A stretch of DNA of 64,000 nt from Flavobacterium marginilacus (GTDB lineage Bacteria; Bacteroidota; Bacteroidia; Flavobacteriales; Flavobacteriaceae). Of this stretch, positions 1 to 64,000 are shown piece after piece; position 1 is the stretch's first letter, and every line of letters starts with the position of its first letter. A model generated the notes under the pieces. The model saw only the letters and a list, made by a program, of their open reading frames with translations. It was not told where the DNA came from and made no database searches. The position numbers and the translations under genes are program-made. The stretch lies in contig NZ_CP113975.1 of NCBI RefSeq assembly GCF_026870155.1, positions 2,790,001 through 2,854,000 on the forward strand, written 5' to 3'.

Positions 1-88
1 TAAAAAGATTTATCGGATCTTCTGGAATTGAAGATTCTAATAATTCGCTTTTCCCGTAAGATTTTCTATAATTACTTAAATCGCTCAT
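1..88 (-). CDS. pdxH: Pyridoxamine 5'-phosphate oxidase, N-terminal fragment
   Basis: Only the first 29 codons are in the window; the gene runs off the left edge. The ATG is at 88-86 on the minus strand. The peptide begins MSDLSNYRKSYGKSELLE and continues IPEDPINLF, which is the recognisable start of Bacteroidota PdxH (the DLxxYRxxY and P-x-x-P-I-x-L-F pattern). PdxH oxidises pyridoxamine or pyridoxine 5'-phosphate to pyridoxal 5'-phosphate using FMN in the cytoplasm. The FMN-binding residues lie outside the window, so the call rests on the N-terminus alone. It is transcribed in the same direction as rnz upstream of it, 126 bp away. Confidence 0.75.
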   Translation of the reverse strand, partial: MSDLSNYRKSYGKSELLESSIPEDPINLF

Positions 89-214
89 TTTTTAGATTAT
101 TAGATTATTGGAGTTTTAGATTATTAGACTTTTAAAATATTAGATTTACAAAAAACCGTTCTTTAACACGTTCAGCATCTAACAGTCTTAAAATCTAGAA
201 ATCTAACTATCCAT
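89..214. repeat. Low-complexity palindromic spacer (TTAGATT words)
   Basis: The gap between pdxH and rnz is filled with short repeated words. TTAGATTATTAGA-like words lie on the left side, and TCTAA/TCTAG words reappear on the right, so the transcript can fold back on itself imperfectly. No promoter or T-tract terminator is visible. Similar but differently worded spacers occur at 1123, 2500, 40600 and 41536. Confidence 0.45.
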
Positions 215-1120
215 TTAAAATTCAAAACTTTTGCCGTCTTCGGCTAATAAAACTTCTTTAAAAATAGTTTCTGCTTCATCTTTAAATAGCTCAATGCTGT
301 CATATCGGGTAGAATAATGTCCTAAAATCAATTGCCCTGCATTGGCTTTCAAAGCAATTCTGGCGGCTTCTTTTGCTGTCGAATGCATTGTTTTGGAAGC
401 CAGACTTTCTTCTGAATCTAAAAATGTAGATTCATGATACAGCACAGAAACATTTTCAATTATTGGAATTATGTCTTCATTGTATTTGGTATCCGAACAA
501 AAAGCATAACTCAAAGCGGGATCTGGATCAAAAGTTAATTTGCTGTTGGCAATAACCCGTCCGTCATCAAGAGTGATGTCTTTTCCATTTTTTATATTCT
601 GGTAATAACAGGTGTCAATTTCAAAATCCTGAACGGCATGAAGATCAAGTTTGCGCTCCCCTATTTTTTCCTGAAATAAAAATCCATTAGTATAAACGCG
701 ATGTTTTAACGGAATTGTTTTGATAATTACTTTTTCATCTTCAAAAATAATTTCACTTTCCTTCGATTCCAGTTCATGAAAAAACAACTGATAATTAGTC
801 CATGAATTAGACAATCTTAATTGTAAATCAATGATTTCTTTTACTCCTTTTGGTCCGTAAATATGCAGATCATTTGTTCTTCCCAAAAGTGCAAAAGTTG
901 ATATCAAACCAACCAGACCAAAAAAATGATCCCCGTGCAGATGAGAAATAAACACATGATTAATTTTTGAAAACTTTAATTTGTTTTTACGCAGCTGTAC
1001 CTGAGTTCCTTCACCGCAGTCAATTAAAAAAAGTCTGCTTTTGATTTCCAAAACCTGGGAAGTAGGATTGGTCAAAGTACGCGGTGTAGCGGCATAACAG
1101 CCAAGAATAGTGAGTTTCAA
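215..1120 (-). CDS. rnz: Ribonuclease Z
   Basis: This 301-residue protein is the tRNA 3'-processing endonuclease of the metallo-beta-lactamase fold. It starts MKLTILGCYAATP, and the zinc motif HxHxDH is present as SHLHGDHFFGL (His60, His62, Asp64, His65). Later metal ligands are in FCSDTKYN and ILGHYSTRY. Length is normal for the short (bacterial, RNase Z-S) form. It cleaves downstream of the discriminator base of tRNA precursors in the cytoplasm. The ATG at 1120 directly begins the conserved first strand. It lies between the STAS-like gene (112 bp upstream) and pdxH, all on the minus strand, probably co-transcribed. Confidence 0.95.
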   Translation of the reverse strand: MKLTILGCYAATPRTLTNPTSQVLEIKSRLFLIDCGEGTQVQLRKNKLKFSKINHVFISHLHGDHFFGLVGLISTFALLGRTNDLHIYGPKGVKEIIDLQLRLSNSWTNYQLFFHELESKESEIIFEDEKVIIKTIPLKHRVYTNGFLFQEKIGERKLDLHAVQDFEIDTCYYQNIKNGKDITLDDGRVIANSKLTFDPDPALSYAFCSDTKYNEDIIPIIENVSVLYHESTFLDSEESLASKTMHSTAKEAARIALKANAGQLILGHYSTRYDSIELFKDEAETIFKEVLLAEDGKSFEF

Positions 1121-1122
1121 TT

Positions 1123-1230
1123 TATGTTTAATTAAATAAAGTTGTTTAAGATGTTTATATTGATTTAAAATTGTTTAACGCAAAATTGATAACGTTCAAT
1201 CATCAACACTCTTAAACGTTTAAACATTTT
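1123..1230. repeat. Low-complexity palindromic spacer (GTTTAA words)
   Basis: Between the STAS-like gene and rnz. The words TTGTTTAA and ATGTTTA on the left are mirrored by TTAAACGTTTAAACA on the right, giving an imperfect stem. There is no gene and no clear promoter. It belongs with the other intra-operon spacers in this window that share a layout but not a sequence. Confidence 0.4.
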
Positions 1231-1232
1231 TT

Positions 1233-1565
1233 TCAGAAACCTAAGTCCCTTTCAATTTCATCCATTTGAATTAAATCGTGAGCTTCCAATTGGGTTGGCA
1301 CAACTGTAATAGAAGCTGGAACTTTGTTGTAATCGATATCGGTAATTACAAAAACCAGAGATTTTTTTCCTTTTTTATGTTTCTTAATCAAATCAGAAAA
1401 AATTTTGATTGATTTCACATCCACCGATTTGTCATTCGAAATATCTAAAATGAGATTAGAGTCTTTGAAACTGTTGTATTGGCTGTCCACTTTCTCCAGA
1501 AATTCAGCAATATTTCCTTCCGTATCTTTAATTATAATTGTATGTCCTTTTTCGGTAACTTTCAT
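1233..1565 (-). CDS. Small STAS-like protein beside rnz
   Basis: A 110-residue soluble protein beginning MKVTEKGHTIIIKDTEGN. The alternating strand/helix pattern (LILDIS, KIFSDLIKKHKK, SLVFVITDIDY) looks like a compact anti-sigma-antagonist (STAS) type fold, but the fold call is inference. No catalytic motif is seen. Orthologues in flavobacteria sit next to rnz and have sometimes been labelled ribonuclease Z by proximity; this sequence has no metallo-beta-lactamase motif, so that label would be wrong. The stop of pyrB lies 5 bp upstream of its ATG, so it is almost certainly translated from the same message as pyrB. Function unknown. Confidence 0.75.
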   Translation of the reverse strand: MKVTEKGHTIIIKDTEGNIAEFLEKVDSQYNSFKDSNLILDISNDKSVDVKSIKIFSDLIKKHKKGKKSLVFVITDIDYNKVPASITVVPTQLEAHDLIQMDEIERDLGF

Positions 1566-1570
1566 GTTCT

Positions 1571-2497
1571 CTATTGAATTTTTGATGCTAAAAGATAAAT
1601 AACTGCCATTCTGATAGCCACACCGTTTTCTACCTGATTCAAAATTACGGATTGCTGGGAATCGGCTACATCACTTGTAATTTCAACCCCGCGGTTTATA
1701 GGCCCCGGATGCATGATTACAATTTCTTTACTAAGGGAATCCAATAATGCTTTATCCACCCCATACTGCTGTGCATACTCCCTCGTCGAAGGAAAAAAAT
1801 TAACATCCATACGTTCATTCTGCACCCTAAGCATGTTTGCTACATCGCACCATTCAAGTGCTTTATGTAAATTTGGCTCAACTGTTACTCCAAGTGATTC
1901 GATATACCTTGGAATAAGCGTTTTTGGACCGCAGACTTTGACTTCGGCACCCTGCTTCTGCAGAGCATATATATTGGAAAGTGCTACTCTGGAGTGCAGA
2001 ATATCGCCAACGATAACCACTTTTTTGCCGGCAACATCACCTAATTTTTCTCTGATAGAATAACTGTCTAACAAGGCTTGTGTAGGGTGTTCGTGTGCAC
2101 CGTCACCCGCATTTACAATACTTGCTTTTACATTTTTGGATAAAAAATAAGCGGCTCCTGGATTTGAATGCCGCATTACTACCATATCCACTTTCATTGA
2201 AAGTATATTATTAACTGTATCAATTAGAGTCTCTCCTTTTTTAACCGATGACTGAGCAGCCGAAAAACTGATAACATCAGCAGATAACCGTTTTTGAGCT
2301 AATTCGAAAGATAATTTTGTCCGTGTGCTGTTTTCAAAGAAAATATTAGCAATAGTAATATCCCGCAGCGAAGGCACTTTCTTTATTGGTCTATTGATAA
2401 CTTCTTTAAAATGGTCGGCAGTCTCAAAAATCAGATTAATATCATTTTCGTTTATGTATTTTATCCCCAATAAATGATTTACACTTAATTCGCTCAT
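1571..2497 (-). CDS. pyrB: Aspartate carbamoyltransferase catalytic subunit
   Basis: This 308-residue enzyme condenses carbamoyl phosphate with aspartate, the first committed step of pyrimidine synthesis, in the cytoplasm. The carbamoyl-phosphate loop is visible as FFENSTRTKLSFE, followed by the HPTQALLDSYSI segment and the aspartate-binding region MHPGPINRGVEI near the C-terminus. Length matches the usual catalytic chain. No pyrI regulatory subunit gene is nearby. It follows pyrR after a 102-bp spacer and is followed 5 bp later by the STAS-like gene. Confidence 0.96.
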   Translation of the reverse strand: MSELSVNHLLGIKYINENDINLIFETADHFKEVINRPIKKVPSLRDITIANIFFENSTRTKLSFELAQKRLSADVISFSAAQSSVKKGETLIDTVNNILSMKVDMVVMRHSNPGAAYFLSKNVKASIVNAGDGAHEHPTQALLDSYSIREKLGDVAGKKVVIVGDILHSRVALSNIYALQKQGAEVKVCGPKTLIPRYIESLGVTVEPNLHKALEWCDVANMLRVQNERMDVNFFPSTREYAQQYGVDKALLDSLSKEIVIMHPGPINRGVEITSDVADSQQSVILNQVENGVAIRMAVIYLLASKIQ

Positions 2498-2499
2498 TG

Positions 2500-2597
2500 T
2501 TTTTTTATATTTTTTTGTTTGTGGTTTATGGTTTGCTGTTTATTGTTCGTCTGCGTGAGAACAACAAACTATGAATAATTAACCATAATCATTTTTA
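2500..2597. repeat. Low-complexity palindromic spacer (GTTTATGGTTT words)
   Basis: The gap between pyrR and pyrB holds GTTTGTGGTTTATGGTTTGC on the left and complementary words such as AACAACAAACTATG and TTAACCATAATCA on the right. An imperfect hairpin is possible. It lacks the conserved PyrR-binding anti-antiterminator sequence known from Bacillus, so it is not called an attenuator. Confidence 0.4.
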
Positions 2598-2599
2598 TC

Positions 2600-3139
2600 T
2601 TAATTAGTAACCAGATAAACACCATCTTCCTTATCCTGTTCTACCCAGCAGACTTTTACCTTTTCGCCGTTAATTGCATCCACCTGACGCCCGCGATAAT
2701 CCGGCTGAATAGGCAGATCCCTGCTGAAACGGCGGTCAATTAATGTTAACAGCTCAATTCCGGCTGGTCTTCCAAAAGACTGAATGGCGGTCAAAGCTGC
2801 ACGAATGCTGCGCCCTGTGTACAATACATCATCAATGAAGATTACTTTTTTGTCCTCAACCAAAAAATCAATCTGAGTTTTATTGGCTTCCAAAGGCTTA
2901 TTGGTTTTTCGGAAATCATCTCTAAAAAAAGTAATATCCAAATATCCCAAAGCAATATTAGACAAATGATACTCCTTTTCCAATAATTCTTTTAACCTCT
3001 TAGCCAAAAATGTCCCTCTGGGCTGGATTCCTATCAAAACAGTATTGGAAAAATCAAGATGTTTTTCAATTAACTGGCAAGCCAAACGATTCAAAATAAT
3101 ATTGACTTCTTTTGAATTGAGTAACACTTTTTGATTCAT
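2600..3139 (-). CDS. pyrR: PyrR, bifunctional pyr regulator / uracil phosphoribosyltransferase
   Basis: With the start at 3139 the protein is 179 residues, the standard PyrR length. It begins MNQKVLLNSKEVNIILNRLA. The PRPP loop is VIFIDDVLYTGRSIRAAL (about residues 99-116), and IGIQPRGTFLAKRL and DYRGRQVD are also typical. The frame stays open upstream to 3256, but that extension has no family match and a -7-like box lies inside it, so the ATG at 3139 is chosen. PyrR can make UMP from uracil and PRPP and in many bacteria binds pyr mRNA; RNA binding here is not shown by the sequence. It is first in a pyrR-pyrB-STAS minus-strand run. Confidence 0.93.
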   Translation of the reverse strand: MNQKVLLNSKEVNIILNRLACQLIEKHLDFSNTVLIGIQPRGTFLAKRLKELLEKEYHLSNIALGYLDITFFRDDFRKTNKPLEANKTQIDFLVEDKKVIFIDDVLYTGRSIRAALTAIQSFGRPAGIELLTLIDRRFSRDLPIQPDYRGRQVDAINGEKVKVCWVEQDKEDGVYLVTN

Positions 3140-3236
3140 ATCTGTGCAATTATTAATTTTTATTGGATTAAAACAACATAAAAGTCTGTTTTTAAATGCG
3201 TCATCCGATTTTAAAACAGCCGCTGGTTTGGTCAAG

Positions 3237-3244
3237 CAAATATA
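3237..3244 (-). promoter_or_regulatory. Possible -7 promoter box for pyrR
   Basis: On the minus strand the sequence reads TATATTTG, a perfect match to the Bacteroidota -7 consensus TAnnTTTG, about 100 nt before the pyrR ATG. No TTG is found 17-23 bp upstream of it, so only half of the promoter is supported. Confidence 0.35.
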
Positions 3245-3410
3245 CAAATTCCGCATTAGGATTTATTCATTGCCCGACCAGAAAATATATTAATTATTTC
3301 TAAAAAGGTAATTATTTAATTCCTAGCTATTAGCCACTAGTTTAAGAATGAGGATCAAAAAAAGCTGAAACATCTGGCAACCTTTTTACGTCTATCAATT
3401 TAAAAAAAAA

Positions 3411-4583
3411 CTAAATCCAAGTTGCTTTATGCCAAAGATATTCCAATGGTCCCTGCCTATGCGTTTTTAGCCACCAGGTACAGAATGACAGCTGTAAAAT
3501 AAACAATGTGATTCCAATCAGCAAACTGTATGTCGCCCCAGTATATTCAACCATTCCCAAGCCATAACGATAATAAATAAAAGAACCGGCAACAGACTGC
3601 ATGATATAATTGGTCATACTCATTTTTCCAAAAGGAATCAATTTGGCAAGCAGATTACGAACTGACTCTTTTTGATACAGCAGCACTATAATTGAGACCA
3701 TAAAGATCATAAAAGCGACATTTGACCAAGAAGAAATAATGATGTAAAGGCTTTTTCGAACTTCTTTTCGCTCAATAATCTGTGATGAAAAATTTTTCAG
3801 GGTAAACAAAGGAACAAACAGCAGAAAAGCATACTGCATAGCTTTTTTCCAAAATAAATTACTCTCAGCTGATGCAATAAAAAGCTTTTTGCGCCCCATT
3901 AACAGTCCAAACAAAAATAAAGCAGGAGCTTGAAAAAAGCGCCCATTTTCCCAAGACCAAAAGATAGATGCAAATCTCCCAATAGTAACATTTCCAATTG
4001 CATAATCCAAAAATGAACTGCTTTTCATATAATTGCCCATATTGTCATAAAGACCATCAGACCAGCTTGAACCCGGAGCATATTCCGGATGCACCAACAG
4101 ATAAAAATACCGCATCCACTCCAAAGGCTGTAACATCAGAACAGCAGCTGCAATAAAAACTGCCTTATCGTTCCATCTGCAGACAGGAATCAGGACAATT
4201 CCCATTACCGCATAAATCATCAGAATATCGCCTTCATAAAAAATAGTATTTATGAATCCGAATCCTAACAAAAGCAGTAAACGCCATAGGAATCTGCCTC
4301 TGAAATCTTTTCCTTGTTTTTCTTGGTTGTCATTTTGAATATAAAAGCTAAAACCGAAAAGCAAAGCAAAAATTGCATACGATTTTCCGCCAAAAAGAAA
4401 AAATAAGGTTTCCCAGATTATTTTATCCAAAACCTTCATCCACTCAGGCAAAGCTTCCGGAAAATTATAGTAATCAAAATGCTCGATATTATGCAACAAC
4501 ATTATGGACATAATTGCAAAACCTCTCAATACGTCCACAACTTCAATCCGTGGAGCTTTAAAATTCAAAGTACTGTCTGACAT
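3411..4583 (-). CDS. DUF418 family membrane protein
   Basis: A 390-residue polytopic inner-membrane protein with roughly eight to ten hydrophobic segments. The N-terminus RIEVVDVLRGFAIMSIMLLH is the acyltransferase-3/DUF418-like opening (D-x-L-R-G-[FI]-A). The C-terminal half holds FGKMSMTNYIMQS and GPLEYLWH, typical of DUF418, where GP-x-E-x-x-W/L is the family signature. The substrate is unknown; members are suspected transporters or acyl-transfer proteins. It stands alone, 270 bp upstream of pyrR on the same strand, with no terminator visible between them. Confidence 0.85.
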   Translation of the reverse strand: MSDSTLNFKAPRIEVVDVLRGFAIMSIMLLHNIEHFDYYNFPEALPEWMKVLDKIIWETLFFLFGGKSYAIFALLFGFSFYIQNDNQEKQGKDFRGRFLWRLLLLLGFGFINTIFYEGDILMIYAVMGIVLIPVCRWNDKAVFIAAAVLMLQPLEWMRYFYLLVHPEYAPGSSWSDGLYDNMGNYMKSSSFLDYAIGNVTIGRFASIFWSWENGRFFQAPALFLFGLLMGRKKLFIASAESNLFWKKAMQYAFLLFVPLFTLKNFSSQIIERKEVRKSLYIIISSWSNVAFMIFMVSIIVLLYQKESVRNLLAKLIPFGKMSMTNYIMQSVAGSFIYYRYGLGMVEYTGATYSLLIGITLFILQLSFCTWWLKTHRQGPLEYLWHKATWI

Positions 4584-4725
4584 AGTTATAATAGAAAATT
4601 ATTTTTTTTTCAAAAATATCTTAATTTTCTATCAAAAACTAAAAATATTTTCAAACACAAATCCATATCACAATGGATGTTTTTAAAAACATAAACTTTA
4701 TAAAATCATCAATTAAAATAAAAAT

Positions 4726-4899
4726 ATAATCAACAGAATTTTGGTACTTGCTTTAGTGCTATTTTCATTTACAAGCTGTGAAGCTATACCGGGTATTTTT
4801 AAGGCGGGAATGGGATTCGGCATATTTATTATTATCATTATTACTGCAATAATAATTTATTTCATCAGTAATACCAATTATAATTATATAACAGCCTGA
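4726..4899 (+). pseudogene. Small lipoprotein-like frame lacking an ATG start
   Basis: This is a short reading frame outside the usual ORF length. From 4741 it reads LVLALVLFSFTSCEAIPG, then IFKAGMGFGIFIIIII, and ends at a TGA at 4897-4899. The pattern is a lipoprotein signal (hydrophobic run, then T-S-C), a short linker KAGMGFG and one membrane segment, like a small lipoprotein common in flavobacteria. No ATG or GTG exists in frame after the stop at 4714. The natural position of the start, two residues before Arg-Ile-Leu, is ATA at 4726; TTG at 4741 is the other option. It is either a gene with a mutated start or one using a rare start. The IS630 element begins about 30 bp downstream. Confidence 0.5.
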
Positions 4900-4963
4900 T
4901 TTATTCAGATTGTTTTTTTATTAAAAATTAGACTAATTTATAAATATAATTATATATTTGCTT

Positions 4964-5464
4964 ATGGCATTAGCAAAATTTATACTAGTAAAAGAAAGCG
5001 AGCAGGAACTCAAGTCATTAATGAGAAAACAACCTGTCCATTTAAAAAACCGAATACAGATGTTACTGGTTTTAAAAAAGAGTGAGATATTATTAAGCAA
5101 AGAAGCTCTCTCTAAAGCGTTAAAAATTAACCATAACACTGCTCAAAAATGGAGAACTGCTTATTCCAAAAACGGAATTGAAGGTTTGTTGCGTGATGGT
5201 AGAATTGGTTTTAAACCTTCACTAATCAGTGCTGATTTGCATCAGGCAATAGAAAAACGACTGCATTCGCCTAAAGATGCTTTTACCTCATATACTGATT
5301 TAATTCAATGGATAACTGATAATTATATGTCGGAAGGTATTAATTATCAGACCCTAAATAGTTATGTAAAAAGACACTTTGGAGCTAAAATAAAAGTGGC
5401 TCGAAAAAGTCATGTCAATAAAAATCAAGACGCTTCGGATAGTTTTAAAAAAACTTCCCTTTAA
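4964..5464 (+). CDS. IS630 transposase, N-terminal part (helix-turn-helix)
   Basis: The frame gives about 166 residues from the ATG at 4964 (a TTG at 4958 is also open). It holds the DNA-binding half of an IS630-type transposase: a helix-turn-helix region around LSKALKINHNTAQKWRTAY and then GIEGLLRDGR, the usual homeodomain-like layout, followed by a second winged-helix stretch (YTDLIQWITDNYMSEGINYQ). It ends at TAA 5462-5464 just after a run of seven A. The catalytic half continues in the -1 frame, so a shift is needed to make the whole transposase. No other function is plausible. Confidence 0.85.
   Translation: MALAKFILVKESEQELKSLMRKQPVHLKNRIQMLLVLKKSEILLSKEALSKALKINHNTAQKWRTAYSKNGIEGLLRDGRIGFKPSLISADLHQAIEKRLHSPKDAFTSYTDLIQWITDNYMSEGINYQTLNSYVKRHFGAKIKVARKSHVNKNQDASDSFKKTSL
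5447..5453 (+). other. A7 frameshift site of the IS630 transposase
   Basis: Seven adenines follow four thymines. The -1 frame is closed by TAA at 5446-5448 and the 0 frame by TAA at 5462-5464. Joining the two halves therefore requires a -1 shift inside a 16-nt window that contains the A run. Either ribosomal or RNA-polymerase slippage on A7 would do this. A plain one-base indel in a dying element is the alternative. Confidence 0.55.
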
Positions 5465-5982
5465 TTCTTGAAACAGTTTTAAAAAATGCTTCATTTAATT
5501 TTTCATCTTTTAATCTTTATGTCCAAGATGAAAGCCGGTTCGGCTTATTCACTAGAAACGGAAAATCGCTAACAGCAAAAGGAGTTAAGCCAATTTGTAC
5601 TTATCAAAACGTATTTAAATCAACTTATATTTTTGGAGCTTTTTCGCCCTATAATGGCGATAGCTTAGTGATGGAATTGCCTTATTGTAATGGTGATAAT
5701 TTTCAGATATTTTTAAATGAATTGTCAAAAAAGAATCCCCAAGAATTTAAAGTCGTTGTTTTAGACAATGGGGCTTTTCATAAAGGTAAATCTTTGGCAA
5801 TACCCGATAATATAGCATTGCTTTTTCTTCCCCCTTATTCTCCAGAACTAAATCCTGCTGAATTAGTTTGGCTAAACATGAAAAGAAAAACAACAAATCT
5901 AATCTTTAAAACAATCGAAGAACTCAAAATAGAGATAGACAAAATTGTAGAGACTTTAATTACTAGAGACTTTAATTACTAG
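5449..5982 (+). CDS. IS630 transposase, catalytic DDE part in the -1 frame
   Basis: In the -1 frame the protein resumes at the A tract and reads NFPLILETVLKNASFNF, then the first catalytic Asp in YVQDESRFGLF, the second in VVVLDNGAFHKG, and Glu in PPYSPELNPAELVW. The full DDE triad is therefore present. The first in-frame ATG is at 5668, after the first Asp, so independent translation would give an inactive fragment; a frameshift product of about 339 residues is more likely. A 16-bp duplication at 5949-5980 changes the last residues to RDFNY and stops at 5982; without it the frame would run on to TAG at 6032-6034. Confidence 0.85.
   Translation, partial: KNFPLILETVLKNASFNFSSFNLYVQDESRFGLFTRNGKSLTAKGVKPICTYQNVFKSTYIFGAFSPYNGDSLVMELPYCNGDNFQIFLNELSKKNPQEFKVVVLDNGAFHKGKSLAIPDNIALLFLPPYSPELNPAELVWLNMKRKTTNLIFKTIEELKIEIDKIVETLITRDFNY
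5949..5980. repeat. 16-bp tandem duplication in the transposase 3' end
   Basis: The 16-mer AGAGACTTTAATTACT occurs twice back to back and is followed by a further AGAG. Because 16 is not a multiple of three, the second copy shifts the frame and ends the DDE protein at 5982. Removing one copy restores the C-terminus ITREFIMSLCGFSYFFQTN and a stop at 6034, next to the right inverted repeat. Confidence 0.8.
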
Positions 5983-6090
5983 AGAGTTCATTATGAGTCT
6001 TTGTGGATTTAGTTATTTTTTTCAAACAAATTAGACCATTATATATTCATAAATGGTATAAATTTCTCGGCAGAAAATAAGACACAAAAA

Positions 6091-6117
6091 AGCCCGTTAT
6101 TTTTAAAGTAACGGGCT
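6091..6117 (-). terminator. Intrinsic terminator of the ABC-F gene
   Basis: The stem AGCCCGTTA pairs with TAACGGGCT across a short AT loop. On the minus strand it is followed by six T residues. It lies 13 bp after the ABC-F stop codon and separates that gene from the IS element. Confidence 0.85.
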
Positions 6118-6129
6118 TATCTATAGTGT

Positions 6130-7749
6130 TTAAATATTATACATTTTCTTTCTTTGTTCCTGAATTTTATCATCATCAAGGTATTCATCAAAAGTCATAT
6201 AACGGTCGATAACACCGTTTGGAGTCAATTCAACCACACGGTTACCAACAGTTTGAGCAAATTCGTGATCATGTGTTGTAAAAATAACCGAACCTTTATA
6301 GTTTTTCAATGAGTTGTTGAACGCCGTAATTGATTCCAGATCCAAGTGGTTTGTTGGTTCGTCCAGCATCAGGATGTTAGCTCTTTCCATCATCATTCGT
6401 GAAAGCATACAGCGTACTTTTTCCCCTCCAGATAATACACGGCTCGTTTTTAAAGCTTCTTCACCAGAGAAAATCATTTTACCAAGGAAACCTCTAATGT
6501 AAACTTCATCACGCTCTTCCTCTGTTTTTGCCCATTGGCGCAACCAGTCTACCAATGTATAGTCATTTTCAAAAAAAGAATGGTTTTCTGCCGGCAGATA
6601 CGCTTGATTTGTAGTAACTCCCCAGTCAAATTCTCCAGAATCCGGCTGCTGGTTACCATTTAATATTTCATAAAATGCTGTTGTAGCACGTGAATCTTTT
6701 GAAAAAAGCACAATTTTATCGCCTTTGGCCATATTTAAATCCACGCCTTTAAACAAAGTCTCTCCATCAATAGAAGCACTTAAGTTTTGTACATTCAAAA
6801 TTTGATCTCCAGCTTCACGATCCTGATCAAAAATGATTGCAGGATAACGGCGGCTTGACGGTCTGATCTCTGATATATTCAGTTTCGAAATCATTTTTTT
6901 ACGAGAAGTAGCTTGTTTTGATTTTGCCACATTCGCAGAAAAACGACGAATAAATTCTTCCAGTTCCGCTTTCTTTTCTTCTGCTTTCTTGTTTTGCTGC
7001 GCACGCTGTTTTGCCGCTAATTGACTGGATTCATACCAAAAAGTATAGTTTCCTGAATAGTGGTTTATTTTCCCAAAATCAATATCTGAAATATGAGTAC
7101 AGACTGAGTCCAGGAAGTGTCTGTCGTGAGAAACGACAATTACCGTATTCTCATAGTTTGCCAGGAAATTTTCTAACCAGGCAATGGTTTCAAAATCCAG
7201 GTCGTTGGTTGGCTCATCCATAATCAATAAATCAGGATTTCCGAAAAGCGCCTGTGCCAAAAGCACTCTCACTTTCATTTTTCCTTCCATATCGCTCATT
7301 AATGTATAATGATTTTCCTCAGTAATTCCTAAGTTTGACAGCATTGCTGCTGCATCAGAATCGGCATTCCAGCCATTCATTTCTTCAAACTGTACCTGAA
7401 GCTCCCCTATTCTATCCGCATTTGCATCATTATAATCAAGATAAAGGGCATCCATTTCTGTCTTAACAGCATACAAAACTTTATTACCCATCATTACGGT
7501 TTCCAGCACTGTATGTTCATCAAACATATTATGGTTCTGGTTCAAAACCGACATACGTTTTCCTGGTTCCAGATGAATATGTCCCGAAGTTGGATCAATA
7601 TCACCTGATATTATTTTAAGAAAAGTTGATTTTCCAGCACCATTGGCTCCAATAACTCCATAAATATTTCCGTGTGTGAAGGTTGTATTTACTTCGTCAA
7701 ACAAAATTCTTTTACCAAACTGAACTGATAAATTATTGACTGTTAACAT
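6130..7749 (-). CDS. ABC-F family ATPase with one degenerate ATP site
   Basis: This 539-residue soluble protein has two ABC domains and no membrane segments, the ABC-F layout of ribosome-associated translation factors. Domain 1 has an intact Walker A, GANGAGKST (residues 34-42), and Walker B LLIMDEPTNDLD, but its signature reads MSDMEGKMKVR instead of LSGGE. Domain 2 has the standard signature LSGGEKVR and MLDEPTNHLDL, but its Walker A position reads LFSKDSRATTAF with no P-loop lysine. One composite site (Walker A1 with signature 2) is intact and the other is degenerate on both sides. A charged linker (KKAEEKKAELEEF, then KSKQATSRKK) joins the domains. Probably acts on the ribosome; the exact role is unknown. 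It is a single gene with its own terminator. Confidence 0.9.
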   Translation of the reverse strand: MLTVNNLSVQFGKRILFDEVNTTFTHGNIYGVIGANGAGKSTFLKIISGDIDPTSGHIHLEPGKRMSVLNQNHNMFDEHTVLETVMMGNKVLYAVKTEMDALYLDYNDANADRIGELQVQFEEMNGWNADSDAAAMLSNLGITEENHYTLMSDMEGKMKVRVLLAQALFGNPDLLIMDEPTNDLDFETIAWLENFLANYENTVIVVSHDRHFLDSVCTHISDIDFGKINHYSGNYTFWYESSQLAAKQRAQQNKKAEEKKAELEEFIRRFSANVAKSKQATSRKKMISKLNISEIRPSSRRYPAIIFDQDREAGDQILNVQNLSASIDGETLFKGVDLNMAKGDKIVLFSKDSRATTAFYEILNGNQQPDSGEFDWGVTTNQAYLPAENHSFFENDYTLVDWLRQWAKTEEERDEVYIRGFLGKMIFSGEEALKTSRVLSGGEKVRCMLSRMMMERANILMLDEPTNHLDLESITAFNNSLKNYKGSVIFTTHDHEFAQTVGNRVVELTPNGVIDRYMTFDEYLDDDKIQEQRKKMYNI

Positions 7750-7775
7750 GAATGTCTCTTTATTAAAATTTTGCG

Positions 7776-7783
7776 CAAAAGTA
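7776..7783 (-). promoter_or_regulatory. Possible -7 box for the ABC-F gene
   Basis: Read on the minus strand this is TACTTTTG, matching TAnnTTTG, 27 nt before the ABC-F ATG. A TTG at the right distance upstream is not seen, so support is partial. Confidence 0.4.
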
Positions 7784-7791
7784 TGAAAAAA

Positions 7792-8020
7792 TTACGAATT
7801 ACGATATGAGATATACGAATTACCACGGCATTCGCTTTTAAAAGTTTCTGACACTAATTTGCACGAATTAAGATTGCTGTCTAATTACACAAAATATTCG
7901 AAACTGTAAAAGTTGTAAAATTTGATTTCATTTTTGATAAGAATTAGTGTTAATTGGTGAAATTCGTGTTTATCTTTTTTAAATGTGAATGCCGTGACGA
8001 ATTACAAATCCTAAATCGCA
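7792..8020. repeat. Nested inverted-repeat region
   Basis: The 287-bp gap between the ABC-F gene and the chitinase contains no gene. A perfect 10-bp inverted pair, CACGGCATTC (7824-7833) and GAATGCCGTG (7987-7996), is flanked outside by ACGAATTAC words on both sides. Inside it lie imperfectly complementary CACGAATT / AATTCGTG words (7853-7885 against 7940-7970). The whole can fold into a long hairpin. Similar CACGAATTTCAC words occur at 25806. Confidence 0.6.
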
Positions 8021-8036
8021 AATTTTGTCTTTACTT

Positions 8037-9125
8037 TTATCTGGATTTTTTCAAGTTATCAATAGCATCAACCATTCCATTTTGTTTTTTATCCAACGTA
8101 AGTTCCCAAAACATTATCCCGCCCAATTTCTTTTCTATGACGTAGTTTGTTTTTTCTTTTACAGAAGCAATATCATCTCCAGTTGCAAATAATTTTTCTT
8201 TTTCATTATACCAATAGGGAGCTTTAGCTTTTTCATCCCAAAAATAATTCCATCCTTTTTCTTTTGTAAAAGTTGTTTCATAATCTTTAAAATTAATTCC
8301 GTTTGAAGCAATGCCCGATTGATACAATCCATTATTTACATTAGAAACCTCTTTCCAAACTCGGGTATAAAAGGCTGCTCCAATTACTAATTTATTGGCT
8401 GGAATTCCCAACTTTAATAAATAGTCTACTGCTCGATCTGTTGATTCCTCAGTAGTATTAGTACTGAATAAAGGAGTATGATGACCTGTAACTTTAGAAT
8501 ATCCATTAACCAAATCGTAGCTCATTATATTGACACGATTTACCAATGGCATTACTTTTTCCCATTCTACAGACTCATCCAAATATTTTTGAAAACCTCC
8601 TGCTGCAAAACTTAGTTCAATTTTTGTTCCTAATTCCTTACGAAGCAATACAACTAGAGCAGTAAAATTTTCTTTATCGCCTTTTTGATATAAATGCTGA
8701 GGATAACCTTCGATTGCAGGATATTCCCAGTCTAAATCTAAGCCGTCAGTCTTAAAATAATTATTAACTTCTTTTACCGATTTAGCAAAAGCTGCTCTTT
8801 TTTCAGCAATTGAAAAAACTTCCGAACAAGGTTCACAACCGCCCCAGCCTCCTAGAGACAGCATAATTTTAAGATCAGGATTTTTATGTTTTAAAGAAAC
8901 TAATCTTTTAATTGCTAAAGAATCCTTTGGAGTATCTACACTTAATTTCCCTTCTTTCAGATGACAAAAACTAAAAATAATATGCGTCAATTTGAAAGGA
9001 TCGAATTCATCAATCTGTTTGTCATCACCCATATAATAAGCAATAACAGATAGATTCTGCTTTTTTTGTCCTAAAGCAAACAAAGGTATCATTGACAATA
9101 AAAAAAATATTTTTAAACTTTTCAT
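8037..9125 (-). CDS. GH18 chitinase
   Basis: A 362-residue secreted glycoside hydrolase family 18 enzyme. An N-terminal signal peptide (MKSLKIFFLLSMIPLFALGQ) is followed directly by the TIM barrel. SLGGWGG and the catalytic motif DGLDLDWEYP (D-x-x-D-x-D-x-E, with Glu134 as acid/base) are present, and MSYDLVNG supplies the Tyr that helps hold the substrate acetamide. There is no carbohydrate-binding module and no type IX secretion C-terminal domain, so it most likely acts in the periplasm or on the cell surface on chitin oligomers. It sits at the downstream end of the GlcNAc locus, separated from the hexosaminidase by a terminator, so it probably has its own promoter. Confidence 0.92.
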   Translation of the reverse strand: MKSLKIFFLLSMIPLFALGQKKQNLSVIAYYMGDDKQIDEFDPFKLTHIIFSFCHLKEGKLSVDTPKDSLAIKRLVSLKHKNPDLKIMLSLGGWGGCEPCSEVFSIAEKRAAFAKSVKEVNNYFKTDGLDLDWEYPAIEGYPQHLYQKGDKENFTALVVLLRKELGTKIELSFAAGGFQKYLDESVEWEKVMPLVNRVNIMSYDLVNGYSKVTGHHTPLFSTNTTEESTDRAVDYLLKLGIPANKLVIGAAFYTRVWKEVSNVNNGLYQSGIASNGINFKDYETTFTKEKGWNYFWDEKAKAPYWYNEKEKLFATGDDIASVKEKTNYVIEKKLGGIMFWELTLDKKQNGMVDAIDNLKKSR

Positions 9126-9188
9126 TCCATTATATTTAAAAGATTAATGCTCTGCACAAATAACATAAATTTAAACCATTTATAAAAA

Positions 9189-9212
9189 AACCTGGCAACG
9201 AATTACCAGGTT
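9189..9212 (-). terminator. Intrinsic terminator after the hexosaminidase gene
   Basis: The stem AACCTGG / CCAGGTT with a ten-base loop is followed on the minus strand by a run of seven T. It lies about 117 bp after the GH20 stop and ends the nagB-GH20 transcript before the chitinase gene. Confidence 0.8.
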
Positions 9213-9328
9213 GAGTATATTGTTTTCATAAAAAAAAACAATAATAATTCAAAACAAAAGTGATCATAGTAAAATACAAATAACCAAACTCAATCTTAAC
9301 AATTCCAACTTTAATTTTTGAATTTAAA

Positions 9329-11401
9329 TTAAGCCTGAACTAATTTTTTCAGACTTTTATATACTGCCAATTCGACATCGGCATGCTCTTTCGAATTACA
9401 TTTTTCAAGCAGACTATTTAATACTGCTGCATCAATATTTTCTTTTTTATCAATTTTGAGTAAAAGCTGTTCTGCAATATCATTTAAACTCTTTGACAAT
9501 GGCAGCAACGATTTTACAAGCGGTGCATTATTACTCAATGCATTAAGATCCAAATCCATTTTAATCCATTTATTTAAATAGCTTATTACTAAATTTTGAT
9601 TTTCAGATGATTTGTTATTCAAAAAATTAGTAACAGCCTGGTCAAAATCTACCGCATCTGATGCATCCGGCGTGCAAACGTCTGCAAATAAAGTCAACGG
9701 AGAATACATTTTATATTCAGTCCCTTCGCTGTTTCTTGTATAACCTTTTAGCGGTTCGCAGACATTAGACAAATCAAATAGAGCATCACTTTTTTGATTA
9801 TTGCTGATATTTCTTAACAGACCTTCTTTACTTTTTAGATGTGTCAGTCCCAATTCTTCTAATCTAAAAGAAACAGTCTTCAGTCTTTTGCGTAAACTGT
9901 TAATATCTGTAACACTTTCATTAGACCAAAAACGTTCTGCAATAGCCGCTGTCCTAGGCCAAATTCTGCTGTCAATTGTTGCTGATGTTACTAATTCGGT
10001 CCACATAGTTGCTTCTCCACCCAAAATTCTTGCTTTTTCTTCATTAGTTAGAGTGACATTTTTAGGCATTGGATCTACCGTATAATGATCTGCAGCTTCG
10101 TACATCAAGTCGATATAGTATCCATTGGACAAAACAGTTTTGTAACCTCCTTTTACAGCATCCACTAATGATTGTCCTGCCGTCTGACCTTCATTAACCC
10201 CTTTCCAAGAATGGATTATAGCCTCTTTGGACATATTTTTGGTCATAATTTCTTCCCAGCCCATTAATTCTTTATTATGTTTTTTAAGCATTGGGATTAA
10301 CTGCATCGTAAAATAAGTCTGCAGTTCATGGTTGTTTGCTAAATTATGCTTCTTTTTGAATTCCTGAATTTTAGGATTCGCATCCCAGTCTTTGCCTTCG
10401 TTTTCATCCCCTCCAATGTGAAAGAACTTACCCGGAAAAAGCGGACAGACTTCATCAAAAATTGAACTTATAAGTTCATAAGTTTTTGGACTTGAAGGAT
10501 CAAGAGTAGGTGTAAAAATCCCTGCATTCCTTTCTAAATCATACTTTTGAATTTGTTTTAACTGCTGTCCTTTTTCACCATTGCCAACATTCAAAACTTC
10601 AACTTTACTTCCTATTTCCGGATAAGCGGTCAAAATAGCAGTTCCGTGACCTGGCATGTCAATTTCCGGAACTACTAGAATTCCTCTATCACTGGCGTAT
10701 TTTATAACATTTTTGATTTCTTCCTGAGTATAAAAATTCCCATCCGATGCCATCTGTATTAACTTCGGGTGTTTTTTCATTTCGATTCTCCAGCCTTGAT
10801 CATCTACCAAATGCCAATGAAAAACATTCATTTTTACAGCAGCCATTCCGTCCAGATTTCTTTTAATAACATCAACCGGCATAAAATGTCTTGCTCCGTC
10901 AATCATCAGCCCTCTCCAGGTAAATCTTGGAAAATCGGAAATTTTTGAAACAGGAAAATAAAATGAATTACTATTATTCTGTAAAAGCTGTAATAAGGTT
11001 TCCAAACCGTGCAGTGCACCAACATCCGTAGCCGCATTTATTGTAATTTTATTTGGAGTTATATCCAATAAATAACTTTCATCCTCATAAAGGTCAATTT
11101 TTCCGTTTCTCACACAATTAATCTGCAATTGAGCTTCTGGAACTTCATTTAAACCAGTTATGAATCCTTGGTTAAAAAACAGCCCTGTCCTTCCGTCCAA
11201 TCGTCTCAAAAAATTAGCTGCACCGACAAATATTCTTGCATTTGGAACACCGGTAATATTTACTTTAAAATTCTTTGTTAATGCAAAAGAACCTTCGCTA
11301 AGACTAATATTTTGAGGCCAAGGCATTACATTTAACTGCTCTTTAGTGACTTGAGCTGTAGAAACAAAAGAGGCTAATAAAAAAAACAGTATATATTTCA
11401 T
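9329..11401 (-). CDS. GH20 beta-N-acetylhexosaminidase
   Basis: A 690-residue secreted enzyme that removes terminal GlcNAc from chitin oligosaccharides. Signal peptide MKYILFFLLASFVSTAQ; then the GH20b alpha/beta domain (about residues 25-155), then the catalytic barrel starting at FTWRGLMIDGARHFMP. The catalytic pair is in HIGGDENEGKDW (Asp332, Glu333), with FHWHLVDDQGWRIE and EIDMPGHG also typical. The last 150 residues are helical and close to those of other Bacteroidota GH20 enzymes. It is 119 bp downstream of nagB on the same strand and is probably in the same transcript. Confidence 0.94.
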   Translation of the reverse strand: MKYILFFLLASFVSTAQVTKEQLNVMPWPQNISLSEGSFALTKNFKVNITGVPNARIFVGAANFLRRLDGRTGLFFNQGFITGLNEVPEAQLQINCVRNGKIDLYEDESYLLDITPNKITINAATDVGALHGLETLLQLLQNNSNSFYFPVSKISDFPRFTWRGLMIDGARHFMPVDVIKRNLDGMAAVKMNVFHWHLVDDQGWRIEMKKHPKLIQMASDGNFYTQEEIKNVIKYASDRGILVVPEIDMPGHGTAILTAYPEIGSKVEVLNVGNGEKGQQLKQIQKYDLERNAGIFTPTLDPSSPKTYELISSIFDEVCPLFPGKFFHIGGDENEGKDWDANPKIQEFKKKHNLANNHELQTYFTMQLIPMLKKHNKELMGWEEIMTKNMSKEAIIHSWKGVNEGQTAGQSLVDAVKGGYKTVLSNGYYIDLMYEAADHYTVDPMPKNVTLTNEEKARILGGEATMWTELVTSATIDSRIWPRTAAIAERFWSNESVTDINSLRKRLKTVSFRLEELGLTHLKSKEGLLRNISNNQKSDALFDLSNVCEPLKGYTRNSEGTEYKMYSPLTLFADVCTPDASDAVDFDQAVTNFLNNKSSENQNLVISYLNKWIKMDLDLNALSNNAPLVKSLLPLSKSLNDIAEQLLLKIDKKENIDAAVLNSLLEKCNSKEHADVELAVYKSLKKLVQA

Positions 11402-11520
11402 TTGATAGAAAAAAGTGTGTGAATAAAAATGTGAAATAGTGCTAAACTCAAGTCTATAGATTTATCAAAAAAAACTTAAAGTTCAGCACTGAACCTAACA
11501 CTAAACAAAAACGATGATAT

Positions 11521-13458
11521 TTAGTACTCAAAACGTTTAAAAGCTTCAATCGCTTCATATTCTGCCAGACCTAGATCATCATATAATCGGGCAGTATTTT
11601 TATTTCGGTCCTCGGCTCTAACCCAGAATTCTCTTGAATCATTTCCTTGAAACATTACTCTGTCCTTTTGGGACTGATGGTATAAAATAGCCTGTCTTTT
11701 CAGTAACACTTCATCTGGACTCAACGGAACTGCCATGTCAATTTCATGTATGTCCCATTCATGCCAGGCACCTCTGTACAGCCACAGCCAGCAATCGTTC
11801 ATAAAAGTTTTTGATTTCAATTCTTTCATCGCTGCAAAAATAGCATTCAGGCACACTTCATGCGTACCGTGCGGATCTGCAAGATCACCTGCAGCAAAGA
11901 CCTGATGCGGTTTTATTTTTTCAATAATATCTTTTACAACAGCAATATCATCTGGTCCTAAAGGCTTTTTCTGAACCATTCCTGTTTCATAAAACGGCAT
12001 GTCCAAAAAGTGTGTATTTTCATCTTTCAGACCAATATATCTTGTTGCAGCATAGGACTCGCGTCTTCGTATCAGTCCTTTTAATTTTCTAACTTCTAAT
12101 GTGTCGCTTTGGCCAATTGGTTTTGAATTAATCGAATCAATTACGGATTGAAAATTAATTCCAGATTTATCCCCTTCAACAAAATCATTACATACTTCAG
12201 CAAACTTTAATGCTTCGTCATCTGTAACTGCAATGTTGCCAGAAGTCTGATAGACTACATGAACATCGTGTCCCTGCTTGATTAATTTTGCAAAAGTTCC
12301 TCCCATAGAAATCACATCATCATCTGGATGCGGACTAAAAAGAATTACTCTTTTTTTAGCAGGATTAGCTCTCTCTGGACGGAAAGAATCATCCGTATTT
12401 GGTTTTCCGCCGGGCCATCCCGTAATAGTATGCTGCAGTACATTGAACATATTAATATTCAAATCATAAGACGAGCTTCCCGAAGCTAATAAATCAGACA
12501 TTCCGTTATTATTGTAATCCCTGTCAGTCAGTTTTAAAATCGATTGATTGGTATGCTGGCAAAGCCAGACAATTGCTTTATTCTTTAATTGTTCAGTCCA
12601 GATACACTCCCCTACCAGCCAAGGTGTTTCCAAACGGGTTAGTTCAGAAGCGGCGCTTTTGTCTAAAACAAAAGTAGTATTATTGTGATTTTGTAAAAAA
12701 GTAGCCGGAACCTCTGAGCTGATATCTCCCTGAATCGTTCTTTTGATAATAGAAGCTTTGTTCTGTCCCCAAGCCATTAGTACAATTCTTTTGGATCTAA
12801 GAATTGTTGAAACACCCATCGTGATTGCTTTTTTAGGAACATTACTAATTCCGTTAAAATCACCTGAGGCATCAACTTTGGTAATATGGTCCAAAGTAAT
12901 AATACGAGTACCTGAGTTTATATGTGATCCAGGCTCGTTGAAGCCTACATGTCCCGTACGCCCGATTCCTAATAACTGAAAATCAAGTCCTCCTGCATTT
13001 TTAATATTCATTTCATAATCAACACAAAACTGATTCAAGTCTTCTAATGCGACAGTTCCATCAGGAATATTCACATTTTCAGGTCTGATATCTACATGAT
13101 TAAAAAGATGCTGGTGCATGAAATAATGATAACTCTGATTACTTTCCTTTGGCATTGGATAATATTCATCTAAATTGAAAGTAATAACGTTATCAAAACT
13201 CAAACCTTCCTCTTTGTGCATGCGAACCAATTCCTGATATACTTTTATAGGTGAAGATCCTGTTGCCAAACCCAATACACATTTTTTATTCTTTTCTTGT
13301 TTGGAACGAATTAAATCCGCAATCTCGTTTGCAACGATTATTGAAGCATCTGCAGCATTTTTAAAAATTACGTTATGGATTTTTTCAAAACGGGTATCTT
13401 CAAACTGACCTGCCTTTTTAAAGCTTATGTCATTACCTAAGTTTGATGTAGTTCTCAT
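11521..13458 (-). CDS. nagB: Glucosamine-6-phosphate deaminase fused to a LmbE/PIG-L deacetylase domain
   Basis: A 645-residue fusion. Residues about 25-290 are NagB: LGLATGSSPIKVYQEL, the NLDEYYP loop and GIGRTGHVGFNEPGS carry the active site that converts glucosamine 6-phosphate to fructose 6-phosphate and ammonia. Residues about 370-530 are a LmbE/PIG-L-like domain with the metal motif SPHPDDDVISMGG (His377, Asp379, Asp380) and GDLADPHGTHEVC. The second domain would fit deacetylation of GlcNAc-6-phosphate, which would join two catabolic steps in one chain; that role is inference. This fusion is known in Bacteroidota. A conserved promoter module lies 314-380 bp upstream, leaving a leader of roughly 300 nt. 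Confidence 0.93.
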   Translation of the reverse strand: MRTTSNLGNDISFKKAGQFEDTRFEKIHNVIFKNAADASIIVANEIADLIRSKQEKNKKCVLGLATGSSPIKVYQELVRMHKEEGLSFDNVITFNLDEYYPMPKESNQSYHYFMHQHLFNHVDIRPENVNIPDGTVALEDLNQFCVDYEMNIKNAGGLDFQLLGIGRTGHVGFNEPGSHINSGTRIITLDHITKVDASGDFNGISNVPKKAITMGVSTILRSKRIVLMAWGQNKASIIKRTIQGDISSEVPATFLQNHNNTTFVLDKSAASELTRLETPWLVGECIWTEQLKNKAIVWLCQHTNQSILKLTDRDYNNNGMSDLLASGSSSYDLNINMFNVLQHTITGWPGGKPNTDDSFRPERANPAKKRVILFSPHPDDDVISMGGTFAKLIKQGHDVHVVYQTSGNIAVTDDEALKFAEVCNDFVEGDKSGINFQSVIDSINSKPIGQSDTLEVRKLKGLIRRRESYAATRYIGLKDENTHFLDMPFYETGMVQKKPLGPDDIAVVKDIIEKIKPHQVFAAGDLADPHGTHEVCLNAIFAAMKELKSKTFMNDCWLWLYRGAWHEWDIHEIDMAVPLSPDEVLLKRQAILYHQSQKDRVMFQGNDSREFWVRAEDRNKNTARLYDDLGLAEYEAIEAFKRFEY

Positions 13459-13765
13459 GATTTTTTGTAATTATATATTTTAAATTGTATAAAAAATTAT
13501 AGTATCTCTATTATTAAATGTTAATTTTCATAAAGATACATATATCTTTTTCAGTTTTTATTAATTCTTTAATCCGTTTTTTGATGTAAAACCACTAGGT
13601 TTCACTTGTATATAAATTTTATTTTGAAAAAAATAAAAAGAAATTTCGATAGTAATAAACTCATGAATAAAGTAAAACTCCTTTAAAAATTTGAGCGGAA
13701 CTGGCTTTAATACCTTTATTCAATAAAAAAATCTTACAGCATTATTTTAATATTTTTTGTTGGTT
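13459..13765 (-). other. Long untranslated leader of nagB with a small upstream ORF
   Basis: If transcription starts about 6 nt after the -7 box at 13772-13779, nagB has a leader of roughly 300 nt. It holds a possible 20-codon ORF (13664 down to 13602, starting MSLLLSKFLFIFFKIK) preceded by AAAGGAG 14 nt upstream, and a small AAACC-TAGT-GGTTT hairpin. No known riboswitch was recognised. The rest is AT-rich with no other gene. Confidence 0.35.
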
Positions 13766-13771
13766 TTAATA

Positions 13772-13838
13772 CAAATTTATATTGACTTTATTCTTAGAAA
13801 AAATAAATTAAACCAACACATCTTTTTTTTAAACGAAC
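13772..13838 (-). promoter_or_regulatory. Promoter module of nagB: paired boxes plus -7
   Basis: On the minus strand the order is GTTCGTTT (13838-13831), then GTTGGTTT (13817-13810) 21 bp later, then exactly 30 nt, then TAAATTTG (13779-13772), a perfect TAnnTTTG box. No -33 TTG is present at the usual 17-23 bp, so an activator bound at the two boxes is expected. The same layout precedes susC and, more loosely, the MFS gene. The spacing of two helical turns between direct repeats is what LytTR-type regulators usually bind. Confidence 0.7.
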
Positions 13839-13923
13839 GGCATTATTCAATCAACAATGCGTTTTTTTGGTGACAATATGTTTTTAAAATTTTATCAAAA
13901 AATCGTGCAGCTTCATTTTTATA

Positions 13924-13952
13924 TCCAGACAGCCAATAAACAGCTGCCTGGA
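13924..13952 (-). terminator. Hairpin after susD
   Basis: TCCAGACAGC pairs with GCTGCCTGGA. The one mismatch becomes a G-U pair in the minus-strand RNA, which supports that direction. It lies about 40 bp after the susD stop. No clear U run follows, so it may be a terminator or an RNA-stabilising 3' hairpin. Confidence 0.5.
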
Positions 13953-13990
13953 ATAAAAATAACTGAATATATTAATTTATAAGGTCATTA

Positions 13991-15571
13991 TTAAAAATTA
14001 GCTCCGGTAGTATCCCACCAAAGTCTAGTTCCTCCATTATCAGGACCTCCTAATTTAGTTAGCCCAGTTGCAGCACCGCCAGGGTTTCCGTCTTTTTCAG
14101 ACTGTACAAAGTTTACTCTTCTCGGTCCATACTGAGTTGTAATTGTTCCCCCGCTGGTATTGTGCAATATTCTAAATAATTTTGGATATCCAGTTCTTCT
14201 GTATTCAGACCAGGCTTCCTGCCCTTCAGGGAAATTTGCAATCCATTTTTGAGTAATGATTTTTTGCAGCTTCACCTCATTAACGGCAGCACCATCCCAG
14301 GCAACAGTTACATTATTTACAGCCACTGCATTATTTGCTGCATCTTTAACATCTACGAAATCTTTAGCAGTTTTCACGTTATCAGCAATATAAGCTGATG
14401 CACCTGAAGCGCCATGCTGTGCAAACGAAGCTGTAATACCTGCTTCATATAAAGCTTGGGCAGTTCCTCCCATATTCCATCCTCTTAATGCTCCTTCTGC
14501 TCTCAGGAAAAATACTTCGGCAGTAGTCATTAACACTTTTTCATTTGATCCAACGATTGAACCAATTTCAGACATACCTGTGCGGTCTGATTTAGCTATC
14601 ATGTTAATACCGGTACGAACTCCTCTGTATTGACCAGGAAAATCAGCTGATTCATTAAAGTATTTTGCTAGTCTTGGATCTGCATATCCGCCCATGATAG
14701 ACTCCATATCTGCAGACATTCTGATATCACCCCATGAAGAGGAAATAGTTAGAATCGGATCTATAAAATTTGGAATGATTACTTTAGCGATATCAGCATT
14801 TGTAGTCATCACGCCAAAAGTCTGGCTGATTGCTTTTTCTGCTTCTGTTTTAGCCAAAGCTGGTTTTATTTTAACAATTCTCATAGCTAAACGCAGACGT
14901 AATGAATTTGCATATTTAATCCATTGTTTGTAATCCCCTCCGTAACCGCTCATATCTACTGATGCAAAAGTTGAAGCTTCACCAGCATTTACTCTTTTAG
15001 TCAATTCTGTAACTGCATAATCAAGTTCTGCAAACATTTTAGTGTACACTTCTTCCTGTGAATCATAAGGAATAGTAGTATTTGTTGTTCCAAACTGAGA
15101 ATATACAATTGGACCAAAAACATCAGTTACTCTATGCATTCCTTCCACTTTCAAGATCAACGAAATAGCATAGAACTGATCGTATTTACCTTTTGTTCTC
15201 TGTTCGATTTTTAAAGTATTTGCCATTACATCAGTATAAGGCAGACTCCAGATAAAACCATTCCAGCCATCAACAAAATTATAATTTGAGTTATCTCCTG
15301 CGGCTCCTTTAAAGGGAGTTGGCGTAGCCATATATCCTGACCAAATATCTGCACTCAGGTTTTGCTGTAACTGATATTTCCAGTGTGTTGTATTGAAAAT
15401 ACCTGTAAAAACAGTGGTAAAAGGAACTTTTACATGATTAAAATCCTGCTCAAGATCTTTAGCCGTAATCCCAGTCGGATTGGTGTTAATTTCGTTGAAA
15501 TCGCTTGTACAGCTTACTGCCGCAAGCAATGAAGCACATATAGCAGCTGTTTTTATTTTATTTAGTATCAT
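13991..15571 (-). CDS. SusD/RagB-type outer-membrane nutrient-binding lipoprotein
   Basis: A 526-residue lipoprotein of the outer membrane that binds the glycan at the mouth of its SusC partner. The signal ends in LLAAVSCTSDFNEINTNP, giving lipidated Cys21 and the FxExNTNP opening of the larger SusD-like subfamily. TPR-like helices follow (DVMANTLKIEQRTKGKYDQF; AELDYAVTELTKRVN; WIKYANSLRLRLAMRI), and the C-terminus holds KWIANFPEGQEAWSEYRRTGYP, a typical SusD ending. It starts 12 bp after the susC stop and is co-transcribed with it. Its substrate is inferred from neighbours to be chitin oligomers or GlcNAc-containing glycans. Confidence 0.95.
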   Translation of the reverse strand: MILNKIKTAAICASLLAAVSCTSDFNEINTNPTGITAKDLEQDFNHVKVPFTTVFTGIFNTTHWKYQLQQNLSADIWSGYMATPTPFKGAAGDNSNYNFVDGWNGFIWSLPYTDVMANTLKIEQRTKGKYDQFYAISLILKVEGMHRVTDVFGPIVYSQFGTTNTTIPYDSQEEVYTKMFAELDYAVTELTKRVNAGEASTFASVDMSGYGGDYKQWIKYANSLRLRLAMRIVKIKPALAKTEAEKAISQTFGVMTTNADIAKVIIPNFIDPILTISSSWGDIRMSADMESIMGGYADPRLAKYFNESADFPGQYRGVRTGINMIAKSDRTGMSEIGSIVGSNEKVLMTTAEVFFLRAEGALRGWNMGGTAQALYEAGITASFAQHGASGASAYIADNVKTAKDFVDVKDAANNAVAVNNVTVAWDGAAVNEVKLQKIITQKWIANFPEGQEAWSEYRRTGYPKLFRILHNTSGGTITTQYGPRRVNFVQSEKDGNPGGAATGLTKLGGPDNGGTRLWWDTTGANF

Positions 15572-15583
15572 GATGATATAAGA

Positions 15584-18500
15584 TTAGAAAGTTACATTTA
15601 AATTAAGACCGATACTTCTTGTAGATGGTGCTGCATAAACATCAATCCCCTGTAAACCATTACCTGTACTCAAAGAAATATTTGGATCAAATGGCGCATC
15701 TTTGTAGAAAAAGAATAAGTTTCTGCCTACTAAAGACAGGTTAGCAGTTTTGAAAATTTTATTATTTTTAAGATCAAATGTATATCCTAAAGCCAATTCT
15801 CTTAAACTTACGTTTGTAGCATTATAAATATATTCACCTGTTGCACCTTCTCTTCCACCCACTTGGCTGTAGTAGCTTTCTGCCGAGTATTTTCCTGAAT
15901 AAGCTTGTCCTGCATTTGGTGTTCCAGGAGCATAAACAGCATTGATATCTACACCGCCGGCAGCTCTGGCATCACCAGTTACTTTAGAAACACCAAATTT
16001 ATCATTTACCGCTTCAGTCAAACTCATTACATCTCCGCCAAAGCGTCCGTCAATTGTAAAGTTTAAGAAATAATTGCCATATTTAAATGAGTTAGTTAAA
16101 CCTAACATATAATCTGGATTTGCATTTCCAACTTCCTCAAAACCTGTTTTTTGGATTGAACCATCAGCATTCAGCAAAATTCTTCCCTGATCATCTCTTT
16201 TAAGGTTGATTCCTTCGATAACTCCAAATGGACGGCCGTTGATTAATGAATATCTATAACTGTTAACACCAGGCTGTGTCAAAACAACTGTTCCTCCTAA
16301 TTCTTCTGGCAATCCAGAAACTTTATTGTTGTTTTTTGAGTAGTTTAGAGTTGCATCCCATTTAAATTTATCATTATCAACAATTTTAGCATTCAATAAC
16401 GCTTCAATACCATTATTTTCAATCACACCGCCATTGTAAGCATAATTTTGATAACCTTCAGCATTTGTTGCTGGAGCTGGAATAGTAAGCAATTGATCTT
16501 TAGTTTTGTTATTGTAATAAGTTAATTCTATACCGAATCTGTTATTAACAAATCTCCATTCCGTACCTAATTCAAAAGAGTTTTGGCTTTCAGGTTTCAG
16601 GTTTGTACCTGGTCTTGGACCAACAGTTGGATTGATATTTTGTGGATTTGCAGCATTATACTGAGAAGTTGGTGAAGTATAGAATGCAGGAACATCATTA
16701 CCAACCTGTGCAAAGGAAGCACGAACTTTTCCAAATGATATTGCTTCTGGCATTTTAAACATTTCTGACAATATAGCTGTTGTTCCAACAGATGGATAGA
16801 AGAAAGAGAGATTTCCAGTGTTTGCCAATGTAGAAGACCAGTCATTACGCCCTGTGACATCTACATACAACATATTTTTGTATCCAAAAGTTGCTGCTGC
16901 AAAAACAGACTGCTGCTCTCTGCGGTATCCGTAATTTTGATAATTACCAGTATTTGAATTGAAATTATGAAGTGTAAACCAGTTTGTGATTCCTAAACCA
17001 GATGGATCAGAATCTAAAACTGTTTCATCATTAATTGAAGTTTTTGTAAAACTGGTACCTACGTTTGCAAAAAATGTAATATCGTTATTTATTTTCGTAT
17101 TAATTGTTGCAATTAAGTCACCGTAATTTTGAGTACTCACGTCGTCAATACTAATATACCTGCCATTTGCATGAGATAAAGTTCCTTGAGTTGAAGCATA
17201 AATTTCTTTATCAAATTGTGAAGTTACTCTGTCGTAATTGTATCTTGACCCAACAGATAACCAGTTATTAACTTTATAATTCAACCCAACAGATCCATTC
17301 ATCAGCTGATTGCCATCTACAGATTTATTGCGGTTTAATCCCCAATATGGATTTTGTTCAATATCTCTGTTAGTCATCCAGTTTTGAACCATCATATTTC
17401 TGGCAGGATCGAATTTTTCGAAGTTATTTTTATATTCGTTAAAATCATATCCTCTTGGCATTAGGTAAAGACCTGTTAACGGGTTAAAATACAAACCGCT
17501 GGTTGGTCTATTTGTAACATATTGAGAAGTGTAATTTGCATTGGCATTAACAGTTAATCTGTCTCCAAAGAATTTACCCATTTGTCTGATGCTAAAATTG
17601 TTTTTACTTAAACTGTTAGTTGGTATAATACCATTAGCAGAAGTGTTAGCATAAGAAATATTAGTAGCAGAATTTTGAGATCCAGTAGAGAAACCGAAAG
17701 AAGAAATTTGTGTTAATCCTGTTTCAAAAAAGTCTCTTGTGTGATCTGGTGTACTTTTTGCTGCTCCCCATGACTCATCTGCTCCTGGTTTAGCAATATA
17801 AGACGTTTGGAATTTTGGCAGATAAGCTGCAGTCTCAACAGTTGTATTAGAAGATACTCTGAAAGCAGAAATACCTTCTTTTGCTTTTTTAGAAGTCAAT
17901 AGAACAACTCCTCTAGCACCTTGGCTGCCATATAAAGCAGTTGCTGAAGCACCTTTAAGAACTGTCATCCCTTCAAAATCATCTGGATTTAACAGCCCAA
18001 TAACATCACCGCCGTCACGGTTACCTCCTTGAGTATTACCAAATGAATCATTAGGCTGAAATGAAGAAATATTCAGCATTGGTACCCCATCAACAACATA
18101 CAAAGGGTTATTGTTCGTAGTAGATGAATTTCCACGAATAGTAACTTTTGTAGAACCACCAGTACCTCCGGCACTTTTAGTTACTGCAACTCCGGCAATT
18201 TTACCAGCAATTGTATTCATTAAATTGGGATCTTTTGCTCTAACAAGATCTTCTCCTTTTAATTCTTGTGCAGAATAAGTCAAAGACTTTTTAGATTTCT
18301 TGATCCCTAATGAGGTTACAACTACCTCAGTCAAAGCTGTTGAACTTGCTGCATTCAGTTTTACATCTATAGTTGATGACTCACCTACTTCTACATTTCG
18401 TGTATCATAACCTAAGTACGAAATTATTAATGTAGCACCAGGCTTAACATCTAGTGTAAATTTACCGTCAAAATCCGTTGAGGCTCCATTAGTCTCCCCT

Positions 18501-18631
18501 TTTACGTTAACATTTGCACCTGATATCGGAGTACCCGAGGCATCTGAAACAAAACCATTGATTTTTTTTGTCTGCGCAAGGGTAACCTGCGCAGTAAAAA
18601 TAACCATTACGATTAAAAAAATTTTTCTCAT
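15584..18631 (-). CDS. SusC-type TonB-dependent outer-membrane transporter
   Basis: A 1015-residue glycan importer. After a signal peptide (MRKIFLIVMVIFTAQVTLAQ) comes a carboxypeptidase-regulatory-like domain (INGFVSDASGTPISGANVNV, about residues 24-110). Then the plug follows with NTIAGKIAGVAV and TIRGNSSTTNNNPLYVVDG, and a 22-strand barrel ends in the aromatic-terminated strand IGLNLNVTF. It uses TonB energy to pull SusD-bound oligosaccharides into the periplasm. It is the first gene of susC-susD. Its promoter module (18660-18726) matches the one of nagB, including the exact spacing, and it is divergent from the two-component genes. Confidence 0.96.
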   Translation of the reverse strand: MRKIFLIVMVIFTAQVTLAQTKKINGFVSDASGTPISGANVNVKGETNGASTDFDGKFTLDVKPGATLIISYLGYDTRNVEVGESSTIDVKLNAASSTALTEVVVTSLGIKKSKKSLTYSAQELKGEDLVRAKDPNLMNTIAGKIAGVAVTKSAGGTGGSTKVTIRGNSSTTNNNPLYVVDGVPMLNISSFQPNDSFGNTQGGNRDGGDVIGLLNPDDFEGMTVLKGASATALYGSQGARGVVLLTSKKAKEGISAFRVSSNTTVETAAYLPKFQTSYIAKPGADESWGAAKSTPDHTRDFFETGLTQISSFGFSTGSQNSATNISYANTSANGIIPTNSLSKNNFSIRQMGKFFGDRLTVNANANYTSQYVTNRPTSGLYFNPLTGLYLMPRGYDFNEYKNNFEKFDPARNMMVQNWMTNRDIEQNPYWGLNRNKSVDGNQLMNGSVGLNYKVNNWLSVGSRYNYDRVTSQFDKEIYASTQGTLSHANGRYISIDDVSTQNYGDLIATINTKINNDITFFANVGTSFTKTSINDETVLDSDPSGLGITNWFTLHNFNSNTGNYQNYGYRREQQSVFAAATFGYKNMLYVDVTGRNDWSSTLANTGNLSFFYPSVGTTAILSEMFKMPEAISFGKVRASFAQVGNDVPAFYTSPTSQYNAANPQNINPTVGPRPGTNLKPESQNSFELGTEWRFVNNRFGIELTYYNNKTKDQLLTIPAPATNAEGYQNYAYNGGVIENNGIEALLNAKIVDNDKFKWDATLNYSKNNNKVSGLPEELGGTVVLTQPGVNSYRYSLINGRPFGVIEGINLKRDDQGRILLNADGSIQKTGFEEVGNANPDYMLGLTNSFKYGNYFLNFTIDGRFGGDVMSLTEAVNDKFGVSKVTGDARAAGGVDINAVYAPGTPNAGQAYSGKYSAESYYSQVGGREGATGEYIYNATNVSLRELALGYTFDLKNNKIFKTANLSLVGRNLFFFYKDAPFDPNISLSTGNGLQGIDVYAAPSTRSIGLNLNVTF

Positions 18632-18659
18632 TTTTAAATTATTTTTGTTAGTTATAGCG

Positions 18660-18726
18660 TAAAATTATAAGGAAGGAGTTTCCTGAAAAAATAAATTAAA
18701 CCAACAGCACAGTTTTTTAAACCAAC
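18660..18726 (-). promoter_or_regulatory. Promoter module of susC: paired boxes plus -7
   Basis: On the minus strand two identical boxes GTTGGTTT (18726-18719 and 18705-18698) stand 21 bp apart. Exactly 30 nt follow, then TAATTTTA (18667-18660), one base from the TAnnTTTG consensus. The bases next to the proximal box (AATTTATTTTTTC) and beyond the distal box (TTGATTGA, GCATTATTG) are also shared with the nagB module. No -33 TTG is seen. The -7 box is 29 nt from the susC ATG. Confidence 0.72.
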
Positions 18727-18813
18727 GACATATTTCAATCAATAATGCGTTTTACGAAAACGTTTTCTTAATATACATTTTTTATCTTAATTAGACTTTT
18801 TTAGATTTTTTTT

Positions 18814-18843
18814 TACCAAAATGCCGTTTTTAATACCAAAATG
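18814..18843 (+). repeat. Direct repeat upstream of the histidine kinase
   Basis: TACCAAAATG occurs at 18814-18823 and again at 18834-18843, a 20-bp period, about 70 bp before the kinase ATG. It could be an autoregulatory operator or part of the kinase promoter. The boxes differ from the GTTGGTTT type. Confidence 0.35.
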
Positions 18844-18913
18844 ATTATTGTTGCAAAATAAAACACAACCTCAGATTGTCTGTTTTATTTAAACATTATC
18901 ATATTCAAGATCA

Positions 18914-19957
18914 GTGATGAAAAAAATTAACTTTCATATAAAACTTCAAAATCATATATGGTTTTGGTTTATCTATTTTATACTTAACTTCTTGAGATGG
19001 GGAGCTTATTTTAATAATTACGGATATTCTTTCAAATCGAATCTCATAGAATTTTCGCTTCATATACCATTAGTGTATTTCAATTTATTAATACTCATTC
19101 CTATGTTTGTATTAAAATCTAAATACATTAAATATGCCTTTTCGCTCATTGCAAGTTTGGCAGTTGTCTATTTATTAAAAACCGGGCTGACTTATTATTT
19201 AATTTCGAAAAATATATGGCCGGAAGCTAACAGAGATTACAGTCCATTTGAAATCAACCATATCGTAGCCGTCTGTATTGGAGAACTTTACGTGCTTGCG
19301 ATAGCATCTTCTATCTATTTGATGCTGACATGGCTCAAAGAAAGAGACCGCAACAAGGCAATAATAGAGAATCAGAACAAAATAAAACTGAAGTATTTAA
19401 AGAATCAGATTCAGCCTCACTTCTTCTTTAATACGCTCAATAATCTATACGCACTTTCATTAGAATCATCAAACAAAGTTCCAGATGTAATTATTAAGCT
19501 TTCTCAATTGATGGAATATGTATTATATGATATTGAAGATGTAAAATATGTGCCTCTAATAAAAGAAATAGATTATATTCAAAATTATATCGAAATTGAA
19601 AAACTGCGTTTTAAAAATGTAGAAGTCAGGTTCAATCTAGAATCCGATATTGACAATATAAATATTCCGCCGTTATTGTTTATTTCACTGATTGAAAATG
19701 CTTTTAAACATGGCGGAGCAAACAACGACAGACTTAAAATCAAAATAAACTTCAGAGTCATAAATTCTAAGCTCGAATTTGAAATAATAAATAATTTCGT
19801 AATTTCACCACCAATACCAAGCAAAAAAGGGATTGGTTTAACAAACACCAAAAAAAGATTAAAACTTATCTATAAAAACAATTTCAGCATACAGCAAGCA
19901 ATAAAATTCAGCTTTTATAGTATTAAAATACAAATACCTTTACATAATGAAGATTAA
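18914..19957 (+). CDS. LytS/YehU-type sensor histidine kinase
   Basis: A 347-residue inner-membrane sensor. Four membrane helices (about residues 15-32, 45-67, 72-90 and 115-140) are followed by a short coiled linker and the His_kinase domain, with the phosphorylated His in NQIQPHFFFNTLNNLYALS (His169). The ATP lid is degenerate-typical for this family (PLLFISLIENAFKHG, then KKGIGLTNTKKRL). It has no periplasmic sensor domain, so the signal is probably sensed in or near the membrane. Its stop overlaps the start of the LytTR regulator by 11 bp. It lies in the chitin locus, divergent from susC, so it likely senses GlcNAc supply or transporter state. Confidence 0.92.
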   Translation: MMKKINFHIKLQNHIWFWFIYFILNFLRWGAYFNNYGYSFKSNLIEFSLHIPLVYFNLLILIPMFVLKSKYIKYAFSLIASLAVVYLLKTGLTYYLISKNIWPEANRDYSPFEINHIVAVCIGELYVLAIASSIYLMLTWLKERDRNKAIIENQNKIKLKYLKNQIQPHFFFNTLNNLYALSLESSNKVPDVIIKLSQLMEYVLYDIEDVKYVPLIKEIDYIQNYIEIEKLRFKNVEVRFNLESDIDNINIPPLLFISLIENAFKHGGANNDRLKIKINFRVINSKLEFEIINNFVISPPIPSKKGIGLTNTKKRLKLIYKNNFSIQQAIKFSFYSIKIQIPLHNED

Positions 19958-20648
19958 ATGCGTAATAATTGACGACGAACCTTTGGCTATAAAAGTACTG
20001 CTCAATTATTTTGAAAATTTTTCAGAATTTGAAGTTATTGGAACTTTTAATAATTCATTAGAAGGCCTTGAATTTATCAATTCTAATACTGCTGATGCTG
20101 TATTTCTGGACATCAATATACCTATGATGACTGGTTTTGAATTAATTAAACTGCTGGAATACAAAACCCGGATTATCATCACAACCGCTTTCAGAGAATT
20201 TGCAGCTGAAAGTTATGATCTGGAAGTATTGGATTATTTAGTAAAACCAATTCCGCTGCCCCGCTTCATAAAATGTATCCAAAAAATTGAAGCAGAACAC
20301 AATTTAAAAAACAATATCAAAATCGAAAACCACCGTGCGGAACCGCATCTTTTTATCAAAGTGGATAAAAAAATGGTAAAGATAAATATTGATGAAATCC
20401 TTTTTATAGAAGGAATGAAAGAATACATCAAAGTTGTCACCGCAGAGAAGACTTATATAACTCATAAATCATTAACATCCCTAACTGATGAGTTACCTTC
20501 TGAGCGCTTTATGCGAATTCATAAATCGTATACAATTGCATTAAACAAAGTAAAATCCATAGAAGGAAACAGAATTCAGATTTCATCCTATACCATTCCA
20601 ATTGGAAGAAATTACAGCAAAGAAGTAAAAATAAAAATCTTAGAATAA
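19947..20648 (+). CDS. LytTR-family response regulator
   Basis: A 233-residue DNA-binding regulator. The receiver domain has DDEP near the start, phospho-acceptor Asp55 in VFLDINIPMMTGFEL, and Lys in YLVKPIP. Residues about 133-233 are a LytTR domain (KINIDEILFIEGMKEYIKVV; FMRIHKSYTIALNKV; IPIGRNYSKEV). LytTR proteins bind paired direct repeats on one face of the helix, two turns apart. The paired boxes before susC, nagB and the MFS gene have that geometry, so this protein is the leading candidate to bind them (inference). It is translationally coupled to the kinase. Confidence 0.94.
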   Translation: MKIKCVIIDDEPLAIKVLLNYFENFSEFEVIGTFNNSLEGLEFINSNTADAVFLDINIPMMTGFELIKLLEYKTRIIITTAFREFAAESYDLEVLDYLVKPIPLPRFIKCIQKIEAEHNLKNNIKIENHRAEPHLFIKVDKKMVKINIDEILFIEGMKEYIKVVTAEKTYITHKSLTSLTDELPSERFMRIHKSYTIALNKVKSIEGNRIQISSYTIPIGRNYSKEVKIKILE

Positions 20649-20663
20649 AAGTTATAAACAGAC

Positions 20664-20692
20664 AGCACACCATATGTTTTTAGTGTGTTTTT
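20664..20692 (+). terminator. Weak terminator after the response regulator
   Basis: CACAC and GTGTG pair around an AT-rich loop and are followed by six T, 20-45 bp after the regulator stop. The stem is short, so efficiency may be low. Confidence 0.45.
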
Positions 20693-20807
20693 TACATTTA
20701 TTCCGTAATCAAAAACTATCGGTTTTTTATACTGAAAGCGCAGTTCTACAACGTTTTTTTAGCTGCAAAAAAGCAATAAAACCGCCATTAGTTGACAATT
20801 TAATGTC

Positions 20808-20874
20808 GTTTATTTAAAAGTGAAAAACTTTATATCTTAAAATTTTTTTTTAAAATTCTTAACAAATATATTTA
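20808..20874 (+). promoter_or_regulatory. Promoter module of the MFS transporter
   Basis: The box GTTTATTT (20808-20815) is preceded by ATGTC, as in the susC module. A looser second box TTTATATC stands 21 bp on (20829-20836). Exactly 30 nt follow, then TATATTTA (20867-20874), a TAnnTTTA -7 box. Upstream GCCATTAGTTGA resembles GCATTATTGATTGA of the susC module. The boxes are weaker than in the other two copies but all distances are equal. Confidence 0.55.
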
Positions 20875-20931
20875 CAGTCTTGCAGCATCAAAAAAATTAA
20901 TAATAACCAAAAAAAATTAAATTTTTAAATT

Positions 20932-22401
20932 ATGAGTTCAGAAAATGTGCAAACCAAATGGGGGCAGTTTATTTCTTTGATAATCGTCTTCTTCTTTTGG
21001 GGTTTTGTTGGTTCGGCCAATGACATCTTAATCCCAGTATTCAAAAAAGTATTTACACTATCTCAAGTACAGTCACAGCTGGTTGCCTGGGCTTTTTATG
21101 CTGCTTACTTTGTAGGATCTATAATATTCTTTTTAGTATCTCTAAAAATTGATGTTTTACAAAAATTTGGATACAAAAAAACACTTTCTGCTGGATTAAT
21201 TCTTTCAGCTATTGGTTCATTTTTATTTGTTCCTGCTGCAACAATGGAAAGTTTTCCATTTTTCCTAACCGCCTTATTTACTGTAGGATTAGGATTTTCA
21301 ATTCAACAGATTGTTGCTAATCCTTTAGCAATTAAAATGGGCAGTCCAAACACTGGAGCACACCGTCTGACATTAGCGGGAGGTGTTAATTCATTTGGAA
21401 CAACTATTGGAGCGATTCTATTAGGAATAGCTTTATTTGGAATGGGAGACAACAAAAAAACAGCTCTTTCATTAGACGATATCAAACTGCCTTTTATCAT
21501 TCTAGGTCTTGCTTTTATCATTGTGGCTATTTTTATGAATTTTTCTAAAATAGAAGATCCGGAAAAAGTAGAAGAATCAGCTATAAAACATCCGCACAGC
21601 ACATTCAGTATCCTTGATTATCCGCAATTATATCTAGGAATGCTTGCAATCTTTATCTATGTAGGAACAGAAGTAACGATTATCAGTAACTTGCCTGCTT
21701 TATTGCACACGAGTGAGTTTGGCAGTATTCTGGAAGATGCTATTGCGCCATTTATTGCATTGTACTGGGGAAGTTTAATGATTGGGCGCTGGAATGGCGG
21801 AGTTAATGTTTTTAATACTTCTAATTTAGTAAATATTGCACTTAAATTTATTGTGCCTGCTTTAGGATTTGGAGTAATCATTGGTGCAAATATCTTTGCT
21901 GCACACGATGTATCTTCATTCTACATTTACCCATTCTGGATTTTATTATTCATCGCTGTAAGTTTCGCAGGTGGAAAAAACGCTGGAAAAACTTTAATGC
22001 TTTTTGGACTGTCAGGATTATTAATGATGGCTGCCGGCTTAGTTTGGCCTAATCCAGAAATTGCTAAATTCTTTTTTATCTCTGGTGGATTATTCTTGTC
22101 TATTATGTGGCCTTCAATCTTCGATTTAGCTATTGCAGGTTTAGGAAAAAATACTGGAAAAGGATCTTCTTTCTTAATCATGATGATTCTTGGCGGTGGA
22201 GTAATTCCTCTGGTACAAGGAAAAATATGCGATTTAGACTTAACTAATCCAAATGGAATATTTGGTATTACTTATACACATTTTTCATACATCGTACCGC
22301 TTATTGGCTTTGCCTATTTAGCATTTTATGGTTTTTACTGTCCTAAAATATTAAAGAGTCAAGGAATCAGCCATGTTGAAAGCGCAGGCGGCGGACACTA
22401 A
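20932..22401 (+). CDS. Sugar MFS transporter (FucP-like; probable GlcNAc permease)
   Basis: A 489-residue inner-membrane permease with about twelve hydrophobic helices. FFFWGFVGSANDILIPVFKK at the N-terminus and QQIVANPLAIKMG are features of the FucP/glucose-galactose sugar:H+ symporter group. Charged loops are few; a soluble loop near residues 205-225 separates the halves. Its position at the end of the chitin locus, with the shared promoter module, suggests that it carries GlcNAc (or chitobiose) across the inner membrane, like NagP of other bacteria; substrate is inference. It ends with a strong terminator. Confidence 0.92.
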   Translation: MSSENVQTKWGQFISLIIVFFFWGFVGSANDILIPVFKKVFTLSQVQSQLVAWAFYAAYFVGSIIFFLVSLKIDVLQKFGYKKTLSAGLILSAIGSFLFVPAATMESFPFFLTALFTVGLGFSIQQIVANPLAIKMGSPNTGAHRLTLAGGVNSFGTTIGAILLGIALFGMGDNKKTALSLDDIKLPFIILGLAFIIVAIFMNFSKIEDPEKVEESAIKHPHSTFSILDYPQLYLGMLAIFIYVGTEVTIISNLPALLHTSEFGSILEDAIAPFIALYWGSLMIGRWNGGVNVFNTSNLVNIALKFIVPALGFGVIIGANIFAAHDVSSFYIYPFWILLFIAVSFAGGKNAGKTLMLFGLSGLLMMAAGLVWPNPEIAKFFFISGGLFLSIMWPSIFDLAIAGLGKNTGKGSSFLIMMILGGGVIPLVQGKICDLDLTNPNGIFGITYTHFSYIVPLIGFAYLAFYGFYCPKILKSQGISHVESAGGGH

Positions 22402-22450
22402 GAAAAATTTCTTCAGTTTTTTCAGACTGAGTATTCGATAAAATAAATTC

Positions 22451-22493
22451 AAAAAATCCCATTCTAGTTTTTTTTTTGAATGGGATTTTTTTT
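22451..22493 (+). terminator. Intrinsic terminator of the MFS gene
   Basis: AATCCCATTC pairs with GAATGGGATT, flanked by A and T runs. It lies 50 bp after the stop codon. Confidence 0.85.
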
Positions 22494-22580
22494 CACTAAT
22501 TCAAATCGCTGAGAATCGCACATACGATTTTTATTTGAACCAATACTCAAATATTGAATTTTTGGAAATTAGTTAAAAAC

Positions 22581-22618
22581 AAAAAAAGTTCCGTTTCGAA
22601 ATGAAACGGAACTTTTTT
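22581..22618 (-). terminator. Intrinsic terminator of the aldolase gene
   Basis: AAGTTCCGTTTC pairs with GAAACGGAACTT with a very short loop and A/T runs on both sides. It could work in both directions, but it lies 45 bp after the minus-strand aldolase stop. Confidence 0.85.
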
Positions 22619-22662
22619 ATAAGTTCTCTTGACTGCATTACTACACAGTCTAAAACTGAGTA

Positions 22663-23319
22663 CTATTTATTTCCTTTTTCGAAATCAGCAACAAACTGAG
22701 CCAATCCAATATCTGTTAACGGGTGTTTCAACAAACCATAAATTGCAGATAAAGGTCCTGTCATTACATCGGCACCAAGTTTAGCGCAGTTTACAATGTG
22801 CATAGTATGACGCACAGAAGCTGCCAATATTTCAGTTTCATAACCATAGTTATCATAAACCTCTCTAATTTCACTGATTAAATTTAAACCATCAGTAGAA
22901 ATATCATCCAAACGGCCAACAAAAGGAGATACATAAGTAGCACCTGCTTTAGCAGCCAATAAAGCTTGACCTACAGAGAATACAAGAGTAACATTGGTTT
23001 TAATTCCTTTATCAGAAAAATATTTAGCTGCCATTACACCTTCTTTTGTCATAGGTAATTTAACAACGATCTGGTCATGTAAATCAGCTAATTCTTCACC
23101 TTCTTTAATCATTCCGTCATAATCCAAAGCATTCACTTCAGCACTTACATCACCATCAACCAAATTACAGATATCAACATAATGCTTCAAAATATTGTTT
23201 TTTCCTGTAATTCCTTCTTTAGCCATCAATGATGGATTTGTAGTAACTCCATCCAAAACGCCTAATGCCTGTGCTTCTTTAATTTGAGCTAAATTAGCTG
23301 TATCAATAAAAAATTTCAT
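22663..23319 (-). CDS. fsa: Fructose-6-phosphate aldolase / short transaldolase
   Basis: A 218-residue cytoplasmic enzyme of the small transaldolase (TalC/FSA) family. [16 protein letters not shown] and [13 protein letters not shown] form the first part of the barrel; the Schiff-base lysine is Lys87 in [34 protein letters not shown] and ILAASVRH complete the active site. Members either transfer a dihydroxyacetone unit (transaldolase) or cleave fructose 6-phosphate; sequence alone does not separate the two. It is a single gene. Fructose 6-phosphate, the product of nagB, could be a substrate. Confidence 0.92.
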
Positions 23320-23455
23320 AATATATTAATGTTTAATTGTGTGTTTAAAAATTCGGTGCAAAATTACGAAATCAATATCAATAACAATGACAATTTCAAA
23401 AATCAATTTCAAAATAAAACGTGGATTGATTAATTACTTTTCTAGTATTTTCAAA

Positions 23456-23653
23456 TTATTTTGAAATATTTTGATTGAGCTGTTTTAGTTCATCTCTAAT
23501 TTCTTCAAGCACATTTAACACATCTTCTTTATAAACTTCAGAATTATTTATCTTACCACTCAAAGAACTTAAGATTCTGCGAAGCACAAACCAAATAATC
23601 AGAAAAATTAAAACACCTAAAATAGTAGGCAGAAACTCTGTAATCTTATCCAT
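23456..23653 (-). CDS. Small single-span membrane protein with coiled coil
   Basis: A 65-residue protein. One membrane helix (FLPTILGVLIFLIIWFVLRR) is followed by a charged heptad-like tail (VLNVLEEIRDELKQLNQNIS) that should form a short coiled coil. Its ATG is 4 bp after the SDR stop, so the two genes are almost certainly co-transcribed. Codon use looks coding and the frame has no internal gaps. Function unknown. Confidence 0.7.
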   Translation of the reverse strand: MDKITEFLPTILGVLIFLIIWFVLRRILSSLSGKINNSEVYKEDVLNVLEEIRDELKQLNQNISK

Positions 23654-23657
23654 AATT

Positions 23658-24461
23658 TTATAATTTATAATGATTCATAAGCATTTTTTCATACACTTGG
23701 TCAGGCAGAATTCTCTTTAATACAATAGAAAACTTCTGCGTGAAAGCGCCTACTTTATAATGAATTTTTGGACTTGGATTCTGAATAACCGCATAAACCG
23801 CTTCCGCCATTACATTAGGATTACTGCCGCTATCTACATGTTCGTTCATAGTTTTTAGGTTATTCCCGTATGATGTCTCATAAGCCGAACCTTCGATTAC
23901 CGGCGCATGAAAACGACCTGCAGCGATATTTGTAGCAAAATCTCCAGGAGCTATGTTTGTGATCTGAATTCCAAATGGTTTTACTTCCATGCGCAGAGCC
24001 TCAGTTATTAACTCTAAAGCTCCTTTTGATGCCGAATAAACACTGCGGTACGGCAGTCCCATATACCCCGCTATTGAAGTAATATTAATAATCAGCCCGG
24101 ATTGCTGCGAACGCATTTGTGGCAGTACAGCTTTAATAACCTCAATTGGACCAAAGAAATTAGTCTCAAAATTATTTTTGATTTCTTCCATTGGAATTTC
24201 TTCCAAAGGCCCGGTAATACCAACTCCTGCATTGTTAATTACAACATCCAGTTTCCCAGAAATTGCTATAACCTTGGCTGCAGCCAAATGAATAGAATCT
24301 GCATTTCTGACATCCAAGGCAATTAAAGGAAAAACAGAATTTACAATCTTATCAGGATTTCTGCTGGTTCCGTACACCACAAATCCTTTATGATGCAGAA
24401 ATTCACCAATAGATTTCCCAATACCTGATGATCCTCCTGTAATTAAAACAACTTTACTCAT
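23658..24461 (-). CDS. Short-chain dehydrogenase/reductase
   Basis: A 267-residue Rossmann-fold oxidoreductase. The coenzyme loop is TGGSSGIGKSIGE with TSRNPDK (Arg at the NADP-favouring position), NNAGVGITG is the core motif, ITSIAG carries the catalytic Ser, and YSASKGALE the Tyr-x-x-x-Lys pair. PGDFATNIA closes the site. The classical SDR type is clear, the substrate is not. It is followed directly by the small coiled-coil membrane protein. Confidence 0.9.
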   Translation of the reverse strand: MSKVVLITGGSSGIGKSIGEFLHHKGFVVYGTSRNPDKIVNSVFPLIALDVRNADSIHLAAAKVIAISGKLDVVINNAGVGITGPLEEIPMEEIKNNFETNFFGPIEVIKAVLPQMRSQQSGLIINITSIAGYMGLPYRSVYSASKGALELITEALRMEVKPFGIQITNIAPGDFATNIAAGRFHAPVIEGSAYETSYGNNLKTMNEHVDSGSNPNVMAEAVYAVIQNPSPKIHYKVGAFTQKFSIVLKRILPDQVYEKMLMNHYKL

Positions 24462-24567
24462 GTCTTAGTTTATAAATTATATTGAGTTAGAAATGGCTAA
24501 AAATAAAAAAATCCTCCCGAGGGAAGACTAAAATTCACAAAATTCTTGGATTAAAAAAATAAAAAAT

Positions 24568-24660
24568 GGCAAGCGGTCTACATCGCACCGCTCAACCACG
24601 TACCCTTGCTATGTTCCCATCCTGGGGGAGTCTGCAGGAGCTGGTCGTGTAGGACTTGCC
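24568..24660 (-). ncRNA. ffs: Signal recognition particle RNA, small bacterial type
   Basis: On the minus strand the RNA begins GGCAAGTCCTACA and ends TGTAGACCGCTTGCC, which pair as a long terminal stem. The apical part CCCCCAGGATGGGAACATAGCAAGGGTA matches the conserved SRP domain IV layout (CCAGG, then GGAA, then AGCA and GGGTA). A run of T follows the 3' end at 24566-24553. The RNA binds Ffh and guides membrane-protein mRNAs to FtsY. Length about 93 nt fits the short form without an Alu domain. Confidence 0.88.
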
Positions 24661-24664
24661 GGTG

Positions 24665-24694
24665 CAAATATACAACCTTTTTATATTTTTGCAA
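24665..24694 (-). promoter_or_regulatory. Promoter of the SRP RNA
   Basis: On the minus strand TTG (24694-24692) is followed after 19 nt by TATATTTG (24672-24665). This is a full match to the Flavobacterium TTG-N(17-23)-TAnnTTTG promoter, placed a few bases before the predicted RNA 5' end. Confidence 0.85.
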
Positions 24695-24749
24695 GCGCTT
24701 TGCACTAATAAAATAACTATTGTATATTGGTCTCTTCAAATTTTAAAAC

Positions 24750-25799
24750 ATGAAAAAACATAACTTATTAATTGCCATTTTATTAGGAACCTCATTAATT
24801 GGGTGCGGAGATACAAAAAAAGGTGAAAATTCTTTGTTCACTATTGATGATTCTGCTTTTCCTGCTCATTTTACCACTCCAGAATCAGTTTCTATTGGAA
24901 TTTTAAATCCAAATTCGAAAGAAATTGACAGCATTGCTTACTTTGTAAACGACAAAAAAGTAGGAAGCACTAAAGGTACTGAAAAATTTAAGTTTGAATT
25001 AAAAGACCAAAAATTAGGATATCAATTCCTGAAAGCAACCATTTATTTTGGCTCAGATTCATCAGATGCAACTAAAAGAATAGAACTAGTATCAAATGTC
25101 ACCCCAAAATTATTGAATTACAAAATCGTTAATACTTACCCACACGATACGGCATCGTTTACTGAAGGTCTAGAATTTCACAATGATACTTTATGTGAAA
25201 GTACGGGACAAAAAGGAACCTCCTATTTTAGAAAATACGATTATAAAACCGGTAAAATTTACAAGCAGATTGATTTAGATTCAATATATTTTGGAGAAGG
25301 AATCACTTTTGTAAATGGTAAATTATATCAATTAACATGGCTGGAAAAAACTGGTTTTGTATATGATGCCAAAACATTGAAACTTGAAAAAACATTTACT
25401 TACGATAAAGACATTGAAGGCTGGGGAATGACAAATGACGGAACATATATTTACCAAACTGACAAAACTGAAAAAATCTGGAAAATGGATCCAAAAACCC
25501 AAAAAATGATTGACTATATCAATGTATATTCCGGTGAATCAAAAATCAAAGCCATCAATGAACTGGAATGGATCAACGGAAAAATCTACACCAATGTTTT
25601 CGAAAAGGATGCCATTGCAGTTGTAGACCCTAAAACAGGTGCTGTTGAAGGAATTCTAGACATGTCAGGACTGCGTAAATTAGTAAAAGTCACAGATGGA
25701 GACGTTTTAAACGGAATTGCTTATAACCCAAAAACTAAAACCATTTTTGTTACTGGAAAAAATTGGAACAAAATGTTTGAAATAACGGTTTCTGAATAA
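24750..25799 (+). CDS. Glutaminyl-peptide cyclotransferase (beta-propeller type), lipoprotein
   Basis: A 349-residue lipoprotein (signal ending in GTSLIGCGDT, Cys19). After an N-terminal beta domain of about 100 residues comes the five-bladed propeller of the plant/bacterial glutaminyl cyclase family: YPHDTASFTEGLEF, then STGQKGTSYFRKYD, IYFGEGITFVNGKLYQLTW, INELEWINGKIYTNVF and DVLNGIAYNPKTKTIFVTGK. The enzyme turns N-terminal Gln into pyroglutamate. It probably acts in the periplasm or on the envelope; in Bacteroidota such an enzyme may trim proteins whose signal cleavage leaves Gln first. It is monocistronic, upstream of hutI with a repeat-rich gap of 118 bp. Confidence 0.88.
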   Translation: MKKHNLLIAILLGTSLIGCGDTKKGENSLFTIDDSAFPAHFTTPESVSIGILNPNSKEIDSIAYFVNDKKVGSTKGTEKFKFELKDQKLGYQFLKATIYFGSDSSDATKRIELVSNVTPKLLNYKIVNTYPHDTASFTEGLEFHNDTLCESTGQKGTSYFRKYDYKTGKIYKQIDLDSIYFGEGITFVNGKLYQLTWLEKTGFVYDAKTLKLEKTFTYDKDIEGWGMTNDGTYIYQTDKTEKIWKMDPKTQKMIDYINVYSGESKIKAINELEWINGKIYTNVFEKDAIAVVDPKTGAVEGILDMSGLRKLVKVTDGDVLNGIAYNPKTKTIFVTGKNWNKMFEITVSE

Positions 25800-25805
25800 C
25801 AAAAA

Positions 25806-25905
25806 AATAGCACAAACACGAATTTCACAGATTTCACGAATTATTACGTGATAATTTGTGACTCGACCGAAGGGAATAGGCGGAGCAAATTTGTGTTTTA
25901 TATAA
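25806..25905. repeat. CACGAATT-type intergenic palindrome
   Basis: Between the cyclotransferase and hutI. GCACAAACACGAATTTCAC and ATTTCACGAATT on the left face CAAATTTGTGTTTTATA on the right, allowing an imperfect hairpin. The words resemble those inside the repeat at 7853-7975. Confidence 0.45.
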
Positions 25906-25917
25906 TATCCATAAAAA

Positions 25918-27156
25918 ATGATTACTCTTATTACCAATATAAAAGAACTACTTCAAGTCAGAGAAAGTTCTGTTTTAAAAGTTTCCGGAGCAGAAATGGC
26001 TGTTTTGCCAACAATCAAGAATGCTTTTTTACTCCTTAAAGATGATTTGATTGCCGATTTTGGTTCTATGGACAATTTGCCAAAAATGTCCGCAGATACT
26101 ACTATTGATGCTGCTGGAAAAATTGTTCTCCCGTCTTGGTGTGACAGCCACACCCATATTGTGTATGCGGGCAGCCGCGAACAGGAATTTGTAGACCGCA
26201 TAAATGGAATGACTTATGAGGAAATTGCAAATCGTGGTGGCGGCATCTTAAATTCAGCAAAAAAACTAAACGAAACTTCTGAAGAAGATATTTTCAATCA
26301 ATCCAAAGCTCGGTTGGAAGAAGTAATTCAGCTGGGAACGGGAGCAGTCGAAATTAAATCTGGATACGGATTAACTGTTGAAGGAGAACTCAAAATGCTT
26401 CGCGTAATTCAGCAGTTATCTAAAAACTACCCCATAACAATAAAAGCAACTTTTCTTGGCGCACACGCCTTCCCCAGCGCTTTTAAAAACAATAAAAAAG
26501 GATACATTGACAGCATTATAAATGAAATGCTTCCAGAAATTGCCAAAAACAAATCAGCCGATTTTATTGATGTATTTTGTGAAACCGGTTATTTCTCAGC
26601 TGAAGAAACAGAACAGATTATGGAAGCAGGAATTCAATTTGGCCTAAAGCCAAAAATCCATGTTAATCAATTCAATTCAATTGGAGGAATTCAAGCTGGT
26701 ATTAAATATAATGCTCTTTCAGTAGATCATTTAGAAATCATGAATACCGAGGATATTGAAGCTTTAAAAAACACTGAAACAATGCCAGTTGCTCTGCCAT
26801 CCTGTTCTTATTTTTTAAGCATTCCTTATACTCCCGCTCGCCAAATGATAGCTGCTGGTCTTCCTTTGGCACTGGCAACAGATTACAACCCTGGTTCTAC
26901 TCCATCTGGAAACATGAATTTTGTAGTCGCGACCGCCTGCATCAAAATGAAAATGACACCCGAAGAAGCTATTAATGCTGCAACCCTTAATGGAGCTTAT
27001 GCGATGGGGATTTCAAATACCCACGGAAGTATTACAATAGGAAAAAAAGCGAATCTGATTATAACAAAAAAAATCCCGTCCTATTATCAATTGCCTTATG
27101 CTTTTGGAAGCAATTTAATTGACTGCGTGATATTAAATGGAAAAAAATATTTATAA
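25918..27156 (+). CDS. hutI: Imidazolonepropionase
   Basis: A 412-residue cytoplasmic amidohydrolase that opens the imidazolone ring in the third step of histidine breakdown. The metal pair is in CDSHTHIVYAGSRE (His-x-His), with further ligands in FLGAHAFP, IHVNQFNSIGG and ALATDYNPGS. The phrase GTGAVEIKSGYGL is characteristic of HutI. Length matches the family. hutG lies 1 kb away on the same strand, with a minus-strand gene between; hutH and hutU are not in this window. Confidence 0.95.
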   Translation: MITLITNIKELLQVRESSVLKVSGAEMAVLPTIKNAFLLLKDDLIADFGSMDNLPKMSADTTIDAAGKIVLPSWCDSHTHIVYAGSREQEFVDRINGMTYEEIANRGGGILNSAKKLNETSEEDIFNQSKARLEEVIQLGTGAVEIKSGYGLTVEGELKMLRVIQQLSKNYPITIKATFLGAHAFPSAFKNNKKGYIDSIINEMLPEIAKNKSADFIDVFCETGYFSAEETEQIMEAGIQFGLKPKIHVNQFNSIGGIQAGIKYNALSVDHLEIMNTEDIEALKNTETMPVALPSCSYFLSIPYTPARQMIAAGLPLALATDYNPGSTPSGNMNFVVATACIKMKMTPEEAINAATLNGAYAMGISNTHGSITIGKKANLIITKKIPSYYQLPYAFGSNLIDCVILNGKKYL

Positions 27157-27181
27157 TTTTCATGGCTAATTTAGCACAAAA

Positions 27182-27215
27182 AAAGAGCGGTATCCTAATT
27201 TGAGTACCGCTCTTT
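27182..27215. terminator. Bidirectional terminator between hutI and the coiled-coil gene
   Basis: AAAGAGCGGTA pairs with TACCGCTCTTT. A/T runs flank both sides. It lies between two convergent stop codons and can serve both genes. Confidence 0.85.
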
Positions 27216-27233
27216 TTATATAATGTAAAATTC

Positions 27234-28109
27234 TTATTTCAAAGAAAAACTTGATGATGATACTAATTGATCTTTATCATAAACATTTACAGCATATTGA
27301 CCTTTTTCAAAGTTTTTACCAGCTAAATCCTGAGAAACCTGAACTGTTTTATTCTCATATTTTACACTTGAGACAAAACTATACGTTAATTCTTTTTCTC
27401 CAAAAGTAACTTTCTTAGCTTCACCCAAAACATTGTTTTTACTGTCAATTACCTGCACATAATAATCTTTATCTCCAGATTTTGCAATTGAATTTTCAGC
27501 AATGGTAAAGCTTATTTTAAGAACATTCGCTCTGCTTGCTTTGTCAGTTGCTATTTCTTTTCCAGAGCTTTTTAATTTGTAAGCTGCAGTCTGTAAATTC
27601 AAAACAGATAATTTACCTCCTTTTTCAACTGTTTTAGCCAACTCTTCGTTTTGACCAACTAAAACTTCATTGAATTTTTTTGATTCTCCTAAAACAACTA
27701 CTGTACTGTCACGCTGATTTGTTAAAGTAACATTTTGTTTTTTCAAACCTTCATTTTCCTGCATTAATTCTTTCATGTGTCCTTGCAGGGCTTTAACCTG
27801 ATTTCTGTATTTTGACAAATCGCCATTTGATTTTTTAAGCTCATCCATCAAATTGACTACTTTATCTCTTTCCTGCAGTAACTCTTCAGACATAGAAGTA
27901 TTTTCTGCAATTGCTGCATCATAAGTTGCTTTAAGATCCTGTAAATCTTTCATGACAGATTCTTTTTCTGAACCTACTTTCACGATTTCAGTATGAACTG
28001 AATCAACCTCTGAAGACATTTTAAAAATATAAACTAAACTCCCAACTAATAAAATAGCCAAAACAGCTATGACAGCTTTAAGACTTGAATTGTTTTTTTG
28101 ATTTTCCAT
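27234..28109 (-). CDS. Membrane-anchored coiled-coil protein
   Basis: A 291-residue protein with one N-terminal membrane helix (LKAVIAVLAILLVGSLVYIF), then about 120 residues of heptad-rich coiled coil (EKESVMKDLQDLKATYDAAI and on to LKKQNVTLTNQRD), and a beta-rich C-terminal domain of about 110 residues (VLKISFTIAENSIA; DYYVQVIDSKNNVLGEAKKV; YAVNVYDKDQLVSSSSFSLK). The orientation suggests that the coiled coil and beta domain face the periplasm. It is conserved in flavobacteria and sometimes labelled SMC-like because of the coiled coil, but there is no ATPase. Function unknown. It sits divergent from hutG. Confidence 0.75.
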   Translation of the reverse strand: MENQKNNSSLKAVIAVLAILLVGSLVYIFKMSSEVDSVHTEIVKVGSEKESVMKDLQDLKATYDAAIAENTSMSEELLQERDKVVNLMDELKKSNGDLSKYRNQVKALQGHMKELMQENEGLKKQNVTLTNQRDSTVVVLGESKKFNEVLVGQNEELAKTVEKGGKLSVLNLQTAAYKLKSSGKEIATDKASRANVLKISFTIAENSIAKSGDKDYYVQVIDSKNNVLGEAKKVTFGEKELTYSFVSSVKYENKTVQVSQDLAGKNFEKGQYAVNVYDKDQLVSSSSFSLK

Positions 28110-28195
28110 GTTAAAATATAATTGTTTTCTACAAATTTAATAATATATATAACGCAACTTAAATCAATTATATTATTTTTGAAAAATATTTTTTT

Positions 28196-29236
28196 ATGGA
28201 AAAACTTATTACATTCAGTATTAACGACCTAGCAAAAGTAACCAATCACAGAAGCGGTGAAATTAAATTTGGCGAGAAAATACTTGTTGTTCCCAAAGAT
28301 ACAGACCCTATCGATTTTATAAAAAACAGTGAAGCCAAATTCGTTTTATTTGGAATTCCTGAAGACATTGGAGTCAGAGCAAATTATGGAAGACCTGGAG
28401 CAGCATCTGCCTGGCAGAGTGCGATACAAAGTATTGCAAATATTCAGCATAACCGTTTTTCAAAAGGTAATCAAATTATTGTTTTAGGACATTTGAATGT
28501 TCAGTCTGAAATGAAAGAGGTAGAAAATCTTGATTTTAATGACATTGATGACCGGTCAAAATTAAGCCAGTTAGTAGAACGAATTGACAAAGAGGTTTCC
28601 CATATTATCTGCAAAATCATTCAGGCCGGAAAAATCCCGATAGTAATTGGCGGAGGACACAATAATTCCTATGGAAATATAAAAGGAGCCGCTCTGGCAA
28701 AAGGGAAAGCCATAAATGCTGTCAATTTTGATGCGCATTCTGATTTCAGAATTCTGGAAGGCCGTCATAGCGGTAATGGATTCTCATATGCTTATGAAGA
28801 AGGCTTTTTAAAAAAATATTTCATTTTTGGTCTGCATGAAAATTACACCTCCAAAAGTGTTTTGGATATTATAAAAAAAATTGAAGACCGGGTTCGATAC
28901 AATACTTACGACAGCGTTAACATCAGAAAAGAAAAAGTTTTTTCTGATGAAATGGCAAACGCTCTTGATTTCATTAAAAATGATCCTTTCGGAATTGAAA
29001 TTGATTTGGATGCGATTCCAAATATTGCAAGCAGTGCAATGACTCTAAGCGGTTTTTCAATTGAAGAGCTTCGTCAGTTTGTTTCATTTTTTGCCAAAAA
29101 TAAAAACGCAGCTTATCTGCATATTTGTGAAGGAGCTCCTGATTTAGGAGAAGACAAAAACAATCATTTAATTGGAAAACTAATAGGATATTTAGTAACT
29201 GATTTCATGAAATCTCATAATTCAATTGAAGCCTAA
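28196..29236 (+). CDS. hutG: Formimidoylglutamase (arginase family)
   Basis: A 346-residue Mn-dependent hydrolase of the arginase/ureohydrolase family. The metal motifs are GGGHNNSYGN, NFDAHSDFR and GIEIDLDAI. With hutI nearby, the most likely reaction is formimidoyl-glutamate to glutamate and formamide, the last step of histidine catabolism; an agmatinase or arginase cannot be excluded by motif alone. VRANYGRPGAASAWQ is also a family feature. A TAnnTTTG box (28174-28181) lies just upstream, without a clear TTG partner. Confidence 0.88.
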   Translation: MEKLITFSINDLAKVTNHRSGEIKFGEKILVVPKDTDPIDFIKNSEAKFVLFGIPEDIGVRANYGRPGAASAWQSAIQSIANIQHNRFSKGNQIIVLGHLNVQSEMKEVENLDFNDIDDRSKLSQLVERIDKEVSHIICKIIQAGKIPIVIGGGHNNSYGNIKGAALAKGKAINAVNFDAHSDFRILEGRHSGNGFSYAYEEGFLKKYFIFGLHENYTSKSVLDIIKKIEDRVRYNTYDSVNIRKEKVFSDEMANALDFIKNDPFGIEIDLDAIPNIASSAMTLSGFSIEELRQFVSFFAKNKNAAYLHICEGAPDLGEDKNNHLIGKLIGYLVTDFMKSHNSIEA

Positions 29237-29271
29237 AATAAAAGAAACCGCACCGCTTAAAAGTAAAATAA

Positions 29272-29301
29272 TTCTCATCCAAAATAATAACACTATCTTT
29301 G
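29272..29301 (+). promoter_or_regulatory. Promoter of the DEAD-box helicase gene
   Basis: TATCTTTG (29294-29301) is a perfect -7 box. TTC at 29272-29274, 19 nt upstream, takes the place of the -33 TTG. The box is 46 nt before the ATG. Confidence 0.55.
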
Positions 29302-29347
29302 CGCCCTTATCTATGTACTAAATACAAGATATTTTAATTTCAAAAAT

Positions 29348-30598
29348 ATGTTATTCGAAGATTTATCACTTTCAAAAAGTATACAAAAGGCCGTATTTGA
29401 AGAAGGCTATACAGAAGCAACACCTATTCAGGAACAATCAATACCGATTGTATTAGCCGGAAAAGATCTGATTGGCTGTGCGCAGACCGGAACTGGAAAA
29501 ACTGCTGCTTTTGCAATTCCTATCATCCATCAATTACACCGAATCGTAGGCTCATCAAAAAAAGCAAAAGTAGTCCGTGCACTTGTTGTAACGCCTACAA
29601 GAGAATTAGCCGTTCAGATTGGACAGAGTTTTGACACTTACGGCAAATATACTAATCTGACGCAGTTAACGCTTTTTGGAGGTGTATCACAAAACCCGCA
29701 GGTTGATGCCTTAAAAAATGGAGTTGACATCGTAATTGCAACGCCAGGACGCTTATTAGACCTGCATAAGCAAGGTTTTATCGATTTGAATCATCTGCAT
29801 ACTTTGGTATTGGATGAAGCCGATCAGATGCTTGATATGGGCTTTGTTAACGATGTCAAAAAAATTGTAAAGCTAACGCCAAAGAACAGACAGACTCTTT
29901 TCTTTTCGGCAACAATGCCAATCGCAATCAGAGAATTAGCCGAAATGTTCCTGACAGATCCTGAAACAGTAACTGTTTCTCCTGTTTCATCAACTGCCGA
30001 AAATGTGGAACAGCGTATTTATTTTGTTGAAAAATCAGAAAAAAGAAATTTATTATACCACCTGATTAAAAATGAAAATTTATCAAATGTTCTAATTTTC
30101 TCCAGAACAAAACATGGTGCAGACAATGTTGTTAAAGCTTTGAGGAAGAAAGATATTCCTGCCGAAGCCATTCATGGTGATAAATCACAAAACGCAAGAC
30201 AGCGTGTATTAGACGCATTTAAAAACAAAGAAGTTGGTGTTCTTGTAGCCACAGATATTGCAGCGCGAGGAATTGATATTGACCAGCTGCCTTTTGTAAT
30301 CAATTTTGACCTGCCTAATATCCCTGAAACTTATGTTCACCGAATTGGCAGAACTGGACGCGCAGGAAATGGCGGTATAGCAATCTCTTTCTGCAGTAAG
30401 GATGAGAAAGATTACTGGAAAGATATTCAAAAACTTATAAAAGTAAATGTTGAAACTATAGACAATCATCCTTATCCGTGGCATTCTGGAAATCCTGTTG
30501 CTGACAGCAATCCTCCTAAAAATTCAAATCGAAGCGGAGGTGCTCACAAATCCAGAAAATCGAATGCTTCAAAGCAAAATAAAAAACGCTGGTATTAA
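29348..30598 (+). CDS. DEAD-box RNA helicase, RhlE-like
   Basis: A 416-residue ATP-dependent RNA helicase. All core motifs are seen: Q motif YTEATPIQEQSIP, Walker A AQTGTGKT, PTRELA, TPGRLLD, DEAD in VLDEADQMLD, SAT, then ATDIAARGIDI and HRIGRTGRAG. The last 45 residues are a short basic, low-complexity tail (SNRSGGAHKSRKSNASKQNK) that likely binds RNA. It would act in ribosome assembly or RNA turnover, often in cold adaptation. It is monocistronic with its own promoter and terminator. Confidence 0.93.
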   Translation: MLFEDLSLSKSIQKAVFEEGYTEATPIQEQSIPIVLAGKDLIGCAQTGTGKTAAFAIPIIHQLHRIVGSSKKAKVVRALVVTPTRELAVQIGQSFDTYGKYTNLTQLTLFGGVSQNPQVDALKNGVDIVIATPGRLLDLHKQGFIDLNHLHTLVLDEADQMLDMGFVNDVKKIVKLTPKNRQTLFFSATMPIAIRELAEMFLTDPETVTVSPVSSTAENVEQRIYFVEKSEKRNLLYHLIKNENLSNVLIFSRTKHGADNVVKALRKKDIPAEAIHGDKSQNARQRVLDAFKNKEVGVLVATDIAARGIDIDQLPFVINFDLPNIPETYVHRIGRTGRAGNGGIAISFCSKDEKDYWKDIQKLIKVNVETIDNHPYPWHSGNPVADSNPPKNSNRSGGAHKSRKSNASKQNKKRWY

Positions 30599-30635
30599 GA
30601 AATTTATAATTTCAAGCACCCCTAAATAGTTTAAG

Positions 30636-30675
30636 AACATCTTATAAAATACAATTTATAAGATGTTTTTTTTTG
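30636..30675 (+). terminator. Intrinsic terminator of the helicase gene
   Basis: AACATCTTATAAA pairs with TTTATAAGATGTT and is followed by a T-rich run. It is 40 bp after the helicase stop. Confidence 0.85.
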
Positions 30676-30695
30676 TATAAAAGCACAGCCACATA

Positions 30696-32903
30696 CTAAA
30701 CTATTGTTTTGAATTTTAGAATGTGACAATTTATAACTTTAAACAATTGAACAGATTCAAACGGTTTTACAATGATATCATTTATTCCTGCTGCTATTGC
30801 TTCATCAGTAATTTCATTTTTATCAAAAGCCGTTAATGCAATAATAGGCGTTTCAATTCCTTCCTGCCTTATTCGTCTGGAAGTTTCAAATCCATTCATC
30901 AAAGGCATATTAATATCCATTAGAATAATATCAAACTCCTCCTGGCCTAAAATTTCCAAAGCCATAAAACCATCATCAACAACTTTGCAGGAATAGTTGT
31001 TTTTCTCCATAGTTTTTTTGGTAATCAATTGATTAATATGATTATCCTCAACTACGAGCACTTTAAAGATTTGATTAGAATTCAAATCAACTTGTATATT
31101 ATTTATCATTTCATTAGTCTTCTCAGAGTTACATTCAAAATCAACACAAAAGGTAAAACTTGTTCCCTTTCCCAATTCGCTTTCAACAATAATATCGCTG
31201 CCAAAAAGTTCCAGCAGTCTCTTCACAATAGACAACCCTAGCCCAGTTCCTTGATAATCGAGCTCTTTCCTGCCTACCTGAACAAACTTATCAAAAATCT
31301 TACCTTGATCCAAAGGAGCAATACCTATTCCATTATCTTTTATTTTAATTTCAATAGAATTTATTTCTCCTACAGTTTGTATTTGTTTTGCTATTATTTC
31401 AACCTTTCCATTTTTTGTAAACTTTAATGCATTACTAACTAAATTCATCAAAATTTGAGCAAATCGAAGTTTGTCGCCAATTAAACTTTCAGGAATTAAT
31501 GGATCAACGTCAATGTATATTTTATTATTGTTTTTTTTGGAAATAAATGATAATGAATTTTTAATCATATATAATTCATCAGTCAGATTAAATATCATCT
31601 GATCCAAAACTATTTTATTTTCTTCAATTTTATTAATCTGCAGAATATCATTTACCAATGACAATAAATAGCGTGCAGAAAATTTTAAAGAATTTAAATG
31701 CGGACTTTTTTCAAGCTCTTTATGCTCTTCCAAAAGCAGATCAGCAATACCAACAACGCCATACAAGGGAGTTCTTAATTCATGGCTTATCGTGGATATA
31801 AACTGTGTTTTCAGCAAAGCTGATTCTTCGGCTTTCTTATTAGCAATAACCAGTTCTTGATTTGCAAGCAGTAAATCGGCATTTGATTTTAATCTAAACC
31901 TGTTGTTTTTAATTAATGAATTCAGGAAAAGCAATAAAACGAAAGTCGCAATTATAAAAAGTAAAACAATGATTCTTGATTTTTTTAAACTCTGAAACTG
32001 CAGGTCTTTTTCATTTTCAATTTTATCAATAGTTCGTTTGTATTCGTCCAGCTGAAAATTAATCCCTTCAACATTTGCCTTTTCTAATTTTTCTTCAGCA
32101 TAAATTTCCTCATTAAGACGTGTATAGACCTGCAGGTTCTCATAGGCTTCTTTATATTTTTTCTGCTTTAATAAAAGCTTAGAATATTCCAAATGAGAAA
32201 ATGACAAATCTGATTTTTCATTGAGTTCCTTACCAAGCCGAATCGCTTTCTGGAAATGAAAATCTGCTTTTTTGTCTTCATTTTTATAATTGCAGTACAT
32301 ACCGTTAAGCATATTAAGCACTACTACTACAAAATTATTTTTATGTTTTTTATAATATGAATTAATTATCTTTAAACTTTGTTCTCCTTCTTTAAACTTG
32401 CCGATATCGAAAAGTGCCCAGGTTAAATTGAGATTAGTAAAAGCTGTTTGGGAAGAATCTGCAATTTTTTTACTGTATTCAATTGCTCTGCGGTAATGAA
32501 GAATTCCTTTATTGTAGTTCTTTTTTTCAAAACAATACATATTTCCCAGATTGTTATTAATCCTTTGTTTTATAGTATCATTTTGAGTTAAATCTGCATG
32601 GCTTAAAGCTTTATCGTAATAAAAAATAGCTTTATCAAATTCTGCCAAAGCATTAAAATTGGCTGCAACATTATTATAATTTTCAGCAATAAGAAGGTTG
32701 TCTTTTATGTAAATCGCTTTTTGCAAAGCCAATCTGGAAATCAATAAAGATTTTTCAAAATCTCCAGATTCTCTTAACTTTGTCGCAGATTTAATTAACC
32801 CATTAATTTCCTTCTTAGCAGGCAGTTGAGTCTGTCCAATTAAAGCTGTTCCTAAAAAATTAAACCAGAGAATAAATAATAAAACTATCCTTATTGGGGG
32901 CAT
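30696..32903 (-). CDS. Hybrid histidine kinase with TPR sensor region
   Basis: A 735-residue inner-membrane protein. A signal/anchor is followed by about 270 residues of tetratricopeptide-like helices (AENYNNVAANFNALAEFDKA; NNNLGNMYCFEKKNYNKG) in the periplasm, one membrane helix (about 311-329), a HisKA domain with FISTISHELRTPLYGVVG (His374), and HATPase motifs (LMNLVSNALKFTKNG; IKDNGIGIAP; GTGLGLSIVK). A C-terminal receiver follows (VLVVEDNHINQLI; phospho-Asp in IILMDINMPLMNG). No DNA-binding output exists, so phosphate must pass to another protein. No partner gene is adjacent; it is an orphan. Confidence 0.92.
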   Translation of the reverse strand: MPPIRIVLLFILWFNFLGTALIGQTQLPAKKEINGLIKSATKLRESGDFEKSLLISRLALQKAIYIKDNLLIAENYNNVAANFNALAEFDKAIFYYDKALSHADLTQNDTIKQRINNNLGNMYCFEKKNYNKGILHYRRAIEYSKKIADSSQTAFTNLNLTWALFDIGKFKEGEQSLKIINSYYKKHKNNFVVVVLNMLNGMYCNYKNEDKKADFHFQKAIRLGKELNEKSDLSFSHLEYSKLLLKQKKYKEAYENLQVYTRLNEEIYAEEKLEKANVEGINFQLDEYKRTIDKIENEKDLQFQSLKKSRIIVLLFIIATFVLLLFLNSLIKNNRFRLKSNADLLLANQELVIANKKAEESALLKTQFISTISHELRTPLYGVVGIADLLLEEHKELEKSPHLNSLKFSARYLLSLVNDILQINKIEENKIVLDQMIFNLTDELYMIKNSLSFISKKNNNKIYIDVDPLIPESLIGDKLRFAQILMNLVSNALKFTKNGKVEIIAKQIQTVGEINSIEIKIKDNGIGIAPLDQGKIFDKFVQVGRKELDYQGTGLGLSIVKRLLELFGSDIIVESELGKGTSFTFCVDFECNSEKTNEMINNIQVDLNSNQIFKVLVVEDNHINQLITKKTMEKNNYSCKVVDDGFMALEILGQEEFDIILMDINMPLMNGFETSRRIRQEGIETPIIALTAFDKNEITDEAIAAGINDIIVKPFESVQLFKVINCHILKFKTIV

Positions 32904-33001
32904 AATAGATGTTGTTTCTCCAAATGTACATCAAAATATACAATTTTAGAGCATTTGTACTGAGAATATTTCAAAGAATCTATTTTGGCATAAAAATAAA
33001 A

Positions 33002-33029
33002 AGCAGTTACATTTTGAGTTGTAACTGCT
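33002..33029 (-). terminator. Intrinsic terminator of the symporter gene
   Basis: AGCAGTTACA pairs with TGTAACTGCT. On the minus strand the hairpin is followed by TTTTTATTTTTAT. It lies 75 bp after the symporter stop. Confidence 0.8.
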
Positions 33030-33105
33030 CTTTTATTTTCTATTTTAAAATTTACTTTTATGCTAGAATGTTCAATATAAACCGTAAATATTTTTACTGA
33101 ACATT

Positions 33106-34362
33106 TTACTTTTCATCTTCCCATTTACCCACTACAGATGTGGCTAAGGCATTTCCTAAAACATTTGTAGCACTCCTGAACATATCACAAAAGTGATCTA
33201 TAGGCAATATTAATGCAATACCTTCAACGGGGATTTTAAACATACCGCAGGTTGCCGCAACAACTACCAGACTCGCTCTTGGAACACCGGCAATTCCTTT
33301 ACTGGTTAACATCAATACAAAAAGCATCGTAAACTGGGTTGGGTAGTCAAGATGAACTCCATAAGCCTGGGCAATAAAAATACCTGCAAAAGTCATGTAC
33401 ATCATACTTCCGTCAAGGTTAAAAGAATATCCCAGAGGCAGCATAAAAGAAACAATTTTATCTTTCACTCCAAACTGCTCTAATTCCTCGGTAAGTTTAG
33501 GAAAAACTGCCTCAGAACTTGTAGTTCCAAAAGCAATGATCAATGGGCTGATAATGTGTTTCAATAATACTTTCATTCTATTGCCCAGAAAAATAAATCC
33601 TATAACAATAAGAACCAGCCACAACGTACCAATACCAATAAGAAAAGAACCAAAAAACTTGAAATAAGTAATAGCCAGTTCCTGAAAATCTCTAACAGCA
33701 AAAACGCCTGCAATTGCTCCAAAAACTCCAATTGGTGCAAATTTCATCACATAATTCACCATTTTTAAAACGATATGTGAGCTTCTGTCCAAAAAGTCAA
33801 TAATCGGTTTTGCCTGCTCTCCCATTGAAGCCGCAGCCAAACCAAAGAATATTGAAAAAATTACGATCTGTAAAATTTCATTAGCTGCCAATGCTTCAAA
33901 AAGACTTTTAGGAACTATATGCTCAATGAAATTTTCAAAAGACAAACTCTGAGTTTTTGCGGTTACATCTGTAACACTTGCCATATCGACATTGGACAGA
34001 TTTAACCCAACACCCGGCTGTAATAAATTCACATACAGCATTCCTATTAACAATGAAAAGAAAGAAGCGGTAAAAAACCATCCCAGTGCTTTTCCGCCAA
34101 TTCGGCCGACTGCTTTTATATCACCCAATTTTGCAATTCCTACTACCAAAGTGGTAAAAACTAACGGTGCAATAATCATCTGCACAAGCCTGATAAATAC
34201 AGTAGCCAGCATTTTTATTTTGGTACTAAATTCTTTGGTCGTTTCCAAAGCGACCGAATTATGAATTATAATACCTAATACCGCTCCTAAGAGCATTGCA
34301 ATAAGGATTTGACCAGTTAATCCTTTAAAAAAAGATACTTTTTTGGTTTCAATTGTAGTCAT
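33106..34362 (-). CDS. Dicarboxylate/amino acid:cation symporter (DAACS family)
   Basis: A 418-residue inner-membrane carrier of the glutamate/aspartate/C4-dicarboxylate family. Visible signatures are the serine-rich re-entrant loop FGTTSSEAVFPKL, LPLGYSFNLDGSMMYMTFAG (the N-x-D-G motif), MLTSKGIAGVPRASLVV and IDHFCDMFRSATNVLGNALA (substrate Asp and Arg). About eight membrane helices plus two hairpins match GltP/DctA. It imports glutamate, aspartate or succinate-type acids with Na+ or H+; which one cannot be told. It is transcribed alone with its own terminator. Confidence 0.93.
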   Translation of the reverse strand: MTTIETKKVSFFKGLTGQILIAMLLGAVLGIIIHNSVALETTKEFSTKIKMLATVFIRLVQMIIAPLVFTTLVVGIAKLGDIKAVGRIGGKALGWFFTASFFSLLIGMLYVNLLQPGVGLNLSNVDMASVTDVTAKTQSLSFENFIEHIVPKSLFEALAANEILQIVIFSIFFGLAAASMGEQAKPIIDFLDRSSHIVLKMVNYVMKFAPIGVFGAIAGVFAVRDFQELAITYFKFFGSFLIGIGTLWLVLIVIGFIFLGNRMKVLLKHIISPLIIAFGTTSSEAVFPKLTEELEQFGVKDKIVSFMLPLGYSFNLDGSMMYMTFAGIFIAQAYGVHLDYPTQFTMLFVLMLTSKGIAGVPRASLVVVAATCGMFKIPVEGIALILPIDHFCDMFRSATNVLGNALATSVVGKWEDEK

Positions 34363-34457
34363 TTAATTAATTTCAAGGTTAAAATTCAATATTTAGCTCG
34401 TCAAAATACTGAATACTTTTTCTTCTTTATAAAAAAAAACTTTCTATAATTCTTAAA

Positions 34458-35519
34458 TTACAAGTACGTTTTACTCAAAAGAAAAAAATCTGCTATAACC
34501 ATTGCTGCCATAGCTTCTACAATTGGTACTGCACGGGGAACAACACAAGGATCGTGACGCCCTTTACCAGTCATCTCGGTAATATTTCCTTGATTATCTA
34601 ATGAATCCTGCTTTTGCATTATCGTGGCCACCGGCTTGAAAGCAACTCGGAAATAAATATCCATTCCGTTGCTTATACCGCCTTGGATTCCGCCAGAACG
34701 ATTAGTTTTGGTAGTTCCGTCAGAATTATACAAGTCGTTATGCTCGCTTCCTTTCATTTTAACGCCTTCAAAACCGCTTCCAAATTCAAAACCTTTTACG
34801 GCATTGATAGAAAGCATTGCTTTTCCTAATTCGGCATGCAATTTATCAAATACAGGCTCACCAAGACCGATTGGCACATTTTGGATTACGCAGGTAACCG
34901 TACCTCCTACCGTGTCTCCTTCTTTACGGATTTGGCGGATATATTCTTCCATAACCGCTGCCGATTCTTCATCTGGACAGCGAACAGGATTGCTCTCAAT
35001 TTTTGAAAAATCCAATTCGTGATATTCTTTTTCCAAGAAAATTGGACCAACAGAAGAGACATAAGCGTTGAATTTTATTTCAGGCAGCATCTGTTTTGCA
35101 ATAGCCCCAGCTACCACTCTGCTTGCCGTTTCGCGGGCAGAACTTCTTCCGCCGCCTCTGTAATCACGGAAACCGTATTTTTTATCATACACATAATCAG
35201 CATGACTTGGTCTGTAATTATCTTTGATATGGGAATAATCGTCTGATTTCTGATTGGTATTCGGAATAATAAAACCGATTGGTGTTCCAGTAGTTTTCCC
35301 CTCAAAAATTCCAGATAAAAACTGTACATCATCTGGTTCTTTACGCTGTGTAACTATTGCGGACTGACCTGGTTTTCTTCTAGCCATTTCAAATTGAATT
35401 GCATCAAAATCCAGTTGTATTCCCGATGGACAACCATCTATAATTCCGCCTAATGCTTCTCCGTGTGATTCTCCAAAAGTGGTTACTCTATATAGTGTTC
35501 CGTAGCTGTTTCCTGCCAT
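34458..35519 (-). CDS. aroC: Chorismate synthase
   Basis: With the ATG at 35519 the protein is 353 residues and begins [20 protein letters not shown], the exact conserved N-terminus; an in-frame ATG 21 bp upstream would add seven residues not found in the family. Other signatures are [32 protein letters not shown] and [20 protein letters not shown]. It makes chorismate from EPSP with reduced FMN in the cytoplasm. No other aro gene is adjacent. Its upstream region holds a structured GC-rich repeat. Confidence 0.96.
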
Positions 35520-35650
35520 TGTTTTTAAAATTTTACGCAAATGTAAGTTTTATGAATTAAACTAAAAATTATAAGCTGGTAATATTCACAATAACTCAAA
35601 ACTTTGATACTAATTTTTTGGAGCAGAAGATCTGGCTTTTTTTACAAGTT

Positions 35651-35723
35651 TCCTCCCGCTCTACGCTGCAATCTTGCGTGCCGAACCCCGGCACACAAGG
35701 ATTTTTACTTCGATCGGGGCTAA
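35651..35723 (-). repeat. Structured GC-rich repeat, copy 1
   Basis: Read on the minus strand it runs from TAGCCCCGAT to AGCGGGAGGAAAC. The centre folds as TTGTGTGCCG-GGGTT-CGGCACGCAA (stem 35674-35683 with 35689-35698), and the outer CCCCG can pair with CGGG. Copy 2 at 37648 has nearly the same sequence on the plus strand. Its GC content stands out in AT-rich DNA. It is a short intergenic repeat; no gene is seen in the rest of the 387-bp gap upstream of the SMI1 gene. Confidence 0.75.
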
Positions 35724-35906
35724 AAAACAACATTTGTGCTTTTTTAGGGATTATCAAAAGTTGGAAGAATCATTTTATAGGATTATGAGTATTATTTTTT
35801 ATATTTGAGAAAGTAAAATATCACGATTTATCGCACAAAAGCATCTGTATTTGGATGTATATGTGTGTTATTTTAGCAAAACTATACGTAAATAAAAAAA
35901 ACTTAA

Positions 35907-36530
35907 ATGGTAATTGAAAAAGAACAAATTTCTAAACTTAAAAAAATTGATGGAAATGGTCTTTTCAAGAAAAATCCATTTCAAATATTTGGTTCCAAAA
36001 AGCATAAATACAAACTAAACAGTTGTTTATCGGAGAAAAACATCTTAGACTTTGAAAAAACTAATCAAATTGAACTACCATTTGAATACAGAAATTTTAT
36101 AAAAACCATTGGAAATGGTGGAGTTGGTCCAGCTTATGGAGTTTTCAAGTTAGAAGATTGGAATTTTGAACTTGATATTGAAAACAGAAAATTTCTAAAT
36201 GAAAATTTTCCCTATACCGAAAAGAGGAATCTAACGTATGTCGGAAATAAAGACGATGTATATTATACTAAAAGTGATGAGTTTAAAAATTGGGAATTAG
36301 AGTATTTTGATGAAAAACATATTTATGGTAGTATTAGAATTTGTCATTATGGATGCGCAGTTTATTATTTTTTGGTTGTTTCAGGATCAGAAAAAGGAAA
36401 TGTATGGATTGATGCAAGGGCAAATGATGAAGGGATATATCCATTGACAACTGAAACTAGATCGAGATATAATTTTGCTGAATGGTATAATGAATGGATA
36501 AATGAAAGCTTGAAAAAACTGAATAAATAG
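35907..36530 (+). CDS. SMI1/KNR4 family protein (immunity-protein type)
   Basis: A 207-residue soluble protein. The SMI1/KNR4 core is visible: LSEKNILDFEKTNQIELPFE, then YRNFIKTIGNGGVGPAYGVF, and near the end ICHYGCAVYYFLVVSGSEKG with NVWIDARANDEGIYPL. Many bacterial members are immunity proteins for contact-dependent or type VI/IX-delivered toxins, often left as orphans after toxin loss. No toxin gene is seen here. It is the first of three plus-strand genes in a small island between two inverted repeats, unlike the minus-strand housekeeping genes around it. Confidence 0.85.
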   Translation: MVIEKEQISKLKKIDGNGLFKKNPFQIFGSKKHKYKLNSCLSEKNILDFEKTNQIELPFEYRNFIKTIGNGGVGPAYGVFKLEDWNFELDIENRKFLNENFPYTEKRNLTYVGNKDDVYYTKSDEFKNWELEYFDEKHIYGSIRICHYGCAVYYFLVVSGSEKGNVWIDARANDEGIYPLTTETRSRYNFAEWYNEWINESLKKLNK

Positions 36531-36612
36531 AAACAACGACACACAACAGCTACTAAACTACTACAACGGATTTGGGTAATTTACTTGACTGTGTACCATC
36601 TAAAAAATATCA

Positions 36613-37077
36613 ATGACAAAATTTACTCTTTTCATAATACTTTTTATTCTCACTTCATGCAATTATTCTAAACATGAAGATGATAAATCACCCGTAAGAT
36701 TACCTGTAAAAACTAAAAAACTGCACGAATTTAAAAGAGGCGAAGAAATGTCTAATCCAAACAATATTTTGGAACCTAAAATTCAAACATTAGAATTGGA
36801 TTATGCTGTTTTTAGCTGCGCTTGCCCAAATTGGATACAAAAAGAAGATTTGGAAAAGGATAAAAATACTTTAAATATGAAACACTATATCTATATCGAA
36901 CCAGAAAATAAAAAACTCGAATTACCTAAAAATTTTGATGCTTTTAAAAACAGAATAAAAGTTACAGGACAATTTTATAAAAATAAAGATTACCTAAAAG
37001 GAACAATACAAGGTGAAGAAAACCCAGAAAGAGCGAAAGTTTTTCGATATAACAAAATTGAATTGACTACAAAATAA
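36613..37077 (+). CDS. Hypothetical lipoprotein
   Basis: A 154-residue protein. The signal peptide TLFIILFILTSCNYSKHED gives a lipidated Cys at position 16. A possible metal or disulfide motif FSCACPNW follows, then IYIEPENKKLELP and FDAFKNRIKVTGQFYKNKDY, which look like a small beta-barrel (OB-like) domain. DUF-level homology was not recognised. It lies 83 bp after the SMI1 gene and 22 bp before the DUF3592 gene. Confidence 0.7.
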   Translation: MTKFTLFIILFILTSCNYSKHEDDKSPVRLPVKTKKLHEFKRGEEMSNPNNILEPKIQTLELDYAVFSCACPNWIQKEDLEKDKNTLNMKHYIYIEPENKKLELPKNFDAFKNRIKVTGQFYKNKDYLKGTIQGEENPERAKVFRYNKIELTTK

Positions 37078-37099
37078 AAAGTTTAAACTGTATTCAAAA

Positions 37100-37552
37100 A
37101 TGACAGAAAATAATTTTATAGTATTTATACAAATTGTCGTTGCGATTTGGTTCTGCATAAGTGTTTTTATTATTTCAAAAATCATTTACTTTTATTTAGT
37201 AACGATTAAAAAATGGGTAAAAACGGAAGCTGTAATCATTGAATATCAAATGAATTGGTTTCGGTCAAAAACTGATACTGATACTGAAGGCTGGAAAGAA
37301 ACAATTAAATATAGCTATACAGTAAATTCTATCGAATATGAAAGCAATTGTGTAACAAAAAACTTAAATATTCTAACATCGTCTAAACATTTTTCTAAAA
37401 ACTATAATTTTAGAAAAGACCAAAAAATTGAAATTTTTTATGACCCTTACAATCCTAAAAATGGAATCATAGATTCAAAATTAAATTTTTTTACTCTAAT
37501 GATTCCAATTACATTTTATATTATGATTTACTTTATCTTATTTAATCAATAA
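37100..37552 (+). CDS. DUF3592 domain membrane protein
   Basis: A 150-residue protein with a membrane helix at each end (about residues 7-33 and 130-149) and a beta-sandwich-like middle. KYSYTVNSIEYESN and KDQKIEIFYDPYNPKNGIID match the DUF3592 pattern (Y-x-Y-x-V-x-G-x-x-Y and V-x-Y-x-P-x-x-P). Function unknown; such proteins are common in toxin/immunity clusters and orphan islands. It is last in the three-gene island. Confidence 0.75.
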   Translation: MTENNFIVFIQIVVAIWFCISVFIISKIIYFYLVTIKKWVKTEAVIIEYQMNWFRSKTDTDTEGWKETIKYSYTVNSIEYESNCVTKNLNILTSSKHFSKNYNFRKDQKIEIFYDPYNPKNGIIDSKLNFFTLMIPITFYIMIYFILFNQ

Positions 37553-37647
37553 CAGCTCCAACTAGCAGGCTAGCAGAAAATATGCAACTATCTGAACGCT
37601 ATTCTACATTTTTTTTAGATGACGGCAAAAAGCGGAATCTTCCCATT

Positions 37648-37743
37648 TAGCCCCGATTGCTGTGAAAATCCTTATGTGCCGGGGTTCGGCACACAAGATT
37701 ACTTCATCAGTTCGCTATCGTTCGTGTGCAACGAAAAGCGGGA
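37648..37743 (+). repeat. Structured GC-rich repeat, copy 2
   Basis: Plus-strand copy of the element at 35651-35723. It starts TAGCCCCGATTG, has the same central hairpin (37672-37681 with 37687-37696, one mismatch) and ends AAAAGCGGGA, with about 25 extra bases before the end. The two copies are in opposite orientation and enclose the SMI1-lipoprotein-DUF3592 island. Confidence 0.75.
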
Positions 37744-37776
37744 CGATGCTCACTTAAAATGCCTCATCATCCCGCT
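37737..37776 (-). terminator. Hairpin downstream of bshA
   Basis: AGCGGGACGATG pairs with CATCATCCCGCT with one mismatch. It lies 23 bp after the bshA stop and on the minus strand is followed by TTTTCGTT. It overlaps the end of repeat copy 2. Confidence 0.55.
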
Positions 37777-37798
37777 CCCAATTATTAATAGTAGTCAA

Positions 37799-38932
37799 CT
37801 ATTTGTATTTATTAATTGCCTTCTGGTACAAAGCTTCATAAATAGGCAGAATATTTTTAATATCAAATTGTTCTGCTACATGCAGTGCATTCTTTTTAAA
37901 CTCATTGAGAACACTGTCCTCTTTTAATATTTTTAATGCATTTTCTGCCATTTCATTCACTTCTCCAACATCACTCAGATAACCCGAAACACCATCCCTG
38001 TTTACTTCCGGCAGACCTCCAGAATTACTTGAAATCACTGGAACACCACAAGCCATTGCTTCGAGAGCTGCCAAACCAAAACTTTCTGTTTCGGAAGGCA
38101 GAAGAAATAAATCGGTAAGGCCTAGAATGCGGTCAATCTCATTACTGTTGCCAAAAAATATGACTTTGTCCTGAATACCAAACTTCCTGCACAATTTTTC
38201 AGCCTTTTCTTTTTCGGGGCCATCCCCTACCATCATCAACTTGGATGGAATCTTTTTTTGAATCTTATAAAATATTTTAATGATATCCGGAATTCGCTTT
38301 ACTTTCCTGAAATTACTGATATGTGTAATTATTCTTTCTTCGGGATTAGCCATAACAGAACGCCGGCAGGGAATCGTTGGGTCATAATCTTTTTTGTCCA
38401 ATTCAATAAAATTAGGAATGACCTGAATCGTATTTTTAATATTGAATAATTTCAAAGTATCATCTTTCAGGCTTTGAGAAACCGAAGTCACATAATCTGA
38501 TTTATTAATGCTAAAGGTTACTGCAGGTTTGTAAAAAGGATGGTTCCCTACCAAAGTAATATCGGTTCCGTGCAGTGTGGTCACCATAGGAATATCGATT
38601 CCTTCGTCTTTTAGCATCTGTTTTGCCATATAGCCTGCGTAGGCATGCGGAATTGCGTAATGCACATGCAGTAATTCTATTTTGTACAATTTAACCATAT
38701 CGACCAGCTTACTGGACAAAGCCAATTCATAAGGCTGAAAATGGAATAAAGGATATTCCGGGACAATTACTTCGTGATAATGCACATTTGGATTAAGAAG
38801 TGCTAAACGTACAGGCTGACTATAAGTTATAAAATGTATTTCATGCCCTCTTCTTGCTAATTCCAGACCTAATTCTGTTGCAACTACGCCACTACCGCCA
38901 AAAGTTGGATAACAAACAATTGCTATTTTCAT
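37799..38932 (-). CDS. bshA: N-acetyl-alpha-D-glucosaminyl L-malate synthase
   Basis: A 377-residue GT4-type glycosyltransferase (GT-B fold) that joins GlcNAc from UDP-GlcNAc to L-malate, the first step of bacillithiol synthesis. The N-terminus MKIAIVCYPTFGGSGVVATE and the phrases FITYSQPVRL, VHYAIPHAYAGYMA, TTLHGTDITLVG and FLLPSETESFGLAALEAMACG are those of BshA. The C-terminal nucleotide-binding E-x7-E motif is in the last phrase. It is monocistronic; bshB and bshC are not in this window, although the LmbE domain in the NagB fusion belongs to the same superfamily as BshB. Confidence 0.93.
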   Translation of the reverse strand: MKIAIVCYPTFGGSGVVATELGLELARRGHEIHFITYSQPVRLALLNPNVHYHEVIVPEYPLFHFQPYELALSSKLVDMVKLYKIELLHVHYAIPHAYAGYMAKQMLKDEGIDIPMVTTLHGTDITLVGNHPFYKPAVTFSINKSDYVTSVSQSLKDDTLKLFNIKNTIQVIPNFIELDKKDYDPTIPCRRSVMANPEERIITHISNFRKVKRIPDIIKIFYKIQKKIPSKLMMVGDGPEKEKAEKLCRKFGIQDKVIFFGNSNEIDRILGLTDLFLLPSETESFGLAALEAMACGVPVISSNSGGLPEVNRDGVSGYLSDVGEVNEMAENALKILKEDSVLNEFKKNALHVAEQFDIKNILPIYEALYQKAINKYK

Positions 38933-39212
38933 ATATGTTTTTGATTGTTTTTATTGATTATATTTAATCTGCATACCAATATGAATATCTCATTCACATC
39001 GATTTTATGCCGATTTAATATCTATTTTTAAGCGTAACGAATGTAAGCAGATTAGGAGCGGTTTTCTATGAAAAAAAAGTTAAATTTTAACATTTTTAAA
39101 GTTACTTTCAAAGCTTTTTCACAAAAGGAATTTCTTCGAAGCAATATTTTTTCAACAAAATTAAGAGAACATTGTTTGTAGTGAAGCTCAGTTTTGGACT
39201 GGGACAATTGAT
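38933..39212. other. Intergenic stretch upstream of bshA
   Basis: AT-rich DNA between the bshA start and a terminator-like hairpin. A 37-codon frame on the plus strand (39068-39181, starting MKKKLNFNIFKVTFKAF, preceded by AGGAG) is open but has no supporting homology. No clear promoter pair was found. Confidence 0.3.
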
Positions 39213-39243
39213 AAAAAAAGCGGGAAAGAAAAACTCCACCCGC
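39213..39243 (-). terminator. Terminator-like hairpin downstream of the PAP2 gene
   Basis: On the minus strand GCGGG and CCCGC pair (39243-39239 with 39224-39220) across a 14-nt loop and are followed by seven T. It lies about 235 bp after the PAP2 stop, on the far side of the MITE-like repeat, so the PAP2 message would carry that repeat as a 3' untranslated region. Confidence 0.55.
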
Positions 39244-39253
39244 ATATAAAAGT

Positions 39254-39408
39254 TTATGACTATCCTTAACTAATACCAAACAGATCTAAAAGAGCCACAG
39301 ATTAAAAAGATTTACACAGATTTAAAAAAAAACAGTAATAAAATCTATGAGAATCTGTGTAATCAGTGGCGAAAAAAACATATGGTATTATTTGCGGACA
39401 GTCATATA
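39254..39408 (-). repeat. MITE-like element, copy A
   Basis: About 155 bp with terminal inverted repeats: TATGACTATCCTTAAC and TAATACCA at one end, TGGTATTATTTGCGGACAGTCATA-type sequence at the other. The centre also folds, with CACAGATT / AATCTGTG words. A second copy is at 60322-60474 in the opposite orientation. Relative to the gene before it (PAP2, minus strand, stop at 39477), the end TATGACTGTCC is gene-proximal, exactly as in copy B. Confidence 0.7.
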
Positions 39409-39476
39409 AAAATAATCTGTTTTAAGCATTCACATATCAGAAATCAAAAATCGTTAATCTGAAATCTTCAATGATA

Positions 39477-40091
39477 TTACTCCCAAAGCTTTTTTTGATG
39501 AGGCTTTCTTTTTTTATTAATCCACTTATTTAGTTTATAACACAAAAAAGCAGATCCGCTTCCCACAAGCGCACCAGCCAAAACATCAGTAGGATAATGT
39601 ACGCCAAGATACATACGGGAATATCCAACTGTACCTGCCCATATAAAGGACGGAGCAATTACATACCATTTAGGATATGCCATACTTAAGGATGTTGCAG
39701 CTGCAAAAGCTGATGAAGTATGAGCTGAAGGAAAAGAGGTACTGGATTCATCTGTAACATTTTCAATTTCCGGATAGTTTACATAAGGGCGGTCTCTTTT
39801 GGTAATACTTTTTAAAGCTACAGAAATAAATACCGAAGCTGCCAAAGACTCACCCATGAATATTGCTTTTTTCTTCGTAGTACTGTCCTTTTCGATTAAT
39901 CCAACGGCATAAATAATCACAGGGGTACCAACACTGACAGGCATTGCACTGTTCGTAATTCCAATCATTGCTGATTCGAGATTAGTATTTCTATTGAGAT
40001 TGATTTTTTTTAAAAGATCAATATCTGAGTTTTGGGCATTAGAAATCGAAAAACAAAACAGTACTAATAAAAAAGAAATAATTTTAGACAT
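39477..40091 (-). CDS. PAP2 family lipid phosphatase
   Basis: A 204-residue protein with a signal peptide (MSKIISFLLVLFCFSISNAQ) and several membrane helices. The three phosphatase motifs are present: KSITKRDRP, FPSAHTSSAF (catalytic His) and SRMYLGVHYPTDVLAG. It would remove phosphate from a lipid such as undecaprenyl diphosphate or phosphatidic acid at the periplasmic face. It is 12 bp downstream of the conserved 161-residue gene and probably co-transcribed with it. Confidence 0.9.
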   Translation of the reverse strand: MSKIISFLLVLFCFSISNAQNSDIDLLKKINLNRNTNLESAMIGITNSAMPVSVGTPVIIYAVGLIEKDSTTKKKAIFMGESLAASVFISVALKSITKRDRPYVNYPEIENVTDESSTSFPSAHTSSAFAAATSLSMAYPKWYVIAPSFIWAGTVGYSRMYLGVHYPTDVLAGALVGSGSAFLCYKLNKWINKKRKPHQKKLWE

Positions 40092-40103
40092 CCTTGCTTT
40101 TAA

Positions 40104-40589
40104 TTAATTGAAAAAACGGCTGTGCCAGCTGTCCAAAGCAGGAACTTCCCAAGATTCGTTGAACTCTTCTATATTGTTAACCAGATTATTAAAAACAACT
40201 GTGTTTTCGGTAACCGCCTTGTCTTTAACCATTTTCTTGAAATCAATTAATGGCTTATATGCAATATGCTCACCCAATTTGAAGGTTACATTCATTTTAT
40301 CCAATAAATCTACATTGTATTTTTTCTCTATGCTTTGGATAAATTCTACCGATGAATCGATTGAACAGCCTGTTGCTGCCTGCACTTCCTGATTAACTGC
40401 GATTATAATGAACCGATTGTATTTTAGTAAATAAGAGGACTCTAAGCTTGTCCCATGCGCTGCCCATTCGTTAAGAAAAGACTGCAGATCAGTTTCAATT
40501 TCGGAAAACTCTGCATCCGAAAATTTTCTATTCGATTGATAAATCCAAATTCTAGATTCTCCGGGTAAATTTTCAAAAGGAACGTGCAT
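40104..40589 (-). CDS. Conserved Bacteroidota protein of unknown function
   Basis: A 161-residue soluble alpha/beta protein beginning MHVPFENLPGESRIWIYQSN. The phrases LQSFLNEWAAHGTSLESSY, FIIIAVNQEVQAATGCSIDS and FIQSIEKKYNVDLLDKM are strongly conserved in Bacteroidota. Database entries often call it an ABC transporter ATPase, but it has no Walker A, signature or Walker B motif, so that name is unsupported. It lies 12 bp before the PAP2 gene on the same strand. Confidence 0.8.
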   Translation of the reverse strand: MHVPFENLPGESRIWIYQSNRKFSDAEFSEIETDLQSFLNEWAAHGTSLESSYLLKYNRFIIIAVNQEVQAATGCSIDSSVEFIQSIEKKYNVDLLDKMNVTFKLGEHIAYKPLIDFKKMVKDKAVTENTVVFNNLVNNIEEFNESWEVPALDSWHSRFFN

Positions 40590-40599
40590 TGTATTTATG

Positions 40600-40735
40600 A
40601 TTTTAGAATGCAGATTTTAGACTGCAGATTTATAATTTTAGATTTAGACTGAAAAAAGTTTAAAGTTATTTAAGGGTTATTTAAAATAGTTTAAGATTGT
40701 TGTTTTCAAACTGTTAAACATTATCTTAAACAATT
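40600..40735. repeat. Low-complexity palindromic spacer (GTTTAAAG words)
   Basis: Fills the gap between the CCG-domain Fe-S gene and the 161-residue gene. GATTTTAGA / GCAGATTTTAGA words are followed by GTTTAAAGTTATTTAAG and, further on, complementary TTAAACATTATCTTAAAC words. No gene is present. Confidence 0.4.
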
Positions 40736-40741
40736 AAACTC

Positions 40742-41533
40742 TTACAGGTCTTGAGCATTTGCAATTAACTCAGCGATATCCATTACTTTAACGTCATCTT
40801 CCCGCTCTTTATTTTTAACTCCGTCTGTTAGCATCGTGTTGCAGAAAGGACAGCCAGCTGCAATAATGTTTGTTTTTGTTTCCAAAGCATCTTCTGTTCT
40901 TTCAATATTGATTTCCTTATTTCCAGACTCAGCATCTTTAAACATTTGCGCTCCGCCGGCACCACAGCATAAACCATTTGCTTTTGAACGTTTCATTTCA
41001 ATTAATTCAGCATCAAGTTTCTGAATTAAATCTCTTGGCGCTTCATATACATTATTAGCTCTGCCTAAATAACAAGGATCGTGAAAAGCAATTCTTTTCC
41101 CTTTAAACTGCCCTCCTTCAATCGTTAATCGTCCTGAATCTAATAATGATTTAAGGAATTCAGTATGGTGTACCACTTCATAATGACCACCAAGTTCCGG
41201 ATATTCATTTTTCAAAGTATTGAAACAATGCGGACAAGCAGTAACTATTTTTTTTGCTTCATAGGCATTCAAAACTTCAATATTCATCATGGCTTGCATT
41301 TGAAACAAAAACTCATTTCCTGCTCTTTTTGCGGGATCTCCGGTACAGCTTTCTTCTGTTCCTAAAACTGCAAAAGAAACATTTGCACGATTCAGAATAC
41401 GCACAAATGCTTTAGTAATTTTCTTTGCTCTATCGTCAAAACTTCCTGCGCATCCTACCCAAAATAAAACTTCTGGCTGTTTTCCCTGGGCTAGCATTTC
41501 GGCCATTGTTGGCACTATTAAATTTTCTGACAT
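40742..41533 (-). CDS. CCG-domain iron-sulfur protein (HdrB/LutA/GlpC-like)
   Basis: A 263-residue soluble protein with two cysteine-rich CCG domains: ACPHCFNTLKNEYP with FHDPCYLGR, then GLCCGAGGAQMFK and AGCPFCNTMLTDG. Such domains bind an unusual [4Fe-4S] cluster in heterodisulfide reductase subunit B and in lactate/glycerol-3-phosphate oxidases. The next gene upstream encodes a membrane protein with two ferredoxin-type clusters, so the pair probably forms a membrane-bound electron-transfer complex. Its donor and acceptor are unknown. The genes are 96 bp apart with a palindromic spacer. Confidence 0.88.
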   Translation of the reverse strand: MSENLIVPTMAEMLAQGKQPEVLFWVGCAGSFDDRAKKITKAFVRILNRANVSFAVLGTEESCTGDPAKRAGNEFLFQMQAMMNIEVLNAYEAKKIVTACPHCFNTLKNEYPELGGHYEVVHHTEFLKSLLDSGRLTIEGGQFKGKRIAFHDPCYLGRANNVYEAPRDLIQKLDAELIEMKRSKANGLCCGAGGAQMFKDAESGNKEINIERTEDALETKTNIIAAGCPFCNTMLTDGVKNKEREDDVKVMDIAELIANAQDL

Positions 41534-41535
41534 TT

Positions 41536-41628
41536 CTTTTAAAAATTCGTTTATTTGTTTATTCGTTTAATCGTTAATTTGTGAATCAGCTATTGGGTTA
41601 AACAAATAACCAAATAAACGATTAAACT
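41536..41628. repeat. Low-complexity palindromic spacer (CGTTTATTTG words)
   Basis: Between the two Fe-S genes. TTCGTTTATTTGTTTATTCG on one side faces AAACAAATAACCAAATAAAC on the other, giving a long imperfect stem in the mRNA. Confidence 0.5.
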
Positions 41629-41629
41629 A

Positions 41630-42961
41630 TTAGTCATTTTTCCAATTCAAACGGTCCTGCTGACTGTACTGCCAAGGAGCACCATTATTTTCGATATTAG
41701 TCATCATGGCATTAATAGGCATTGGAGCTGCGCTTTGTTCCATCACTAGATAACGTCTCATATCCATAATAATAGAAAGCGGGCTTATATTTACCGGGCA
41801 TTCCTCCACACAGGCGTTGCATGATGTACAAGCCCATAATTCCTCTGGAGTAATATAATCGTTCAATAACGTTTTATTGTCTGGTACAAAAACACCTTTG
41901 TTAGCATCGATATTCTTTCCTACTTCTTCTAATCGGTCTCTTGTGTCCATCATAATTTTACGCGGAGACAATTTTTTACCGGTTTGATTTGCAGGACAGG
42001 ATGATGTGCAGCGTCCACATTCAGTGCATGTATAAGCATTCAATAACTGAACCCAATTTAAATCCTGTACATCGCTGGCTCCAAATTTATTTGGAACTTC
42101 ATTTTCCGAAACCGGCGCTGCAGCAAATGGATCAGCATTAGGGTCCATCATCAGTTTTACCTCTGCAGTTACCGAAGCTAAATTGTCAAATTGTCCCTGA
42201 GGATTTAAGCTGGCAAAATATGTATTTGGAAAAGCCAATAAAATATGAAGGTGTTTTGAAAAATATAAATAATTCATAAAAACCAAAATACCGACAATAT
42301 GCATCCACCAAAACGCTTCATTCAGCAGCATGACCAATTCATTTGACATTCCATCAAAAACTGGAGCTATAAATTGACTTATTGGAAAAGAACCTGCTTT
42401 TATGAAATGTGAAAATCCTCCAGGCACATTCTGCAAATGCAGATCCGAAGCATTCATCAATAAAAACAAAGTCATCAAAATAATTTCAAAATATAAAATA
42501 TAATTGGCATCACCTTTTGGCCAGCCTTTCAAATCCGAATGAATAAATCTTTTCAGCTTGATGATATTTCTTCTTATCAAAAAAACAGTAACCGAAAATA
42601 AAACTAAAACGGCCAGAATTTCAAAAGAGGCAATTAAAACATCATATACAGCTCCAATCGGAGCAAATATTCTATGAGTCCCAAACAAGCCGTCTATAAT
42701 AATTTCTAACAATTCTATGTTGATGATAATAAAACCAGCATACACAATAATATGCAGTATTCCTGCAACTGGTCTTTTTACCATTTTGGACTGTCCAAGA
42801 GCAATCATAGCCATATTTCGCCATCTAGCTTTTGCATTATCTTTACGATTTACATCAATACCAAGATTAATATTCCTAATGATTTTTTTTACATTCAAAT
42901 AAAAATATCCGAATCCAATAATCAATACAATGGCAAATAAAACATTACTAAGATAACTCAT
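41630..42961 (-). CDS. Membrane iron-sulfur oxidoreductase subunit
   Basis: A 443-residue inner-membrane protein. Five or six membrane helices (including a HIIVYAGFIIINIELLEIII segment with a His typical of NarI/HdrE-like b-type cytochromes) are followed by a cytoplasmic domain with two [4Fe-4S] motifs, CTECGRCTSSCP and CTSCNACVEECP. The layout is HdrE/HdrC fused in one chain. Together with the CCG protein downstream it resembles a quinone-linked reductase. It is 4 bp after the MlaD-type gene and likely in one transcript. Confidence 0.88.
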   Translation of the reverse strand: MSYLSNVLFAIVLIIGFGYFYLNVKKIIRNINLGIDVNRKDNAKARWRNMAMIALGQSKMVKRPVAGILHIIVYAGFIIINIELLEIIIDGLFGTHRIFAPIGAVYDVLIASFEILAVLVLFSVTVFLIRRNIIKLKRFIHSDLKGWPKGDANYILYFEIILMTLFLLMNASDLHLQNVPGGFSHFIKAGSFPISQFIAPVFDGMSNELVMLLNEAFWWMHIVGILVFMNYLYFSKHLHILLAFPNTYFASLNPQGQFDNLASVTAEVKLMMDPNADPFAAAPVSENEVPNKFGASDVQDLNWVQLLNAYTCTECGRCTSSCPANQTGKKLSPRKIMMDTRDRLEEVGKNIDANKGVFVPDNKTLLNDYITPEELWACTSCNACVEECPVNISPLSIIMDMRRYLVMEQSAAPMPINAMMTNIENNGAPWQYSQQDRLNWKND

Positions 42962-42965
42962 GAAA

Positions 42966-43925
42966 TTAGTTTTTTACGTTTGTAATAGAATCTTTTGGAG
43001 CAACATATGGTTTGTTCTTTTTACCAAAAACGGAAACATTTACATATCGTGTTGGATTTAGTCTCACATCCTGTAAAAGCAATTCTAACTCTTTTGAAGT
43101 TTTGGACAAATTAGCATACAAAGCATCGTCTTTCATTAATTTACCCATTGTCCCTTTACCAGACTCTATACCTTTCATTATACCGTCAACTTTAGCTAAT
43201 GTTGCATTCAGGTTTCTAACGGTAAGACCCAGATCAGCTTTATTTAATGAATCTGAAATCTTTACAAAATTATCTGAAACCTTATTGAAATTGGAAACAA
43301 CACCTTTCAATTGTCCCTTGTTTTCCTCTAAAATTACATTTGCATTTGCAGCAACTTTATGAAACTGCTCCATTGTAGCACTAAGTTCAGCTAAACTCTT
43401 TTTTAAATCTGCTTTACCTTTGGCATCTAAAACTTCATTGAAACTAATAACCAATTGATCGGCACTGGTCATTAATTTTTCAACTTTGGCAAGAGCCGGA
43501 CCAACTTTGTCGCCTAAAGAATCCATAAGGCTAGCCTGTACAGCACCCTTTAAATAATCACCGCTTTCGGCAATATTTTTATCGGTATAATTAGGGCGAA
43601 TCGCTAATTGTTTACCGCCAATAAGACTTGCATCATAAATTGCTGTTGTACTTGATTTAGATATTGGAAAATCAGTATTCACCTGCAATTCAACTAACAA
43701 AGTACCTTTTTCTGTTATTGTTATTGTTTTTACTTTTCCTACAACAAGCCCGTTAATAGTTATAGGAGCTGAAGGTGCAAGTCCTTCTACATTTTCATAT
43801 TCCGAATAGAAAGTTTTATAACTATTAAAAAGATCTTTTCCTTTTAAATAACTATATCCCCAAATGAATAATAAAATTGATGTAATAACTAAAATAGCAG
43901 TCTTTATTTCTCTTGTAATTTTCAA
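42966..43925 (-). CDS. MlaD/MCE family lipid-transport protein
   Basis: A 319-residue periplasmic protein anchored by one N-terminal helix (IKTAILVITSILLFIWGYSY). The MCE domain follows (FYSEYENVEGLAPSAPITIN, then GLVVGKVKTITIT; about residues 35-115), then a long helical region (AELSATMEQFHKVAANANVI) and a short Lys-rich tail. MlaD proteins form hexamers that carry phospholipids between the two membranes. The Mla ATPase and permease are not adjacent. It lies between the amidase gene (53 bp) and the Fe-S subunit (4 bp). Confidence 0.9.
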   Translation of the reverse strand: MKITREIKTAILVITSILLFIWGYSYLKGKDLFNSYKTFYSEYENVEGLAPSAPITINGLVVGKVKTITITEKGTLLVELQVNTDFPISKSSTTAIYDASLIGGKQLAIRPNYTDKNIAESGDYLKGAVQASLMDSLGDKVGPALAKVEKLMTSADQLVISFNEVLDAKGKADLKKSLAELSATMEQFHKVAANANVILEENKGQLKGVVSNFNKVSDNFVKISDSLNKADLGLTVRNLNATLAKVDGIMKGIESGKGTMGKLMKDDALYANLSKTSKELELLLQDVRLNPTRYVNVSVFGKKNKPYVAPKDSITNVKN

Positions 43926-43978
43926 AATTTTGTTTTTTTTTAATGGGTAAATTTAATATAAAATATTCGAACTAATAA

Positions 43979-45121
43979 TTATTTAACCGCTTCACGAACG
44001 CTTATTTTTTTACCGTTCCTGAATGCCGTTAAAAAAGCCGAATCATATCCTTTGGATTTTACTTCTTTCAATTGATTCTTAGCATTTTCGTAATCGGAAG
44101 TTTCTCCGTAAAAGTATTTATAGACATTATCCTCATATACTAACGATACATGTTTTAATCCTTTAAAATTTTTTGATTCTAAAGGCAATTTGTTTTTACT
44201 GGCAGCAAATTGGACTTTAAAAATTGACCCCAGCGTATCTTTTTTTACAGTTCCTTTGTAAACCGATTGATTTTCTTCTTTTTTTTCAAGGTTTTCATCA
44301 TGATTCTGAACAGATTTATCACTAATACTTTCTCCTTCCTCATAATCAAAATTTTCATTTTTATAACTCACAACTGCATCAGCAATAGCTTTGGCAATAT
44401 CATTTTGACCATTTTCAGATCCCAGAAAAGAAATATCATTCGGACTTGAAATAAAACCTATCTCGATTAAAACTCCCGGCATAATAGAAGCATCTAATAC
44501 CCATAAAGGTTCTTGTTTTATGCCCCGCGATTTTATTCCCGAAGACTTTGAAAAATTATTCTGTATTTTTTTTGCAAAACTAATACTGTTAGTCAAATTA
44601 TTCTCCTGTACCATTTTCAGCCCAATTAATGTTTCTGGGTTATTTGGATCAAAACCTTTATAGGCTTTTTTGTAATTATCTTCCAGAAAGATTACGGAGT
44701 TTTCTGTTTTAGAAACTTCAAAATTCATATTTGTTCTTGACATACCCATTACATATGTCTCACTTCCATTTCCTGCTTTATTTTTATTAGCGTTACAATG
44801 AATTGAAACAAATAAATTTGCATTAGCACGATTTGCATTTTTGGCTCTTTCTCTTAGTTCAACAAATTCATCTGTTTTACGGGAATAAATCAAACCAATA
44901 CTAGGGTTCTGTTCTAACAATTTACCAACTTTTAAGGTAACTGCCAAAGTTATGTCTTTCTCTTTATGACCATTATACTTCGCTCCAGGGTCTTTTCCGC
45001 CATGACCCGCATCCAAAACAACTTTGAATTTTGCAGCCGATTGTGCTGAGCCGGCAGTAAAGCTTAGAATTGCTAAAAATAAAGTTATTACTGCTTTAAA
45101 TTTATTTTTTGAAAACATCAT
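43979..45121 (-). CDS. N-acetylmuramoyl-L-alanine amidase with SPOR domain
   Basis: A 380-residue periplasmic cell-wall hydrolase. After the signal peptide (ITLFLAILSFTAGSAQ) comes an Amidase_3 domain: VVLDAGHGGKDPGA (zinc His), LFVSIHCNANKNKAGNGSET, and GVLIEIGFISSPND (catalytic Glu). Residues about 300-380 form a SPOR domain (FKVQFAASKNKLPL; VYKYFYGETSDYENAKNQL) that binds denuded glycan at division sites. A close paralogue without a working SPOR domain lies directly upstream, so this pair arose by tandem duplication. Confidence 0.93.
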   Translation of the reverse strand: MMFSKNKFKAVITLFLAILSFTAGSAQSAAKFKVVLDAGHGGKDPGAKYNGHKEKDITLAVTLKVGKLLEQNPSIGLIYSRKTDEFVELRERAKNANRANANLFVSIHCNANKNKAGNGSETYVMGMSRTNMNFEVSKTENSVIFLEDNYKKAYKGFDPNNPETLIGLKMVQENNLTNSISFAKKIQNNFSKSSGIKSRGIKQEPLWVLDASIMPGVLIEIGFISSPNDISFLGSENGQNDIAKAIADAVVSYKNENFDYEEGESISDKSVQNHDENLEKKEENQSVYKGTVKKDTLGSIFKVQFAASKNKLPLESKNFKGLKHVSLVYEDNVYKYFYGETSDYENAKNQLKEVKSKGYDSAFLTAFRNGKKISVREAVK

Positions 45122-45155
45122 AATTCTAAAAATTAATATAATTATATGACTTCTG

Positions 45156-45350
45156 TTATAAATTCATCAATTGATTCCTTGCGCCTTCATAGTCAGTATT
45201 TCTTCCAAAAATGCATTTATTAGACATTATCTTCATAAATGTGTGAAATAATTTGTAATTATTAAAAATTTCTAAATTTCAATACTGCTTTTCGGAACAA
45301 AAAAACAGTTTTTATTAAATAGATTACAAAGTTTCTTTTTTAATTACACC
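45156..45350 (-). pseudogene. Decayed SPOR tail of the upstream amidase
   Basis: Directly after the TAA that ends the 286-residue amidase, the same frame reads GVIKKETL, stop, SI, two stops, then KLFFCSEKQ. This aligns with GTVKKDTLGSIFKVQFAASKN of the intact paralogue. Further on, NKCIFGRNTDYEGARNQL matches YKYFYGETSDYENAKNQL. In another frame HIYEDNV matches VYEDNV. Stops and at least one frameshift show that the SPOR domain has been lost by mutation, not by design. Confidence 0.85.
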
Positions 45351-46211
45351 TTAATTATTACCTGGTGTTTCATTAGTTTTCACAGGATTTTCATTAAGTA
45401 TCTGTGATGGTTTTTCTTCAAAGGTTTCTGTGCCTCCATCTCCAAAATATTCATTTTTGTAACCAATAATAGCATTCGCAATTGCTTTAGCAATATCATC
45501 CTGCCCTTGTTCTGAATTAAGCAGGTCACCTTCAGCCGGATTAGAAATAAAACCTGTTTCAACCAAAACTCTAGGCATATATGCTTTGTGCAAAACCATA
45601 AAAGGAGCCTGTTTTACTCCTCCATGACGCAATTTTTTTCCTAATAAGGCAAAAGCATCTTCTACCTTGCTGGCCAATGAAATACTGTTTTCTAAATATT
45701 CTTCCTGCATCAAAGTCATCCCAATCATTGTTTCCGGAGAGTTTGGATCAAATCCTTCGTACTTTTTCTTATAATCTTTTTCCAGGGTAATTACCGCATT
45801 TTCCTTTTTTGCAGCCTCCAGATTCGAAGCAATTTTATTCATACCCATAACATAGGTTTCGGTACCGTCTGCAGCAGTATTTTTATTTGCATTACAATGA
45901 ATGGAAACAAAAATATTTGAATCGGCTCTATTTGCAATATTGGCTCTTTCTACTAAATCAATAAAAACATCTGTTTTTCTGGTGTAAATCACTTCTACTT
46001 TAGGATAAGATTCTAAAATTCTGCCCACTTTTAATACTATAGCCAATGCAATGTTTTTCTCGATTCTTCCGCTATAAACAGCTCCAAAATCATGATCGCC
46101 GTGACCTGCATCTAGAGTAACTTTAAAATTATTGGATTGCCCATAAATATTGCCCACAAATAGCAGTATTAAAAATGTGAATGCAATTTTCATTTTTTTT
46201 GTTATATCCAT
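45351..46211 (-). CDS. N-acetylmuramoyl-L-alanine amidase lacking a SPOR domain
   Basis: A 286-residue paralogue of the next gene. Signal peptide IAFTFLILLFVGNIYGQ, then the Amidase_3 domain: VTLDAGHGDHDFGA, IFVSIHCNANKNTAADGTET and RVLVETGFISNPAEG, so zinc ligands and the catalytic Glu are intact. It ends ETPGNN after a short linker, where the paralogue goes on into its SPOR domain; the lost domain is visible as a relic after the stop. The enzyme should still cut peptidoglycan but would lack septal targeting. It is divergent from the LptD-like gene. Confidence 0.92.
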   Translation of the reverse strand: MDITKKMKIAFTFLILLFVGNIYGQSNNFKVTLDAGHGDHDFGAVYSGRIEKNIALAIVLKVGRILESYPKVEVIYTRKTDVFIDLVERANIANRADSNIFVSIHCNANKNTAADGTETYVMGMNKIASNLEAAKKENAVITLEKDYKKKYEGFDPNSPETMIGMTLMQEEYLENSISLASKVEDAFALLGKKLRHGGVKQAPFMVLHKAYMPRVLVETGFISNPAEGDLLNSEQGQDDIAKAIANAIIGYKNEYFGDGGTETFEEKPSQILNENPVKTNETPGNN

Positions 46212-46256
46212 CTAATAGTTAATTTTATTACAACAGTTCTATTATAAATTTATGTT

Positions 46257-46290
46257 TTGATTATTTTTGCCGAAAAATATAGTAATTTTG
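46257..46290 (+). promoter_or_regulatory. Promoter of the LptD-like gene
   Basis: TTG (46257-46259) and TAATTTTG (46283-46290) are separated by 23 nt and match the Flavobacterium consensus. Transcription would start near 46296, which puts upstream in-frame start codons out of reach and favours TTG 46339 as the translation start. Confidence 0.6.
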
Positions 46291-46338
46291 GCTCAAATAT
46301 ATTCGTATCTTCATTTTACAAAAATAGTATTTAAACCT

Positions 46339-49014
46339 TTGCATACAAACTTATTTAATATCGTTTTATTATCAATTTTCCTATCTCTAGGCTGTTCTAA
46401 TTTATATTCTCAAGATATAAAAAAGAAACAAACTTCTATTACTCCTAATAAACAAGAAGTTAAAAAACCTGCTAATGATACGGCAGATAAAAACACTGAA
46501 GCTGAAACACCAAAAGATACAGTCAAATTAGACACAATAAAAGTTAAAAAAGTTTTCCTGAACGGACAGGTAAAATACACTGCCCAAGATTACCAGAAAA
46601 TTGAGAAAAAGAAAAAACTCATGACTTTGTACAATAAAGCTGAATTGTACTATGAGGATATTGAATTGAAATCGGGTATCATTGTCATGGATTATGAGAA
46701 AAATGAGGTGTATGCTGGCCGTATTAAAGATTCCCTAGGCAACTATACTCAATTTCCAAATTTCAAACAAGGTTCGAATGTCATTGAACCAGATTCTATC
46801 CGTTTTAATTTCAAAACAAAAAAGGCTTTAATCTGGAATTCAAGAACTACTCAAGGGGAATTCAATGTAAAAGCTGCTATTACTAAAAAAGAAAATGATT
46901 CCGTATACTTCCTTAAAGGCGCAAGATTTACAACCGCCAAAGATGTTGACAATCCTGAATATTATTTTCAAACCAATAAGATAAAATTCATTCCGGGAAA
47001 AAAAATAATTACAGGTTCCACTTACATGGTAATAGCAGGTGTGCCAACGCCAATATACATGCCTTTTGCCTATTTCCCATTATCAAAAGAAACGAGTGTT
47101 TCCGGAATTATTCTGCCTTCCTATAACGATTCAAACACCAAGGGTTTTTCATTACAGAATGGAGGATATTATTTTGCGCTAAGCGATCATTACAATCTAA
47201 CTGTTGTTGGAGATTACTACACCAATGGAAGTTACGCTTTGGGAATGCAGTCGTCTTATGCTAAAAGATACAATTTTCAAGGAAACATTAATATTAGATA
47301 CGAAAATAATATAGTCAGCGAAAGAGGTTATCCAGATTATTCTAAAACAAAAATCTACAACATTCAATGGTCGCATTCACAGGATTCAAAAGCTAATCCA
47401 AATTCAACATTTTCTGCTTCGGTGAATCTAGGGAGCAGTGAATATTTTAAAAGAACTATTAATCAAGTCAATGTAGGTTCTTCTTTAAATAATTCATTGA
47501 GTTCGTCAATATCATATAGCACAGTATTTCATTCTGTACCAGAAAGCAGAATATCACTTACAGCAACTCACTCTCAGAATACCAATACAAAAGAAATCAA
47601 TATGACTCTTCCTACACTGCAGTTTAGCGTAGACCGTGTGTATCCGTTTGCAAAAAGTGACGGCACGAAAAAAGGGTTTTTCAAGAACATTAATTTACAG
47701 TACAACTTAAACGGAAAAAACAGCTTTAAAACAACCGATTCATTATTTTTTAAACCTGAAATGTTCCAAAATGCTGATATTGGATTCCAGCATTCCATTC
47801 CGTTAAGCACCAACTTTAAAGTTTTCAAATATTTTAGTGTTTCTACCTCTTTAAATTATGATGAAGTCTGGTATTTTAAAACTATCGAAAAACATTACGA
47901 CAATCAATTAGCTACAGTAGTTACTAACGAAGTAAAAGGGTTTGATGCTTTTAGAACTTATTCTTCATCAACTAGTATTGGAACAACCATTTACGGAACT
48001 TTTAATTTTGGAGCTGATAAAAAAATACAGTCAATCAGACACGTAATGAGACCCGCAATTTCTCATAGCTACGCTCCTAGTTTTGAAAAATACTATGACA
48101 CCTACGCAATCGACGGAAGTGGCGGTATGCAGAAAGATTACACTCGATTTGAAGGCGGTATGTACGGTGCGCCCGGTCTTAATAGCTCCAATTCATTTGG
48201 ATTCAACCTTAGTAATACTTTTGAAGCAAAAGTTGCAGATAAGGATACCACTAAAACCGAGCCGAAAAAAATAATGCTGTTAAACAATCTAAATCTTTCT
48301 ACCAGTTATGATGCCAATGCCAAAACACTTGCATGGGCTCCTGTAAGGATAAGCGGTGGAACTCAATTCTTCGATAATAAATTGGGCGCTAATTTTGGAA
48401 CAACCTTGGATCCTTATGCGATTGATAATGGTGGAAATAGAATAAATACTTTCAATATTAACAATGGAGGCAGTCTTTTTAGAATGACAAGTGCCAATTT
48501 GACTATGAATTATTCCCTGTCAAGCAGAGGAGAGAAAAAAAAGAAAAAAGATTCGCAGGCCGAAAGAAATGGAGGCCGGGAAGATGATTTATTTGGTTCT
48601 GATATTGACACCGGAAGTTATCGAAAAAACAGCCAGTTTACTGATGACGATGATAAAAATGAAGATGCCGTTACTGAATTTTTCAGATCTAAACTGCCTT
48701 GGGACATGACATTTGCCTATTCTCTTACATATGGAAACAGCAATAGAGAGAAAAAAATAACAGGGAATTCCATTATGATTTCAGCTAATACCGATTTAAC
48801 TCCAAAGTGGAAAGCTGGTATTTCAACTGGTTTTGATTTTGTTCAAAAAGGCGTTACTTTTACTCAATTGCGTTTTGAAAGAGATTTAATGAGCTGGAGA
48901 ATGGATTTTAACTGGACTCCTTTTGGACAAAATGCAACTTGGAATTTCTTTATTGGAATCAAATCTGGTGTTCTCAGCGATATTAAATGGGAAAAAAGAA
49001 ATCAAAATTTCTAG
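46339..49014 (+). CDS. lptD: LptD/OstA-like outer-membrane LPS assembly protein
   Basis: From TTG 46339 the product is 891 residues; the frame is open from 46267 (915 residues), but no ATG exists and a promoter lies between. The chosen start gives a proper signal peptide (HTNLFNIVLLSIFLSLGC, then SNLYSQ). An OstA-like domain follows (YNKAELYYEDIELKSGIIVM; GARFTTAKDVDNPEYYFQ), then a large beta-barrel (GVPTPIYMPFAYFPLSKETS; many aromatic-ended strands up to WNFFIGIKSGV). It should insert lipopolysaccharide into the outer leaflet. A charged insertion (KKKKKDSQAERNGGRED) sits in a barrel loop. It is divergent from the amidase pair. Confidence 0.88.
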   Translation: MHTNLFNIVLLSIFLSLGCSNLYSQDIKKKQTSITPNKQEVKKPANDTADKNTEAETPKDTVKLDTIKVKKVFLNGQVKYTAQDYQKIEKKKKLMTLYNKAELYYEDIELKSGIIVMDYEKNEVYAGRIKDSLGNYTQFPNFKQGSNVIEPDSIRFNFKTKKALIWNSRTTQGEFNVKAAITKKENDSVYFLKGARFTTAKDVDNPEYYFQTNKIKFIPGKKIITGSTYMVIAGVPTPIYMPFAYFPLSKETSVSGIILPSYNDSNTKGFSLQNGGYYFALSDHYNLTVVGDYYTNGSYALGMQSSYAKRYNFQGNINIRYENNIVSERGYPDYSKTKIYNIQWSHSQDSKANPNSTFSASVNLGSSEYFKRTINQVNVGSSLNNSLSSSISYSTVFHSVPESRISLTATHSQNTNTKEINMTLPTLQFSVDRVYPFAKSDGTKKGFFKNINLQYNLNGKNSFKTTDSLFFKPEMFQNADIGFQHSIPLSTNFKVFKYFSVSTSLNYDEVWYFKTIEKHYDNQLATVVTNEVKGFDAFRTYSSSTSIGTTIYGTFNFGADKKIQSIRHVMRPAISHSYAPSFEKYYDTYAIDGSGGMQKDYTRFEGGMYGAPGLNSSNSFGFNLSNTFEAKVADKDTTKTEPKKIMLLNNLNLSTSYDANAKTLAWAPVRISGGTQFFDNKLGANFGTTLDPYAIDNGGNRINTFNINNGGSLFRMTSANLTMNYSLSSRGEKKKKKDSQAERNGGREDDLFGSDIDTGSYRKNSQFTDDDDKNEDAVTEFFRSKLPWDMTFAYSLTYGNSNREKKITGNSIMISANTDLTPKWKAGISTGFDFVQKGVTFTQLRFERDLMSWRMDFNWTPFGQNATWNFFIGIKSGVLSDIKWEKRNQNF

Positions 49015-49203
49015 ATTTTTTATTTAAATTACAATTACAGCTAATAGCAAAACGATTAATAATTAATACATTTAGTCGTTACTGAATTACTGTCTATTTA
49101 CTTTATACTAAAAAGTATGCATGGAGAATTTACCATTTTTATTAAAAACACTTAATTCTACATTGTATCTGAATTAACATTAATATAAAAATCTAATTTA
49201 TAA

Positions 49204-49584
49204 ATGAAAACAATAATCTACACTGAAAAAGCTCCAGCTCCAATTGGCCCATACAATCAAGCTGTTCTGACAGGAAATACTTTATACACATCTGGTCAAA
49301 TTGCACTTAATCCAGCAACGATGGAATTAGTGACAGACACTATCGAATTGGAAACGAAACAAGTCATGGAAAATATGAAAGCGGTTTTAGAAGCTGCCGG
49401 AATGACTTTTGAAAATGTTGTAAAAACTTCTATTTTCATCATGAATATGAATGATTTTGGCAGCATTAATACCGTTTACGGATCTTATTTTAACGAAAAA
49501 ACCGCTCCAGCTCGTGAAACGGTTCAAGTGGCATGTCTGCCGAAAAATGTAAATGTAGAAATATCTATGATTGCAGTGCTATAG
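49204..49584 (+). CDS. ridA: RidA family enamine/imine deaminase
   Basis: A 126-residue cytoplasmic protein that hydrolyses reactive enamines released by PLP enzymes. It forms trimers. Signatures are KAPAPIGPYNQAV, LYTSGQIALNP, and the C-terminal APARETVQVACLPKNVNVEI with the active-site Arg. Full length. Its last 20 bp overlap the 3' end of mgsA on the opposite strand. Confidence 0.95.
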   Translation: MKTIIYTEKAPAPIGPYNQAVLTGNTLYTSGQIALNPATMELVTDTIELETKQVMENMKAVLEAAGMTFENVVKTSIFIMNMNDFGSINTVYGSYFNEKTAPARETVQVACLPKNVNVEISMIAVL

Positions 49585-49939
49585 CATTAATCAATAATTG
49601 TGCTGTTGCTTCGTTTGTAGCCAACGGCACATTATGAACATCGCAGACACGGATAAGCATATTAACATCAGCTTCGTGCGGATGGCTTGACAGTGGGTCT
49701 TTAAAAAACAAAACCATTTGAGTCTTACCTTCTGCAACTCTCCCTGCAATCTGAGCATCACCCCCTAAAGGACCAGAGAGCATTCTTCTGACTTTAAAAC
49801 CTTCGGCTTCGGCTCTGCCTCCCGTTGTTCCTGTTGCTATAAATTGTATTTTTTCCTGTTGTAACAGTTCACGGTTTTTAATTAAGAATTTTACAATATC
49901 TTCTTTTTTCCCGTCATGTGCAATTATTGCTATCTCCAT
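49565..49939 (-). CDS. mgsA: Methylglyoxal synthase
   Basis: A 124-residue cytoplasmic enzyme that turns dihydroxyacetone phosphate into methylglyoxal and phosphate, a bypass of lower glycolysis when phosphate is short. IAHDGKKEDIVKFL, ATGTTGG, SGPLGGDAQIAGRVAEG and FFKDPLSSHPHEADV carry the active site. It is shorter than the E. coli enzyme (152) but has all core motifs. It starts 3 bp after the kinase stop and ends inside the ridA 3' end (20-bp convergent overlap). Confidence 0.94.
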   Translation of the reverse strand: MEIAIIAHDGKKEDIVKFLIKNRELLQQEKIQFIATGTTGGRAEAEGFKVRRMLSGPLGGDAQIAGRVAEGKTQMVLFFKDPLSSHPHEADVNMLIRVCDVHNVPLATNEATAQLLINAIALQS

Positions 49940-49942
49940 ATT

Positions 49943-50794
49943 TTATTTATTAGCTACGTGATAAGCAATCAAACCATCAATAGGTCTCCTAAGTACATTA
50001 CCTAACTGCAGTTCGTATTTTTCAAAAATTTCAGCAAGTTCTTCTTTTAAATAAAAAGCGATAGAACCTACAAAATTTACTGGTACTTCTTTGCAGTTTT
50101 CAAACTGCTTGATATAATTTTTAATAAAAGATTTCATCCCTTTAAAAATTATCTTGCGGCAAAATTCATGTTCTTTATTCTGAATCAAAAATTTAGCAAA
50201 AGTTGCAAGATAAGCATTTGGATTTGGTTCTTTATATAATTTATTTTTAATAAAATCCGGGTCCAAATTATATTCTTTTTCAAATACTTCAGCCAATTCT
50301 TTTGGCATTTTATTGAAATAGTATTTTCTAATTAATTCTTTTCCAAAAACATTACCGCTGCAGTCATCCATTACGATATAACCCAATGACTGTACTCTTT
50401 GTTCTAAAACCTTGCCGTCAAAATAGCTGCAGTTAGAACCTGTACCTAAAATACATACGATTGCTTCTTCTCCTTTTGGTGTTGTTGCAAAAACAGCAGC
50501 ATATGTATCCTCTTCTACAACTACAATTGCATTAGAAAAATAAGTTTTAAAAGCTTCACTAAGCATGCTTTTCATTCTATCTGTACCACAGCCCGCACCA
50601 TAGAAAAATAAATGGGTCGCTGTTTTTTTATTTTGTTTTATGTCAAAACGATCGTCTATACGAGCCAGAATTTCGTCGCTGTTAAGAATTTCTGGATTTA
50701 AGCCTAATGTTTGTGTTGTAAACATTACTTTTCCATCGTCATCTATCGCAATCCAATCTGCTTTAGTAGAACCACTATCAACTATTAATTTCAT
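49943..50794 (-). CDS. BadF/BadG-family sugar kinase (N-acetylglucosamine kinase-like)
   Basis: A 283-residue ASKHA-fold kinase. The first phosphate loop is LIVDSGSTKADWIAID, the second CILGTGSNCSYFDG, and YIVMDDCSGNVFGKELIR follows. The family phosphorylates amino sugars such as GlcNAc in Bacteroidota; that role would complete the chitin pathway at 8-22 kb by making GlcNAc-6-phosphate for the NagB fusion (inference). It lies in a pfkA-gap-kinase-mgsA minus-strand group, but a hairpin separates it from gap. Confidence 0.85.
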   Translation of the reverse strand: MKLIVDSGSTKADWIAIDDDGKVMFTTQTLGLNPEILNSDEILARIDDRFDIKQNKKTATHLFFYGAGCGTDRMKSMLSEAFKTYFSNAIVVVEEDTYAAVFATTPKGEEAIVCILGTGSNCSYFDGKVLEQRVQSLGYIVMDDCSGNVFGKELIRKYYFNKMPKELAEVFEKEYNLDPDFIKNKLYKEPNPNAYLATFAKFLIQNKEHEFCRKIIFKGMKSFIKNYIKQFENCKEVPVNFVGSIAFYLKEELAEIFEKYELQLGNVLRRPIDGLIAYHVANK

Positions 50795-50872
50795 ATTTAA
50801 TTTGGTTTATTTGGTTTAATTTTTTTTTATTGTTCATTGATATTTTAACAAATATCAAATGAAACAAAACAA

Positions 50873-50906
50873 CAAGATCCCATTAATTTCACTTAATGGG
50901 ATCTTG
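50873..50906 (-). terminator. Intrinsic terminator of gap
   Basis: CAAGATCCCATTA pairs with TAATGGGATCTTG around an eight-base loop. On the minus strand it is followed by TTGTTTTGTTTC. It lies 14 bp after the gap stop and upstream of the kinase gene. Confidence 0.8.
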
Positions 50907-50920
50907 TAAAAATATAAATA

Positions 50921-51940
<1,020 letters not shown>

Positions 51941-51971
51941 TTATATTTATTTTACTTTTCTTTCTTTTATT

Positions 51972-52958
51972 TTAAATTGACATAATATCTGACACACGAA
52001 GTAATTCCTGATCAATTTCTGTATGTCCTTTGATTGCTTGTTCCAAAGGTGTAAGTTCAATTTTATCAGCCAATAAACCAACCATATAATTAGATTTACC
52101 TTCTAATAAACATTCAACAGCTTTTACTCCCAAACGACTCGCTAAAACCCTGTCAAAACACGATGGTGCACCACCACGCTGCATGTGTCCTAATACTGAT
52201 ACGCGTACATCATATTCTGGAAAATTATTCTCAACATAATCTTTAAGTTCAAAAACAGTTTTACCTATTTTATCACCTTCTGCGATTACCACTATACTTG
52301 ATGATTTTCCTGCTGCTTTGCTTTTTCGCAGAGAATCCAATAAACGGTCTAATCCTAAATCTTCTTCAGGAATAAGAATTTCTTCAGCACCGGCACCAAT
52401 ACCGGCATTCAATGCTATATGGCCTGCATCACGCCCCATTACTTCAATAAGAAATAATCTATTATGAGAACTTGCTGTATCACGAATTTTATCAATTACA
52501 TCTACAACTGTATTCAGAGCGGTATCATAACCTAATGTATGGCTTGTACCATATATATCATTATCAATCGTTCCCGGAATTCCCATTACTGGAAAACCAT
52601 ACTCCGAATTAAAAATTAAAGCTCCAGTGAAAGAACCATCGCCTCCAATAACCACTAAAGCATCAATACCTGCTTTTACAAGGTTCTTGTGTGCTTTTGC
52701 ACGTCCTTCCGGAGTTTTAAAATCCATGGACCTTGCCGATTTTAAAATAGTTCCTCCTTTATTTACAATGTTATTTACACTTCGGGGTCCCATTTCTTTA
52801 AAATCCCCTTCAATCATTCCTTGATAGCCTCTATAAATACCAACACATCCTATGTTATGAAAAGCGCACGTTCGAACAACAGAACGAATGGCGGCATTCA
52901 TACCTGGAGAGTCTCCTCCAGATGTAAGTACACCTATCTTTTTTATTGTTTTTGACAT
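51972..52958 (-). CDS. pfkA: ATP-dependent 6-phosphofructokinase
   Basis: A 328-residue cytoplasmic enzyme. TSGGDSPGMNAAIRSVVR starts the ATP site; GGDGSFTGA has Gly in the position that marks ATP-dependent enzymes; GTIDNDIYGT carries the catalytic Asp; LIEVMGRDAGHIAL binds fructose 6-phosphate. A -7 box TATCTTTG (minus strand, 53001-52994) is 36 nt before the ATG. First gene of pfkA-gap. Confidence 0.97.
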   Translation of the reverse strand: MSKTIKKIGVLTSGGDSPGMNAAIRSVVRTCAFHNIGCVGIYRGYQGMIEGDFKEMGPRSVNNIVNKGGTILKSARSMDFKTPEGRAKAHKNLVKAGIDALVVIGGDGSFTGALIFNSEYGFPVMGIPGTIDNDIYGTSHTLGYDTALNTVVDVIDKIRDTASSHNRLFLIEVMGRDAGHIALNAGIGAGAEEILIPEEDLGLDRLLDSLRKSKAAGKSSSIVVIAEGDKIGKTVFELKDYVENNFPEYDVRVSVLGHMQRGGAPSCFDRVLASRLGVKAVECLLEGKSNYMVGLLADKIELTPLEQAIKGHTEIDQELLRVSDIMSI

Positions 52959-53276
52959 TTTTTTAAGTATTAAAGTGTAAATTTAGCAAATATCAAAGAT
53001 ATTTTAGGGGTGCTTTCTAAGATTTTAATAAAATAACTGAAATTCAAACGTTTTCGTTGATAAGTTTTCTCTATTAGAAAAAAGCTTGTAATTAATTCCT
53101 TTTTTCAAACTATACTGCTGGCTGTAGGATTAATTTTCTTTATAAATTCATTTTCTAAAAAACAATAAAAATTCATTTTTTAGATATAAAAATAAAGATC
53201 CAAAATTGAAATAAAAGCAAAATTAATAAAATCCACAAAAAAACAAACAATACACTAAAAAACAACAACTTATAAA
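52959..53276. other. Intergenic region between tamB and pfkA
   Basis: 318 bp of AT-rich sequence. It holds the pfkA -7 box (52994-53001, no matching TTG) and two AAATTCATTTT words near 53145 and 53170. No gene or clear terminator was found. Confidence 0.4.
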
Positions 53277-56200
53277 CTAATCTTCTTCTGGAAGAACAGC
53301 ATCTTGATTAACTTTAGGCTTATCTGCTTTTGGAGCGTCAGGTTTTTTGAAATTGATAAAATTGGGGCTAAAATTTGAGTCACTGTCAACTTGTTTTACT
53401 TTCGTAGTATTTACTTTGTTTAACTTATTACTTTTAAACATCTTATCTACTAATTCTTTAAAAGTATCAAAATCTACCTCATAAGAAATACCTACCCCTT
53501 GTGTGTAACCAATATCCTGTCCTATATAATTGATATCATTTTCTTTATTAAAGAAATGCAGATTAAAAGAGCCATCTTCATTCATTCTGTATTTAATATC
53601 AATATCTCCAACAACTGATGATTCATGAACACCTCCAAATGGAACGCCAATTTTTCCGTTTATAGTAATTCTTTCATTAACTTTTGACGATACTATTGCT
53701 TCAAATCTTCCGTCGGTTTGCGAGCTAGGTCTATTGTCGGGCGAAACAACATTAAAATTCATTGTAAACTTATCATCTGTTGAAGACACAATACTGCCCA
53801 GCATCCCAGAAGCGGTTTCATACAAACTCGATGATACTGCCTGGCTAGAGCCGTCTTTGCTTAAAAAACTTCCTGTTGATAACAAATACAAAGCTTGTGT
53901 CTGTCTAACATCTTTGTCGGATAACTCAGACTCCAATTCTGATTTCATTACACTTTTAATCGTTGGGAATTCTATCATAAAATCAGGTTCCGGATGTGCC
54001 AAATCGCCATGAATCCCAATTACAACTTCAACATCAATTTTCTTATTAACATTCGAATTTTCTAGAAGCAAAGCAGGATTAGCAGATGTTTTATAAACAG
54101 CTTCAAGGTTTAATTGTGCTCTCATAGGGTTTCCTTCCCAAACAATAGAACCTCCTTTTTTGACATTAAACTTTTTATCTATTAGTCCGCCGTATTTAAA
54201 ATTATAAGTTCCGTCATATGGAAGGAAATCACCCCACATCTTAAAATCACCTAAGGTATTTATTTTAAACAACAGGTTTCCATTCCCCCTGCCTTTCATA
54301 CCGTGTCCAGAATTCCTGTCCAAAATCACTTCCACTTCCGCATTTGGAGTAATTTCCAAATCAAATTCTAATTCAAGTCCGTTATAATTTCTAGTCTTTT
54401 CAACAATCCCTTTTTGCAGATTGAATTTTTCCTTAGGAGTTATGAAATGAATAAAACTGTTTTCACTTACACTTTCAGCATTATTTATTGGTATTTTGAG
54501 AACAGAGCCTTTTTCAGATTTAGCATCTACCTTAATGAACAATCCGTTTGCTGGACCTTTGATTGTTGCATTTCCGTTAATAAAAGCAGTTCCAAAATAA
54601 GCCGCATCTTCGCTATCCTGAGTATCCAGGACAAGAAGCCTTTTAGAATTTACACCCAAATCTAATTTCCAATCCGAAAAATTCTTATGCTCCACTACCC
54701 CGTTCAAAGTCCCAGTTGTCTTAAACTTAGTATCGGTTATCGTATTATTTCTGAAAAGAAACTTTTCATCCGTCAAATCAATAATCGTTCTGTCTTTTAA
54801 GGCATAATCAACATTCAAATAAGGTATGCTCAAACCTCCATTATTTACAAAAAGACGTCCGTTGATATCTGGTTTCTTTACAGAACCTCCAATGGTTGCA
54901 TTACCAGAAACAACTCCTCTGATATTTGAAATAACATCACCGCCTAAAGAACTTAAGGTTGCCAGATTGAATCGGTCAAATTTTAAATTTAAATCAAACA
55001 ATGTCTCTTTATTTATAATCTCAAAATTTCCGTCAGCACTAAAAGATTCGAAATCTTTATTTTCAATAGTTGAATATAAAGTGAATTTTTTGAGGTTTTC
55101 ATCTCCTTTTATGTCGAATTTTAAAACACCAAGATCATAGTTATTGATTTTTAAATTATCAACAACCAATGAAGCAGTCGGCTTGTAAACGAGCTTATTT
55201 TGATTAAAATTAATTTTACCGTTTAAATTTCCGTTAATAGCAAAACTTTCCTGAGCCGATGTCAGCGCATTAATATCAAAATCCTTAAATTCCAGATTAA
55301 CATCCTTATAATTACTTCCTTTAAATTCACCATTGAGCTTTATTTCCTGTTCTTTATTGGTAAGTATAAAATCATCAAGCTTGAACTCACTTAACTTTTT
55401 ATCAAAAACTAAACGGTTATTAGGCGAATTTGATTCATTAAAAAACCACAGACTGTTTTTTAATTTAATTTCCGATTTACTAAAACCAACCACATTTTTA
55501 TTATCCTTATCAATAGTATGGTATAAATCCAAATTAAAATAGTCATTACCCTTGGAACCTCCTTTAAATTCTGTTCGGAAAAACAAAGTATCTTTTGAAG
55601 TGACATTAATAAGGCTGAAATCCCGAATTTTATACATTTTTGTTTTAATGCTGTCCAATTCGATATATGCGTTATACAATGGATTTTTATTATCAATAGC
55701 AACTCTTATATTATCAAAAGAATTATCCGCAGCGGTTATCGTTGGAGAATTAAAATTAAACTTAAATTCATTATTGTCTGAATTAATAATTCCTTTTACA
55801 ACGGTGTTCTCACTTATCTTCATTTCAGGAAAAAAAACTTCGACAATTTTATTATATACTTCAAAATTAAATTTCAGAAACTGGCCTTTTCTAACTTTTA
55901 CCGGCCTATAATTTGTATAAAGACTTCCTAAAGAATTAGAGATCAGGCCTTTTAATTCAGCAAATTTAAATTTACCAATAATAGTACCGTTCGTAATATC
56001 AGGAGCGGTGATTTTTATAGTACGAATTCTCTTTTCGTCAAAACTGGAGTTTAGATTAAAATCATTAAATTGATAAGTATTTTTTGGGTTAACATAAACA
56101 GCATTATTGATATAAATATTTCCATGCAGATTCTCAATTGAATTTCCCTGCACATTAACGATAGCGTCACCTTTGAATTGAGAAATTGTATCACTTACAA

Positions 56201-57716
56201 AATTCAATTTGTGCAGCTGCGCATTATCTATTTTTATCTGAAAATCATATTGGCTCTCTTTTTTACTTAAATTAACCAACCCGTCAAAATTCATTTTTAG
56301 GTTTGGATCATCGACAATAATTGATCCTTTATATAATGGCAGTTTAAAATTTCCGTTTATTTTTATGTTTTTATAATCATAACCATTATACGCAAATCTG
56401 GAAATTTCTCCCTTCAAAGCTGTATCTAAATATTTTTCAGAAAATCCTTTTCCATCAACATCCAAATTCAAACTTACCTGCGACAGATTCTTATTATCCA
56501 GCAAATTACCAACATTAAAATCATGCAAAACAACATAACCTTTGTATGTTGCTTTATCACTTTGATTCATGTCATTAATTATAAATTTAGACGTAACCGC
56601 ACCTAAATCAGTTTTTGCAGAAAGATTTGCATGAATAGAAGTAGTTGTGAGCTGTGTATTTCCTACCAATGAAACTTTTCCAAATTTCTTCAAAATAACG
56701 GGCAGTTTTTTACCTAAAACATTAGGCAGAATACCAGCTAAATCATCATAATCAGAATTCAAATGATCAAACTTTCCATTCATATAGAATTTTTGATCTT
56801 TATTACCCAAAAGATTTTTAAAATTTATAAAACCTATCAGCCTTGTGCCTCTATTGTCATTTAGGCTCAGATCTAAAAGTTTTAAATTATTCAAAGGACC
56901 TGTAATATGACTTCTAAGTCTAAAAACTCTATTTTTACCTAATTCATCATAAAAACAGCGGACATCATTAGAAGCAATTTTGGCCGATTTAAATTTAAAA
57001 TCAAATTCTACCTTATTCACAAAATCTGAAAAATCCTCAATTTCATAATTCAATGCTGCGTAACCTTTAATACTCGATTCTTCGGTTTTTAATTCCATTT
57101 TATCAAGTATCATGTGCTGCTGCGTGAAACTGTAATTTCCTTTTAGGTTTTTAATGTACACACCTCTATGGTCCAAAAAGGACATTTTTTGGATATTAGC
57201 ATAGACTTCTGGACCATAGACTTTGAAATTGGTAAGCGATATTTTCAATCGGGTAAAATCTACAGATACAGGAGTTGTATGATTTTCATCAGTCAATATA
57301 AATCTTCCATTTGACAAATCAACACTTGTAGCAGTTAATAAAAAATGTTTTTTGGAAGGAGTTTTACTTTTCCCGAAAGCATCAACAAAATAATCCAGAT
57401 TTGTCTTTTTTTCTTTTTTATACGTTTTTAAATTAAAAAGTACGCCATCCAGAGCTACATCATTAAAAATCAAATCGCCATCCAGCATTTTTTTGAAACC
57501 AAGAATTGAAGTATTGATTCTTTTGGTGTAAATTAAAGTATCTTTATGATGATCAATAATTAAAACTTTTTTAAGCTTAACACCTCCAAAAAGAGTTAAC
57601 TGCACTTCATCAACATTCATGTGAATTCCAAAATCATCATTCATGCTTTCCATGAAATACTTTGCCAGCTTCGTTTGAACAAAAGGTGTTGTAATGGCTA
57701 TAAAAAGTACTAACAA
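53277..57716 (-). CDS. tamB: TamB-like translocation and assembly module protein
   Basis: A very large protein of at least 1479 residues. A single N-terminal membrane helix is followed by a long beta-strand-rich periplasmic stretch (AsmA-like repeats) and the C-terminal DUF490/TamB domain (GTYNFKYGGLIDKKFNVKKG; GMLGSIVSSTDDKFTMNFNV). It bridges the inner and outer membranes, where TamB-like proteins move phospholipids or help barrel assembly. The start is unclear: TTG at 57716 cuts into the membrane helix, and upstream codons RIKKIKKIVFRTFVGLILLL are in frame and look like the true N-terminus, but contain no ATG. The C-terminus ends in an acidic, Lys/Pro-rich tail. Confidence 0.88.
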   Translation of the reverse strand: MLVLFIAITTPFVQTKLAKYFMESMNDDFGIHMNVDEVQLTLFGGVKLKKVLIIDHHKDTLIYTKRINTSILGFKKMLDGDLIFNDVALDGVLFNLKTYKKEKKTNLDYFVDAFGKSKTPSKKHFLLTATSVDLSNGRFILTDENHTTPVSVDFTRLKISLTNFKVYGPEVYANIQKMSFLDHRGVYIKNLKGNYSFTQQHMILDKMELKTEESSIKGYAALNYEIEDFSDFVNKVEFDFKFKSAKIASNDVRCFYDELGKNRVFRLRSHITGPLNNLKLLDLSLNDNRGTRLIGFINFKNLLGNKDQKFYMNGKFDHLNSDYDDLAGILPNVLGKKLPVILKKFGKVSLVGNTQLTTTSIHANLSAKTDLGAVTSKFIINDMNQSDKATYKGYVVLHDFNVGNLLDNKNLSQVSLNLDVDGKGFSEKYLDTALKGEISRFAYNGYDYKNIKINGNFKLPLYKGSIIVDDPNLKMNFDGLVNLSKKESQYDFQIKIDNAQLHKLNFVSDTISQFKGDAIVNVQGNSIENLHGNIYINNAVYVNPKNTYQFNDFNLNSSFDEKRIRTIKITAPDITNGTIIGKFKFAELKGLISNSLGSLYTNYRPVKVRKGQFLKFNFEVYNKIVEVFFPEMKISENTVVKGIINSDNNEFKFNFNSPTITAADNSFDNIRVAIDNKNPLYNAYIELDSIKTKMYKIRDFSLINVTSKDTLFFRTEFKGGSKGNDYFNLDLYHTIDKDNKNVVGFSKSEIKLKNSLWFFNESNSPNNRLVFDKKLSEFKLDDFILTNKEQEIKLNGEFKGSNYKDVNLEFKDFDINALTSAQESFAINGNLNGKINFNQNKLVYKPTASLVVDNLKINNYDLGVLKFDIKGDENLKKFTLYSTIENKDFESFSADGNFEIINKETLFDLNLKFDRFNLATLSSLGGDVISNIRGVVSGNATIGGSVKKPDINGRLFVNNGGLSIPYLNVDYALKDRTIIDLTDEKFLFRNNTITDTKFKTTGTLNGVVEHKNFSDWKLDLGVNSKRLLVLDTQDSEDAAYFGTAFINGNATIKGPANGLFIKVDAKSEKGSVLKIPINNAESVSENSFIHFITPKEKFNLQKGIVEKTRNYNGLELEFDLEITPNAEVEVILDRNSGHGMKGRGNGNLLFKINTLGDFKMWGDFLPYDGTYNFKYGGLIDKKFNVKKGGSIVWEGNPMRAQLNLEAVYKTSANPALLLENSNVNKKIDVEVVIGIHGDLAHPEPDFMIEFPTIKSVMKSELESELSDKDVRQTQALYLLSTGSFLSKDGSSQAVSSSLYETASGMLGSIVSSTDDKFTMNFNVVSPDNRPSSQTDGRFEAIVSSKVNERITINGKIGVPFGGVHESSVVGDIDIKYRMNEDGSFNLHFFNKENDINYIGQDIGYTQGVGISYEVDFDTFKELVDKMFKSNKLNKVNTTKVKQVDSDSNFSPNFINFKKPDAPKADKPKVNQDAVLPEED

Positions 57717-57919
57717 AAGTAATATTAGTCCAACGAAAGTACGGAATACTATTTTTTTAATCTTTTTGATACGCAGTGTTTTTGTTTTTTTTGTACAAAT
57801 AAATAATTTGCCTTTAGAAATGGCAATATCTTAGCTAAAAATATTTAATTTTGGCACAGCTGTAAAAATACTCTTTTTATGGTAATCCATCAAATATACT
57901 TCAAAAATCATCTGTTTAT

Positions 57920-58942
57920 ATGCAAATTCCTGAGGTTTTTATACTTGCCATAGAAAGTTCATGCGATGATACTGCTGCTGCTGTATTGTGTAACGACAAA
58001 GTACTGTCTAATGTTGTTGCCAACCAGTTAATTCATAATCAATATGGCGGCGTGGTTCCAGAATTAGCTTCCCGCGCACACCAGCAAAACATCGTTCCTG
58101 TCATTGAAGCTGCGTTAAAAAAAGCTGATATTAAGAAAGAACAATTATCTGCAATCGCTTTTACACAAGGCCCAGGACTCATGGGATCGCTTTTGGTTGG
58201 CAGTTCGTTTGCAAAATCAATGGCATTGGCATTAGGAATACCTTTGATAGCCGTAAACCATATGCATGCCCATATTCTGGCTCACTTTATAGATGAAGAA
58301 GGTTTTGACAAACCTGAGTTTCCGTTTTTAGCATTAACCATTAGCGGCGGACACACACAGATTGTAAGAGTTGATGATTTCTTTGATTTAACAGTTATAG
58401 GAGAAACAACAGATGATGCTGTTGGTGAAGCTTTTGACAAAAGTGCCAAAATCTTGGGGCTTCCCTATCCCGGTGGCCCTTTGGTCGATAAATATGCCCA
58501 ATTAGGAAACCCAAAAGCATTTCCTTTTACCAAACCAAAAGTTCCCGGATTAGATTTTAGCTTCTCTGGATTAAAAACAGCAATTTTATATTTTATTCAA
58601 AAGAAAAAAATTGAAAATCCTTCCTTTATAGATGAAAATATAAATGACATATGTGCATCCATTCAGCATACCATTATTGAAATTTTAATGGATAAGTTAA
58701 AAATGGCTGTAAAAGAAACGGGAATTAAACAAATTGCTATAGGCGGCGGAGTTTCTGCCAATTCTGGAATCAGGAATACTTTGAAAGCGACTGAAAACAA
58801 ATACGGATGGAAAACTTTTATTCCAAAATTTGAATACACAACCGATAATGCTGCAATGATTGGGATTGTAGGGTACCAAAAGTTTTTATCTCAAAAATTT
58901 GAAACAGCCGATGTCGTTTCTAAAGCAAGAATCCAATTTTAA
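57920..58942 (+). CDS. tsaD: tRNA N6-adenosine threonylcarbamoyltransferase
   Basis: A 340-residue cytoplasmic ASKHA-fold enzyme that adds threonylcarbamoyl to A37 of ANN-decoding tRNAs. LAIESSCDDTAAAVL, the metal motif NHMHAHILAHF, GGHTQIV, GEAFDKSAKILGLPYPGGP and AIGGGVSANSGIR are all typical. It is divergent from tamB and first of a tsaD-rsmE-DUF4159 run with gaps of 2 and 3 bp. Confidence 0.97.
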   Translation: MQIPEVFILAIESSCDDTAAAVLCNDKVLSNVVANQLIHNQYGGVVPELASRAHQQNIVPVIEAALKKADIKKEQLSAIAFTQGPGLMGSLLVGSSFAKSMALALGIPLIAVNHMHAHILAHFIDEEGFDKPEFPFLALTISGGHTQIVRVDDFFDLTVIGETTDDAVGEAFDKSAKILGLPYPGGPLVDKYAQLGNPKAFPFTKPKVPGLDFSFSGLKTAILYFIQKKKIENPSFIDENINDICASIQHTIIEILMDKLKMAVKETGIKQIAIGGGVSANSGIRNTLKATENKYGWKTFIPKFEYTTDNAAMIGIVGYQKFLSQKFETADVVSKARIQF

Positions 58943-58944
58943 TT

Positions 58945-59652
58945 ATGCAGTTATTTTACAACCCAGCAATAAACGAGACTACTGAGGCTTTTTCTTTTGA
59001 CAAAGAAGAAAGCAGACACATTATTAAAGTATTGCGTAAAAAAGACGGAGACACTCTACATGTTACCAATGGATTAGGATTATTATTTAAAACTGAAATC
59101 ACTTTAGCCTCAGATAATAAATGCACCGTTCAGATAGTATCCGCTGAGAAAACTGAAGCTCCCAAATACAAACTGCATCTTGCTGTTGCTCCAACAAAAA
59201 TGAATGACCGTTATGAGTGGTTTCTTGAAAAAGCAACTGAAATTGGCATATATGAAATCACGCCTGTTATTTGTGACCGCTCCGAAAGAAAAGTAATCAA
59301 CATAGAACGATTTGAAAAAATCATTCTTTCGGCCATGAAACAATGCAACCAAATGTATCTTCCTAAATTAAATCCAGCTGTTACTTTTAAGGAATTTGTA
59401 AAGACAGAAAAAACTGGAACAGTATTAATTGCTCATTGTGAAGAAACCAATAAAAAATCACTAAAATCAGTTGTTACAGCTGGTACAGATTATACAATAT
59501 TAATTGGCCCAGAAGGCGATTTTTCCAGTAAAGAAATTGAACTGGCGCTTGAAAACAGTTATATTCCTGTCTCTTTGGGTGAAACAAGATTAAGAACAGA
59601 AACGGCAGCTATTGTAGCCTGCCACAGTGTTGTCTTTACAAACGAAGATTAA
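58945..59652 (+). CDS. rsmE: 16S rRNA (uracil1498-N3)-methyltransferase
   Basis: A 235-residue SPOUT-class methyltransferase. An N-terminal PUA-like domain (ESRHIIKVLRKKDGDTLHVT) is followed by the knotted SAM-binding domain with EKATEIGIYEITPV, LIGPEGDFSSKEIELA and SLGETRLRTETAAIVA. It methylates U1498 in the decoding region. Starts 2 bp after the tsaD stop. Confidence 0.96.
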   Translation: MQLFYNPAINETTEAFSFDKEESRHIIKVLRKKDGDTLHVTNGLGLLFKTEITLASDNKCTVQIVSAEKTEAPKYKLHLAVAPTKMNDRYEWFLEKATEIGIYEITPVICDRSERKVINIERFEKIILSAMKQCNQMYLPKLNPAVTFKEFVKTEKTGTVLIAHCEETNKKSLKSVVTAGTDYTILIGPEGDFSSKEIELALENSYIPVSLGETRLRTETAAIVACHSVVFTNED

Positions 59653-59655
59653 AGT

Positions 59656-60294
59656 ATGAAAAAAATATTGCTTGTATTATTATTGCTTTCTATACCTTGT
59701 TTCTCTCAAGAAATTGCTTTGTTAAAATACAATGGCGGAGGCGATTGGTATGCTAATCCCACGTCTCTGCCTAATTTAATAAAATATTGCAATGCAAATA
59801 TAAATACACGAATAAAATCCAAACCAAGAACAATAGAACCCAACAGTCCCGACTTGTTTTCTTATCCATTTGTACATATGACAGGACATGGAAATGTTGT
59901 TTTTAGTGATTCCGATGTTACAAATCTTAAAAAATATTTATCGGGTGGAGGTTTTCTTCATATAGATGATAATTATGGTATGGATAAGTATATCCGCAAG
60001 GAAATAAAAAAAATATTTCCAAACAATGACTTACTTGAGATTCCGTCAAGCCATCCTATTTTTCAGAAACCTTTTGTTTTCCCAAACGGTCTGCCAAAAA
60101 TTCACGAGCACGACGGGAAAAGACCTCAAGCTTTTGGCATTTTTGTAGAAAACAAACTTGTATTGCTCTACACTTATGAATGTGATCTTGGCGATGGCTG
60201 GGAAGATGCTGAAGTTAACAATGATCCATTTGAAGTCCGGGAAAAAGCTTTAAAAATGGGAGCAAATATTATCAATTACATTTTTACAAATTGA
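59656..60294 (+). CDS. DUF4159 domain periplasmic protein
   Basis: A 212-residue protein. The signal peptide KKILLVLLLLSIPCFSQ is followed by a single DUF4159 domain: LKYNGGGDWYANPTSLPNLI, FPFVHMTGHGNVVF-type sequence, YLSGGGFLHIDDNYGMDKYI and FGIFVENKLVLLYTYECDLG. The fold is related to class I glutamine amidotransferases, but no catalytic triad is evident. Function unknown. It is coupled to rsmE (3 bp) and followed at 27 bp by a MITE-like repeat. Confidence 0.88.
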   Translation: MKKILLVLLLLSIPCFSQEIALLKYNGGGDWYANPTSLPNLIKYCNANINTRIKSKPRTIEPNSPDLFSYPFVHMTGHGNVVFSDSDVTNLKKYLSGGGFLHIDDNYGMDKYIRKEIKKIFPNNDLLEIPSSHPIFQKPFVFPNGLPKIHEHDGKRPQAFGIFVENKLVLLYTYECDLGDGWEDAEVNNDPFEVREKALKMGANIINYIFTN

Positions 60295-60321
60295 TTTACT
60301 ACAATCCGCTTTTGTAAAATA

Positions 60322-60474
60322 TTATATGACTGTCCGTAAATAATACCATGTATTTTTTTCGCCAATAATTACGCAGCTTCTCACAGACTTCATTACTTTA
60401 AAAAAAAATCTGGGTAAATCTTTTTAACCTGATGCTAATTCGATCTGTTTGGCATTAGTTAAAGATAGTCATAA
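60322..60474 (+). repeat. MITE-like element, copy B
   Basis: Second copy of the element at 39254-39408, inverted relative to it. It starts TATGACTGTCCGTAAATAAT and ends TTAAAGATAGTCATA; the two ends are inverted repeats. It begins 27 bp after the DUF4159 stop, with the same end toward the gene as in copy A. Confidence 0.7.
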
Positions 60475-60903
60475 AATATCATTTTAAAACTCATAGAACT
60501 AATACATTTTCCTTCCTTAACCACTTTTTTAAAGTGCAAATGTTTGTTTTTTAACATCCGAAAATCTATTTTTTTATATTGAAAAAGTTACTGATGAGTT
60601 AGTTTATCAATTCATTAAAAATATATTGATGCTTTTTTTGGTTTTTTAAATCAAAATTTAACAAGTTAAATACTATTTTTAAACAATCACTTTCATTCAA
60701 ACAGAGGATATTAAAGCTATATTTAACATAAAAAAACCTACGTAATTACCCCCAAATAGCATTTTTACAACCCAGCAAAAACAATACTTTCTTAAAAAAA
60801 GGCTTAAATACATGTTGTGAAAATTTGCCATTAGCATGTTTTTGTTATAAAATTGTAAAACAATTAACCAAACAAACTATTATTTAACAAAATCATTACA
60901 ATT
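60475..60903. other. Intergenic region upstream of the M43 protease gene
   Basis: About 430 bp, AT-rich, between the MITE-like element and the protease ATG. No gene, repeat or confident promoter pair was recognised in it. Confidence 0.35.
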
Positions 60904-61854
60904 ATGAAAAAATTAATTTTATCAGCAACTGCTTGCTTAATGTTGTTTTCTTGTCAAAACGACCAAAACGAATTAACTACTGATGCAACAAATGCAGTTA
61001 CACAAAGAAAATGTGCAACGCAAGATGTTTTGGAAGCTCAATTAAAAGCCGACCCAACATTAGCCATTAGAATGAATCAAATTGAAGCTTTTACTCAGAA
61101 GGCATTATTAACAAAGCGTTTAGTAAATGGAAAAATTGAAATTCCAGTTGTTGTTAATGTTTTATACCGAACTACTTCTGAAAACATTTCTGCCGCACAA
61201 ATTCAATCTCAAATCGATGTTTTGAATAAAGATTATAATGCTCTAAATTCGGACTACAACTCTGTACCTGCTTTATTTGCAGGAGTTAAAGCCAATGTAG
61301 GTATTACGTTTGTATTAGACCAAATAGTGAGAAAATCCACAACAAAAACTTCATGGGGAACAAATGATGCAATGAAAAAAACAAGCACAGGCGGTCTTGC
61401 GCCAATCTCTCCAACTACAAAACTTAATATGTGGGTTTGTACTATTGGAGGTGGAATATTAGGTTACGCACAGTTTCCTGGTGGAGCTTCGTCTACAGAT
61501 GGAGTTGCCATTGATTCTAAATATTTTGGATTATCTGGATCAGCAAATGCGCCCTTCAATCTAGGAAGAACCGCTACTCACGAGGTGGGACACTGGATGA
61601 ATTTAAGACACATATGGGGGGACGCTACTTGCGGTAGTGATTTGGTATCAGACACACCTACACATAATGATAAAAATTTTGGTTCACCAGTTTATCCACA
61701 CTATAGCACTTGTGCTGGTACTCCAGTAGAAATGACAATGAATTATATGGATTACACCGATGACAATGCAATGTATATGTTCTCAGCAGGACAAAAATCT
61801 AGAATCTCTGCCATATTTGTTTCAGGTGGTGCAAGAGCTTCATTTGGAATATAA
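60904..61854 (+). CDS. M43 (pappalysin-type) zinc metalloprotease, lipoprotein
   Basis: A 316-residue exported protease. The signal MKKLILSATACLMLFSCQND gives a lipidated Cys17. A pro-region of about 70 residues leads to the metzincin domain: HEVGHWMNLRHIWGD supplies the zinc ligands His226, His230 and His236 with catalytic Glu227, and MTMNYMDYTDD is the Met-turn. CTIGGGILGYAQFPGG is typical of M43 (ulilysin-like) enzymes. It has no type IX secretion C-terminal domain and ends after the catalytic domain. It is monocistronic with a terminator. Substrate unknown. Confidence 0.9.
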   Translation: MKKLILSATACLMLFSCQNDQNELTTDATNAVTQRKCATQDVLEAQLKADPTLAIRMNQIEAFTQKALLTKRLVNGKIEIPVVVNVLYRTTSENISAAQIQSQIDVLNKDYNALNSDYNSVPALFAGVKANVGITFVLDQIVRKSTTKTSWGTNDAMKKTSTGGLAPISPTTKLNMWVCTIGGGILGYAQFPGGASSTDGVAIDSKYFGLSGSANAPFNLGRTATHEVGHWMNLRHIWGDATCGSDLVSDTPTHNDKNFGSPVYPHYSTCAGTPVEMTMNYMDYTDDNAMYMFSAGQKSRISAIFVSGGARASFGI

Positions 61855-61880
61855 TTTTCCCATTATATTTTAGTTTTAAA

Positions 61881-61908
61881 AACTCGCTTCTTGTTAGCGG
61901 GTTTTTTT
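61881..61908 (+). terminator. Intrinsic terminator of the M43 gene
   Basis: AACTCGCT pairs with AGCGGGTT (one G-U pair) and is followed by a T run, 26 bp after the stop. Confidence 0.8.
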
Positions 61909-62012
61909 ATCTTTATAACCTGAGGAAGTTCGAAAATTAAGGATTTCATCAAAAAAAAAACAAGCTAGCTTTAAATGAAATCACACTCAGATATATAACT
62001 AAATACAATCAT

Positions 62013-63104
62013 ATGATTACATCCAAAATTATTGGGAATGGTATCCTGAGAGCTATCGCAGTTTTGATTTTAGCTGCATTAGTGCTTTATTTTTTATATC
62101 AGATTCAGAATATATTAATTTATCTTTTGGTATCACTGATACTAACTTTAATAGGCACGCCTATTTTGAATTTTTTGAAGAAAAAATTAAAATTCAGGCA
62201 TACAATAGCTACAATCACGGTTTTATCTATTTACTTCCTATTAATATTGGGTTTTATCATGATGTTTATTCCTTTGATAATTTCGCAGGGACAAAATCTA
62301 TCTCTTTTGAACACAGCCGAAATAGAGAGAAACAGCTTAGAACTCATTCAAAAAATAAACACTTTTCTTGAACATCATCATATTGATTCTGCAAAGGTTT
62401 TTAACCCTAACAGCTTTAAATCGTTTATCAATTTTAATACAGTTCCCAATTTTCTAAATTCGGTTTTAGGAACAATCAGCGGTTTTGGCATGGGATTTGG
62501 CTCAGTTTTGTTTATTACTTTTTTCTTTCTTAAAGACAGATCAATAATTCTTGAAGGCGCAAAATTATTGATCCCTGATTCACACGAGGAAAAAATATTA
62601 AACTCAATAGAGAAAATAAACCTATTGCTTTCCCGGTATTTCATTGGATTATTGATTCAGCTTTTTATTGTTTTCATATTATATACCATTGTTTTATTCA
62701 TTTTTGGAATACCAAATGCCTTTGTAATTGCTTTTCTATGTGCAGTTTTAAATATTATCCCTTATTTAGGACCGCTGATTGCTTCGGTATTTGCAGCAAT
62801 CTTGACGATGTTAAGCAATTTAGGATCCGATTTTCAATCCGAAATTTTACCTGCCACAATTTACATATTAATAGGTTTCTGGGTAGTGCAGTTAATTGAT
62901 AATAATTTTTCACAGCCCATTATTTTTTCCAAAAGCGTAAGTTCTCATCCGCTGGAAATTTTCCTCGTAATATTAATTGCCGGCTTTTCTTTTGGAATTT
63001 TAGGGATGATAATTGCGATACCGCTGTATACTATTTTGAAGGTGGTTTGCAAAGAATTTTTTCCTGACAATGAGTTTATACAAAATATAACAAAAAACAT
63101 ATAA
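62013..63104 (+). CDS. AI-2E family permease
   Basis: A 363-residue inner-membrane protein with about eight hydrophobic helices. FCAVLNIIPYLGPLIASVFA and the C-terminal QPIIFSKSVSSHPLEIFLVI, then LIAGFSFGILGMIIAIPLYT are diagnostic of the AI-2E (PerM/TqsA) family. Members have been linked to AI-2 export and Na+/H+ exchange; the substrate here is open. It is 1 bp upstream of the methyltransferase start. Confidence 0.9.
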   Translation: MITSKIIGNGILRAIAVLILAALVLYFLYQIQNILIYLLVSLILTLIGTPILNFLKKKLKFRHTIATITVLSIYFLLILGFIMMFIPLIISQGQNLSLLNTAEIERNSLELIQKINTFLEHHHIDSAKVFNPNSFKSFINFNTVPNFLNSVLGTISGFGMGFGSVLFITFFFLKDRSIILEGAKLLIPDSHEEKILNSIEKINLLLSRYFIGLLIQLFIVFILYTIVLFIFGIPNAFVIAFLCAVLNIIPYLGPLIASVFAAILTMLSNLGSDFQSEILPATIYILIGFWVVQLIDNNFSQPIIFSKSVSSHPLEIFLVILIAGFSFGILGMIIAIPLYTILKVVCKEFFPDNEFIQNITKNI

Positions 63105-63105
63105 A

Positions 63106-64000
63106 TTGAATTTAGCCGTTTTAAATCCTAAAATACAGGAATTTATAAATTTAAATATTGGAGTTTCTGTTTCAAAACTGGCGCTTCAAAAAAATCCGTT
63201 TCCAACTGTTGAATGGATTTTAATTTTGAATCAAATCGCAGCAAAATCAAAAGCACAAGACAAACTCCCAACTTGGTTTGCGGCTACAAATATTATTTAT
63301 CCAAGCAAAATTTCGGTTGAACAGACTTCATCGGAAATAACTGCACTCCACAAAGCATCTATTGTTTCGGGCGAAAACTTAATTGATTTAACTGGAGGAT
63401 TTGGTGTTGACGATTATTATTTTTCAAAAAAAATAAAAAATGTAACGCATTGCGAAATAAATTCAGAATTATCTGAAATTGTGAAGCATAACTTCAGTCA
63501 TTTAAACAATAAGAATATTACTTGCTGTGCTGGTGACAGTAATGAAATCCTTTCTGAATTAAAAACAAAATGGGACTGGATATACATTGATCCTTCAAGA
63601 AGAAATGATACCAAAGGTAAAGTCTTTATGCTAAAAGACTGCCTGCCGAATGTTCCCGAAAATCTGGATTTTTATTTTGAAAAAACTAATTCCATATTAA
63701 TAAAAACAGCCCCAATATTAGACATTTCTGCAGGAATCAATGAATTGAACCACATCATAACAATACACATTGTTGCAGTTGACAATGAAGTAAAAGAACT
63801 CCTCTGGGAATTAAACAAAGGTTATAACGGAGCTATTACTATTAAAACTATAAATCTTGCAAAAGAAAAAACCGATACTTTTGAATTTATTCTGGACCAA
63901 AATCAAGAGCAGCCAAGTTTTAGCCTTCCAAAAAAGTATTTATACGAGCCAAATAGTGCCATAATGAAGTCTGGAGGTTTTGACCAGGTTGGACTGTTTT
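63106..64000 (+). CDS. THUMP-like class I SAM-dependent methyltransferase, 5' part
   Basis: The gene runs off the right edge; 298 codons are visible. The start is TTG 63106, 1 bp after the permease stop; the frame is closed by TAA at 63088. The methyltransferase motif I is NLIDLTGGFGVDDYYF, the acidic residue after strand 2 is in HCEINSELSEIV, and motif IV is WIYIDPSRRND, a D-P-x-R variant suggesting an RNA or base-modifying enzyme. Family members carry a C-terminal THUMP-like domain beyond the window. Target unknown. Confidence 0.85.
   Translation, partial: MNLAVLNPKIQEFINLNIGVSVSKLALQKNPFPTVEWILILNQIAAKSKAQDKLPTWFAATNIIYPSKISVEQTSSEITALHKASIVSGENLIDLTGGFGVDDYYFSKKIKNVTHCEINSELSEIVKHNFSHLNNKNITCCAGDSNEILSELKTKWDWIYIDPSRRNDTKGKVFMLKDCLPNVPENLDFYFEKTNSILIKTAPILDISAGINELNHIITIHIVAVDNEVKELLWELNKGYNGAITIKTINLAKEKTDTFEFILDQNQEQPSFSLPKKYLYEPNSAIMKSGGFDQVGLF

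Follow-up and report, generated by a model that had tools for sequence, protein, structure and literature searches.

A putative LytTR operator array at the promoters of a Flavobacterium chitin utilisation locus

We present here an analysis of the promoters in a window of 64,000 nucleotides from Flavobacterium marginilacus, the window being the whole stretch of DNA analysed, to whose positions all coordinates refer. Upstream of susC and nagB lies an array of conserved boxes on a 21-bp period with a fixed distance to the -7 element, and a reduced form of it precedes a gene for an MFS sugar transporter. Most likely, this array serves as operator for the two-component system encoded beside it, which corresponds by gene order to CusS/CusR of F. 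johnsoniae. Judged from sequence, the three units likely form one regulon, with the neighbouring LytTR regulator as its likely reader. The first-pass annotation had proposed that one regulator switches on all three units, and control of the three by one regulator is supported by the geometry, the profile search, the co-occurrence of array and regulator, a distant operon, a paralogue and the published cusSR deletion, with the pair of boxes named at the MFS gene and the idea of a replaced -33 contact being corrected below. The array gives a concrete operator candidate for a regulator genetically known to control chitin use in Flavobacterium.

Locus, regulator pair and promoter arrays

The locus is of the Flavobacterium chitin utilisation type (ChiUL). 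Its gene content and order (susC/D, nagB, GH20, GH18, two-component pair, MFS) are the same as in the ChiUL of F. johnsoniae, where CusS/CusR are Fjoh_4563/4564 (PMC5127042), and by this order the window regulator matches CusR as its putative counterpart. Deletion of cusS-cusR in F. johnsoniae abolishes ChiA and growth on chitin, which a plasmid copy restores (PMC5127042). The genes of the window are as follows:

8037..9125, minus strand: GH18 chitinase, probably co-transcribed with nagB in a putative operon
9329..11401, minus strand: GH20 hexosaminidase, probably co-transcribed with nagB in the same putative operon
11521..13458, minus strand: nagB (glucosamine isomerase + PIG-L), proposed target
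13991..15571, minus strand: susD-like lipoprotein, downstream of susC
15584..18631, minus strand: susC (TonB-dependent receptor), proposed target
18914..19957, plus strand: sensor histidine kinase, CusS-like (PF06580, E 3e-23)
19947..20648, plus strand: LytTR response regulator, CusR-like, proposed reader of the array (PF00072, E 3.9e-17; PF04397, E 4.4e-20)
20932..22401, plus strand: MFS sugar transporter, proposed target

The regulator is a receiver and LytTR protein adjoining a PF06580 (LytS-type) kinase, as is typical of the class, and its FMRIHKS resembles FhRhHRS, the LytTR DNA-contact motif (PMC4227749), with F, H and S invariant and R nearly so in 21 aligned sequences. A PDB sequence search with the regulator gives 116 matches; the 60 listed all cover the receiver part, so that no LytTR-DNA template is among them. 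Known Rfam families are not found in 13300-21200. The elements upstream of susC and nagB are the following:

18660..18667, minus strand: susC -7 element TAATTTTA, 30 nt after box C
18698..18705, minus strand: susC box C GTTGGTTT, half-site about GTYGTTNGTWTAA
18719..18726, minus strand: susC box B GTTGGTTT, half-site about TGTCGTTNGTTTAA
18740..18747, minus strand: susC box A CATTATTG(A), third conserved element, 21 bp upstream of B and not a clear copy of it
13772..13779, minus strand: nagB -7 element TAAATTTG, from sequence and profile match
13810..13817, minus strand: nagB box C GTTGGTTT, from sequence, pattern and profile match
13831..13838, minus strand: nagB box B GTTCGTTT, from sequence, pattern and profile match
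13852..13859, minus strand: nagB box A CATTGTTG(A), matching box A in the nagB arrays of relatives

The earlier description of paired boxes with a 21-bp period, followed by exactly 30 nt and then TAnnTTTR, agrees letter by letter at susC and nagB, the minus-strand pairs being GTTGGTTT/GTTGGTTT at 18698-18726 and GTTCGTTT/GTTGGTTT at 13810-13838. The flanking words that it listed as common to both are also real, and one of them, GCATTATTG, is box A. On the scale of the 5.32-Mb genome, the pattern GTTNGTTT-N13-GTTGGTTT has 2 matches, which are the susC and nagB arrays, with 1 match for the reversed control pattern; a looser pattern allowing up to 2 mismatches stays at chance level in the window (8 matches against 4.2 expected, with 7 of 100 shuffles reaching 8). 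When box C is compared with its upstream sequence in 26 non-redundant susC arrays, identity is 10.3 of 13 at lag 21 and 2.6-5.7 at the remaining lags of the range 17-25. LytTR sites usually consist of direct repeats about 9 bp long with 11-13 bp between them (PMC4847170, PMC11347149), and the paired boxes conform to this. In 80 related loci, 112 susC upstreams were identified, and all of these, including those of a second susC that is 31-32% identical, have the array with a -7 element of the TAnnTTTG type, TAnnTTTR, exactly 30 nt after box C. A is commoner than G as the final base of the -7 element in the array alignment. Directly upstream of the array at susC, a CGTTTT-type palindrome-like element is seen in most of 24 aligned loci.

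The -33 TTG element with its usual spacing belongs to the primary-sigma promoters of Bacteroidota. Its absence from these promoters, already remarked on earlier, is borne out by the relatives: a TTG 17-23 nt before the -7 is found in 0 of 119 susC/nagB arrays and in 0 of 9 non-redundant MFS promoters of relatives, and a T-tract occupies the -33 place. A TTG closer to the -7 (5-16 nt) is seen in 5 of the 9 MFS promoters and 3 of 26 non-redundant susC promoters. Replacement of the -33 contact, as proposed in the first-pass annotation, needs correcting in that box C ends near -43, a little upstream of where the -33 element would lie, and does not overlap it. The predicted centre of the B-C pair at susC and nagB is near -57, where a bound regulator might compensate for the missing TTG.

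Under the mechanism proposed here, phosphorylated CusR, a LytTR response regulator, would bind half-sites of the GTYGTTNGTTTAA form on one face of the helix, contacting boxes B and C two turns (21 bp) apart, with A serving as a third contact or as a helper element, and would activate a TAnnTTTR promoter devoid of the -33 TTG. The MFS promoter, with A and B only and these 21 bp further up in register, would be activated more weakly or depend less on the regulator. Chitin oligosaccharides are the presumed inducer. CusR as the binder, its activating role and the positions of the start sites are all predictions from the sequence.

Occurrence in the genome and in relatives

The scan of the genome and of relatives that the first-pass annotation had asked for finds the array specific to the three promoters and conserved in relatives. 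The profile R1 was trained on relatives with the window left out, and the MFS promoter is absent from its training set. In the genome (5.3 Mb) it ranks susC first (E 7.6e-20), nagB second (1.2e-15) and MFS third (4.7e-4), followed by a fourth match at 0.039; the E-values are rough, being based on a shortened calibration, and the stricter filters used above 40 genomes lose weak matches. Among 61 genomes of the genus, 20 encode a full-length orthologue of the regulator (at 76% identity or above), and every one of these gives an array match with E <= 1.3e-5, while none of the 41 others reaches 5e-4; linked inheritance accounts for part of this co-occurrence. Six further genomes, one of them with the locus L042 titled F. 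johnsoniae CI04, also have the array, five showing three matches in one contig stretch and the sixth two in one stretch and a weak one elsewhere; the F. johnsoniae arrays are taken from L042, not from the UW101 record. Apart from the main array, 7 genomes hold seven further strong ones, all of which precede the same TonB-receptor/DUF4249 operon. The regulon would therewith be readable from sequence, including this distant operon and a secreted subtilase.

A paralogous HK-LytTR pair, 49-51% identical, belongs to a different glycan locus, where a related half-site recurs with this geometry: the repeats end in GTCKAA or similar, have a 21-bp period and stand 30 (sometimes 31) nt from the -7. Of 5 loci scanned at the fucosidase gene of this paralogue, 1 has a gap of 31 and the other 4 show none. 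Between the CusR group and the paralogue group, the positions of R209 and N222 of the window regulator differ as R/S and N/S, which makes them candidates for determining half-site specificity. On the whole, the consensus (derived from the CusR arrays and the L163-L166 promoters) with its geometry (gap 30 or 31) is absent at 25 of 34 LytTR neighbourhoods scanned, namely the remaining 15 LytTR loci in the genome plus 10 distant homologues, where a different half-site would escape the scan; 9 of 17 scan sites are independent of the consensus derivation (L167-L169, L200, L201). The scan gives no ground for extending this site to LytTR regulators as a whole. Among the distant homologues L202-L208, some show by eye one good box and a degenerate -7 near 30 nt, and these are uncounted.

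We tentatively consider a promoter class in Flavobacterium, a reading somewhat short of an even chance, where the -33 contact would be substituted by a LytTR dimer on a fixed 21-bp grid ending exactly 30 nt before the -7, with no fewer than three groups of regulators (CusR, a relative at 69% identity and the paralogue from the second glycan locus). These would have the same geometry and different half-sites, and therefore whole glycan regulons would be readable from sequence. If the -33 contact is truly replaced, this would show how a TAnnTTTG-type core promoter of Bacteroidota becomes activator-dependent.

The MFS promoter, box A and the possible readers

The elements upstream of the MFS gene are the following:

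20787..20794, plus strand: MFS box A ATTAGTTG (C[AT]TTGTTG in relatives)
20808..20815, plus strand: MFS box B GTTTATTT (mostly GTTNGTTT or GTTNGTAT in relatives)
20829..20836, plus strand: MFS slot C TTTATATC, empty; taken earlier for the second box
20867..20874, plus strand: MFS -7 element TATATTTA, 51 nt after box B and 30 nt after slot C

The letters of the pair named at first and of TATATTTA are present, but this pair is not the conserved one. Relatives keep A and B, with a GTTNGTTT-like box at the GTTTATTT slot and C[AT]TTGTTGA 21 bp upstream, while the TTTATATC slot is mostly not box-like, which rules out the named pair. Since slot C is empty and B is conserved, the distance from box B to the -7 is 51 = 21 + 30 nt, and the 21-bp register is maintained here without the proximal box. 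Two points at the MFS promoters count against a CusR operator: box B is degenerate in the window, and L010 and L011 have no boxes there. Individual MFS scores are not fully separated from the shuffle control, with scores of at least 16 in 65 of 80 MFS promoters versus 214 of 4600 shuffles.

Box A (AACRCATTRTTGA) precedes the B-C pairs at both susC and nagB; its conservation is close to that of B and C, but its sequence differs. That it is a plain copy of the half-site is not supported, since lag 21 scores no higher than lag 17 at susC and nagB and about the same at MFS; the array has three conserved elements, of which A resembles B/C weakly. Because of this weak similarity to B, box A may have another reader. 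It is possible, though on the unlikely side, that CusR binds B/C (and the paralogue its own repeats) while a second cooperating factor occupies box A, a reading compatible with the CusR operator and different from it in box A. The conservation of A in spite of its different sequence speaks for such a factor, as does the palindrome-like element at susC, whereas the A-B distance is fixed at 21 bp at susC, nagB and MFS alike, the MFS promoter retains A and B without C, a hint that A and B form a pair, and LytTR operators of three repeats are known in RcoM and CoxC (PMC11347149). A decidedly less probable reading is that another transcription factor reads the whole array, the neighbouring LytTR pair acting indirectly; box A as no clean copy of B/C would fit it, but the joint presence or absence of array and CusR orthologue in the 61 genomes, the related repeats of the paralogous pair and the LytTR-type form of the site argue against it. 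Least probable of all is that CusR is a repressor until the inducer is present, as CoxC represses from three direct repeats (PMC11347149), for the CoxC site overlaps the -35 whereas box C ends upstream of the core promoter, the cusSR deletion loses ChiA with no derepression (PMC5127042), and the core promoter is without the -33 TTG. Activation by CusR is the preferred reading.

Comparison with known systems

The switch type is already known, while the array site itself was not found described in the literature searched. An operator or promoter for the F. johnsoniae ChiUL is not described in the sections of PMC5127042 consulted, and 'LytTR' is absent from its main text; a literature search covering few subscription papers found no published CusR operator and no LytTR operator at a SusC gene. 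Among LytTR systems, AgrA at P2/P3, YpdB and the LRS regulators HdrR/BrsR likewise have half-sites that are directly repeated at a distance of about two turns and lie immediately upstream of the core promoter. The promoter-proximal repeats of AgrA are centred near -60 (PMC4227749), against the predicted -57 at susC and nagB. Unlike in these systems, the arrays of the window have a Bacteroidota TAnnTTTR -7 without the -33 TTG, another half-site, the third element A, and targets composed of SusC/SusD and a sugar transporter. The operators of RcoM and CoxC have three elements at two-turn spacing, as does the window array; however, the two regulators are one-component and CO-responsive, their three repeats have one consensus, and CoxC represses from a site overlapping the -35 (PMC11347149).

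Conserved arrays before susC, nagB and the MFS gene

In the window's chitin/GlcNAc locus the minus strand encodes GH18, GH20, nagB, susD and susC, and the plus strand a kinase (PF06580), then a LytTR response regulator and then an MFS transporter; the kinase-regulator pair is by gene order the counterpart of F. johnsoniae CusS/CusR. The first-pass annotation had proposed that this regulator reads paired 8-bp boxes before susC, nagB and the MFS gene. At susC and nagB the boxes are paired at a period of 21 bp and followed, after 30 nt, by the -7 element TAnnTTTR, exactly as it described, and the strict pair pattern has two matches in the 5.32-Mb genome, namely these two sites (one match for a reversed control pattern). 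At the MFS gene the letters are present, but the wrong pair had been named, as the aligned MFS promoters of relatives conserve the upstream boxes A and B and not the proximal box C, so that B lies 51 nt from the -7 element.

A search with the regulator as query yielded 177 Flavobacterium-type loci, of which we kept the best 80; gene starts were placed by tblastn, and as much as 400 nt before them was examined. Three conserved elements with a 21-bp period (A ~ CATTRTTGA, B ~ TGTCGTTNGTTTAA, C ~ GTTNGTWTAA) are present in all 112 susC upstreams found in the 80 loci, and in every one of them TAnnTTTR begins exactly 30 nt past the box C 8-mer. Their three-box score is at least 19 in 99 cases and 18 in 13, and the highest score among 4600 Markov-1 shuffled upstreams is 18 (8 cases). 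The 112 include a second susC that is only 31-32% identical and has the same array, so conservation of the promoter extends to a divergent gene. For nagB, the array lies within 400 nt in 7 of 38 upstreams, the remaining 31 scoring no better than chance (12-15); the nagB of L003, a locus near-identical to the window, is an eighth with the array, farther upstream. Most nagB genes without the array sit close behind susD. For the MFS gene, 65 of 80 upstreams reach a score of 16, as do 214 of the 4600 shuffles, and an individual MFS score is accordingly not strong evidence; the -7 element is in register in 62 of these 65. In two loci (L010, L011) the MFS is 42% identical and its promoter retains the -7 word without boxes A and B.

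The absence of a -33 TTG, also claimed in the annotation, is borne out. A TTG 17-23 nt upstream of the -7 element occurs in none of the 119 susC/nagB arrays and in none of 41 non-redundant segments (26 susC, 6 nagB and 9 MFS, the last selected for being in register) left after removal of sequences at least 88% alike.

Several further features lie beside the arrays in the window:
18632-18659: susC leader word TAACTAACAAAA, conserved in most of 24 aligned loci
18748-18770: palindrome-like GAAAACGTTTTC, adjoining susC box A
18840-18855, minus strand: TGCAACNNTAANCAWT, located between the susC array and the kinase and conserved in most of 24 aligned loci
13459-13771: presumed untranslated nagB leader of about 310 nt, downstream of the array
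13759-13766, plus strand: inverted box copy GTTGGTTT, at the presumed nagB start site

The palindrome-like element is possibly a second regulator's site; AACGTTTTCG or near forms occur in most of 24 aligned kinase-adjacent susC upstreams, and no element of this type was seen in the MFS alignment. TGCAACNNTAANCAWT may be the kinase's own promoter, and TAACTAACAAAA is perhaps a translation signal. The nagB leader has no match in Rfam, and no inverted box copy was seen at this place in L006, a related locus.

Occurrence across genomes and unlinked candidate targets

From 31 susC and nagB arrays of relatives we built a 94-column sequence profile (R1), leaving out the window, L003 and every MFS promoter. 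Its top three matches in the window's genome are susC (E 7.6e-20), nagB (1.2e-15) and MFS (4.7e-4), followed by a fourth at 0.039. Six other genomes were scanned, one of them the holder of L042 (titled F. johnsoniae CI04). In each of five, three matches fall inside one contig stretch; the sixth has two in such a stretch and a weak one elsewhere. Across 61 genomes of the genus, a match at E <= 1.3e-5 is present in each of the 20 that have a full-length regulator orthologue (at least 76% identity); among the other 41, one of which has a regulator truncated at a contig end, the best match is 5.6e-4.

A match at E <= 1e-9 is detected in 94 of 299 sampled genus genomes. As read from the listing, seven of these matches, in seven genomes, lie apart from another strong match of the same genome (on a different contig, or over 1 Mb away). 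All seven precede one operon type (L132, L133, L236-L240), encoding a 233-268-aa protein, a TonB-dependent receptor, a DUF4249 protein and a 558-562-aa protein, and adjoining a gene resembling PNPase. Pfam, run on L132 and L133, gives the TonB and DUF4249 matches in L132 and none for the small or the 558-562-aa proteins of either locus. This operon is a candidate unlinked CusR target, and the existence of such distant targets speaks for the array being the site of a trans-acting regulator and not just an inherited part of the locus. In addition, genome G042 has a further array upstream of a subtilase with a T9SS tail (L136:12360-14699, Pfam), and the third match in G300 precedes a 783-aa gene similar in appearance (L241:8055-10406). 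Both lie between susC and the kinase.

A paralogous kinase-LytTR system

A paralogous pair, 49-51% identical, is found in another glycan locus (L163-L169), whose GH92-like, GH130-like, symporter, fucosidase and second nagB genes we take to resemble N-glycan use. Its promoters have repeats of a related half-site (GTTGTCCGTCTAA, GTTATTAGTCGAA), again with a 21-bp period. The gap to the -7 element is 30 nt in 6 of 6 nagB promoters; at GH92, where the partner box is weak (7-11 of 13), it is 30 nt in five of seven, 31 in one and not found in one; of the five promoters at the fucosidase gene, one shows a gap of 31 and in four none was found. A scan of 34 LytTR neighbourhoods (541 kb) with a single consensus, which other half-sites would escape, gives 17 sites scoring at least 20 of 26. 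They are spread over 9 loci and always lie between genes, with a gap of 30 in 15 and 31 in 2; below this threshold there is no site at 19 and five at 18. For a 69%-identical regulator (L200, L201), sites of this kind occur both at susC and at a second gene. The geometry is demonstrated only within this branch of LytTR regulators, since the other 25 neighbourhoods, including this genome's 15 other LytTR loci, have no site in the single-consensus scan.

Proposed mechanism and known LytTR operators

The chitin locus and its regulator are already known, and deletion of cusS-cusR in F. johnsoniae abolishes ChiA and growth on chitin (PMC5127042). Known as well are LytTR proteins, their paired direct repeats two turns apart (PMC11347149, PMC4847170), repeats placed directly before the core promoter, and three-repeat operators (PMC11347149). 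In the literature searched we found no operator described for CusR or for any other LytTR regulator linked to SusC. We propose that CusR would bind B and C, possibly also A, and would recruit polymerase to a core that lacks a -33 element. In F. johnsoniae, growth on GlcNAc and glucose also requires the MFS counterpart (PMC5127042), and an MFS promoter with A and B only would fit one less tied to inducer.

When TAnnTTTG is placed at -12 to -5, as in PMC9723704, C spans -50 to -43, B -71 to -64 and A -92 to -85. The B-C pair occupies a position that is usual for LytTR activators, directly before the -33 place; its centre, at -57, is close to that of the AgrA repeats, near -60 (PMC4227749).
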